Notes under the pieces: generated by a model
Told to the model about the DNA's origin: nothing
The model's input: only the letters and a program-made list of their open reading frames with translations
Database searches by the model: none
Source of the DNA: Albula goreensis
Taxonomy: Eukaryota > Chordata > Actinopteri > Albuliformes > Albulidae
Reading direction: 5' to 3'
Assembly: GCA_022829145.1 (NCBI GenBank)
Contig: CM040751.1
Span: forward strand, 248,001-312,000
Length of the DNA: 64,000 nt
Shown here: one piece after another, positions 1 through 64,000 of the stretch
How positions within the stretch are numbered: position 1 is the first letter of the stretch
How the letters are laid out: the number at the start of each line of letters is the position of its first letter
Translations under genes and position numbers: made by a program

Positions 1-2478
1 TTTTATGATGTAAGCCGACAATGTGCTTCCCCTCTTTGAAAGACCAGCAGCCGCCACTGTAACGAAGGTACTGTTATAAAGCAGTTAGGAAATAAATGCT
101 CTAACAGATAAATTAAACATTCTGCTCAGCTTCACTTAGCATTCAGCATCTTTTATAGGTAGCAATACAAAACAGAATGGTGATATAGATGCTAATTGAT
201 GCTAATATCAATGCCCATAACAAGGAAATGCTAATTATTACAAAACAACAGTATGTAAACAGCTTAAACATCACCATATGAATGGTCATTGAATAATAAT
301 CACAACCAAATGCTTATTGATAAATATAGATTGTACTCACTTGCAGCATAGGAGCACCTATTATCAGACAGTTATTTTCGATGAAACTGAAAATTAAGTA
401 ATGGTCTAAATAAGACCTATAGTGCACTGTGGCAGTGTATGCACAGCAGAATCCAGAAACTCCTAGCTTCTCATTTGTCAAAACTAGTTTTTGCTGATTT
501 TTTTACAGAAAAAAGCAGAATCCAAGCAATCTTCTGTTCTCATTTTGGTCTTACTGTCCAAGAAATTGTTCAGCCGAATTTCACAAGAATCGTATGTGGG
601 CAACTAGTCGAAATTTGTAAGGGGCTTGGCCATGCTCATTGCAATGCTATAATGGATCTTTAGTAGTTATATGTTAATACATTCTTTGAGAAACCTGTTT
701 TTACCTATACTTGCTTGTTTTTGTACCTGGCTGTGAGTTCAAAAAGATTCTTTTAGTTTCTTCTAATAAAAAAACTTATTTTTATGATTATTATCATTTG
801 CTTTCTTTCTGTCAATCACCTTTAATAACCAATAGCAGTGCATGTCATGTACAAATGTGTCAACAAATGGTAAGAACAACCAAACCTTTGCATACTAAAC
901 CAGCAAATTTTAAGTACTTCCCCACATCCGAAACTCAAACTGAAAGTACATTGGGTCAATTTTTTTAGGTAGAGACTCGCTTGACACTGCAGCTCTTATC
1001 TGAACCATTACTTAAAAATGTAAAAATATTTACTATCGAAATATAAATGGGCAAAGTATTGGTCACACAAAATAACTTGTTTTGTAGAGAAAACTGTTGT
1101 TGTTATTCTCCAGATGCCAAAAAACTGCAGTACCGCCACTGTTTTTTTTTCCTGTTTCCACAACAAACCAGAAGTCCCCAGTCATAGCATCAGTAGTGTT
1201 AGCTACTAGGGACCTTGGTATCAACCTTCTATAGAAAAGCAATCAGACTGTTGCACTTTACCAAACTAACAGTGAATGTTAAGGTTAACCCTGTAATGCC
1301 TAGGGAGGTGCCACCTCCCTGGTCTGCCAGCACTTGACTGTGTACCCATTAGGGGTGTGCAGAAAGTTAAATATTCGTATCTGTATTTGTATTCATTTAA
1401 CCAAAAAATTGTCTGTGTAAAAATATTCAGTATTTGGATAGAAACCGGAAGTGGGCGTGGTCTTAACAGGACATTCCTTTTAATTACGACTGTATTGGTT
1501 TTTCATCTTTCATCTCTTTGTGGAGGCAGCTGTCAATCTTTTACAGCCTTTATGTGTCTTTTAAATTACACCTCTATTTCCTTTTAATGAATGAAAATAA
1601 TGTTGTACTAAAGCCATGTTTGCAATTGATTGACCTTGAAATATTACATTTCAATTTACTGACATTGTAGTGGACTGTTGTTGCTGATAAGTTTGTTAGA
1701 GTGTTTACATTGATATTGTTTTCTCCATGGATCATTCAGTACAGTAGTGTTTTGCTCTCTATTAACAGTTTAATTACACGAAATGTCTAATGAGTTGGCT
1801 GCTTGCATAATACAGTGTTTTTGATTGCTTGTACCTGACTGAAATCAAGTCAATTTTTTTTTTGTACGACAAAACGAGAACATTGGCTAGCACGTGGCTA
1901 AATTAACGAAGATGGCTACATAGCTGGCTGTGGTACAGACATTTAGTTATTGTTATTCAGCTGACTAGCCTACCTGTCAAGTTACTGTATATATTTTGCC
2001 TCGTTGATCTTTTGGTCATTAAAGATATAACCTAAATCTTAAAATATGGTTTATTGTTAGCTGTCCTGCTAGTGAAGAAACATGAAAGTTGCAGCAGGTA
2101 GCACCGAAGGCTGACATCGTTAGCCCCAAGTCTGTCTTGCCATGTTAGGACAAACTTTTTCCCTGCTTTGTACTTGTATTTGTCTGCTAATAGTCAGTTG
2201 TTTCTGAGGACCTCTGTTTGGCAATCGGTCAGGTTTCGAGGTGGCTTGAGAAGAACATTGAACTTGCAGCTATCTTTATCGTTGGTGAGGCTTTGCTTCC
2301 GACAGCAGATACCAGGTATCTCAGGCTTTTGGGGTGGGCTAAGATACTACACCAGAACATTCCCTCACCTCAGAACACAATTTGGAGCACAAACTATGCC
2401 ACTTTGGGAACACACAGCCTCAAAGCACGGGGTTCATAGCTACGAGCTGCATTGTTACCTGTCACTGATGTCATTTTT

Positions 2479-2516
2479 ATCACTGAGTAAAAATGACATC
2501 ATTTTTACTCAGTGAT
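2479..2516. repeat. Perfect 18-bp palindrome
   Basis: ATCACTGAGTAAAAATGA is followed after two bases (CA) by its exact reverse complement. A related half-copy (TGATGTCATTTTTATCAC) lies just upstream at about 2,466-2,483. Such near-spacerless palindromes can be MITE cores or cruciform-prone sites. No function can be assigned. Confidence 0.9.
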
Positions 2517-3024
2517 TTCAAAGTGCTTCATATTTATGCGTTCAGCACAATAATATGGCTGCAGTAATTCGGTCTGGGTAATATGCAGTTTATAAATCAC
2601 TCTAACAACACACAGACTGTAAAAATAAGTTTTGATCATGTACAGGAATGTTGTGAAAACACACACACTAACCAATAGTACCAAATTGTTTTGATCACTG
2701 AAATTTGTTCATCAAGGTATTGGGTATATAAAAATACCAAAATATTTTAGAAAACCTGATGACATATATAACTAAAATACTAAAAACCTAAATTTGTCAC
2801 TTTTTATCTTTCAACACAAGGTCTCCCTGTATTGAATATTTATGAGGTAGCAGAACATTTGTACCTGATTATATTAAGTAGGAGGACTTTCACATCTGAG
2901 CTCAGGTAACAGCCCACCCCTTCCCACCTCAGCCAACACCTTCTCACAAAGCAATATGCAGTGAGCCAACTAAAAGACAGAGAACCGTTTTGAATTTTGG
3001 AATATTCATTGAAAAAACAGACTT

Positions 3025-3065
3025 GATATATATATACAGTATATACTAGCTAGCTATATATACAA
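3025..3065. repeat. TA-rich simple sequence
   Basis: A run of TA dinucleotides broken by CAGTATATACTAGCTAGC. It is simple-sequence DNA with a self-complementary core and no gene content. Confidence 0.7.
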
Positions 3066-3171
3066 CATCAAAGTTGTGCAGACACATCAGACTTTTTTGT
3101 GCAAGTTCTCAAAACAGGTTGTAGAAAAGGGTGACATCACACTATAGTATGAGTAGTATAGTTATTTTGTT

Positions 3172-3360
3172 GACACTTTTATCTAAATTGACTTATAGTT
3201 GATTAGTCTAACCAAGGGCCAATCCCCCAGGAGCATTGTGGGGTTAAGGGCCTTGTTCAAGGGCTCAATAGCAATGGTGTTCTTGCTGTGGCTAGACTGG
3301 GGCTTGAACCACCAACCTCAGGGGCCCCAGTCATTTACCTTAGCCACTATACTACAGGCT
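3172..3360. repeat. Dispersed fish repeat (GGGTTAAGGGCCTTG type)
   Basis: This stretch has the layout of a repeat widespread in fish genomes. It opens with a GACRCTTTTATC-like start, has the core GGGTTAAGGGCCTTG followed by TCAAGGGC, then CTTGAACCACCAACCTC, and ends near ACTACAGGCT. Recognition is from memory of this recurring sequence. I cannot assign it to a transposon class. A related short tail (GCAAGTCGCTCTGGA) occurs at about 61,392. Confidence 0.55.
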
Positions 3361-3551
3361 TTTCATTTCCATGGAGTGTTTCATCCATCCTGCAGGGCAA
3401 ACAGGTCTTGTGACCGTATGAGGCCACCTTGCTGACATCCACAGGATCTGTGGCAGTACGCACAGGCACATGATCGCAAGTGGCTCGTTTGGCAGGAACC
3501 TTCTGTGACACGCCTCCCAATTGTGCAGTGAGCTCCTAATGAATGCTTGTG

Positions 3552-4138
3552 TGTCATGGTTTCCTGTCGTCTCATCTAGAATGGGCCGAGCAGGGCTCAT
3601 TCAAAACAAAAATGGCCCCGCCACAAAAGCACTTTGGTGCAAGATGTTTATTTACAGTGCGCAAACCCACAAAAATCCAAACCAGGTGCAAAAGTGACAA
3701 AATAAGTGAAATAAATATATACAGTGAAAAGAATAAGGAAAATATATACAATACAAAACAACAAACTGCACTAAATCACAAACCACAAACTACCACAGCT
3801 AACCTGTCAAATATGAAAAATCTCCTCTTTTCTCCCCCAGGAATGGAACTGGGGCTCTTTTATATTCTAAGCCCCTCCCCCCAGAACATGCCATCCATTA
3901 CTTTAAAATATAATACATTTTACTGGCAACTGTAATGGACAAACACATTAATGAACAGTCCACCATAATTAATAATCATCACTTTAACCAGTTAATTTCC
4001 AGTGAATTTACAAAATGCAGTTTTATTTTAGTTTCTCCAACAAAACCAATTAACGCTGGTTTGACCCAAAACCTGGCAGAACCATGCATGTGCAACTCGA
4101 GACAGGCACTACTTAGCCAGCCCGAGTTGTCATGGTTT
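3552..4138. other. Segment bounded by an 11-bp direct repeat
   Basis: TGTCATGGTTT occurs at 3,552-3,562 and again at 4,128-4,138. The sequence between looks like inserted DNA: A-rich on the plus strand, with a polyadenylation-like AATAAA read on the minus strand near 3,650. The family is not recognised; a retroposon or LTR-derived piece is possible. Confidence 0.3.
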
Positions 4139-4549
4139 GGTTTGGGTCCTTACACTGGTAATTGCTGCCAGAAGCATTCGGTATCGGCGTCCAGACAAAC
4201 AAACAAACGGAGAACAGAAGACAGAACGGTTTAACAAATACATACACAGTGCGCTAACAAACGATAAGTACATTGAAAAGATATACATTGTGCTTGTGCA
4301 TGTTATGATAGCGGGCTTTATGGGGTGTATTTGGTGTGAATATGTATGCATGTTTGAAACAGGGAAACTGGCAACTAATGTTGAGTGTGCACCACTGATG
4401 AAAGTGCGCTAACTGTGCTGTTTTAGCATGGGCGATATATTGGGAGGGGAGACAGAAAACGGTTAGGTTAGGATGTTTGAGTGCCACCAGTGGCCTGGAA
4501 AAGAGCCCTCTGTCTCACCTTGCAATGAACGTGTTTTGTGAATGATTTA

Positions 4550-5640
4550 CTTTTGTAGCAGCAATGTCCAATAAAGTTTCTGGGGCCATCTCATGGTAAT
4601 ACCAGATCAGTTGGCCAGACAGATCCACCCCATCCATGTGTGCATTATATTCACTGACAGAACACACCACCCCTTTGCTTGATCCTCTGCTGTACTGTGT
4701 TCCCAGTGAAGGCTGAATGGATGGTGGAGCAGACTATCACCTATTGTGTGTCCATCCACTTCACAAACACCAGAGCACCATCCCTGATTACCTCCCCCCT
4801 GATTTTCTTAGTCAATGCACTCTGTAGTGCGTGGACAGTCCTTCCTGTGGTACCTGTATGTCCCACAAGCACCATATTTTTGTGTGTACAAGTCCCTAAT
4901 TGAAAAAGAAATTGTCCATGTTCACATGGTATCCAGACCTCAGGTAGGCACAATTCATAAGACACATTACAGAGAAATATGAAGGTTGTGCACTGTCAGG
5001 AAGTTGTTCTTCCAAGTGTACACAGCGAAATCCACAGTGTACCGATTGTTTGAGTCCGACAGCACAAACATCTTGAGGCCCCGCTTTTTCTTGTGAGGCT
5101 AATGGAAGGCTTTGCAGGCATGTTGGATTTGTACATGACTGGTCTGACCAGGAGCAGTCTGTCATGCTGTGGTGTTCCCTGTTCCAGGAGATGCTTCTGC
5201 ATCTGTCCCTGTTCATTATGGTCACCAGAAATGACAAATGAAAAATGCTATTCTGCCACTAGTATTCTCTGATTTGATCCAGCTTTACCATTGCCACGTA
5301 AAAAATGTACTGGTAGAACTCATCAATTCCAACGACAGTCCAAATGTACTTGTCCACTTTTTCACCAGTGCCTTAGCAGCTTGCTTATTTGTGTTCCTAC
5401 ACAGGGTCCACACTACACCTTGAGAAAAGAAGAGCTTGAATAAATCCAGGGTAGTGTAGGTGTATGTTGAACTGAGTTGCACTCCAGGTGTCCGTGCAGG
5501 CTGGAAACGTGTCACTGGTGGAGCCACATCAGTGTGTCCCTCTCTCTGTTTTCCATGACAGAGCTGGCTGAGCTGTTAGTGAGGCTGGCACACTAGGTGA
5601 GTCTTATGTGGTCTCTTGGCTGGTGGTAAACAACCCTGAG
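4550..5640 (-). pseudogene. piggyBac-type transposase relic (PGBD-like)
   Basis: Reading right to left, the pieces follow the order of a piggyBac DDE transposase (DDE_Tnp_1_7 family). A proline-rich start and a PLDLF-like motif (TTLDLFKLFFSQGVVWTLCR) lie at about 5,330-5,500. An insertion-core piece (KPSISL, then a strand like TIGTLWISLCTLG) lies at about 5,010-5,120. A segment like LVGTIR...RGEV, with VFVKWMDTQ and then VIVCSTIH, lies at about 4,700-4,880. Pieces sit in different frames, and an in-frame stop separates DTQ from VIVCSTIH, so this copy is dead. Terminal repeats and TTAA duplications were not located. It could be a domesticated PGBD gene fragment, but the multiple breaks argue for a transposon relic. 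Confidence 0.75.
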
Positions 5641-5841
5641 CTTCCTGTTCACCATGAGGCTCTGCTGGTGTATCATCACCTGTACATGTAATAAAAACAA
5701 AGTTGTTAGGAAATATAACATATTTACATCATATAACAAGCAATGCAAACTATCAATGACAATGCAACCACATTCTTACCATTCACATAATCATACACAT
5801 ATACAGTATGCAGAATAACTTAGTATGTTCATAAGACATAC
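5641..5841. other. Flank between piggyBac relic and Gmr1-like element
   Basis: AT-rich sequence with no recognised content. It ends in ATAC, which recurs immediately after the Gmr1-like element (12,961-12,964) and is the likely 4-bp target duplication. Confidence 0.6.
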
Positions 5842-6580
5842 TGTAACAGACAGGCCATTTCCTGGTGCAATCCCCTGATAACCCTGAACGAGTGCCAGGA
5901 TGGACTAGGTAGCCTGTTGGAATTATTCATTATTTTTCTTTTTTTTGTTAATCATAATAATACATTTTATACTTAGTGGATCCCCAAGAACATTTCGGTT
6001 TGCTTGCATACAATTATGGTTGACGTTGTCCTAATGAGAATGGTTTGATCCAGTGACCCAGTGACGCGGCTGGGGTGACGGTATATCCGGTGTGGTTAGT
6101 GCGGCAAAAGCGCGTGTGTGTTTCTGGCTGGCTGGATGTACGCCACTGGAGCGGGACTTTAGAATTCCTGAAGAACACAGACACCGGCATCTACGGTTTC
6201 CCTTGTGTGTGAACACCACCTCTACAACCAACCAATTACCGCAGCTAACCAAAAGGGATCTTTTAGAAAACAAAAACTGAACAAACCGATTGCTGGAGGG
6301 CAGCGTCTGCACCTCGCAACAACCCGAAGACCGGTCTGTCCGTTGCTGAGCGACCAGATAGAGCTGGCCGTTGCAGGAGAAGCTCCGGTGGGGAACAAGG
6401 TAACGTCAACCCTTACTTTTGTGATTGTAAGCAAGCAAACCGAGTGTCTTAGCTGCACGCCGCCTTGGGGAGTACGGAGGTACAATAACTATAACATCAA
6501 CCTAGACAACGCTAACATTAACGGTGGAGGTAAAACTCGGTTAGGCTGAACTTGGTATCTCTGCCCAGGAGGCCATGAAA
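5842..6580 (+). repeat. 5' LTR of Gmr1-like element 1
   Basis: Starts TGTAACAGACAGGCC and aligns along its whole length with 12,218-12,960. The few differences are scattered substitutions and single-base length changes. The primer-binding site follows three bases later. Confidence 0.9.
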
Positions 6581-6583
6581 GAG

Positions 6584-6601
6584 TGGGGGCTCGCCCGGGA
6601 T
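6584..6601 (+). promoter_or_regulatory. Primer-binding site, tRNA-Pro type
   Basis: TGGGGGCTCGCCCGGGAT matches the tRNA-Pro primer-binding site known from murine leukaemia virus at 17 of 18 positions and lies three bases after the 5' LTR. This supports minus-strand priming by tRNA-Pro in this lineage. Confidence 0.8.
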
Positions 6602-7321
6602 CTGAATTGTATTCAACGGGCTTGCTATTGGTAGGCTTTAACATTTGTTGGTACATTAAGGTTGACTTATCTTTTCGTTTGTTTGCGATACCTATGGGAT
6701 TAGCCGTTAAAATTATAACTAAAATGAGGTTGGCTTTGTAGTAGGTTAGTTACGGATAATACAGTTCTTTGTGTTGGGAAAACGTACACGGGCTATTTGA
6801 GCCTGCTAAAGGGCTACACATTGCAAGGTTAGGTAGGTAGTTTAGTACGCGTGTGTAGACCCAAGTGCGAATTAAATGCTGTACCGCTCCTAACATTAAA
6901 GAATTGTGTCCGGTAAAGGTTGCATATCGCTTTTAGCCTGGATTAGCTATAGGAATAAATTTTTCGTAACTAGTGGAACGTAGTGGTGTTGAAATTTTGT
7001 GTTACACGATGCTTGTGTCAGTTATAGCCACTTGATACGCCGGTGAGAGTGGTACGACAGTGTTCTGTGGCGGCACTCCAGAAACTGTCTTGCGGCGTTT
7101 CTAGCCTGCTGAATTGTGGGTTTTTCCCCCTTGTTGTGAGCCTGGTAGTGCTCTTGTTGCACGTGTGGTTCTTCTGTATTTTTGGAGAGTTGAATGCTCT
7201 CTTCTGGCTGCTGCACTTGTTATACGTGTTGAACAGTTTGTAGTTTCGCTCCGGGAATTTTTGTGCTTCAGTGTTGCTGTGATCGGTGTTGTCTTTGGCA
7301 ATTGTTTTGTGAGACACGGTC

Positions 7322-8660
7322 ATGACGAGTGGTAGTTCTGCGAGTGGGATAGTCACATCCCCTGACCTTGCTGGTGGGTTTGAGCTACCTACCGCTGCTC
7401 AGTTTAGGGCTCTTACAAGGCCACAGCTAGTTGCAATGGCTGAGCGGGATGGAATGGAAGTGCCATCCTCGGTGACGAAAAAAGAGCTGGTTGCGCTGGT
7501 GAAGGAGCTGTTCTGTCTGGAGGAACTTTGGGCAGAGCAGAAGGAGGAGAAGGAGCGGCAGGAGAGGTTGGCGAAAGAGGAAAGGGAGCGCCAGTTTGAG
7601 CTTGAAAGGAGGGAGCGCGAGCAGAATTTCGAGCTGGAGAAAATGAAGTTGGAGGTGGAAAAAGTAGCTAGGGAGAGAGGAGTGTTGCCAGAACCAAGTT
7701 TTAATCTGAGCTCTGCTGAGAGACTCCTACCTCAGTTCAATGAGGAGGAGGTAGACATTTTTTTTGACGCCTTCGAACGAGTGGCTACTGAGTTGGCCTG
7801 GCCTCGTTCAAAATGGCCACTGCTGGTACAGCGGGCTCTTATTGGTAAGGCACAACACGCATATGCTGCGTTAGACCTCTCGCTTTCTCTCGATTACGAC
7901 GCTGTAAAAGAGGCTGTGTTAACTGCCTATGGTAGCGTCCCAGATGAGTATCGCCGTAAATTTAGATCCCACAGGCGTAAGGGTGGTGAGTCTCACCTTG
8001 ATCTATTCCGTAGACAACAGATACTTATGGGACGCTGGCTAACTGCATGCAAGGCAGACACTGTGGGGACTCTGACTGAGCTCATTTTAATGGAGCAGTT
8101 CAGGAGCTGTGTGTCACGGGAAATTGACGTGTACATTGCTGAGCGCGGGGTTCAAACTGTGAAGGAGGCAGCAGAGCTTGCAGACACCTGGGAGGTCATC
8201 CATTATGGTGGTATTGGGCGTGGTTATTATGACAAACGAAAGTCTTTTGGCAGCTTGAAGCCTGAGTTGAAGCGGCCTGGTAGCGACCAGCCTGGACAGG
8301 GTGGAGGCTTGGATGGTGCGAAGGCTCACCGAAGTGGTGCTCAACAGGGAGGCGGTGGCCAGCGGCTCCTGAGCGCTTTGTCCGAAACGGATTTAAGTGG
8401 ACCTGGCTCTCGCCAAGACATTATCTGTCATAATTGTCGGCGGCCAGGGCATATTCGCAGTAGTTGCCCCACCCTTAGAGACAGAGCAAACCGTGACCAG
8501 GTTGTTGCTCTGGTGTCAGCTAGCACCCAGAGTTCTGAAGCTGAAAAACAGGTGCACGGTAACAATGTGGAAAAGCTGTTGGTGGATAATGCTTGTTTTG
8601 TGTCACCTGGCTCTGTAGCTCTGGATTGTGCGAGCCCTGGGGTTCCAATACAGATTCTGT
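7322..8660 (+). pseudogene. Gag region with SCAN-like capsid and zinc knuckle
   Basis: A long open stretch begins with an ATG 740 bases after the 5' LTR. The N-terminal part is followed by a highly charged E/K/R-rich coiled-coil (about residues 60-120). Then comes a capsid part whose C-terminal half (about residues 200-290) has the SCAN-domain pattern: a YRRKFRS start, ELILMEQF in the middle and a KEAAELADTWE end. A CCHC zinc knuckle follows (CHNCRRPGHIRSSC, near residue 370). The resemblance fits the published idea that SCAN domains arose from the capsid of Gmr1-like elements. It would package the element RNA. Part of a fossil element. Confidence 0.85.
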
Positions 8661-10360
8661 GAGACACTGGGGCTAGTCAGTCCCTGCTGGTTGCTGGTGT
8701 GTTGGACTTGCCATCCCCTGTACCAGGAAGTCCTGTTGTACTCCTGGCTGGCTTAGGAGGAGAGTTCGGGCCGTATCCGCTAATAGAGGTGTACCTGCGC
8801 TCTGAGTTGGTTAATGGTCCCGTGATGGTGGCTGTTATTGACTCGCTCCCTGTGCCGGGTGTGTCATTATTGTTAGGTAATGACCTGGCAGGTAATAGAG
8901 TTACGGAACCTCCTGTTCTCTCCCCTGAACCACTTAATGTTGTGGACAGAGAAGCTGGCTAAGGAGTTTCCTGAGGTGTTCACTGCATGTGTAGTGACAC
9001 GTGCTCAGGCAAAAGCCCGTGTTCATTCCACTCCATGCGAGGAACAAGATGCCGCAGTAGATTTGCGTGACACATTTATGGCCCACCTGAAACAGACACA
9101 GGAGGACCTACACCTGAGTAGGGAGGCCTGGTTGAAGCTCAGCTTGCAGATGCTGATCTAGCTCCCTTTTCCGTATGGTGGAGGAACCCACCGGGATGCT
9201 GTGCTGTCTGGGGATACTATTTACAGGACAATGTCTTGATGAGACGTTGGCGGCCTCCAAGGATGCCGCTGAGGAATGGAACGTGTTGCAACAGGTAGTG
9301 TTGCCTGGAGGATATCGGGAAGGTGTGCTTAAAATGGGTCACGCTGGACCCATGGCTGGTCATGTGGGAGTAAATCGTACTCTAGAAAGAATCAGACGCC
9401 ATTTCTGGTGGCCAGGTATGAAGAAAAGAGTTCTTGAGTACTGCAGATCTTGTGAACTATGCCAGCGTGGGTAAGGCTCCAGCACAGGCCGCCACCCGTG
9501 CCTCTTAAGCCACTTCCACTTTTCTCTATTCCCTTTACAAGAGTGATGGTTGATTGTGTTGGCCCCTTCCTAAGACAAAGAAGGTATCGAGTATCTCCTT
9601 ACCATACTGGATGTTACCACACGGTTCCCTGAAGCGGTTCCTCAGGAACATTAGGGCCCAAACCATAATTGAGAGCCTCATTCAGTTCTTTTTCGAGGTA
9701 TGGTCTTCCACGGGAGGTTCAGTCTGACCGGGATCAACTTACTTCTACGGTTTTCCAGGGTGTTTTTGAATCAGCTAGGCATTAAACAGGTTTTGTCCTC
9801 AGCTTATCATCCTCAGTCTCAGGGAGCAATTGAACGCTTCCATCGGACTTTGAAGGAGATGGTGAGAGCATGCAGCGATCAGTTCCCTGGGGAATGGGAT
9901 GCTGCCATGCCTTTTCTAATGTTCGCAGTTCGGGATAGTGTTAATGAATCCACTGGCTTTACACCTTTCAGCTAGTCTATGGTCATGAGGTGCGTGGACC
10001 TTTGGGCCTACTAAAAGAGCGTTTAGTTGGTGATAGTGTTCCAGAGGATTCGCTCGCATATGTTGCTCGATTTACTGATCGGCTGCAGGTTGCTTGTGAG
10101 GTAGCCCGGCAGAAGCTTGCGGGTTCAAAGCTAGAATGAAGCACCACTATGACAAGCGGGCTCAGCCATGAGTTTTCGGCTGGGGATAAGGTGCTTGTTC
10201 TGTTGCCAGCAGGGGGTGACAAGCTTGGTGTTCGGTTCGAAGGGCCTTATTCAATTGTAAAGCAGGCTGGAAACTGTGCTTATGTCATCAGCACTCCTGA
10301 TCGCCGTGTCAAGACACGCTTGTGTCATGTGAATTTGCTTAAACCGTTTGTAGGGCGGGA
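8650..10360 (+). pseudogene. Protease and integrase region of Gmr1-like element 1
   Basis: An aspartic protease motif (DTGASQS) opens the region, followed by a flap and a late motif of the ALLGND type (LLLGNDLAG). Near 9,300-9,475 is the HHCC zinc-binding head of a retroviral-type integrase (HAGPMAGHVG, then FWWPGM, then CRSCELC). The catalytic core follows at about 9,540-10,000 (SSAYHPQSQG, then ERFHRTL). A GPY/F-like DNA-binding tail lies at about 10,180-10,340 (FEGPYSIV, then HVNLLKPF). The region would process Gag-Pol and insert cDNA. It precedes RT, the reverse of standard Ty3/gypsy. Broken. Confidence 0.85.
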
Positions 10361-10499
10361 GGCTTCGGCGCCAGTGTGTTTTAATGTGGTGCAGGACCCT
10401 GAGGACTGTGATGAAGAGGTAGGCTTCACTCCTCGTGAGCCAGTCAGTGCTCGCCTTAAGAATACGGAAGCACGGCAAAACCTCCAGATGAGCTTGACT

Positions 10500-11876
10500 C
10501 ACTTGACAGCATCCCCAGTTGAGGACATTGTGGGCTTGGTTGAGTCTTTCCCAGAGTTGTTCAAAGACACTCCAGGTTTGTGGCTGGCGGTTCATGATGT
10601 TGACACTGGGACAGCTGCCCCAATAAAACAGCATGCGTATCGTTTAGCTCCTCAGAAGCGTGCCCTGGTACAGCAAGAGCTTGACTATATGCTCGAAATC
10701 GGTGCAATAGAGCCCACGGTGAGTGAGTGGAGCTCCCCAGTCGTTTTAGTGGTGAGGGAAGGTGCTGCACCTCGCCTGTGCATTGACTACAGGAAGGTTA
10801 ATGCTGTGACACGATCAGATGCATATCCTATCCCGCGAATGGAGGATTGTATCGACCGCATTGGTCAGGCTAAGTGGGTGTCAAAATTCGACCTCTTGAA
10901 AGGGTATTGGCAGGTGCCTCTTACAGACCATGCCAAGGAGGTATCGGCCTTTACTACTCATGACTCCTTGTATGCCTGCAGGGTCTAAGCATTTGGCATG
11001 AAAAATGCTCCTGCTTGTTTTCAGAGGCTGATGAATCAGGTGACCAGGGGCCTGGGCAATGTAGTTACTTACATTGATGATGTGGTCGTGTTCAGTGACT
11101 CATGGGATAGCCACATCGGGCACATTCGGGCGCTCTTTACTCGACTTGCCGAGGCTTCTTTAGTTGTAAATTTACCTAAATGTGAGTTTGGGCAAGGTCA
11201 GGTCACTACTTGGGTCATCGTGGTGGGGCGTGGTGAGTACTTCCACGTTCTGCCAAGGTTAAGGCTATCATGGATCTCCCAGCTCCGCGGAATCGCCGAC
11301 AGCTCATGAGAATTTTGGGCATGTGTGCGGGTTCTACCGCAAGTTTGTCCCTAATTTTGCCACTGTGACTGCTCCACTTACTGACTTGCTGCAGAAGGGG
11401 GTCAAGGGGTGTGGTCTCTAGAGTGTCAGTCTGCTCTGGACGCTGTGAAGGCGATTCTTGTATGTGAACCCGTGTTGGCTGCACCGGACTTCTCACAGCC
11501 TTTCTGCCTCGCAGATGCCTCCGATGTAGGAGTAGGAGGTGTCCTCCTTCAGGCTGGAAGTGATGGTGTTGAGAGGCCGGTAGCATATTTTACCAAAAAA
11601 CTGAATCGCCACCAAAAGAACTACTCCACCATTGAGAAGGAGGCTTTGGCCTTGGTACTAGCAGTACAACACTTTGAAATATACGTGTCCAGTGTTGTGG
11701 GTGACGTTGTGGTCTATTCGGATCACAATCCGCTCACGTTCCTAGCCAAGTTTCAGAGCTCAAATGCACGTGTCTTTAGATGGAGCTTAATTTTGCAGCC
11801 ATATGGTCTGAAGGTGAAACACATTGCTGGTAGGGATAATGTCATTGCGGATGCCCTCTCCAGGAGTGGCACCTGA
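10500..11876 (+). pseudogene. Reverse transcriptase and RNase H of Gmr1-like element 1
   Basis: RT motifs appear in order: a YRLAPQK approach, WSSPVVLV, CIDYRKVNAVT, then KFDLLKGYWQVPL, and the catalytic YIDDVVVFS box near 11,070. RNase H follows from about 11,490 (LADASDVGVGGVL), with NYSTIEKEALALV, YSDHNPLTFL and a final DALSRSG near 11,870. The stop after that motif closes pol. This is Ty3/gypsy RT by the YIDD box and the RNase H layout. Broken. Confidence 0.88.
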
Positions 11877-12205
11877 AATAGGATGGCAGTGTTTCTAGTT
11901 TTTTTGGTTGCGCTGGTCATTGGGAGTTCTTGCTGGGAGCTTGGTGTATGTAAAATTGGCCAGGAGCCCTTTGTGTTGATGAGTGCAGATTTAGTGTCTG
12001 CATATTTTCTCCATTTTGATGTTTCCTAGATGTGATTTTTCTAAGTAGATGTGTGGTGTTAGTCTATCAGGTGGTGGCAGGCGGAAATGTCTGTCCGTTG
12101 TTTTTTTACCAAAAATTTAAAAAAATATAAAAAAAGGATAAAAACATGGGAAAGGTTGGAAAAAAAAAAAAGTGAAACTGTGTGATTTCTTTAATTTTTG
12201 GCTTA

Positions 12206-12217
12206 TGGGGGGGGTAC
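12206..12217 (+). promoter_or_regulatory. Polypurine tract of Gmr1-like element 1
   Basis: A run of eight G followed by TAC lies directly before the 3' LTR, where plus-strand DNA synthesis starts in LTR elements. Confidence 0.7.
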
Positions 12218-12960
12218 TGTAACAGACAGGCCATTTCCTGGTGCAATCCCCTGATAACCCTGAACGAGTGCCAGGATGGACTAGGTAGCCTGTTGGAATT
12301 GTTCATTATTTTTCTTTTTTTTGTTAATCATAATAATACATTTTATACTTAGTGGATCCCCAAGAACATTTCGGTTTGCTTGCATACAATTATGGTTGAC
12401 GTTGTCCTAATGAGAATGGTTTGATCCAGTGACCCAGTGACGCGGCTGGGGTGACGGTATATCCGGTGTGGTTAGCGCGGCAAAAGCGCGTGTGTGTTTC
12501 TGGCTGGCTGGATGTACGCCACTGGAGCGGGACTTTAGAATTCCTGAAGAACACAGACACCGGCATCTACGGTTTCCCTTGTGTGTGAACACCACCTCTA
12601 CAACCAACCAATTACCGCAGCTAACCAAAAGGGGATCTTTTAGAAAACAAAAACTGAACAAACCGATTGCTGGAGGCAGCGCCTGCACCTCGCAACAACC
12701 CGAAGACTGGTCTGTCCCCGCTGAGCGACCAGATAGAGCTGGCCGTTGCAGGAGAAGCTCCGGTGGGGAACAAGGTAACGCCAACCCTTACTTTTGTGAT
12801 TGTAAGCAAGCAAACTGAGTGTCTTAGCTGCACGCCGCCTTGGGGGAGTACGGAGGTACAATAACTATAACATCAACCCTAGACAACGCTAACATTAACG
12901 GTGGAGGTAAAACTCGGTTAGGCTGAGCTTGCGGTATCTCTGCCCAGGGAGGCCGTGACA
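12218..12960 (+). repeat. 3' LTR of Gmr1-like element 1
   Basis: A near-identical copy of 5,842-6,580. It ends GTGACA and is followed by ATAC, the same four bases that precede the 5' LTR. Confidence 0.92.
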
Positions 12961-12964
12961 ATAC

Positions 12965-15190
12965 AAACAGACAGCCTAACAACAATGCAAACTGTTAATG
13001 AACCATTCACATACCCATTCACATATGTGCAGGCTAAATTTGCATGTTCATAAAAGATACAAAAAGAGAATGAAAAACTCAGCTTTTGCACTTTATCTTA
13101 TATCTTCTCCATAGCCGGGTGGCCCTATAAGGTCACGTTGCAAGTTGCGTAGGGCCCTGCAAATTATGAAGCGGAACTATCCTTCTGGTCACAAAAATAA
13201 AAAAAACAACATGAGAGTGAATTACGGGAACAACAATCGGGTAATTGTGTGTTATCTCCTGTCCAACTTTGATGTCAGCATATAACAGTAATGTTAAGGC
13301 CGTGTGTCCACGAAAGCTGAAAATCTGAGCGCTCAGCTGAGAACGCTCAGTTCAGAGTGTTTGAAAGCACAACAGATTTTTTTTTTTGTCTGGATGCTAT
13401 AACAGTCAGTCAGGTCACTTGTAAGATAGCTGACTATGTATAGTTAACCATGCTAGGTTTTATTCTTACTGTAAAGTAAATTGAGATTATTAATCAGAGA
13501 CCATAAGAAATTCATTACAAAATAATAAAGATGATCACCATTATGGAACTAGATATTTTCGAACTACCCTATCGATAGTTAGGTACTGGGTGGATATGGT
13601 AAATATATCAGCATAGCAAGTACCGATATCGCTATGAAGCCATGGGACTCAGAAATATTGTGGATACTACTTAAGCAGTATCGCACTGTGACACAGCCAC
13701 AAATAGGAGATCAGATCGCCCATACACATGCATGCACTCCACTGATCACATAGGGATTTTTGTGCTCAGATGAGGTGACAGAAAGGGGGTCTGAATTCAT
13801 CCTATACAGGATCCACTGTATAATTTTAGCTGGTTTTGAGTGACCTGACAATGTTTCTTTTTTTGTGTTTTCTTTCCATCTCAGTTTTTTCTTTCTATAT
13901 TTTGAACATTGGTTTGTTTGAGGGATTGTATTTTTTTTGTCATGTAGTGTAAAACAAAAGGACTTTTAATTTGATAGCAAAAGGGTGCAGAGTGCCTGTG
14001 GGGAAGAGACAGGAAGTGGAAAAAAAGATACCTACCTGGGTTAACCAAGAAAGGCTAATGAGAGGCAAACAAGGGGCTGGGGGAATTCCTGTTTGGGGCC
14101 TGATGCCAGTCCTACGGAATCGGTTGGTTCTCTCTTACTGGACCTTATGATATGTTGGATTACCTTGGCCAAAATGGGATACTGTGGATCCAACTACTGA
14201 GCCCAGAGAAGAGGACATTTTGGTGAGACCAAACCTTTGTTTTTTTCGTTGTTTGGTGGATTGCCAGAGAGGGAGTGCTGTTATACTGAATATCAGCACA
14301 GCTGTGATTCGGTGGTAGGTATGAGGCTGCAGGATGTGCCGAAGATAATCAATCGAGTGTGATATTGCTTTTATGCAACAGTTCTACAAACAAGGCTGTT
14401 TATCAGTAACAATAAACTGAGACAACAAATTATGTTTTTTGTCTTTTATTCAGCTCCGCCAACAAAAATAGTTCCTTCAGGATTACATTTACATGTGTTG
14501 TCAAGCAATACATAAACAGTTTCTTGACAGCAAGTTAGTTAGCTAGCTAGCTACCTGCTTTTTAATCATACACGAAAAGGTTAGCTACTTTCTTTGAAAC
14601 CCAAAAGCAGGCTTACCAGCTGCTTTTCTTTATCATACACGTAAGCTTGCAATCCTAGCCCACTATTGGTTAGCAAGCTACTTTTTAGCATACATGGATG
14701 GGCTAGAATAGATACACGGCAAGCTTGCTAGATAGCTATTGGTTATCATACCCAACTGCAGGCTACCTAGGTTCTTTTTTTATCAAACATGGAAACGTGT
14801 CCACATTTGCACTGTAGGTAAATGGTGTAATCAACGATTGCATTGGAACATTTGTGAAGTGAGGTGATACATAATAGTAAAATGTCCCCCCCCATATTTG
14901 TAGACTATACAAAATACCTAAAATAAAAATATACATAAGTAAACCACTGCAATGTAAGAACGGTCAATAGTGCAGTTGACACCTGGCTGCCAGTTAAAAG
15001 TGTTTACTAGTAGTGCAGCTCAGCAGCACCTCGTTGCACTCTGTAACTGTAAGTTGTATGAAATAAAGGACACAGGACAAGATCATGGTGTGTGTCAACT
15101 CTGGTCTTGCCGATGTTAGTTGTCTTGAATGCTTATGTTATCAGAGCACTGTTACTGATATTGTTGTATAGCGAGGTGTCATGACTAACA
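12965..15190. other. Unassigned AT-rich region
   Basis: No convincing gene. The segment 13,980-14,440 looks transposon-like (stretches of moderate GC, a promoter-like AATAAA context), but I do not recognise a family or matched ends. The tract around 14,520-14,780 is rich in GCTAGC/TAGCTA motifs. Confidence 0.4.
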
Positions 15191-17190
15191 GAAAATGACA
15201 AAACTAGCTTGCTAGCCTGTGGTCCACCAATGGAGGATGGAGGTGGAGATGGAGAGGAGGTGGGATGCCGGAAATGCTGAGCACCATGGGAAAAAGGTAT
15301 GTGGTGTTTATATACCTGTAAGGGACCAGAAGAGGTGTGATAGGTTGAAGGGTTGTCTGAGAATTCTTCTCCCGAATCTCTGTTCTACCAAACTTCAATT
15401 TAGTAGTATGAGCTCTCAGACAACGATATAGCATTTAAAAAGAGTTTATTGAGAAGGGATAGAAAAGAATAACTTGGGCTTGGAGTCAAAAAGGGGGAGG
15501 AGTTGTCACAAGAGGGAATCTCCCCAAAAGACTGCCAGCCCTGTAAGCAAAATGTGTGATTTGGTGCATGGCTATGTGAATTATTAATGGATTAATGAGG
15601 TATGGGCAGAGCGGATATCGGAATAGTTTAACCTGATGTAAATTTGGAATGCGTCGAAAGACCAGCGAACATTTGATTAAATGGTCTGGAAGTCCTTTTT
15701 GTGCCGCTGTGGTTGCTGCTCCGATTTTGAATGAATGAGAAGAAAAATGGCAAGCAGGAAAACTGGACAGGTGCAGAATGTTTTTAAAATATTTTTAAAA
15801 CCAATGGCGGGTGACAACTCTATTTAATTAGTCTATGAACAGAGGATCGGTAGGGGAGAGTGATATATGTGACCTGTAATTCAGATAGGTGGACAGATTC
15901 TGACCGGGGATGGTAATTTGAAAAATATACTGGACAGCCTTTGCCAATCTGATCAGTTTTGCTGTGTCTTAGCAGATATCAGATAGTTTCGTGGTTAATG
16001 ATGGTTAAGTTGGATAAATGAGGGTGGATATCTGGATTGTACAGAGTGGGTGATGCGGTGAATTCTGAACATCAGAGGAATCAGAAGAATGCGAGTGAGA
16101 AGAGGGCTAACAGAGTGATGTCTGCGTGAGGTTTGATGTATCCGGAACGGAGGAGATTAATGCAGTGGGAAGAGTGATGGGTCGTCTTGGTTTGAAAATG
16201 CCTGGGTCTAACTTATGATATCCTTTGAGTAACAGTTGAATTTGAGGATTGTTAACGAATGGGCAGTCAGAACCAATTAGTAATTTGTAAAAGAAATGGA
16301 TACCGCTTAGGTAGGCTTTGATTGTTGAAGTTTTGATCTGTAGATGAGAATGTGCATATGAGATAAAACAGGAATACGTTATGAGGTCGAATGAAGGGAA
16401 ATGGATGTTAATCAGGCCGTGGAATGCTGGAGGTATAATAAGACTGTAGGGTGCGTGGAGATAAGGCTTGCAGGATGGTGTTGACAGACTGGAGGTGCAG
16501 GTGAAGGAGTGGATGATTTACAGGAAGATGATTTGAGAGTATGGAGGAATGTGTTCAGGGGTCCTTTGTGCTTCTGGGACCAGCGCAATGGACAAATTTC
16601 TGAAAATGAAAACGAGAAAGACTGTCAGCAACGGAGTTATGGTGACCGGGAATGTAAGTTGCACGTAAAATGAACTTATGGCATATTGACACCCAAGTGA
16701 GACAGCGGAGGAGTGACATGATAGTGTTGGATCGTGAACGGCCTTTATTTATTATAGCAACAGTAGCCCTGTTATCTGAATGGATCAAGATTTTCTTTTT
16801 AATCCATTCCGACCCCCAAAGGACAGCTGCTGCAACCACAGGATACAGTTCAAACAATGCGGAGGATGCGGAATTAGGCGGGAGCGAGTTAAATTCTGCG
16901 GGACAGGGGCTGCAAACCAGCGGCCTCGATAATAGGCACCAACGTCCACAGTTGGCGCAGCGTCCGTGAACAGATGGAGATCAGCAGCGGAGGACAGGCT
17001 ATCATCGTAGACAAAAGAGAGACCATCCCAACGCCGGAGGAACGGATGCCACAAACGCAACGCAACGATGGGTGCCCCATCATTTATTTGGTTATAGCTC
17101 CCTCTGGACTTGAATACTTTAATAGAGAGTTTCCCTGCATCCCAACCCATATCTATTCAACCCTCAGACATCGGAGTCAGGCTGGACTGC
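15190..17190 (-). mobile_element. DIRS-type tyrosine-recombinase retroelement relic
   Basis: Minus-strand fossil. At about 16,555-17,150 is a DIRS-style RNase H: a DAAPTVDVGAYYRGRWFA opening, an ELYPVVAAAVLWG helix, HSDNRATVAIINKGRS and a closing HIPG...NSVADSLSRF motif. About 15,671-15,737 encodes the C-terminal box of a tyrosine recombinase (IGAATTAAQKGLPDHLIK), the enzyme that replaces integrase in this order. A 10-bp inverted repeat (TTGTCTGAGA at 15,353 / TCTCAGACAA at 15,414) lies near the 3' end, consistent with the inverted termini of DIRS elements. No reverse transcriptase was seen. The copy is old and heavily broken. Confidence 0.8.
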
Positions 17191-17195
17191 CATAA

Positions 17196-19094
17196 CTGTT
17201 AACCTCTCCCCAAACACTGTTTGAAGGTACAGCCTTTTGATTCAGACAAAGGAGATGTAATGTAGCTTTGCTGTTTCTAATCCCCTTCCTAGTAACAATA
17301 GAGAACTATGGGCATATTGTCCCACTTTCAGCCAAATGTATGTGTATATTTGTACCTCCCTTTAAATTATCATTATTATGTGAACCAACCATTATTTAAC
17401 CATATGTGCAGATATGTTTTCCAGTTAATGTTTAAACATCTGGAGGCTTATAGTTAATTCTCTGATCATTATGACAGTATGGGGGTGAAGCCAAGATCTC
17501 CTGGGAATGAAATTGACAAACACCTGTCCATTTTCTGGGAACTGAATTCTTGAGTACAGATTGAGAATGTAAGATGCTCTCCCAGTTGGGACATAAATTA
17601 CCCGCTTCAAACTGCACAACTGAATGCAGCTTTTGGGAATTTAAACCACACTGAGGGCCGAATTTTAGTCTTCATCTGAATGATGAACTCTGGATTAGAG
17701 GCGCGATCAAGTAATGAGGAAACTGAGTCATTTTTCAAACTGAAAATAAATTTATATCTTTCAGTTCAAAACCAAGCTGAAAACAGTCGTCTTTTTTGTC
17801 ATGATATGTCTGATAGCACTATACTAGAAAATGTATATGCTATCTAATAATTTCAGTGGCATTGTGCTTAGAGTTTGTTGTGTCTGCTTTCATACACGTG
17901 TTTTTTTTTTTCTGAGATTTGTTTTGGGTGTTTGGTAAAGTAGGAGGAGCTAACACCAATGTTTGGTGAGACCATTTTCATAGAATAAGAGCTTTAAATT
18001 GATTAAGGATGAATTTGTGTTGACCTAGCTTCAATTTTCATGTTTCTGAAAATGCGTATTGGCACTTTAAGAGTTATGTCGCTGCTTAATCATTTATGAT
18101 TTACATTTATGACAGTTTTAACCACTTTCCGGCTGAGATACTGAATTGCAGTACAAATGTATGGACCAGGGCACATGTTGAATTAGTAGGTGTTTGCGTG
18201 GCAGAGAGAAAAGTGTAAATGCATGATTACTCTGCACCTCATCAACCTTTCCACTCCCATTATGTTCTCCTGCTAGGTGAGTATGTGTATTTGTACGTAG
18301 ATGTATTTCCACAGCATATATGTGTGTCTGTATATATTGTGGCGAGCTTTGGGTTCGTGAAGAATCACTCACAAAGACAGGAGTTTCAAGGTAAAAACGC
18401 ACAGTGCTTTACTGGTATTCAAGCCCGGTCATCAATCAACACAAGCAACGTATCGACAGTGGGCAGGCACGAATTATGAAATAAACACACAATAGGGAGC
18501 AAGGAAACACAATGAACACGACAACAAGATTCTCATCACTAGTTTAAATATCCCGCCATCTCGCTTTCATTGTTCTCAGTGAACACGTGTGCCACATGCA
18601 CACACCAAGGCTAGCACGCGTGTGCACAGACACTCAGCATACACATACACTCATCTTAACTATACGCTAACCATACACACACACATACTTGCACTCACAT
18701 AGTTTATTGTTTATTACTGTTACATGCTTTGCCATTTGTACATATGATCAGTAAACTTTGTTATTCCTTCCAAAGCTGTGTATATTAATATTGCACTTAT
18801 ATTGAATTTTAGCCAACCTCTGCAGCTTCCAAGAGCTCCAAATGCTTTCATGTTTTGTCGAGTCATTAACGTTATTAATTTGGTTGTAACTGAATGTGTA
18901 ATGTTGTGATTTGATTATGATTAGCTATTAATATTTTAATTTTAATTATTCATTTTCAATTATTAGTTGAAATTGTGTATTTATAGCTATAGTTAATGAG
19001 AAGTCCTGCTCTTATGTAAGGAAGTATTATTTTACACAAAGCGTTGTCAATACATGAAATAGGTTTCTAGGTCTTGTAGTTCGGGCAGAGACCC
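17196..19094. other. Unassigned region
   Basis: AT-rich DNA without a supported gene. Around 18,340-18,560 the composition changes (GC-rich start ATTGTGGCGAGC, then A/C-rich), which suggests an insertion of unknown type. 18,590-18,700 is rich in CACACA and CATACAC simple sequence. Confidence 0.4.
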
Positions 19095-19210
19095 TTGCTG
19101 TGTTCAAGACTAGACTTGACAAAGTCTTGGATATTCCTTAGTTGGAATGGCGCGCACTTTGTTGGGCTGAATGGCCTGTTATCGTCATGAAATATTCTAA
19201 TGTTTTTTGA
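19095..19210 (+). repeat. LINE 3'-end fragment
   Basis: Contains GTTCAAGACTAGACTTGAC and TGGGCTGAATGGCCTGTTAT and ends in TTCTAATGTT. This matches a very common fish/vertebrate LINE 3' tail in which the GGGCTGAATGGCC core is followed by TTCTTATGTT repeats. Only the tail is present. Confidence 0.55.
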
Positions 19211-19689
19211 GTCATATTCGCATGTCTGTCCAGCAAAGCAATACATCTGAAGGTGGCTTACTCACTCAATACAGCTTGATGCATTAATGCTGAAAGAAGG
19301 TGTGGAAGAAATTCATGGATGAAGAGTATTTCTGTATATTTTTTTATATGGTTTTATTTTCTCATGCCAGTGTGCTATTAAATTATATATAGTCTGTGTA
19401 TCTTCTTAATTTACTGCTGTATACTTAGCAATATTTTCTTATCTTTTGCTTCCCTCCCTCTACCTTGATGACCACCCTCAACCTCCCAGGGCCTTATGGT
19501 TCTACTCAAGAGGCCCCATCCATTGTTTGCTCATCCTTCCTTCAACAGAAGGTTTGTATGCAGAAGCGGACAAGTAACTCATATCTGGTCTAACAATGGA
19601 ACCACCTTTGTTGATACTACACGAGAACTGAAGGAGGCTCTCTTAACTTGGAACCAAATCCAAAATGCCTTGCTCCAGGAAAAGCTATG

Positions 19690-19894
19690 TCTATAAAGGC
19701 TATAAACGGAAAGGCTGGTCTGAATGAACCCAGGGGTTCGGTGAGTCAGTCTCAGGGGTTCGGCGGAGGTCAAGACACACACCCGACTCATATGATTCGT
19801 GATGACATGCCCCGCTTGGCCATCAAGAAGGGTTCATGAATGCACATATGAAACTGGTGGGGTTCAGTACCTCCAACAAGGTTAAGAACCACTG
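19690..19894 (-). mobile_element. hAT (Tip100/Zaphod-like) end fragment
   Basis: The right edge read on the minus strand begins CAGTGGTTCTTAACCTTG, followed by a GGAGGTACTGAACCCC block. This is the start of a familiar non-autonomous hAT family in fish. No opposite terminus or 8-bp duplication could be placed, so the element is probably truncated. Confidence 0.5.
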
Positions 19895-20099
19895 GTTTAA
19901 CGCCTGGCACTCTGAATACCAAACCCAAAGTGACACTAACTATAAAAACTTTACAGTAAATAAGTTAAAATATGTTTAATTCACAATAAGTACTATTAAA
20001 AATATGAACTATGAATTAAATAACCCAGTTTGTTTATAGGAATGAGCAATGAAGGAATGAAGACTGCAGGAGAGGCAAATTGGTCTGCAGTCAGAAGAG

Positions 20100-20497
20100 C
20101 ATTTCAAAGTCAGCTTTAATGTCATAACATTGTTCTACAAAAGAAAGGTTGAACATGTCGGTGAAAATGCCAGCAAGTTGATATGCGCAGGTCTTAATTA
20201 CACGTCCAGGGACCTGGACCAGCAGCTTTGAGAATGTTCACCCTACTGAAAGAGGTGCATACTGTACATCATCTACCGTGGCTGAGAGTGAGCTTGTGGC
20301 TGAAGTAGTTGCAATGGTTAGGGATTTCATACCTAACTTCAAAGTGGGCATATAACTCATTAAGCTCATCTGGGAGTGAAGAGCTAGAGAGCAGTCCTAC
20401 CATGCTTGATTTCACTTTGAAGTCCGTAATCATGCGTAGACGCTGCCATATACTTCTTGTGTCTGAATTATCAAACTGCCTCTCTACTTTATACTCG
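20100..20497 (-). pseudogene. L2/CR1-group LINE fragment, linker and early RT
   Basis: Minus-strand pieces encode the segment before and into a LINE reverse transcriptase. About 20,270-20,497 gives SIWQRLRMITDFKVKS and LPDELNELYAHFE, the conserved 'W..L..ITDYK...LPDELN.FYARFE' block of L2/CR1-group LINEs. About 20,110-20,260 gives KAAGP and then a strand like TCAYQLAGIFTDMFNLSF, which follow it in the same proteins. The pieces are in different frames. The fragment ends exactly where the gypsy LTR begins (20,498). An endonuclease fragment of the same LINE type on the same strand lies beyond the gypsy element at 33,040-33,560. Confidence 0.65.
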
Positions 20498-21500
20498 TGT
20501 AGCCCTCCCACTCAACTCTAATTTGTTACAGAATTGTCATGAAATACACCTTTACACCTGTTACACCTTTAAGAATGGGAGGCGAATTGAAGGGAGTCTA
20601 CTAAAATATGAAATTTGGTATATGTCTACTTTAACTAGAGAATGTGACTCTGCCTAGAGTGCAGAGAGGCCTGGTTAGCTGATTTTACAGCTATATTGTT
20701 TACGTGAGCTTACAAACTCCCATGCATACAATTAACACATCATTGCCCTGCTATAACCATATTAATCAGACATAAATAAACATTTAACTCCAAATATACA
20801 TTGTAACCCATAAAATGTTTATGAACTCACACACACAACAAAATGGACGTTCACCAGAGGGTTTGTAAAACTCAGTTATGGTACCATGTGTTGGAACTCA
20901 TTTGAATCCTCAAGAAAAGTGTTTTCTCAGTACTCACGGATCCTTGGAAACTCAGAAAGGGTTCACAACAGTCAAACCTTCCATTCAGTGGAGAAAGGTG
21001 AGATGAGATGGACAAAACCAGTCCTGGAGACACGTCCATGTGCAACAGCAGGTTTCCTGGCGACAGCGTGAAGTCCTGAGCACCCTCTACAGCAACAGCA
21101 GCATGCGTGGCAGCAGGTAGGCTTTTAGTTTCAGTAACAATAATAACTTTAAACAGTTTCAACCGCTTACAACTCGCTCCCTACATTGTCGTCTCTCTTC
21201 TTCCTCCTTCCCCTTCTCCCGACGCTAGCCCGAGACTCGTCCTGCTCTTTTCAGTCCCACCCCCTTCTCAGAATCCAGTAGGTAGCAGACTCTCATCTCT
21301 GACTGGCATTGATTAGCAAATAAAAGACTGACACTTGGTTACCCAAAGAAAGTACCACATATAAATTTCTCCACATTAATGATAACTTATTTCGCACAGC
21401 AGTAATTTAACTAACAATATTTCAAAGTATTCTGCATATTTGTTAACTGAATGCATGTTTAAATAAACAAGATATTTACATTTTTTAACAGGCCACTACA
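20498..21500 (-). repeat. 3' LTR of the gypsy element
   Basis: On the minus strand it begins TGTAGTGGCCTGTT and ends GGGAGGGCTACA, giving the TGTAG/CTACA inverted ends expected of an LTR. A purine-rich tract (GGTGGGGGAGAG) sits immediately upstream at 21,501-21,512 as the polypurine tract. Only one copy is present, so age cannot be judged from LTR divergence. Confidence 0.7.
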
Positions 21501-21590
21501 CTCTCCCCCACCAAAATGGTCATGCCCTCATGACATGTATAACAACATAAACCACATCATTTTGTTATGAACAGGTTACACATTTCCCTT

Positions 21591-23230
21591 TTAATCTATC
21601 CACTTATAACAAGTGCTCTTGTATCTCTTTAAAGGAGACAGGGATAAACCATCTTTCTTGTCACCAACCTTAGCTAGGGAGACAGTATGGGTACTAACTG
21701 CTACAGACGTTGGACTCTCTAATAAGTCATAGGTTAGTCTGGTGGGGACTCTTTTTAGTCTCTGAGACCGTCTTGTCTCTTCTGAGCTCTCTGCTATACT
21801 GTCTCGTCTCTCAGTTGGTTCATCTAATGTCTGTGTCTCAGTGTCTCTCTCAGCTTCAGCAGTCTTATCTTCTCCTGAGGGTTCTTCCTCATCAGCTGCT
21901 GCAGGTTCCTCAGCTGTAGTCTCTTCCATCTCTGAGTTACTTGTAGAGACAGCTAGATCCATATCCAGACTGGAAGGTTCTGACTGATCAATTTCCTGAG
22001 GTTCTGGTTCCTTTGACTCTTGTGTTGAATGATAATCATAACATACACCCATTTCATCATCTTCTGAGTCAGATGCAGACTCAGTCTTGTCATCGTGCAC
22101 AGGCGCTGGTAAATCAGAAAGATTACAGTTTTCAGTCCTCTTTGCTTTGAGTCTTTGGCTGGCTCTCCTTTCAGGTTTAAATGTATCTTTGTTCTTCTCA
22201 AGCCTCAGTTGCACCTCCTGCCCAATAGGTAGAATATGATTTTGGTGCAGTACTTTGTCAGAGCCCTGTCCATTCTCTGGCTTCAACTTGAAGACAGGTA
22301 AACCAGGAAGTTGGCTCTCCACAACACATGGTGTAGCTTTCCAGTGGTCAGCTAGCTTGTTTTTTCCTTGTAGCCCAAGGTTTCGGATCAAAACCTTGGC
22401 TAACGGACAACACCTGTTGACTCATTTAGCATGCAGTTGTACGCGTACACAAGATGGCTGATGTACCTGCTCCATTTACTTTTGTCCTGTGTTTCAAGAG
22501 TACCGAGCATGTCGAGAAGAGTTCTGTTGAACCGCTCAGGCTGTGGGCCACCCTGAGGGTGGTCGGGTGTGGTTCTAGATTTCTTTATGCCAAGCATGCT
22601 CAACAGTTCATGAATGAGCTGACTCTCAAAATCTCTGAGTGCATTAATGATCCGAGTGCACTCTCTTTGGTAGACCATAGTGGACAAAATACTGGACACA
22701 GGACCTTAGCGACTGTAGATGCCTTTTGATCCTTAGTTGCAAACGCTTGCACATAGCGTGTGTAGTGATCTGTAACTACAAGCACATTGCAGATGTTTCT
22801 GGAGTCAGGCTCGATCATCAAAAAATCCATACAGACAAGATCCATTGGCCCCCCACTGTTAAGATGTGACAACTCAGCAGCTCGCTTAGGCAGCGTTTTC
22901 CTCTGAATACACTTGGGACAATTTTTACAGTACTTTTCAACCTATGTTTCCATACGAGGCCAGTAAAATCTCTCTTGTACCAGGCCATAGGTCTTGTCAA
23001 ACCCAAGGTGGCCCGACTGGTCATGCAAGGACTGAAGAACATTCTCTCTGAACTCTTGTGGGAGTAAGAGTTGCTGGCGAACTGGTCTGTTGGGTGGCTT
23101 ACTGATTCGGTACAATCCAGAGTCTTTGACCTTTAACTTTTCCCACCCTTTTAGTAACAATGACACATCAGGATGTTTCCCTTTGTTAGCCCAGTCAACA
23201 CAGTTTTGAACAACAGCATGCCACACTTCT
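21591..23230 (-). pseudogene. Integrase region of the gypsy element
   Basis: Reading right to left: the zinc-binding head (HDQSGHLGFDKTYGLVQ, then FYWPRM) near 22,970-23,060; the catalytic core with a VCMDFLMIEPD strand and VVTDHYTRYVQAFAT near 22,730-22,840; a PQGGPQPERFNRTLLDMLGT stretch near 22,500-22,560; and a C-terminal tail with acidic, serine-rich sequence to 21,591. It would insert the element's cDNA. Integrase lies downstream of RNase H, the normal Ty3/gypsy order. Fossil. Confidence 0.85.
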
Positions 23231-23399
23231 CCAATGCATGGGTCTCTGCTGAGAATGTGAGATATCTGCTGAAGACATTCTGGACAATGGCTGGGTACTT
23301 AAAGAAGACACATTACAATAGGTTCTGGGTACAGCATGCTTGGATGAGCCCAGGAGATCAACGGCTCTGTAACGGCGGTAATGAGGTGGTCTGATTGAC

Positions 23400-24578
23400 G
23401 ACATATGGCAGACAGCTTGGACGCTGGAAGCAGGCATGGATGTCTCCTCCTCACCAGAATCATTGTTGTTAGCATGAGGACACCGTGACAATGCATCCGC
23501 ATCAATGTTTTGTTTTCCAGGGCGATATTTCAGGCTGAAATCATACATTGACAGCTCCGCCAACCATCTATGTCCTGCTGCGTCCAACTTAGCTGTGGTT
23601 AGGACATATGTTAACGGGTTGTTGTCTGTGTGAACCTCAAATTTTACTCCATAGAGGTAATCATGCAGCTTGGTGGTGACAGCCCATTTCAAAGCCAGAA
23701 ATTCCAGCTTATGCATGGGATAATTTTTTTTTCTGGTGGAGAGAGGCTTCGACTGACAAATGCAACCGGATGTAAACCTTCTCCTTGGTCCTGATAGAGG
23801 ACACCTCCCAAACCATCTCTACTTGCATCAACATGCAAGACATAAGGCAGCTTTGGGTTGGCAATTGCTAGGACAGGTGCCTCTGTAAGACTTTCCTTTA
23901 ATGTCTCAAAAGGTTTCTCACAGTCTTCATTCCACCTTGCCCCAAACGGCTCTGAGGGGTAGTACCACTCTTTTGCTTCCATGTCCGTTTTTGAGTTCTC
24001 TTTCTCTTTGGTGTCCTTTTTAATTTTAGTCTTTCTGTCTGGCCTTCCAGCCACAATACAGCCCTGTAGTAGGTGATTGAGCGGATGACACACTCTGGAG
24101 AAATCTTTCACAAACCGTCTGTAATATCCACAGAACCCAAGGCAAGAACAGAGAGCAGTGATGTTCTCTGGGCGTGGCCACGATTTCACAGCTTCGATCT
24201 TTGAAGGTTCTGTAGCAATGCTGGTGCTAGAAACAACATGACCAAGGTAGGTTACAGAGGGGCAGCAGAACTGACATTTATCCAAGGATAATTTGAATCC
24301 CTCCTCCTTTAATCTGTCAAGCACTTTAAGAAGGCGCTACTCATGTTCCTCCAATGTTCTCCTAAAAACGATTACATCATCAAGATACACTAACAGTTCC
24401 AGTAGGATCATATCACCGACAGTCCTCTCCATAACATGTTGAAATGTGGCTGGTGCTCCACAGATGCCTTGCGGCATTCTCTCAAATTGATAACACCCTG
24501 CTGGCCAGGTAAATGCCGTTTTTTCTTTGTCAGCAGCACTTAAAGGGACCTGATAGTAGCCGCTTCTGAGATCAAGCA
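23400..24578 (-). pseudogene. RT (3' part) and RNase H of the gypsy element
   Basis: RT shows SGYYQVPLSAADKEKTAF, FERMPQGICGAPATFQ and the catalytic LVYLDDVIVF box near 24,370-24,400. The connection domain follows (LSLDKCQFC, then TYLGHVVS). RNase H lies near 23,440-23,850 (LHVDASRDGLGGVLYQ; LEFLALKWAVT; HTDNNPLTYVL; ADALSRCPH). The earlier RT motifs continue on the other side of the CACTA insertion at 31,371. Fossil. Confidence 0.88.
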
Positions 24579-25250
24579 CACTGTAATAAAAAATCGGTAT
24601 ATTTTACGGTAAAATACTGGCAGCTGTGGTTGCCAGAATTTTACCGTAAAAAATATGGTGACCATGTATAAGACATTACGGTATTGGTTTTATAGAACTT
24701 TAAATTCCAAGGTTGAAAATAGTGTTATTTACAGGAAATTACTATTAAAATAATGATATATTGTAAACCTATTTACGGTAATTTTCTGTAAAAATAACAG
24801 GTAGACTGTGAACTATTTTACAGTAAACTACCATAATAAATTTGGCAACCATGGATAAGAAATTACGGTATGCTTTTTTAAGGAACTGTAAATTTCATGG
24901 TTGAAAACTGTTTTGTTTAGGGTAAATTACTATATAAAAAACTGAGCTATTGTAAACCTATTTACAGTAATTTTCTTTAAAAATAGCAGCTACATTATAA
25001 ACCTTTTTATAGTGAACTAAAAATAAATCTGTAAAATTTACAGTAAAATACTAGCAGCTGTGGTTGCCAGAATTTCTCCGTAAAAAATACAGTGATAAAA
25101 TATACAACATTATGGTACACCTTTTTGGCAAGAGTAAATTTCTCAGTTGAAAATATTTTTTGTTTGTGGTAAATCTCGATGGAAAAAATGATATATTATA
25201 AACCTAATATAATGTAAACCTTCAAATCAACCCCAATGCAAAAAGCTTTG
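24579..25250. repeat. Subterminal repeats of the CACTA element
   Basis: About three diverged units of roughly 190-245 bp lie in tandem. Landmarks repeat: GTTGAAAA near 24,711, 24,901 and 25,147; TAAACCTA near 24,764, 24,956 and 25,200; GCAGCTGTGGTTGCCAGAAT at 24,632 and 25,054. Short inverted motifs (ACGGTAAAA / TTTTACCGT) recur. Such subterminal arrays are transposase-binding regions in CACTA elements; binding here is inferred. Confidence 0.7.
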
Positions 25251-25371
25251 TAAACTTACTGTTAGTACCATAATAACTTCAAATTACTGAGTATTCCGAT
25301 AAACCCGACTCAAACTTTAATCAAGTCAAGTGATACTCAGATACCACACCTCTTTTAAACATCTTTCCTCA

Positions 25372-25510
25372 CAGTCATCTTTAATCAAATAAACACTATT
25401 AAACAAACTGCATGGAGCAATGTTCCCTGTGACACTACATAATTTCCACTGTGACCTTTGTGTTGGTCTCAGTGAGGCCAAATTGTCTGATCAAATGCTC
25501 TGAAAAGTTC
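25372..25510 (-). repeat. Second copy of transposase 3' coding sequence
   Basis: This stretch aligns with 29,878-30,030 in the transposase gene: AAACTGCATGGAG, GTTCCCTGTGACA, ACTGTGACCTTTGTGTTGG and CCAAATTGTCTGA are shared in the same order and orientation. About 50 bases are missing from the middle of this copy. It is therefore an internal duplicate or the remnant of an earlier related insertion. Confidence 0.8.
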
Positions 25511-26154
25511 CTTCTCATAGCCAAAAACAAGAGGCCAAAACTAGAAAACTCCTTCTATGGAATAGAAAATTAGAATTGAGTAATAATTGTTTAAAGTAAC
25601 TGAAAGAGCAGCTTCTCACAAATAAATATATAAAAATTTCACTGAATTGCTGTTGCTTTAATCTTATTTTCAAGTAATATCTTCAAATTGTTTGACCTTT
25701 GACCCTTTTAGTAAAAGTACAGCCTCTAACACAAATTGCAAAAAAACAAAAAAAAAAAAAATTGCTGCTTATTGTTCATGTAATCAAAGCAATAACAATT
25801 CCACAGAAAATGCACAATGACCCAGTTCACATAACTTTAACTACTAATCAAGTCAGTTTCAGTGTTTCAGTGTCTTTAGTCCTCTTATGACAGGAAAATG
25901 TGAATATCTTTGAGTACTGAACATAAAACATTAGAGGACGTCCCCTGGAACTTTGAAAACAATGATCCACATTTTCACCATTTCTGCCATTTAATGGACC
26001 AAACCAATCAACCAATCAATAATCAATTAATCAAGAAAATAACACACAGATCAACTGATTATGAAAAGTATGATTAGTTGCAGCCTTTGTGTACACCGTT
26101 TCATACCTGTTCATACAGATGGCACTGTGCAAGAGGTCAGACTTAACAGTTCAG
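25511..26154. other. CACTA internal non-coding DNA
   Basis: AT-rich sequence between the duplicated transposase fragment and the last exon of the SAMD3-like gene. It includes a poly(A) run at about 25,740-25,760. No gene recognised. Confidence 0.5.
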
Positions 26155-28081
26155 TTACCATGTCCCTCTCCAGTCCTGGTCGGCGAGATCTGCGATGAGG
26201 GTGAGGACTCTTGGGTTCACCGACAGCTGCTTCTTGTTCTTCTTTGTTTCAACTTTTGTGCCCCTCTCAGGATTGATCATGAAGAAACACCTTTGAACAT
26301 AATTTCATAATCAACCACTAAAAATACTATTTTTTTCTAAACAAGGAATTAAAAAAAAATTAATAACAATAAAAATAATAAACATGTGTTTACCTCTGAA
26401 GGAACTCAAGTGTTGAGCCCAGATCAACAGGATAGTGAATATTCAGGCAATAGTATGCTCCAAACATGAGACAGATGGCAGAGATGAAGTTGGGGATGTG
26501 GTCATTCACAATCTTGCCATCTACACTCACCATGAAGTGTGTCGAGGCATAGCAGGAGGTTCCTGCAAAGAACAGAAAGGTAAAAGAGCAGACCAGCCAT
26601 TACCATCCAAACTCAGTCTTATCAAAATTGTTAGGCTTTGAAGCAGCACTTCAAAAATGACAATGCATAACAGTTTTCATGCAATACTTCTTAACATTAG
26701 CTTAGTGAAACTGATCAACACTTACCACATACAATAATACATGGATTCACAGGCAGTCTTTCCAGTGGTACGTCTTTTGCCACACATGTCTGGTCAACAT
26801 AGTGGAAGAGGTTCTCCTCTTTGTCATCAAAGTAGGAAAGAAAAGGAGAACCATGTCTTTAACATCCTCCGAGCAGCCCTCCAACTGTCCTCTCAGAATG
26901 TCAAGTTTTGTGACTGCCTGAAGAATTCTTTTGCTCTTCTCTGCACAAATGGTTCTCATGAAGTCCAGAAGCCGTTTTCCCTTTTTTTCGATATTGGTGA
27001 GGAAAGTCTCTTTCAGCGATACCCCAGTGAGCTCTTGGAAGTGTACTGTCATGCCAATCTCTTGGAATAAAAAAGGCCACTCCTCCAGGAGGGATTGCAG
27101 CTCTGTTCCCTTGTTTATGTCTTTGCGTTGGGAGTAGTAGGTACACTTCATCAGAGTTTTTACCTCGTCTGGGCCAAAGGCAGTCTGTTCACTGAGCGCT
27201 TTCATTTTGTCTTTCTTTTCCTGTTGGCTTTCTGGTGTCTCACTCACTGGCATATATTTCATATCCCACTTTATACAGCCATAGGTGTCCTGCATAGCTG
27301 CCCGTTGTTCAGCTGGGATTTCATCAGTGTCACAGTCATCTGACCCCTGTTTGCGTTTTTTTATCCTTGGTGCTGAAGACCGTTTCACATTTTCGATTCG
27401 GGCTTGTAACTGCTTTACTAGTGAGTGATATCCTAGTCCAACTACATCACCTGTGATGACATCTTGCAGTGACTGTGGATGTTTTGCAACAAGTTTTTTG
27501 GCAACTTCTGTGGAGGCTTTGGTACTTGGAGAGGCACAAACATTCATCATGTCAGTGACGACAATCCGGACCATTTCTCTACGTACCCGTGGACTTGGCC
27601 TTTTCCCTCTCTCTAAACACTGCATCAAGTCTTCAGGAAACTTCGTCCATGGGATCTGGAAGTTGTCAACCCAAATTGTCTGCCGCGGCAATCCAGCAGT
27701 TGGACGGCGAGGAGAGACTGACTGAAGAGCTCGTTGAGGAGGTTGGAGAAGACAGCGCTGACTGGCTATGGCCTTCATTAGTTTGTGCTGTAAAGAATGG
27801 AATAAACAAAATGTATGTAAATAATGTTTTATCTTTGGTTACAGACCTACTTCTAAAAATGTTTACTTACTGGTTTGTTTCCAGGCAGCTACCAATCTTC
27901 TGGCCTGAATTGGTCTCAGTGTAGAAAGGAGATCAGCTTCCTGAATGAATGGAAAATCCTCAGTGGTCTCTACTCCCAACGATTGAAGTGTCTCCACTAA
28001 AATATCCAAGATTGAGGCTGCGAGGTCTGGCAACACCTTTGTGATAGCACTGCGTATGTTGATTTGCTCTGCATCATCCAT
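26155..28081 (-). CDS. SAMD3-like gene carried by the CACTA element (damaged)
   Basis: Four exons on the minus strand, each with GT/AG borders: 27,871-28,081; 26,726-27,787; 26,394-26,562; 26,155-26,290, with a TAA stop at 26,155. Exon 1 encodes MDDAEQINIRSAITKVLPDL and a region ending RPIQARRLVAAWKQT, typical of the SAM-like N-terminus of fish 'SAMD3-like' proteins. Exon 2 gives a Ser-rich linker, IPWTKFPEDLMQCLERGKRP and WPFLFQEIGMTVHFQELTG. Exon 3 gives DGKIVNDHIPNFISAICLMF and PVDLGSTLEFLQR. Exon 4 ends LADQDWRGTW. Junction phases fit, but exon 2 has two frame changes (between the Ser-rich linker and VDNFQIPW near 27,670-27,720, and near 26,840 before the YFDDKEENLFHYVD stretch), so it is probably dead. 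These proteins are multicopy in fish; their function is unknown. An ordinary host gene trapped in the element is less likely. Confidence 0.7.
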
Positions 28082-29555
28082 TTCTGAGTATGAAAGTGAA
28101 TAAGGCACAATTAACCCCAGAATGACAGTCCAAGACAGTTAATAATGTGATAACACTGTGTTTCAAAGGAACTATTTGGTATCCATCTTTAATGTAAGAT
28201 GGCAATGGATAGAAACACTAGCGGAACAAATCAGTACCGGGCCGGGGGCGGGGCACATGACCGGGCCCTTTAAACCCAATAAAGCTCATGATAACATCGC
28301 TTTACAACATACACATGCCCGCAACAGCGGGGCTTACAAGCACACATACTACATTTTTGACACAAGCAACTGCTGAGTCCATAACATCACCGCTATACAG
28401 TTGAGAGAGAAAGAAGAGGATATAAGCTGGGCTACTAGAAATAACAACCGTCAACAGTTTACAACAGCTCACACATTGGGCCTTATTCATCAATATTTTC
28501 CCTCCACTCTGCAGTCCCTCTCTAACGTCATTTTACCTTGTATAAAAATAACGAGAATGATTGTACTAAGAACTAAGAACCGATATAGTAGCAGGAAGAG
28601 TACTAGAAGCAGTCAAAGAACAGCAGAACTTTCTGTTCAAAACCTGAAATTGTCATTGAAGATCATTATACCTGACCAGCATTGCAGTGTCATTATATCA
28701 GGAAAGTTATTTCAAAATGTCAAGTCCGGTAAGGTAGCTAACCGGCAAGCATGCTGTATTCTATGGATAATTTTTTCAACTACTTTAAAATTGCAGCGGC
28801 AGTTATAATTGTTGCTTAGTAACGTTAGCAACATTAACACGCTCAACACTCCACCTATGTGAAGTCAATGGAGGCCGTTTTTTAAAGCGTTATAGTTTAA
28901 AAATGAATCTATCGCTCAGAAAATACAAGCAACCTGACCAGTATATTTACGCCAAGTTCGGTATGTCTACCTTAAAAAACTGTCGGGAGAGATACGTCCG
29001 GAAGAACCAGGAATAATAATAATATTTAGAAGAAGAAGTAAAGATTCTATAGAAGAGCAGTAGTTTGTGCCTTCGGCAAGCAAACTAATTAATTGTATTC
29101 ATCAGTATTACACAAATGAAGCCGTTTGACCTGTTTTAATGTTGAATCCAATAGTGATTTTATATAAGACTTTGAACCGTTATAATGTTACGATATTACT
29201 GCCAAATAATTTGCTACTCATTTTTAATCAAATAATCATTTTTAATCAAATAAAAAATGAGTGAATGGAAAAATAAAAGCAACAACACGAAAAACAAGCT
29301 TTACAGCCGTGTTTTTCCATTTACGCACGCAATACGAACATATTAGAGCACTCGTTGAAATTCCTTCGGATCCTACAAACTGATATACGAAAACTTTGAT
29401 AAATCCCACATTTTTTGCGTAAATACACTTGGAGAAAATATCGGCGATCCACTTGTAAATTTGCACGTAATGAAGTTAAATGTGAGAGTGAAAATAAAGC
29501 CGGTCATGCAGCACGTCATTTTATTCATATTTTACACCTAACTACATCACTGAAG
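28082..29555 (-). other. CACTA internal region between the two genes
   Basis: Contains the likely 5' leader and promoter side of the SAMD3-like gene. A GC-rich patch lies at about 28,236-28,270 (CCGGGCCGGGGGCGGGGC). Sequence at 28,605-28,710 recurs at about 60,236-60,345 inside the Harbinger element. No other gene is seen. Confidence 0.5.
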
Positions 29556-29639
29556 TCAGTCTTGTATAGTTTTTACCAACCATGACTCATTCTGCCTGGG
29601 GTAACATATATAAGCACACATATATCGCACATTGAGCGG

Positions 29640-29755
29640 TGTCGTCGGGAGGGGGCCCGGTCCCCCCAGCCTGGAACAGAGGCTACGGGCCCCCCTGGGC
29701 CCCGGGCCGAGGGCGCGCCGCCCTCCCAGCCCCCCCGGAAACTCCGCCCCTGGAT
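29640..29755. repeat. Very GC-rich insertion end (hAT-like)
   Basis: A block close to 80% GC in AT-rich surroundings, rich in GGGCCC/CCCCCC. Its right edge, read on the minus strand, begins CAGGGGCGGAGTTTCC, similar to hAT termini. No opposite terminus was found. It follows directly after the recognisable transposase C-terminus (LIDFYPG), and the open frame simply reads on through it. Confidence 0.45.
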
Positions 29756-31370
29756 AGAAATCAATCAAGTCACTGATGTTCAGACACTGCATTTTTTCAT
29801 TGTCTTTCCTCACTGAGTAAAGGTGGTACCCAGAAAGGAATTCTGCTGTGTACACTGACATCAGAAAATGAACAGTGTCATTTTTAATCAAAATGAGTAC
29901 AAGTTCACCAAACTGCATGGAGTCAGTGTTCCCTGTGACAAGGAATTGTCCTTTTTTATATGATGTTCCCTTATAGAGAATTTCTACTGTGACCTTTGTG
30001 TTGGTCTCTGTGAATCCAAATTGTCTGACTGCATCTTGAATGGATTCACTGTATAGTCCTGAGTAAAATGGAGAACCATCTTTATCTTGGAAAACAGGCT
30101 TGCTCATTGATCCTGCTGAAAGATACGCCTGTAACAGCTGATGTCTTTCAGACAGAGTAAGGCAGAGGTTTTTGAAATTTTTCAAATTTCTTGCACATCT
30201 TTTGAAGTAACTGTGCTTACTTTCAAAGCGCATTGTCCATAGTCTGATCAGGGGCCCAAATTTCAGGATCATTTCTGGGTAATGACGTAAATTATGATGC
30301 TTTGGTTTCAGGCCAGTTTCTGGGAATAGAGTTTTTCTTGACTCCAAATATTCTTGAATAAGAACGTCAAGGTATGCAACCTGAGGCACAGAGATTTTCT
30401 GTGCACATATCATGTCCACAATGTCTTTTAGCTGCAGAGTCAACTGCCACACATCATGTGCTGTATCTTTAACTCTGTCACCAATTATGAGAGGCAACAG
30501 CCTAAGAAAATTTGAATTCTGTACAGCTTGACCTGAGAGTTTAAGTCCATGGGGGCTGACCTCACATGGTTTTGTAGAAGCATCAGAACCACAGTATTTG
30601 AACTGTTTAATGCGTCGATTCAGAATGGAGTAAGTGAACCAAGTCTTTTTCTTTATAAAATACGTAAGATACAGTGCCACATCATAAGACAAAACACCCT
30701 CAAATATGTCATGTCCCAGACAAGGTGGCAAACCTGGCAGACAGACATTGAAGTATTTCAAAGAATTAAATACAGAGTTACACTTTACTCCTTCCACATC
30801 TGGTGATGAACCTTCAGTCTGCAGGCAATCAACAGCAGCACTATAGTTGTTGATGGTTCTCTCTGGTCCACACAGATTTGGATCACCCTGAAAGTCAGAT
30901 CTGTTGATTAGACAGTACCTGCAGAAATATTTTGAGGAGCTGAAATTTTCAGAGAATCCACCGATGCAATGCGAGCCCAAATTATCTCCAGCAATGCAAT
31001 ACAAGGTTCCCTTGACTGTTTCACTTGATCCAACAATCCCATTCTCCTCCAATTCCTTCAAGTCTGTTATTAGTTCAGAGAACACCTTAGCATGCCCAAA
31101 CGCTTTGAAATCTTTCTCTCTACACAACAACACAAGTGACATGTGGTCTGTGTCAGACCGTACATGCAGTGGTAAGTTGGCAACAGATGCATACACAGCT
31201 AAAACTTCATGTCTTGTCTTGGCAGAGCCTAAAGGGTTAACTACTTCAAAGGCATCCTGGTATAGAACTAACTTCACACATGATGGATTTTGAGCAAAAA
31301 AATCATTGTTTTTGAATATCTGACCATCACTAATGTCATTTAGAACATCTGAAGGAGACTTGGGGGAGTG
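29755..31370 (-). pseudogene. Tnp2-type CACTA transposase, N-terminally truncated
   Basis: One uninterrupted frame of about 540 residues. It opens with LNDISDGQIFKNNDFF and LVLYQDAFEVVNPLGSAKTR, the middle of Tnp2-family (Pfam Transposase_21) proteins. Next come LSLVLLCREKDFKAFGH and ITDLKELEENGI, then a Cys/His cluster (CRYCLINRSDF), and PPCLGHDIFEGVLSYD with a nearby H/E pair. PKHHNLRHYPEMILKFGPL and RFESKHSYFKRCARNLKNFK are the well-conserved late motifs. The N-terminal half of the family is missing because the open frame begins at the insertion junction. The only upstream ATG at 31,374-31,376 belongs to the gypsy flank. It would have cut and joined DNA at CACTA ends. The long intact frame suggests relatively recent coding constraint. 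Confidence 0.75.
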
Positions 31371-32931
31371 AACCATTTGCTACCGCTCAGGCAGGTCAGG
31401 GCATCTTCCACATAAGGGATGGTGTATTGGTCAGGAATTGTCCTCCTGTTTAACGTCCTGTAGTCCACACACATACGTATGGTTCCATTTTTCTTGCGAA
31501 TCACAACGATAGGGGACACATAGGGGCTTCTGGATTCTGAAATTATTCCTGCTTCCTTCAGATCATTTAAATGTTTTCTCACATCTTCCAAATCACTTGG
31601 AGGTAAGCATCTGGAGCGTTCTCTCAATGGCTTGTCATCTTTCACTCGAATGCTGTGTTGTGTACTCATCAAACTCATTGCAGGAGAAAACCCTCTTTCC
31701 TCTCCATCATTTTCCGACATAGTCTCTCCTTCCACTCAGGAGGCACAGGAGAATCTGTGAAGTTGAAAGACGAGGGAGACAGTTGAGATGTGGGTGGCTT
31801 ATACACATTATTTTCAGGGACTGCATTTATGACATCCACCCGGTACAGGTGAGCAATTTGCATGCCACATTTCAATGTCACAGAATGATTTGACACATTT
31901 CTCAAAGTGACTGTCATGCGACGACAATGGACAGCATTTGGTTTTTCAACAACAGGCATCACCAGAAGTTCTTCTGGGAAACAACCATCCTCTGGGCGGT
32001 CTATAAGGATAGCTTGACCAGAAGGACTGCCAGAAAACTTTGGAATGCCAACAACTTTTACAACCCCACCAGGTACCAACACAAAGGACTTCTCTTGAAT
32101 GAACCAGACTGTTCCTCTTTTTGGATCAGCTGTGTCATCTGGAGTGTCCTGAAACTTCTCATAAGCCTTTTATTACTGGGTGCACAGACAGGGTATGTAG
32201 GAAATTGTCTCCATTTTGTGTTCTGCAAGAATGGAACAATCTCCTAACTATGGAGGTGTTTGTGCCAACCACAATGGAAATTTCACCTTTCATGGCCAAA
32301 TCTGGACACACAAGCACAAATGTTTCTATGGTCTCAGCTACTCAAGTTTCAAGCACATATAACCATCATATGGATATTAGTCTGCACTGAGGCCCCAAAT
32401 CTCCAGCCATTCAATAGGGGTCAAGGGCAGGTGCTTCAGATACTTGTCATAAAAGGAGCGATACAGCAGAGTACCTTGGGACCCACTATCAAGCAAAGCT
32501 TTGGCATAAATGCCCTCAATTTGTACAGAGACAATAGAGATAGGTCCAATTAAACCCTCAGGCAGATTAGCCTTGCTTTCTTTTGCCATGTCACACTTTG
32601 TGGAACGTGTTTTCCCCCGGAGCGTCAGGCCGTTCCTCTACTGAGCTCCTGGGAAGTTTCCCATTGGCTGTTTTGTTTTCAGGAGACACTTATTCACTTT
32701 CCTGAGATTCTCTGGGTTTTCACATTCCCGCTGGAAGTGACCATCTTTACCACACTTGTAGACATCAGCACCATACTGAGGTCTGGGAGCTCTCTCCTTT
32801 CCACCTGCATATTTTCCAGCAGCCTGTGTGTGTTTCTGGGATACATGCTGTGGTGAACTTCCAGGAGCCTCCCGCTTTACCATTTGTTTGTTGGCGGGTA
32901 GCACTCCAGATGGAGTGGTCTGATTTGCCAA
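31371..32931 (-). pseudogene. Gag knuckle, protease and early RT of the gypsy element
   Basis: Right to left: a CCHC knuckle (CGKDGHFQREC, about 32,740-32,780); protease with the active-site box LLDSGSQGTL (about 32,480-32,510); a protease-RT linker (VVKVVGIPKFSGSPSGQAI and onward); then RT approach and fingers, RSPYVSPIVVIRKKNGTIR and MCVDYRTLNRRTIPDQYT, to the edge of the CACTA insertion. Fossil, part of the element listed at 20,498-33,040. Confidence 0.85.
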
Positions 32932-33039
32932 ACAGAGAATGAAGGAGGGCTTTTGTAACCATTCCAGACGGGCGAATAGCAGTGGTCAAGAGTCTGTTCA
33001 CTTCTTGTTTTGCAGATGATGAGCTGGAAGAATTTAGTG

Positions 33040-33560
33040 ATGACTCACTTCAGGTTGGCATAAATAATACAACCTATACTCAATGCTATATGGCATTTCC
33101 TCTTTCTAAAAATCATGCCACCACAACCGCACAACCTTTGCTTTTCCCAGATAATTCCAACACTTGTCCAACACAACAGACAATTCCAATTGTCTGCCCA
33201 GCAGGCTGGTCTGGAATTGGGTTTGATAGCCAGGTCTCAGTAAGACAGATTATGGTGATGTCCTAGGTCTCTTTCTGAAGCATAATGTGGGCCCTCAACT
33301 CATCTAGTTTATTGTCCAAAGATTGCACATTTGCCAGAAGTATGCTGGGAAGTGGGAGATGAAGGCTACGTCTTCTAACACAAAGCAACACATCGGCCCT
33401 GCATCCACTGAAAAGTGTGTGCATTCCAGCGCCTAGTCGTTTCAATGTACACCAAATGGATGCAGAAGGTCCAAAACAGTAAAATCCATATTTCTGAAGA
33501 GGGGCATCTGTGTTCTGTTTAATAGTAAAGTTTATGGACCACTCCTTCGAGGCAGCCATT
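33040..33560 (-). pseudogene. L2/CR1-group LINE endonuclease fragment
   Basis: Encodes LPLPSILLANVQSLDNKLDE and LRAHIMLQKE, then a strand reading TIICLTETWLSNPIPD. This is the start of the apurinic endonuclease domain in L2/Rex-type fish LINEs (consensus 'LANVQSLDNKLDEL...FTETWL'). The frame is disrupted past about 33,265. The piece ends near the truncated gag edge of the gypsy element. It probably belongs with the LINE fragment at 20,100-20,497 on the far side of that element. Confidence 0.7.
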
Positions 33561-33756
33561 CAGGGCACCGTCTCCAGATTGGCAATATGGTGATCATTGT
33601 GCATTCAAAAATTCCTTGTAGCTCTTGAGTACTTGAAAGAATACTGGAGGTCAAGCCTGATTCACAAGGACTAGTATGAACATTAAGGCTTAAATGTAAA
33701 ACAACCACCTTGGAAAGGCCTGTTAATAGAATCTTTCTGCACTGTACACTTCTTCT

Positions 33757-33827
33757 TTAAACCCTTTCTCTCCTGACGGAATACAGGTCGTCTACCACAG
33801 ATCTCCAGTGCACTCTGTTTTGGGCTG
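33757..33827 (-). pseudogene. C-terminal end of the RTE-like LINE, separated piece
   Basis: The frame AQNRVHWRSVVDDLYSVRRE, ending RV and a TAA at 33,757-33,759, is the usual C-terminus of this LINE type ('AQDR..WR.LV..LC..RR'). It is the continuation of the LINE at 38,876-41,951. Both ends are cut by the Gmr1-like element and share the 5-bp GGCTG duplication. Confidence 0.8.
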
Positions 33828-34349
33828 TGTTACGTCTGTGTGTGTGTTATTGTTGTGTCTTATTGTTGCTGCCGTCCTCTTCGCACCCCTATCCCACCCC
33901 TGCCATTCGACATTGTTGCTGTCACTCATCGACATCCTGACAATCAGAGGGCAATGCGACTTTTAAATACCCCTACTTCACCGTGAAGATGTCGGTCTTG
34001 ATGGTTTTATGTCTGTGCTGGTTATGTGTGTTCATGCAGTGTTTTGCCCATGTTATCCCTGCTGTGTGTTGTAATGTGTGTCGTTTCTGGTGTAGTGGCA
34101 ACCCTTTTTGTTGTACCTCCTGTTGTGCTCTTTTGTCGGCCACACCGCGGCTAAAGGCTCAGGCTCTGAGGCTTGAACATGAGTGCAAGTTGTCAGTACA
34201 CTGGCTGGAAATAGAGGCAGATACCAAGTCAGACTGCGGCAGGTGGAGCTGCAGAATGCCGCTGCGCAGTCGGCTTCCACACCCGCACTGGGTCCGTCCC
34301 AACCTCAAACGGGAACACATATGACGTCAGAAGGCATGTAGACCTACCT

Positions 34350-35000
34350 CCTTTTCAAGAAACTGAAGTTGATGCCTACTTTAGTACATTTGAACAGCTG
34401 ACTGCTGTGCTGCATTGGCCAAAGGAAATATGGTCTACCCTGCTGCAGTGTAAGTTAACTAGTAAAGCGCAGGAGGTTCTTGCTACCCTGTCTTTTGAGG
34501 AGAGCCTAGACTATGACATTGTTAAAGCTGCTGTTCTTCACACATATGAGATTGTGCCGGAAGCATAAACACAAAAATTCAGAATGCATAAAAAAACATC
34601 TTCGCAATCATTTGTGGAGTTTGCTAGGGAGAAGGGGACTCTCTTTGAGAGACTCTCTTTCCAGCAAGTCTACAGACTACGATTCGCTCCGTGAGCTAAT
34701 ATTGCTGGAAGAGTTCAAGAAGTGCTCACCTGAGCAGTTTGTGATATACTTAAATTAACAGAAAGTTACATCATTGAGTGAGGCGGCCGTGTTTGTGGAT
34801 GAGTTCTCGCTAACACATAAGGTTGTGTTTGTGCCCACCTGTAATGAAAAGCCGGTTGCCCCTTTCCCCTGACCCACAGGTTGTGTCTCAGGTCAGAAAT
34901 TATAAGTCATCCCCTACATGCTCCAAAGAAGAGAGAAGGTGTTTCTACTGTCACAAGGCTGGGCATATGATTGCTGATTGTCTGGCTCTAAGGCGAAAGA
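34350..35000 (+). pseudogene. Gag region of Gmr1-like element 2
   Basis: Capsid-like sequence (QLTAVLHWPKEIWSTLLQ; AQEVLATLSFEESLDYDIVK) is followed by a SCAN-like segment (SFVEFAREKGTLFE; LRELILLEEFKKCSPEQF; SLSEAAVFVDEF). A zinc knuckle, CFYCHKAGHMIADC, follows. The pattern parallels the Gag of element 1 at clearly lower similarity. Fossil. Confidence 0.75.
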
Positions 35001-35879
35001 CATCACAGAATCCCTGTCAATCTAAGCCAGTAGCTTTTGTTAAAACAGTTCCTCAGGTGGCTCAGTCTTCTGGAGAAACTGACATTAAAACGGACACTGG
35101 TTACGAGCCATTCATTTTCAATGGATTCGTAGCACTCAGCGAGGAAACAGAGATCATAAACCAGTTCGGATTCTTAGGGATACCGGTGCTTGCAGTCGTT
35201 TCTGTTGGCTGGTGTTTTGCCCTTATCAGATGTAACCTCATGTGGCTCCAATGTACTTGTACAGGGCATTGAGATGGGTTTTGTGTCTGTTCCTCTACAC
35301 CAGGTGCATGTTAAAACCGATTTGGTTTCTGGCTGTTTTAAGGTTGCCATGCATCCCACGTTGCCAGTACCAGGTGTACATTTCATAATGGGGAATGACA
35401 TAAAAGGTGGGAAAGTACAACCTGTACTGGAGATTTTAAACCAACCCGAGCCATGTCCTGTGGCTGAGCTCTCTCTCGATCATTAGTGTTATGATTATGT
35501 CTTCCCTGCCTGTGCACTTATCCGAGCCCAGTCCCAAAAATGCGGTGAAAATGTGGACTTGTCAGACACTGTTTTCACATCTATGTTTACCGGTGATGGT
35601 TCTCATCCTAACTTGGAAGTCCCTCAGTGTTCAAAGAAGGAGGAAAAAAAGCTCTAACGGATCAGTCCTGGTTGTCTGCCAACCGTGGACAATTTATTGT
35701 TGCCCAGCAAACTGACCTAAGTTTTAAAGCAGTGTTTTAATATGGTTGTGAGTCCTGAATCCGCTAAGGACAAGTCCGTTGCTTATTTCCTGGATGATGG
35801 CATGTTGATACGGAAATGGTCTTCCCCTGTTTCTGCAGGAAAGGATTGGGGTGCAGTTTATCAGTAGTTGTACCTACAG

Positions 35880-36930
35880 CCTACTGCCAGCAGGTGCTGT
35901 CCCTGGCTCATGAGAACCCGTGTTCTGGTCATTTAGGGTTACAAAGACTTACTACAGAGTCTTAAAACACTTCTTTTGGCCTGGGTTAAAGTCCACAGTG
36001 ACTCAGCATTGTAAAATGTGCCACACCTGTCAGGTTACTGGGAAACCAAATCAGGTAATTCCACCTGCTCCTTTCTGTCCTATACCTGTCATTGGCAAAC
36101 CCTTTCAGCATGTGGTTGTGGATTGCGTGGGACTGCTACCAAAGTCAAAATCTGGCAACTAATTTCTGCTCACTGTCATGTGTGTTGCTACAGTTTTCTA
36201 GGCAATCCCTCTACGTACCATCACTGCCAAGTCTGTTGTCAAAGCTTTACTTAGGTTTTTCTCTACCTTTGGTTTCCCGAAAGTTGTGCAGACCGACCAA
36301 GGTACTAACTTCCTTTCGAGAATATTCAAACAGGTCCTCCAGTCTCTGTCCATTACGCACAAGGTCTCCAGTGCTTATCACCCTGAAACGCAAGGTGTCC
36401 TGGAGCGCTGGCATCAGACGTTCAAGTCAGTCTTACGTAAGTACTGTTTGGATACAGGGAAATGTTTGGATGAGGGGGTTCCATTGGCTGTATTTGCCCT
36501 TAGAGAAACAGTACAGGAATCGCTTGGGTTTAGTCCCGCTGAGTTGGTTTTTGGACATACCGTGCGGGGTCCTCTAAAAGTGCTGAAAGAGAAGCTAATG
36601 TCTGATTTGCCTCCAAAGTCTAATGTGCTGGACTATGTTAGTCAGTTCAAAGAGCGTTACATATCATGCTTGCTCTCTCGCTAAGGAAGCGCTGTCCACC
36701 TCTCAGAGCGTGATGAAAAGTCGCTATGACAAGAAGGCTGTGGCTCATTCTTTTAAGCCAGGAGATCAAGTCCTAGTTTTGCTGCCCATTCCTGGTTCTG
36801 CACTGTCCACTCGGTTTTCCGGTCCAGTATTCTGTGGAGGATAAACTTAGCGACAGTAACTATGTCATACAAACTCCTGACCGTAAATGTCCTGACCCTA
36901 TTTGTCACATTAACATGCTCAAAACGTTCC
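35880..36930 (+). pseudogene. Integrase region of Gmr1-like element 2
   Basis: A zinc head (FFWPGLKSTVTQHCKMCHTC) and the catalytic core (QHVVVDCVGLLPKSKSGN, then QTDQGTNFLSRIFKQVLQSL, SSAYHPETQGVLERWHQT, AVFALRETVQESLGFSPAEL) are followed by a GPY/F-like tail (FKPGDQVLVLLP). The core is well preserved relative to the rest. Fossil. Confidence 0.85.
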
Positions 36931-37229
36931 ACGCTAGAGAACCTACTCAGTTGCCAGGTAAGGAGAAGATTTTATCTGTCTCTAGCCTCAGTCTCTGTGG
37001 TTGTGGATACGGTCAATGTGGAGGTTGATGAGGATGAAGATGGTCTGGTCCTTAGCTCCCCAGCAGTGTGCTAGGTTGTCTAATTCGGAGACTTTATCCA
37101 ACCTGGCTTCCTACCTTAGCCACTTGCCAGAAAAGCAGTGCTGTGATATTCTCCGGTTAATTGCAGATCACTTGACTCTTTTCTTGTTTTCATACCATGG
37201 TTTTACAGCATGACATAGTCGTGAATAAT

Positions 37230-38310
37230 GCAGCGCCGATTAGACAGCGTCCATACTGTGTCAATGTCATGAAATGGGCTGTTATGAAAGAGGAGGTAAA
37301 ATATCTTTTAGACAATCGCCTAGCCAAGCCCAGTTCTACCCTGGAGTTACCCCTGCTTACTGGTTCATAAACCAGATGGTACCTTCAGGTTTTGTACCAA
37401 CTTCAGAGAAAAATGAATGGAAGATTGCATTGATGATATTGGGTCGGCTACGTATGTGAGTAAGCTGGACCTGTTAAAAGACTTTTGGCAGGTCCCCTTA
37501 ACTTCACGTGCCTCGGAGATTTCTGCATTTGTAACTCCGGATGATTTCTTACAATATAATGTTTTAGCGTTCGGTATGCAAAATGGCCCATCTACTTTTC
37601 AGAGATTAGTAAAAATAAGGCCTATTTGTTTTGGCTTATGCATGGACAGAACATGAGCGGGTCCTGAGAGTTAGGAAGAGGCTACAGCCTCTTTGACATT
37701 GAACCTTGCCTAGTGTGTCGGAAAGAATACTGTTACTTATTTGGGTAAGCAGGTTAGGTAGGGAAGGGTGTGCCCTGTGGAAGTTAAAGTCATGGCCATT
37801 ACCGGTTTTCCCACACCCAGATTCCTGGGTATGCTGGCTATTACCATAGTTTTTGCAGGAACTTTTCTGTTATGGTTGTCCCTCTTACTAGCCTACTCAG
37901 CACTCCTAGGCCGTTCGTTTGGTCCCCAGACTGTCAGCATGCCTTTGAGAGTGTGAAAGCTCTATTGTACAATTCTCCTGTCCTTGCTGCCCCAGACTTC
38001 GCACTTACGTTACTGGAGGTAGTTGGAGTGCATTGGGAGCTGGTGCAGGAAAATGCAGATGGGATTGATCACCCCGTTTGTTTCTTTTCTCGTAAATTCA
38101 AGACACACCAGCTGAAATATTCCACTATCCATTCCACTTATCATGGTGTACACAGACCATAACCCATTGGTTTTCCTTTCGCGCATGTACAATCATAGCC
38201 AACAGTTGATGCGCTGGGCTTTGATTTTTCAGAATTACAACTTTAACAATGTTCATAAGAAAGGCGCTGACAATGTATTGGCTGATGCTTTGTCTCAAGC
38301 ATAGGTTGTG
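37230..38310 (+). pseudogene. RT and RNase H of Gmr1-like element 2
   Basis: RT traces (KLDLLKDFWQVPLTSRASEI; MQNGPSTFQRL) are followed by RNase H traces (WSPDCQHAFESVKALLYNSP; HPVCFFSRKFKTHQLKYSTI; GADNVLADAL-type end near 38,290). The part before the 3' LTR is GTGGGTGGGAG, a polypurine tract. Fossil. Confidence 0.8.
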
Positions 38311-38404
38311 CCAGATATTAAAATTGTGGTAAGTACATTCTATTTGTTTGGAGTGTGAGTATAGAGTTGAACTAACTTTATAAGTTCTTTCTTGTGGGTG
38401 GGAG

Positions 38405-38875
38405 TGTTACGTCTCCTAGGAACAGGATAGATTGGGGCCCCTGTACACCGCACACAGTGGGATACTGGTGTATAGACACTAGGATAGGAGTGATTGCCAC
38501 CCTTTGTATGTTCGGGTTGGTTAGTTACAGTAGATAGGTAGGTTTTGCTTTGTGTTTTTCAGTAGTTAGATAGCCTGCTTTCATTGTAGTTAGATACATT
38601 TGGTTTTGTTCCTTTCATTCCTTTGGCAACACTCATAGTTCCGACCTCGGTCGTGTGTGTGTCTGTGTAAATGTACTGTGAATTCTGATCTAACTGTGAA
38701 TACTGAACCAAAGATTGTCACCTGTGCACCTTCTTCACTTGGTCACGTAATTCACCATACTTGTATATTGTGCTGTTATTCCCCCTACCTGTTTCCCTGC
38801 AGCTATTTCTTCTTCATCCCGTTTTATCATGTTATGTTCCCTTTCCTGTACCCCTAGACTGCCAGAGTTGTAACA
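38405..38875 (+). repeat. 3' LTR of Gmr1-like element 2
   Basis: Starts TGTTACGTCTCC directly after a purine tract and ends AGTTGTAACA, giving TGTTAC/GTAACA inverted ends; the GGCTG duplication follows. About 471 bp. Confidence 0.8.
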
Positions 38876-41800
38876 GGCTGCTTTCTCCAACCCCTTTCAG
38901 ATGTAACCACTCTCTTTCAGTTCTGCCTCTAGTGACCTTCTCCAGGTGTTTCTAGGTCTTTACTGGCTCTTCTTTCCCTGTGGATTCCACTTTAGTGACT
39001 GTCGAGTTACATTGGTTATGGATTTCCAGAGAATGTGGCCCAACCAGCCTCACTTCCTTCTCCTGATCTGGCCCTCTACCCTCACTCAGTCTGTTTCCTT
39101 CCACAGATCTTCATTCCTAATAGTGTCTGGCCAATGTATCAGCAAGATGGTCCGCAGGCACTTGTTGATAAAAGTCTGGAGTTTGCTGTTTGATGTAATT
39201 GTTGTCCACCAAGTTTCTGAGCCATAGAGGAGTACTGGAGGCTGACCTTGCTTTCCCTGTTCTTGCCTGTATGTCAGTTTCTGTCCCCCCCATCCCTCCC
39301 TATGGCACTGCCAAAATATGTGAAGCTCTCCACTTCCTCCAGCTCTACTCCGTCCAATCTGATGCAGTCATCACTGGTACAGTTTTTGCACATGACCTTG
39401 GTCTTGTCTTTATTGATGGTAAGGCCTGTCTTGGCCAATGTGGCTGCTAGTTGGGATGTCTTGGATTGCATCTGCTGGTGTGCGTGAGAGGTTAAGGCTA
39501 TGTCATCTGTAAAGTCCAGGTCATCAAGCTATGACCAAGGTGTCCACTAAATTCCACAGTTCTGCCCCTCCATTGTCTTGCACATAATCCAGTCCACTGC
39601 TAGCAGGAAGAGTAGGGGCGAAAGCAAGCAGCCCTGTCTGACTCCAGTTTCCACTGTGAAGGGGTCTGTGAGGCAACATGTATGATGGATACAAACTTTC
39701 CAGGTATACCATACTGTGCCATCAGAGCCCAGAGAGTGCTGCACTCGAGACTGTCAAAAGCCTTCTGGAAGTCTATGAAGGTGAGGTACAAAGAAGAGTT
39801 CCGTTCCAGTGACTGCTCTACTATGATGCGTAAGGTGGCTATGTGATCTGTGCAGGATCTGTCTTGCCTGAAACCTGCCTGCTGGTCTCTTAGCTGCATG
39901 TCTAGGGCTCTCTTTATCCTCTTGAGGATGATCCTGCTCAGGGCCTTTCCTGGAACTGAGAGCAGCACGATCCCCCTGTAGTTGTTGCAGCCCTTCAGAT
40001 TTCCTTTCGTAGGCAGTTTTACCAGATGTCCCTCATTCCAGTCTTCTGGTACCCTATCTTCCTCCCATACTTGGCCAAACATCTGATACAGCATCTTGGT
40101 TGACATCTTTGTATCTGCCTTCAGTGCTTCTGGTGGTATGCCATCTGGACCTGGAGCTTTGCTGTTCTTCTGTTTCTGTATGGCTTTCTTGATCTCCAAT
40201 TTGCTCAATCTGTTTGTATTCACTTGAAAGGGTTGTGCTGTTGGAGGTATGTCTGCAGGTTCCATTGGTGGTGACCTGTTCAGTACTTCCCTGAATTGTT
40301 CTGCCCATCAGGTCAGCTGAATCTCCTGTTTTGTCAGAGTTTTACCCTGCTTGTCTAGGATTGGTCTGTCTGCTGGCGGACCTTTGCGAGCTAAAAACCA
40401 GGTGGTATCATAGAGCTCCTTCAGGTTGTGCTTGGCTGCTGTTGCTTCTGCTTGTTTGGCTAGGTTGTCTATATACTGCTGTTTGTCTTTCTTGGTGCTC
40501 TTTCTAACCTCCTTGTTTGCCTTTGAGTACAGCTCTTGGGCTTTTGCCTAAGCTGCTCTTGTCTGGCTGTTGTGAATTTCCTGCTTTCTCTCTTTTCTTT
40601 CTTGGATTTTCTTGAGTGTTTTGGCTGTGATCTATTCTTTATACTGTCTTGTTTTCCTACCAACATACTCCTCTGTTTTTTCCAACCACACCTTCTTCAT
40701 CCCTTGCCATCTCTCTTTTTGAAGGTTTATGGTTCCTCTTCCAGGTCGCCCAGAGCCTGGAATTTGTTTGAAAGGCTGATCCTGAACTGTTCCGCTACAG
40801 TTTTGTCCTGTAGCAGGGCAACGTTGTGCCTGGTACTGGACCTTTTGGTGTTTGTACTGAACCTCTTGAATTTGAGCCTAAGCTTACATGCTAGGAGGTA
40901 GTGGTCTGATGCTACATCCTCTCCATGTTTTACCCAAAAATCATGAAGAGATCGTCTGAAATTTTGGCTGATGCAAATGTGATCAATCTGGTTTTCTGTT
41001 CTGTGGTCTGGGGAGACTCAGGTGGCTTTGTGTACTCTCTTGTGTGAAAACACACTCCCTCCTATGACAAGGTTGGTGAAGGCGCAGAAAGTGGCAAAGT
41101 GCTCCCCGTTCTCATTCATCTCCCCCAGTCCATGTTTTCCCATGATCAGTTCCATTCCTGTGTTGTCTTTGCCAATCTTTGCATTGACATCCTCTGTTAG
41201 CAGAATGACATCCTTCTTTCGTTGTTTGTCTATGACTTGTTTTAGGCTTTCGTAGAAAGCATTCTTGACTTCTAGATTGGCATCAGTGGTTGGTGCTTAG
41301 CATTGAATGGCTACCAGTTTCCTGTATTTTGTGTAGAACCTTGCAGAGATGATTCTGGAGCTGACTGCCTCAAATTTCCTTCAAGGCCCTGATTGCTTCT
41401 CTGGATAGCATGAAGCCCACTCCTTCTGTGAGTGCGGCATCCTGTTGATAATAGCCAGAGTAGAGTATTGTTTCCCCTGTTGCCAGTTGTGTTTTCCCTG
41501 CTTGAGTCTGACGTGTCTCGCTCAGACCTAGCAGAGTAAGCTTGCACTTCTTCATTTCTGCAGCTATCTGAGCAGCTTTTCCGGCTTCATACATAGTTCT
41601 AATGTTCCATACTCCTATGTTAGTGGTATGCTTGGGTGTGAGAAGGGGAATTGGCTGTATGACTTCCTCTTGGCTTTCATTGTACAGCGTCATGTGTGTC
41701 TTAGTAGGAGCACCCTCTTGTCCCCAGACAGAGTGTTGTAAGTTCGTTGCAGACGTTTCTGTAATCACTAAGTATCCACTGAGTGGGTGATTGGCCCATC

Positions 41801-41951
41801 CAGCTTTACTGGGGCTCCGTTGGCCAGCACGTTTCCAGGTGAATCCAAGCAGGCCTTCATGGCAACTGCAACGGCCACGGGGGACTATTGTCCACCCACC
41901 ATGCATTGCCCTGTTTGGCAATCCTGTACTTTGCCTGTTTCCGCCTCCCAT
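38876..41951 (-). pseudogene. RTE-like LINE, endonuclease and reverse transcriptase
   Basis: Minus-strand non-LTR retrotransposon of nearly full coding length. The endonuclease starts near 41,600 (GVWNIRTMYEAGKAAQIAAE; LLGLSETRQTQAGK; TILYSGYYQQDAALTEGVGF). RT lies at about 39,300-40,265 (NSKAPGPDGIPPEALK; GCNNYRGIVLLSVPGKALSR; QAGFRQDRSCTDHIATLRII; TFIDFQKAFDSLE). The catalytic box reads DDLDFTDDIAL near 39,500, where FADD is usual. A thumb and C-terminal region follows (INKDKTKVMC; EEVESFTYFG; LLYGSETWWTT; WLGHILW near 39,030; RQSLKWNPQGK). Frameshifts and stops occur, for example between the endonuclease pieces near 41,370 and in the linker. Its last codons are displaced to 33,757-33,827 by Gmr1-like element 2. 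Clade assignment (RTE/RTEX-like) is tentative. Confidence 0.8.
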
Positions 41952-44900
41952 GATGAGGACGAGGTATCAGATTTTGGGAGGCGCAATGTATACTGGTCCA
42001 ATTTAGTAATGGCCGCACATCATACAAATGTCTTTTGAAGATTTAACTCTCACTTTTTTGCCAGCAGATACCGTGAAAACTACCAGAAATAAAGGTGTAA
42101 AACATACATCTCTCTGTCATTTCAAAGTCTCTGGTGCTAGTGTCTGTTGATAGACATGCTCAAACACGTAAGCACGAAAGAAATGTGATGAAATCAAATA
42201 AAATTACAGAAAACATGTCACATGAAAGACAATTACCATGTGCACCACTTGGATCATGTGCAGAATAGGGTTATTTTGGAGCTGTGTGGCTTTCCTCTGC
42301 ATCCATATTGGCTTTGACCAGCAATGCCCTGGTTATGCCCTTAACTCTTATGTGACCTGTTACACTCAATTTAAAATAAACCCTTACATAGAGAGCATTA
42401 CATTTTTAAACAAACATTATTTTAAGGTTTATTTCAGACAAATAGACAAATTAGACAAACTTTCTCTCCCGTGAAGATTTCCTGGGTTCAACTCTCTTTG
42501 AAGTGGCAGAGGTGGGCCCCATCATTGCTGTTTGGTGTTTTTATATTTTAGCAGGAGTGTCGCCTATGAGTGAATCTCATCAGTTTGTGATGTTAATTGT
42601 TCACTTAAATTAGTCAATTCTACTTGAAGGGACTCAATTTGTTTTTAATTTTCACTCAACTAAATTCTTGTGATTTTTCCTGTGGACATTGTAAATGTAT
42701 CTATTACTAAATTATTGCTAAATGTGCATATAACACTTTGCAACTGTGACAGTATTTTAAGGTGGTATATTTTAGACACATTTTGTTTTTATCAATGTTA
42801 ACCTTTTAACATCTTAGTACATTTTTAATCATTTTTTAAGGCAATAATCATGAATTTTTTGACCTTGAAACATGTCTCTGAGACAGTTACTTGCATGTAG
42901 AGTTCAGGAACTGGTGGCAAAGACCAGGTCCCAAAAGGGGCCAAGTGCTGCTAACCTCTGTTCCCAGAAGATTTTTGCCATGCCTATTGGTATTTGTATA
43001 TTTGTTATACATTATTGTACATTGAACATTGAATATTATGACAGGCTCCTTGTATAATAATGGATAAACTTATAGGCTTACAAATGAATATATAAGGTGT
43101 TTGTGATAAAATGTACTTTTTGGTTTGTCAGACATATTTGCAGCCCATTAGTAACAGGGCAAATGTTTTTGACCATGCATGTATGTTTGTGTATGCATGC
43201 ATAATGGAATGCATAGAGTACATGTATGGATAAATCTTACAAATGATAATGGATAATTTTTGGGATTTATTTTAGCCACTGAATCATCTTATAGGCAATA
43301 GGCATTTTATTTATGTAATATATTACAGCATATTGTCAGCTGTGCTTTTTATGTGTGCAATCATGTTTCTCAAACAGAATGTCTCTTTAATCTAGCCTGA
43401 AAGTTGTTCTGCAAATGTGTGGTGGACATTTTTAATGGACTATGTGAAACTGAAATACAGAAGACATTTTAGCCACTAAATCATCTTATGGGCAAGTTGG
43501 ATAAAAGATAATTGATGACCTCCAGCCTGCAGAAGGCAGTGTTTGGCATTTTGCAGTCATATGCATGTCTTTCAAAGCACACAGGAATCAAAACAAAGGC
43601 ATTTCATACAGTTTTTACTTTAATAAGAAAGTTCCTCAGCACTCCTTTTATTTCTCCATTTCTCTATTTTACAATTTACAAACTAGATATAAAAGATCAT
43701 AAATAAATGACATAAGTTATGTGTACCTAAATTAATACAAAAGCAAAACAAGTAAAAGACAAAAGAGACCAATGTAAAAAGTTATTCTATATGACTAGAT
43801 GTCATCTGGATGCATACAACAAAACAGGTCATCTTTTGTTAGGATAATCCATAATAAACTAAATTAAACTGCATTTTACAGTACATTCTATTTTACTCTC
43901 CTACCCACCACAGTCCTTGCATATCCAAAATAGGTCCTTGAAGGAGGAACAATAAAACATTTGATTGGTTTTGAGGACAGAGGCATTTGAAATGTGTGAA
44001 AAAATTCATGGAATATATATATTTAATGCAAAAAAAAAAAAAAACACAATGAAGACAGTCCTTGGAAACGGACATTTGGTGCATAAGAAAACAATGAATA
44101 TTTAAAATTATCTCCAATATTCTTTCCCTTTTAAAATCATCCCTGCATTAAGTTTTAAGTACATGCACGTGTCCCTCATATTGGGAACGCTCTCTCGCCC
44201 CATCTCCCACCATGTGCGAGTCTGCTGCTCTGGCTGTAAGTCTGGCAGAGGTATCACCTGCAGCTCTCATGGAAAGGGGGATCCAGGACCCTCGGAGGAC
44301 TCGTCCAACCAGAAGTGGTGGTGTCCCGTAACCCTTCCAGAGGAGCACACAGTCATTGTCTTTATAGAGTCACTGTCTAAACAGAGACCATGTGGTTGCA
44401 CCTCCTCCACCTGTTGCACAAACTCCACTAACTTTCAATGCAGCATGTTTCATCAAGTGCTGCTATTGCAACAGTATAGGGCCCTGTGCTGTTCACTGGC
44501 AAAAAAACTCAGTCTTCATTCAAAAATGAAAATCCATTTCCTTTCTTCACAAAGACAAAAGAAGACTAGATTTACTGGCAGCACTGTGAAGACACTGTCA
44601 CACAAAGCAGCTGTGACATGCAAACAAAACCTCCATAAATTACAAAATTAAAAAAAAAATATTTACTGGAGTGAAATATTACTTTCCTCATATTATAGTC
44701 TCATTAATCTTTTTTTCAATAAAGACATGACCATGGACGTGAGGTCTATGAATCTGCAATTAATGAAAGGGGCATTGCAGTAGAATGCTCTCCATGCCCT
44801 GTGGAAAGATCTTTATCTTCATTTCTTTCTTGCTTGGGGAAAAATTGATGTGCTGCTGTCAGACTGTGACGCTTGAAAGAAAGCTAGGAAGGAGAGGGGA

Positions 44901-45632
44901 GAAAGGGAACCGATCAGAAAAGGAAAGTGCCTCGCCTGCATTTTCTATCCACAGTCAGGCACAGTTGTGTGAGAAATGAGTCCAGACTGCTGAATAAGCC
45001 ACAAAGTCCTCTGATTTAAACTGGAATCCATTAAAACCCACTCTTTCCATCAGAATGACATTCCACATTGACCTGCTCTTTTAAGGGCCTGGTCAGCTTG
45101 TTAGGTCAAAGTTTTGCTTCCAAATAGATGGGATTTAAAATACCCAGACACTGAGTAAATAAAACAGACCTCCAATATTATATATTAACTTTGCATAATG
45201 TCCACTTATTTGATCCAACGTCCTCAAATTATTTCAGAAATTTTTGACACCATCTCAGAAGACAGTGCATTTATGGATCTCTAATAATTTGTATACATTT
45301 GGCTCTAAGCCTTGCTACCACCTCTATTTCACTTAACTTAGAACAGCACTTACACACACACAAGCACAAATACAAAGATATTACATACACAAAATGTCAG
45401 TGTGTTTGTCCATGAATTAGCAACTGTTTTCCAATGAAAGCCATGTACAGTTTGTGTTATGTCTCTAAATGACCCCCTAAGAGTCGAAACAATATCAGAC
45501 ATGAAGTGTATTCATTGTTTACAGGCTTTTGGTGTTAATTATTTAGCCTATTTTCTATTCCAAAGAAAATCCATTATAACTACTTAGTTCCACAGGACCA
45601 ACACAGGGAAATGCTTGTTTCTTATTTGAATA
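41952..45632. other. Region downstream of epha4, no gene recognised
   Basis: AT-rich DNA. Part of it may be the epha4 3' UTR, which is several kilobases long in other vertebrates, but no end can be fixed. A block with TTAGCCACT.AATCATCTTA recurs at about 43,272 and 43,472. No coding family or RNA gene is recognised. Confidence 0.4.
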
Positions 45633-45973
45633 CAGGAGGTCCTTGGGTTACAACGGTCTCGAGTTACGATGGTTTCGTGGTTATGACGCACTCCCATAAA
45701 TTACTTAAAAAGCCTAGTTTCGACCTAAGCAGTTTGGTTCGTAAATACGACCACAGAAATAAAGATAAGAAATTGTTCTCTCTTTTTTTTTTTATTAATG
45801 TTTCATTTAATTACTTTAATTATTTTATATGTCCTTCATGTGTTGTGTGTACAGAGTGAGTGACTTAAGGTGTTAATTTAGGTATAATTTAGGTATAAAT
45901 TCCGATTTACGTTGAAAATCGGCTTATGACAAGTCGTAGGAACGGAACTCTTTCGTAAGTCGAGGACCCCCTG
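45633..45973. mobile_element. TcMar (Tigger-like) MITE
   Basis: Terminal inverted repeats CAGGAGGTCCTTGGGTTACA (left) and CAGGGGGTCCTCGACTTACG (right, reverse complement) are each bordered by TA (45,631-632 and 45,974-975), the duplication used by Tc1/mariner elements. About 341 bp, no transposase. The CAGGNGGTCCTCG..TTACG terminus resembles Tigger/pogo-type elements. It lies about 0.9 kb past the epha4 stop codon, possibly inside the 3' UTR. Confidence 0.8.
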
Positions 45974-46910
45974 TATATTCAATAAGATTCAAATCAGCTA
46001 TATAATTGTCTCAATAACAATAGACTTAACACGATGCCTTCTGTAATTCGACGTTTAATTAAATGCCTGTAGTTGTGAAGCATCTTGTGACCTGGCAATA
46101 AATAATTGTAGTAAAGTTATTACATAATGCTTACCTCAATTTAAAAAGGCAGCTGTATTTTTGTTTTCATTTTTTCATCTTTTTTTCTCACCAGCAAGAA
46201 ACCCTTTGTACCTGCAGACAGGTTCTGCCGAAGAGAGAGACAAAGTTCCCATGTAATTCATCTGTTATACGGCTGAGAAAGCAACTGTGGCCGAAGTATC
46301 ATCAGGACATCTTGCCAAATGAAACTGGAGCCCTGATGCATTGACAATTCTCACATAGAGATGGTCCAGTCACAGGGTAGGACACCAAACCAGGTCACAC
46401 CAAAGACCTTCCAAAAATGTCCTGAGGAAAAATGCTTAATTCCAGCAAAGCACAAGAAAAACACGCCCCAAGTTTGTTCAAAAAAGGTTGGACAGTGCAG
46501 TCTCATCAGTGACTTCACACTGGACTGTCTGAGCTTGGAGATAGAAAGATTTGTACCATCACAAATTACAAAGAACAATTTATACACTTGCACACCAATA
46601 CAAAAAATATTCCAATGGATGTTATCCAGGAAAAAGTCATGGGAAAAAAAAAAGTGTTGAGAACGGGAAGTCTCTTTCCAGGTCCACTGCAATACAGAAA
46701 CCTTACAGTTTCATTACAGCAACAAACATCAAAAATATTCTCTTGTTGAAGAGCAGGGATTAAGCAATACAAAAGTGCCGTTCCTCTGTTCTTTGACTTC
46801 TTCTTGTTATTCATTTTAATCCAGTTTAAAGTGCATGGATGAGGTAAATTATTTGATCAGATTTGTCTTTCCTTTAAAAAAGGCAGTGGCAAGTGTTTTT
46901 GTGTTCTGAG

Positions 46911-62247
<15,337 letters not shown>

Positions 62248-62340
62248 CTGGAGAAGGAGAGGGGAGAGAGAGGAGAGAAAGAACACATTCAGCATTCAGT
62301 CTTTCACTCTCACAGCATCAACAAGCCACGACACGCACCG

Positions 62341-62428
62341 TCTCAGATTGTCCTAAAATTGTTTCTGCAGACAGGAAAGAATTCACGCAACGTTATCTAT
62401 GCAGAAACAATTTTAGAATAACCTGAGA
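62341..62428 (-). other. Long inverted repeat / hairpin in epha4 intron
   Basis: Arms 62,341-62,369 and 62,400-62,428 (29 nt each) are complementary at 26 positions, including a perfect 17-nt core (CTAAAATTGTTTCTGCA). The loop is 30 nt. In epha4 sense two of the three mismatches become G-U pairs. The size fits a pre-miRNA-like stem-loop or a tiny palindromic MITE. It lies about 95 nt upstream (in gene sense) of the FN3 exon. Confidence 0.7.
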
Positions 62429-62459
62429 TGGTGGGCAGGTGTTGAAACCTACTATCTCT

Positions 62460-63671
62460 TCTGATTTGACATAGAATGACCCCATTTATTTCCAGTTATC
62501 CTAGGCAGTCAAAGTCTATTTTGTTTTAAATGGCCCTATTTCTTCTCATTTCTTTCTTGCTGAAAGAGATGGCAGAAACCTGGAGCTGAGTCCTCTCTTG
62601 TTCACTCTCTTCTTGAGCTCCGCCTACAGGTTTTCAATTGGATTTAGGTAAGGGGACTGGGATGGCCATAGCAAAAGCTTGATTTTGTGTTCATTTAGCC
62701 ATTTGATCATTAGATGTATGCTTTGGATCGTTGTCTTGCTGAAAGATCCAACCACGACCAAGTTTTAGCCTATTGGCAGAGGCAGCCAGATTTTGATTTA
62801 AAATCTCCTGGTACTTCCTTGAATCCATGATGCCATGTATGCCAACAATACTGCCAGGGCCTCTGGAGGAGAAACAGCCCCGCAGCATCACAGATCCTCC
62901 ACCATATTTAACGTGTAACGGTATTAAGTGCTTTTCTCTGTCCCAGTTAAAGTTCCAGTGGTGTCTGGCAAACTCCAAGCACTTCTGCTTGTGACAAAAA
63001 GATAGGAAAGGCTACTTTCTGGCATACCTTCCAAACAGTTTGTTGGCAGGGAGGTCACATCTTATGGTGGATTTGGAGACATGGTGACCCCAAGATGGTA
63101 CCAAACTCTGTAATTCTGAAACTATGATCTATGAAGATTTTGTTACTTCTCTGCCCATCCTCCTAACTTTAGCTGCTGACAATATAGCCTTAGGTCCTCT
63201 TCCAGGCTGGTTCATGATAGTTTTGAATTTCTTAAAACTTTTTAATGATTGCTGTAACTTTAAGTCGAACAGCTATTTTATTGTATCCGTTACCTGATTT
63301 GTGTCAGGTAAGTCAACTCACTTTTGCCTTGTTGCAATGGAATGCGGCCCTGTGTCACCTCATTTTTATACCCCAGCAAAACAGGAAACCATTGATGACT
63401 TCTTAAAATTTCCTGAACACTTTGGCCAACTTAAAATTTGTTAAATATGTGTGGGATCATACTTCATTTATAGTTCCTTAATTCAATCGTGATTTTGTTT
63501 TAAAAATGTATTTTTCACTCACGGTTGCTTTATTCTCAGACTAAATGTACCTCAAATACAGGTATGATTTATTTTCAATTTAATATTAAGATTAATAACT
63601 GACAAAGTTAACTTTTTATTAGCCTTTTCAATCATCTTTAGCAAGGGCGCCAATAATTCTGGAGGGCACTG
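62460..63671 (-). mobile_element. Tc1-like transposon relic
   Basis: The right end, read on the minus strand, is CAGTGCCCTCCAGAATTATT followed by GGCGCCC, a common fish Tc1 terminus, with TA next to it (63,672-673). Transposase pieces: HVKYGGGSVMLRGCFSSRGP, GWIFQQDNDPKHTSN (second catalytic Asp) and SQSPYLNPIENL with the final Glu, followed directly by a stop where Trp is usual. An upstream FARHHWNFNW block is present. Frames are broken toward the N-terminus (about 62,980-63,300), and no left inverted repeat was found. The left edge is approximate. Confidence 0.85.
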
Positions 63672-63835
63672 TAATAAATTACAGGGTAAAATAATAACAT
63701 TTTATAACTGATAAAATAATTTTAATAATTATATTTTAATAGACATTACATTATCCAGAAAAACATTATCAAGAATAATGTAATAATTTTACCTGACAAT
63801 GTAATATCTTTTAAAAAATATTGAATATTTGTATA

Positions 63836-63895
63836 ACAAGAGCATAAGAACATAAGACCATGTTACGACGAGAACAGCCCAGCTAAGCTTGCCAT
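63836..63895 (-). repeat. LINE 3'-tail fragment
   Basis: AGCATAAGAACATAAGA followed by CGACGAGAACAG is the reverse complement of the TTCTTATGTT-type tail and the adjacent conserved block of a common fish LINE 3' end, as in the fragment at 19,095-19,210. Confidence 0.5.
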
Positions 63896-64000
63896 TTTAA
63901 CTAAAGAATATTCAAGATTTCACCAAGGATGTGATAGGTTCCAGGTTTTTATGATATTAGTTAAGGTTTCCTGTAGGTGACAGAACTGTGTTGTATTCTG

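Follow-up and report, generated by a model that had tools for sequence, protein, structure and literature searches.

The window analyzed here, a stretch of 64,000 nucleotides from Albula goreensis, contains a gypsy-type reverse transcriptase (RT) frame on the minus strand that is interrupted at 24579/31370 by an insertion. The downstream piece of the RT (24337..24578, minus strand) begins with VLDLRSGYYQ directly after the border and is identified by its translation and by Pfam RVT_1 (E = 4.2e-17 on 24337-24603), and the translated upstream piece (31371..31735, minus strand) ends with ...SGSKWFT at the opposite border. Since the Pfam search gave no RVT_1 match for the upstream piece (31340-31735), its assignment as RT rests on order and motif look. 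An earlier note on this DNA had proposed an insertion that interrupts a gypsy RT, and the split frame together with the RVT_1 match of the downstream piece shows that this insertion is real. Several further mobile elements lie elsewhere in the window, and an Rfam scan of the whole window returned no match at the gathering score.

At the left border we observe a CACTG terminus (24579..24583, minus strand, with CAGTG as the minus-strand reading), which is the sole border resembling an EnSpm/CACTA end. It is followed by AT-rich subterminal repeats (24584..25220), made up of diverged copies with a similarity of 79.1% across 206 columns and 74.6% across 189, and a repeated motif, TTTACNGTAA, with six of its seven positions in the window falling on the plus strand within 24603-25037. 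The right border has CACT alone in common with the left terminus, and these letters overlap the gypsy Phe-Thr codons, after which transposase codons follow without a gap; the border is a cut within transposase coding sequence. The right-hand CACTC was considered as a terminal repeat and discarded because of this overlap with gypsy and transposase codons. None of the 22 inverted repeats of at least 16 nt joins the two borders, and CAC..GTG termini are not present at both ends, with CACTG found on the left only. No target-site duplication of 2 to 5 bp was found at the borders (the 2-bp flanks CA/AA and the 3-bp flanks GCA/AAC differ), as is expected because one end has been lost. The insertion is a truncated remnant, likely of an EnSpm/CACTA element, and not a complete one, so that the previously assumed CACTA ends on both sides reduce to a single end.

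The right-hand part of the insertion is occupied by a Tnp2-type (EnSpm/CACTA) transposase fragment (29753..31370, minus strand), which has no internal stop over 542 codons and lacks its N-terminal part. The minus-strand open reading frame 29556-31379 contains in translation the catalytic residues D (31254-31256), D (30984-30986) and E (30222-30224), with C(2)C (from 30923) and H(3)H (second H at 30294-30296) between the second D and the last E, at spacings of 90 and 254. PMC12730594 describes such residues, with C(2)C and H(3-4)H between the second D and the last E, for EnSpm, Mirage, Chapaev and Transib. The match to Pfam Transposase_21 (PF02992) is below threshold (E = 0.014; residues 23-116 score 15 bits, with the cut-off at 28.6), and the patterns given in PMC1636069 for motif I and box A of the Transposase_21 domain have no match in the 542 codons; in that paper most elements have motif I, and box A is a feature of eumetazoan elements. 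We give more weight to the D, E, C(2)C and H(3)H residues, the motif set of PMC1636069 being older and smaller, and on these residues the fragment likely belongs to EnSpm/CACTA.

The tail of the transposase is split by a hAT-like element of 1,537 bp (28216..29752), which has CA...TG ends and is flanked on each side by GATAGAAA. This is an 8-bp target duplication, the usual length for hAT elements according to PMC12730594. Its open reading frame at 28377-28802, scanned alone, has no Pfam match, and the element may be non-autonomous. It arrived later than the surrounding transposase. When the flanks are joined, the remaining 3' stretch of the transposase frame (28074..28215, minus strand, FYPLPSYIKDGYQIVPLKHSV...) brings it to 586 open codons, three of which are gypsy, up to a first stop, TGA at 28076-28074, that lies within the start region of a SAMD3-like gene; this is the apparent rather than the established end of the protein. 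The hAT-like element lies 134 bp from the SAMD3-like ATG.

The SAMD3-like gene is encoded on the same strand as the transposase, as the earlier note had it, and lies directly behind it inside the CACTA-derived insertion. It consists of exon 1, weakly SAM-like and beginning with the ATG (27871..28081, GT after), exon 2 (26726..27787, AG before and GT after), exon 3 (26394..26562, AG before and GT after) and exon 4 (26158..26290, AG before; CFFMINPERG...VLTLIADLAD...), which ends at a TAA, all on the minus strand. The exon lengths total 1,575, a multiple of 3, and the splice phases are compatible. The proposal of a four-exon gene therefore holds for its GT-AG introns and fitting phases but not for its integrity, as two frame breaks in exon 2 (a Ser-rich part in frame 2, a WVDNF... 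core in frame 0 and a YFDDKEE... part in frame 2) mark this copy as broken. On account of these breaks we reject an intact four-exon gene at this locus, with assembly errors at these sites being possible. A one-to-one alignment of the exon 2 core with an unverified human SAMD3 sequence gave E = 3e-7 and 23% identity over 245 columns. In the shuffle control of this comparison the exon 2 core had no match, and two other pieces had weak ones (E = 0.17-0.61). Measured against this sequence, the core is homologous to the region of SAMD3 behind the SAM domain; exons 1, 3 and 4, like the last part of exon 2, have no significant match to it. For exon 1, the Pfam SAM_TNK match is below threshold (E = 0.031), a sequence search of the PDB gave a single weak match (best E = 3.1), and a single-sequence structure model reached a mean pLDDT of 66.3, too weak for interpretation. 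The best PDB sequence match of exon 2 has E = 0.48. Two bases ahead of the ATG lies CTTTCATACTCAG (28084..28096, minus strand), which by the look of its letters resembles a splice acceptor and would, hypothetically, permit a shared upstream exon.

The SAMD3-like gene is separated from the CACTG end by a second copy of the transposase tail (25209..25508, minus strand), decayed by stops and deletions, with a well-matching core at 25374-25490. By blastn it is 92% identical to 29979-30028 over 50 bp and 83% identical to 29877-29940 over 64 columns; the stretch 25209-25508 aligns to the transposase tail with a score of 164.4, and a wider tail alignment scores 213.5, against a maximum of 130 among 100 letter shuffles. 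Across the whole alignment, differences between the two tails are spread evenly over the codon positions (18/92, 19/91 and 22/92), and the best-kept block of 55 nt has six differences, distributed 2/0/4. Neither this second tail nor the hAT-like element figured in the earlier account, and both speak against its claim that the contents of the insertion arrived together, the hAT-like element by being later and the second tail by pointing to a composite or capture structure.

The position of the second tail bears on how the SAMD3-like gene came to lie here. Pack-type transposons of plants pick up host genes, and a host SAMD3-like gene could likewise have been taken up once, with a tail copy duplicated at the capture borders, as a passenger with no role in transposition. 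The direct copies of the transposase tail that flank the gene would suit such a capture, as would the frame breaks in a gene useless to the element and the retained introns, which would mean that DNA and not mRNA was taken. CpG depletion also differs between the transposase (observed/expected 0.17, 11 CpG) and the SAMD3-like part (0.35, 32 CpG), a weak hint at different histories. We nevertheless consider capture doubtful, since the gene is present in full, ATG and stop included, and begins right where the open transposase frame ends, which is tight for a random event, and since we did not see the host gene presumed as its source.

Two diverged tails, a right border without a terminus and several additional mobile elements in the window would also fit separate arrivals, in which the SAMD3-like stretch came alone or two EnSpm elements, one contributing a transposase tail and the CACTG end and the other the transposase and the SAMD3-like gene, were nested or recombined here. 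The 2/0/4 pattern of the 55-nt block resembles that of two formerly working genes, but the alignment of the whole tail differs evenly across codon positions. Furthermore, no second terminus could be made out between the parts, the subterminal motif being confined to 24603-25037 inside the insertion, and the coding parts agree in strand and order, which makes such a composite unlikely. A host pseudogene in which mobile elements accumulated by chance is a very improbable account of the SAMD3-like stretch; the frame breaks are its one point in favor, and the stretch is enclosed by the two pieces of the gypsy RT gene and, within them, by two transposase tails, and must therefore have been inserted itself.

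Our preferred reading, to which we assign a probability of about 0.4, is that the insertion preserves the 3' portion of an old EnSpm/CACTA element in which the SAMD3-like gene already stood in tandem behind the transposase when the element entered the gypsy RT gene, followed by loss of the 5' part, insertion of the hAT-like element and decay. The sequence itself shows how the parts are ordered, oriented and spaced, and it shows the splice sites, the catalytic motifs, the subterminal repeats, the nested element and the frame breaks. We infer that the SAMD3-like gene moved with the element, as well as any function of its protein. The EnSpm assignment is supported by the transposase with its D, D and E residues, C(2)C and H(3)H, by the CACTG end and by the subterminal repeats. 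Residence of the SAMD3-like gene is supported by its strand, by a full set of four exons that includes ATG and stop and has fitting phases, and by a joined transposase frame that runs without a stop into the start of the SAMD3-like gene, where the acceptor-like sequence adjoins the ATG. A tandem second gene also has precedent in maize Spm and in SmTRC1 of Schistosoma, which make a second protein by alternative splicing and have two tandem open reading frames, for SmTRC1 on the evidence of cDNA clones (PMC1636069). The arrangement apparently predates this copy, given that the second tail is decayed, that its differences are even by codon position and that the upstream fragment is free of stops. 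The preferred reading is weakened by its dependence on a single copy without a 5' end, a second terminal repeat or a target duplication, by a second tail that does not fit a simple layout of transposase, partner and 3' end, by the differing CpG depletion, the sub-threshold PF02992 match and the absence of motif I and box A, and by the lack of a transcript and of a relative in the collections searched.

Under the preferred reading, an EnSpm/CACTA element carrying the SAMD3-like gene in tandem on the transposase strand would have inserted into the gypsy RT gene, its 5' half being lost at insertion or afterwards; the hAT-like element would then have jumped into the transposase tail just ahead of the SAMD3-like start, and the SAMD3-like gene would have decayed through its two frame breaks. 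In intact relatives, one promoter at the 5' end that is lost here would drive both products, the transposase would cut at the CACTG termini, and splicing into the acceptor ahead of the SAMD3-like ATG would give rise to the second protein. By analogy with TNPA of plant Spm, this SAMD3-like protein might act as an accessory that binds subterminal repeats or controls the promoter.

With respect to relatives of the locus, pattern searches of a viral contig collection returned 17 stretches for the transposase and three for SAMD3-like exon 2, none of them confirmed, and three degenerate patterns had no match each in the same collection. None of the 14 stretches matched by exon 2 in a prokaryote genome contig collection was confirmed either; exon 2 had no match in a plasmid collection, and the transposase none in a phage collection. 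Matches to the transposase pattern in two stretches, on two contigs titled as bacterial MAGs, are attributed to chance (best tblastn E = 0.23 and 0.13). Because these collections are prokaryotic, viral, phage and plasmid rather than fish genomes, the misses are silent on SAMD3-like genes of fish. Titles and abstract openings of the papers listed gave no link between SAMD3-like genes and transposons, and a SAMD3-like second protein may already be described among fish EnSpm entries. That SAMD3-like genes of fish are generally CACTA partners and not host genes is plausible and unproven. We think it quite unlikely, going further, that a vertebrate EnSpm/CACTA lineage has the fish SAMD3-like family as its second gene, spliced from the transposase unit, with mammalian SAMD3 as the tamed descendant of that family. 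If SAMD3-like genes do ride CACTA elements as a rule, many annotated "host" genes of fish are transposon genes and vertebrate SAMD3 gains a testable origin; if not, the locus holds one gene capture or composite in a decayed transposon, which is ordinary.

Compared with EnSpm/CACTA elements (CMC group), the insertion shares the D, D, C(2)C, H(3)H, E transposase, the CACTG end and the subterminal repeats, and it differs in lacking a 5' end, a second terminal repeat and a target duplication and in having an additional SAMD3-like gene and a second transposase tail. Pack-CACTA and similar elements are gene-capturing transposons and likewise hold intron-containing genes; here, however, the gene is whole and sits directly next to the transposase, and a host source was not seen. 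Vertebrate SAMD3 resembles the exon 2 core (the 23% identity to human SAMD3 given above), whereas the N-terminal part here is weakly SAM-like, the frames are broken and the other exons have no significant match. A gene called samd3 adjoins elf3 in parrotfish, according to PMC11258905, from which we draw no inference. Maize Spm tnpA/tnpD and Schistosoma SmTRC1 have in common with this locus a second gene that runs in the direction of the transposase, tandem open reading frames and introns; the locus differs from them in that its second protein is SAMD3-like, and PMC1636069 reports no conservation between the second products of S. mansoni and plant TNPA.

We observe that a gypsy-type reverse transcriptase (RT) on the minus strand is interrupted, with about 6.8 kb separating its two pieces. 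The downstream piece (24337-24603, minus strand) matches Pfam RVT_1 (E 4.2e-17); the upstream piece gave no RVT_1 match on its own in the Pfam scan, and its translation stops at the border at 31370 as ...SGSKWFT, with the reading resuming across the insertion as VLDLRSGYYQ. This continuity, with the RVT_1 piece on one side, bears out the earlier note's delimitation of the insertion by the interrupted RT. At the right border the minus strand reads TTCACTCCCCCAAG, where TTCAC(T) is compatible with the gypsy Phe-Thr codons and CCCCCAAG belongs to the transposase reading frame. The left border, at the CACTG terminus (24579, last in minus-strand 5'->3' order), reads ACAGTG followed by TGCTTGATC, and CACT is the stretch common to both borders. 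Subterminal repeats (25220-24584) precede the CACTG end and hold 6 of the 7 plus-strand positions of TTTACNGTAA in the window. No target duplication was found at the insertion (the 2- and 3-bp flanks are not alike), and none of 22 inverted repeats of at least 16 nt joins the two borders. What was inserted survives as a truncated copy rather than a complete element.

The window as a whole has 42% G+C and holds several other elements. An LTR element at 5839-12958 (plus strand) has ends (5839-6578 and 12215-12958) that are 97.6% identical over 746 columns; one of its ORFs (7313-8659) matches a SCAN domain (E 9.3e-11) and, slightly under the cut-off, a zinc knuckle, and in another (10140-10985) integrase C-terminal domains precede RVT_1, the order of Gmr1-like Ty3/gypsy elements. 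The integrase core of another retroelement lies at 36202-36681 (plus strand; rve, E 9.2e-10), and a reverse-transcriptase piece lies on the opposite strand at 39603-40307 (RVT_1, E 4.6e-15). Two minus-strand ORFs at 49133-50247 contain parts of a tyrosine-kinase domain (PK_Tyr_Ser-Thr, E 2.7e-11 and 2.3e-21) and probably represent exons of a receptor kinase gene of the host, presumably Eph-like.

First in minus-strand order within the insertion is a fragment of a probable Tnp2-type (EnSpm/CACTA) transposase (31370-29753), with no stop codon in 542 codons, gypsy codons at the start counted in; because it starts directly at the gypsy border, its N-terminal part is missing. The D-D and D-E spacings are 90 and 254 residues, with FCRYC following the second D and HHNLRH preceding the E; PMC12730594 describes EnSpm, Mirage, Chapaev and Transib as having in common C(2)C and H(3-4)H, located between the second D and last E. 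Pointing the other way, Pfam PF02992 matched the fragment only under the cut-off (E 0.014), and motif I and box A, in the patterns given in PMC1636069, do not occur in it. A hAT-like insertion of 1537 bp (29752-28216), with CA..TG ends and GATAGAAA on each side, is nested in the transposase frame, 134 bp from the SAMD3-like ATG (28081-28079); a 91-bp piece of it (28609-28699) is 89% alike to 60237-60326. With its flanks joined computationally, the frame continues through 28215-28074 (minus strand) and is open for 586 codons, ending in a TGA (28076-28074) 3 bp within the SAMD3-like coding start.

SAMD3-like genes are probably multicopy in fish. The gene here, described earlier as a spliced four-exon gene beside the transposase, does lie on the same strand, with exons at 28081-27871, 27787-26726, 26562-26394 and 26290-26158, three GT-AG introns and a total of 525 codons followed by TAA, but its exon 2 frame is broken twice. 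The final frame is that set by exon 1, and the breaks cancel in length, yet the core is out of frame, so the full protein cannot come from this copy unless the breaks are assembly errors. Against a provisional human SAMD3 sequence, the exon 2 core matched at E 3e-7 (23% identity, 245 columns), and nothing significant matched it from exons 1, 3 or 4 or from the last part of exon 2; exon 1 only weakly resembles SAM in the Pfam scan. Searches of prokaryote genomes, viral contigs, phages and plasmids returned no relative.

Between this gene and the CACTG end the transposase tail occurs a second time, in decayed form (25508-25209, minus strand). Aligned locally over a wide span, 30200 to about 28142 (hAT part removed) against 25664-25209, the two tails scored 213.5, whereas 100 letter shuffles averaged 101.6 and reached at most 130; the narrower alignment (25508-25209) scored 164.4. 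Within the core (25374-25490) one match is 92% alike over 50 bp and another 83% alike across 64 columns, and beyond it the match is weak. Counted by codon position, differences are evenly spread along the full alignment (18/92, 19/91, 22/92), as would be expected for a drifting copy, but 2/0/4 in the best 55-nt block, as might be seen between two once-working genes, with counts too small to choose between the two.

The ancestral element probably ran from transposase to subterminal repeats, and the SAMD3-like gene and the further tail probably entered between them by capture, recombination or nesting, which weakens the earlier claim that the contents arrived together. The gene may have joined before the insertion into gypsy or at the gypsy site itself; we prefer the former, given an unbroken upstream transposase frame beside a decayed second tail. 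CpG depletion is uneven across 24579-31370, the observed/expected ratio rising from 0.17 for the transposase through 0.35 for the SAMD3-like part and 0.44 for the CACTG end to 0.91 for the hAT-like element.

What remains at 24579-31370 is broken and composite, a CACTA-type remnant in which the SAMD3-like gene occupies the second-gene position; its anatomy, in one decayed copy, is suggestive. The earlier observation is confirmed in part, and its interpretation is supported in part. According to PMC1636069, a second CACTA protein is made via splicing, with two tandem ORFs, in maize Spm and, by cDNA clones, in Schistosoma SmTRC1. Here an acceptor-like CTTTCATACTCAG lies two bases 5' of the SAMD3-like ATG and would, hypothetically, permit a spliced second product of the Spm/SmTRC1 type.
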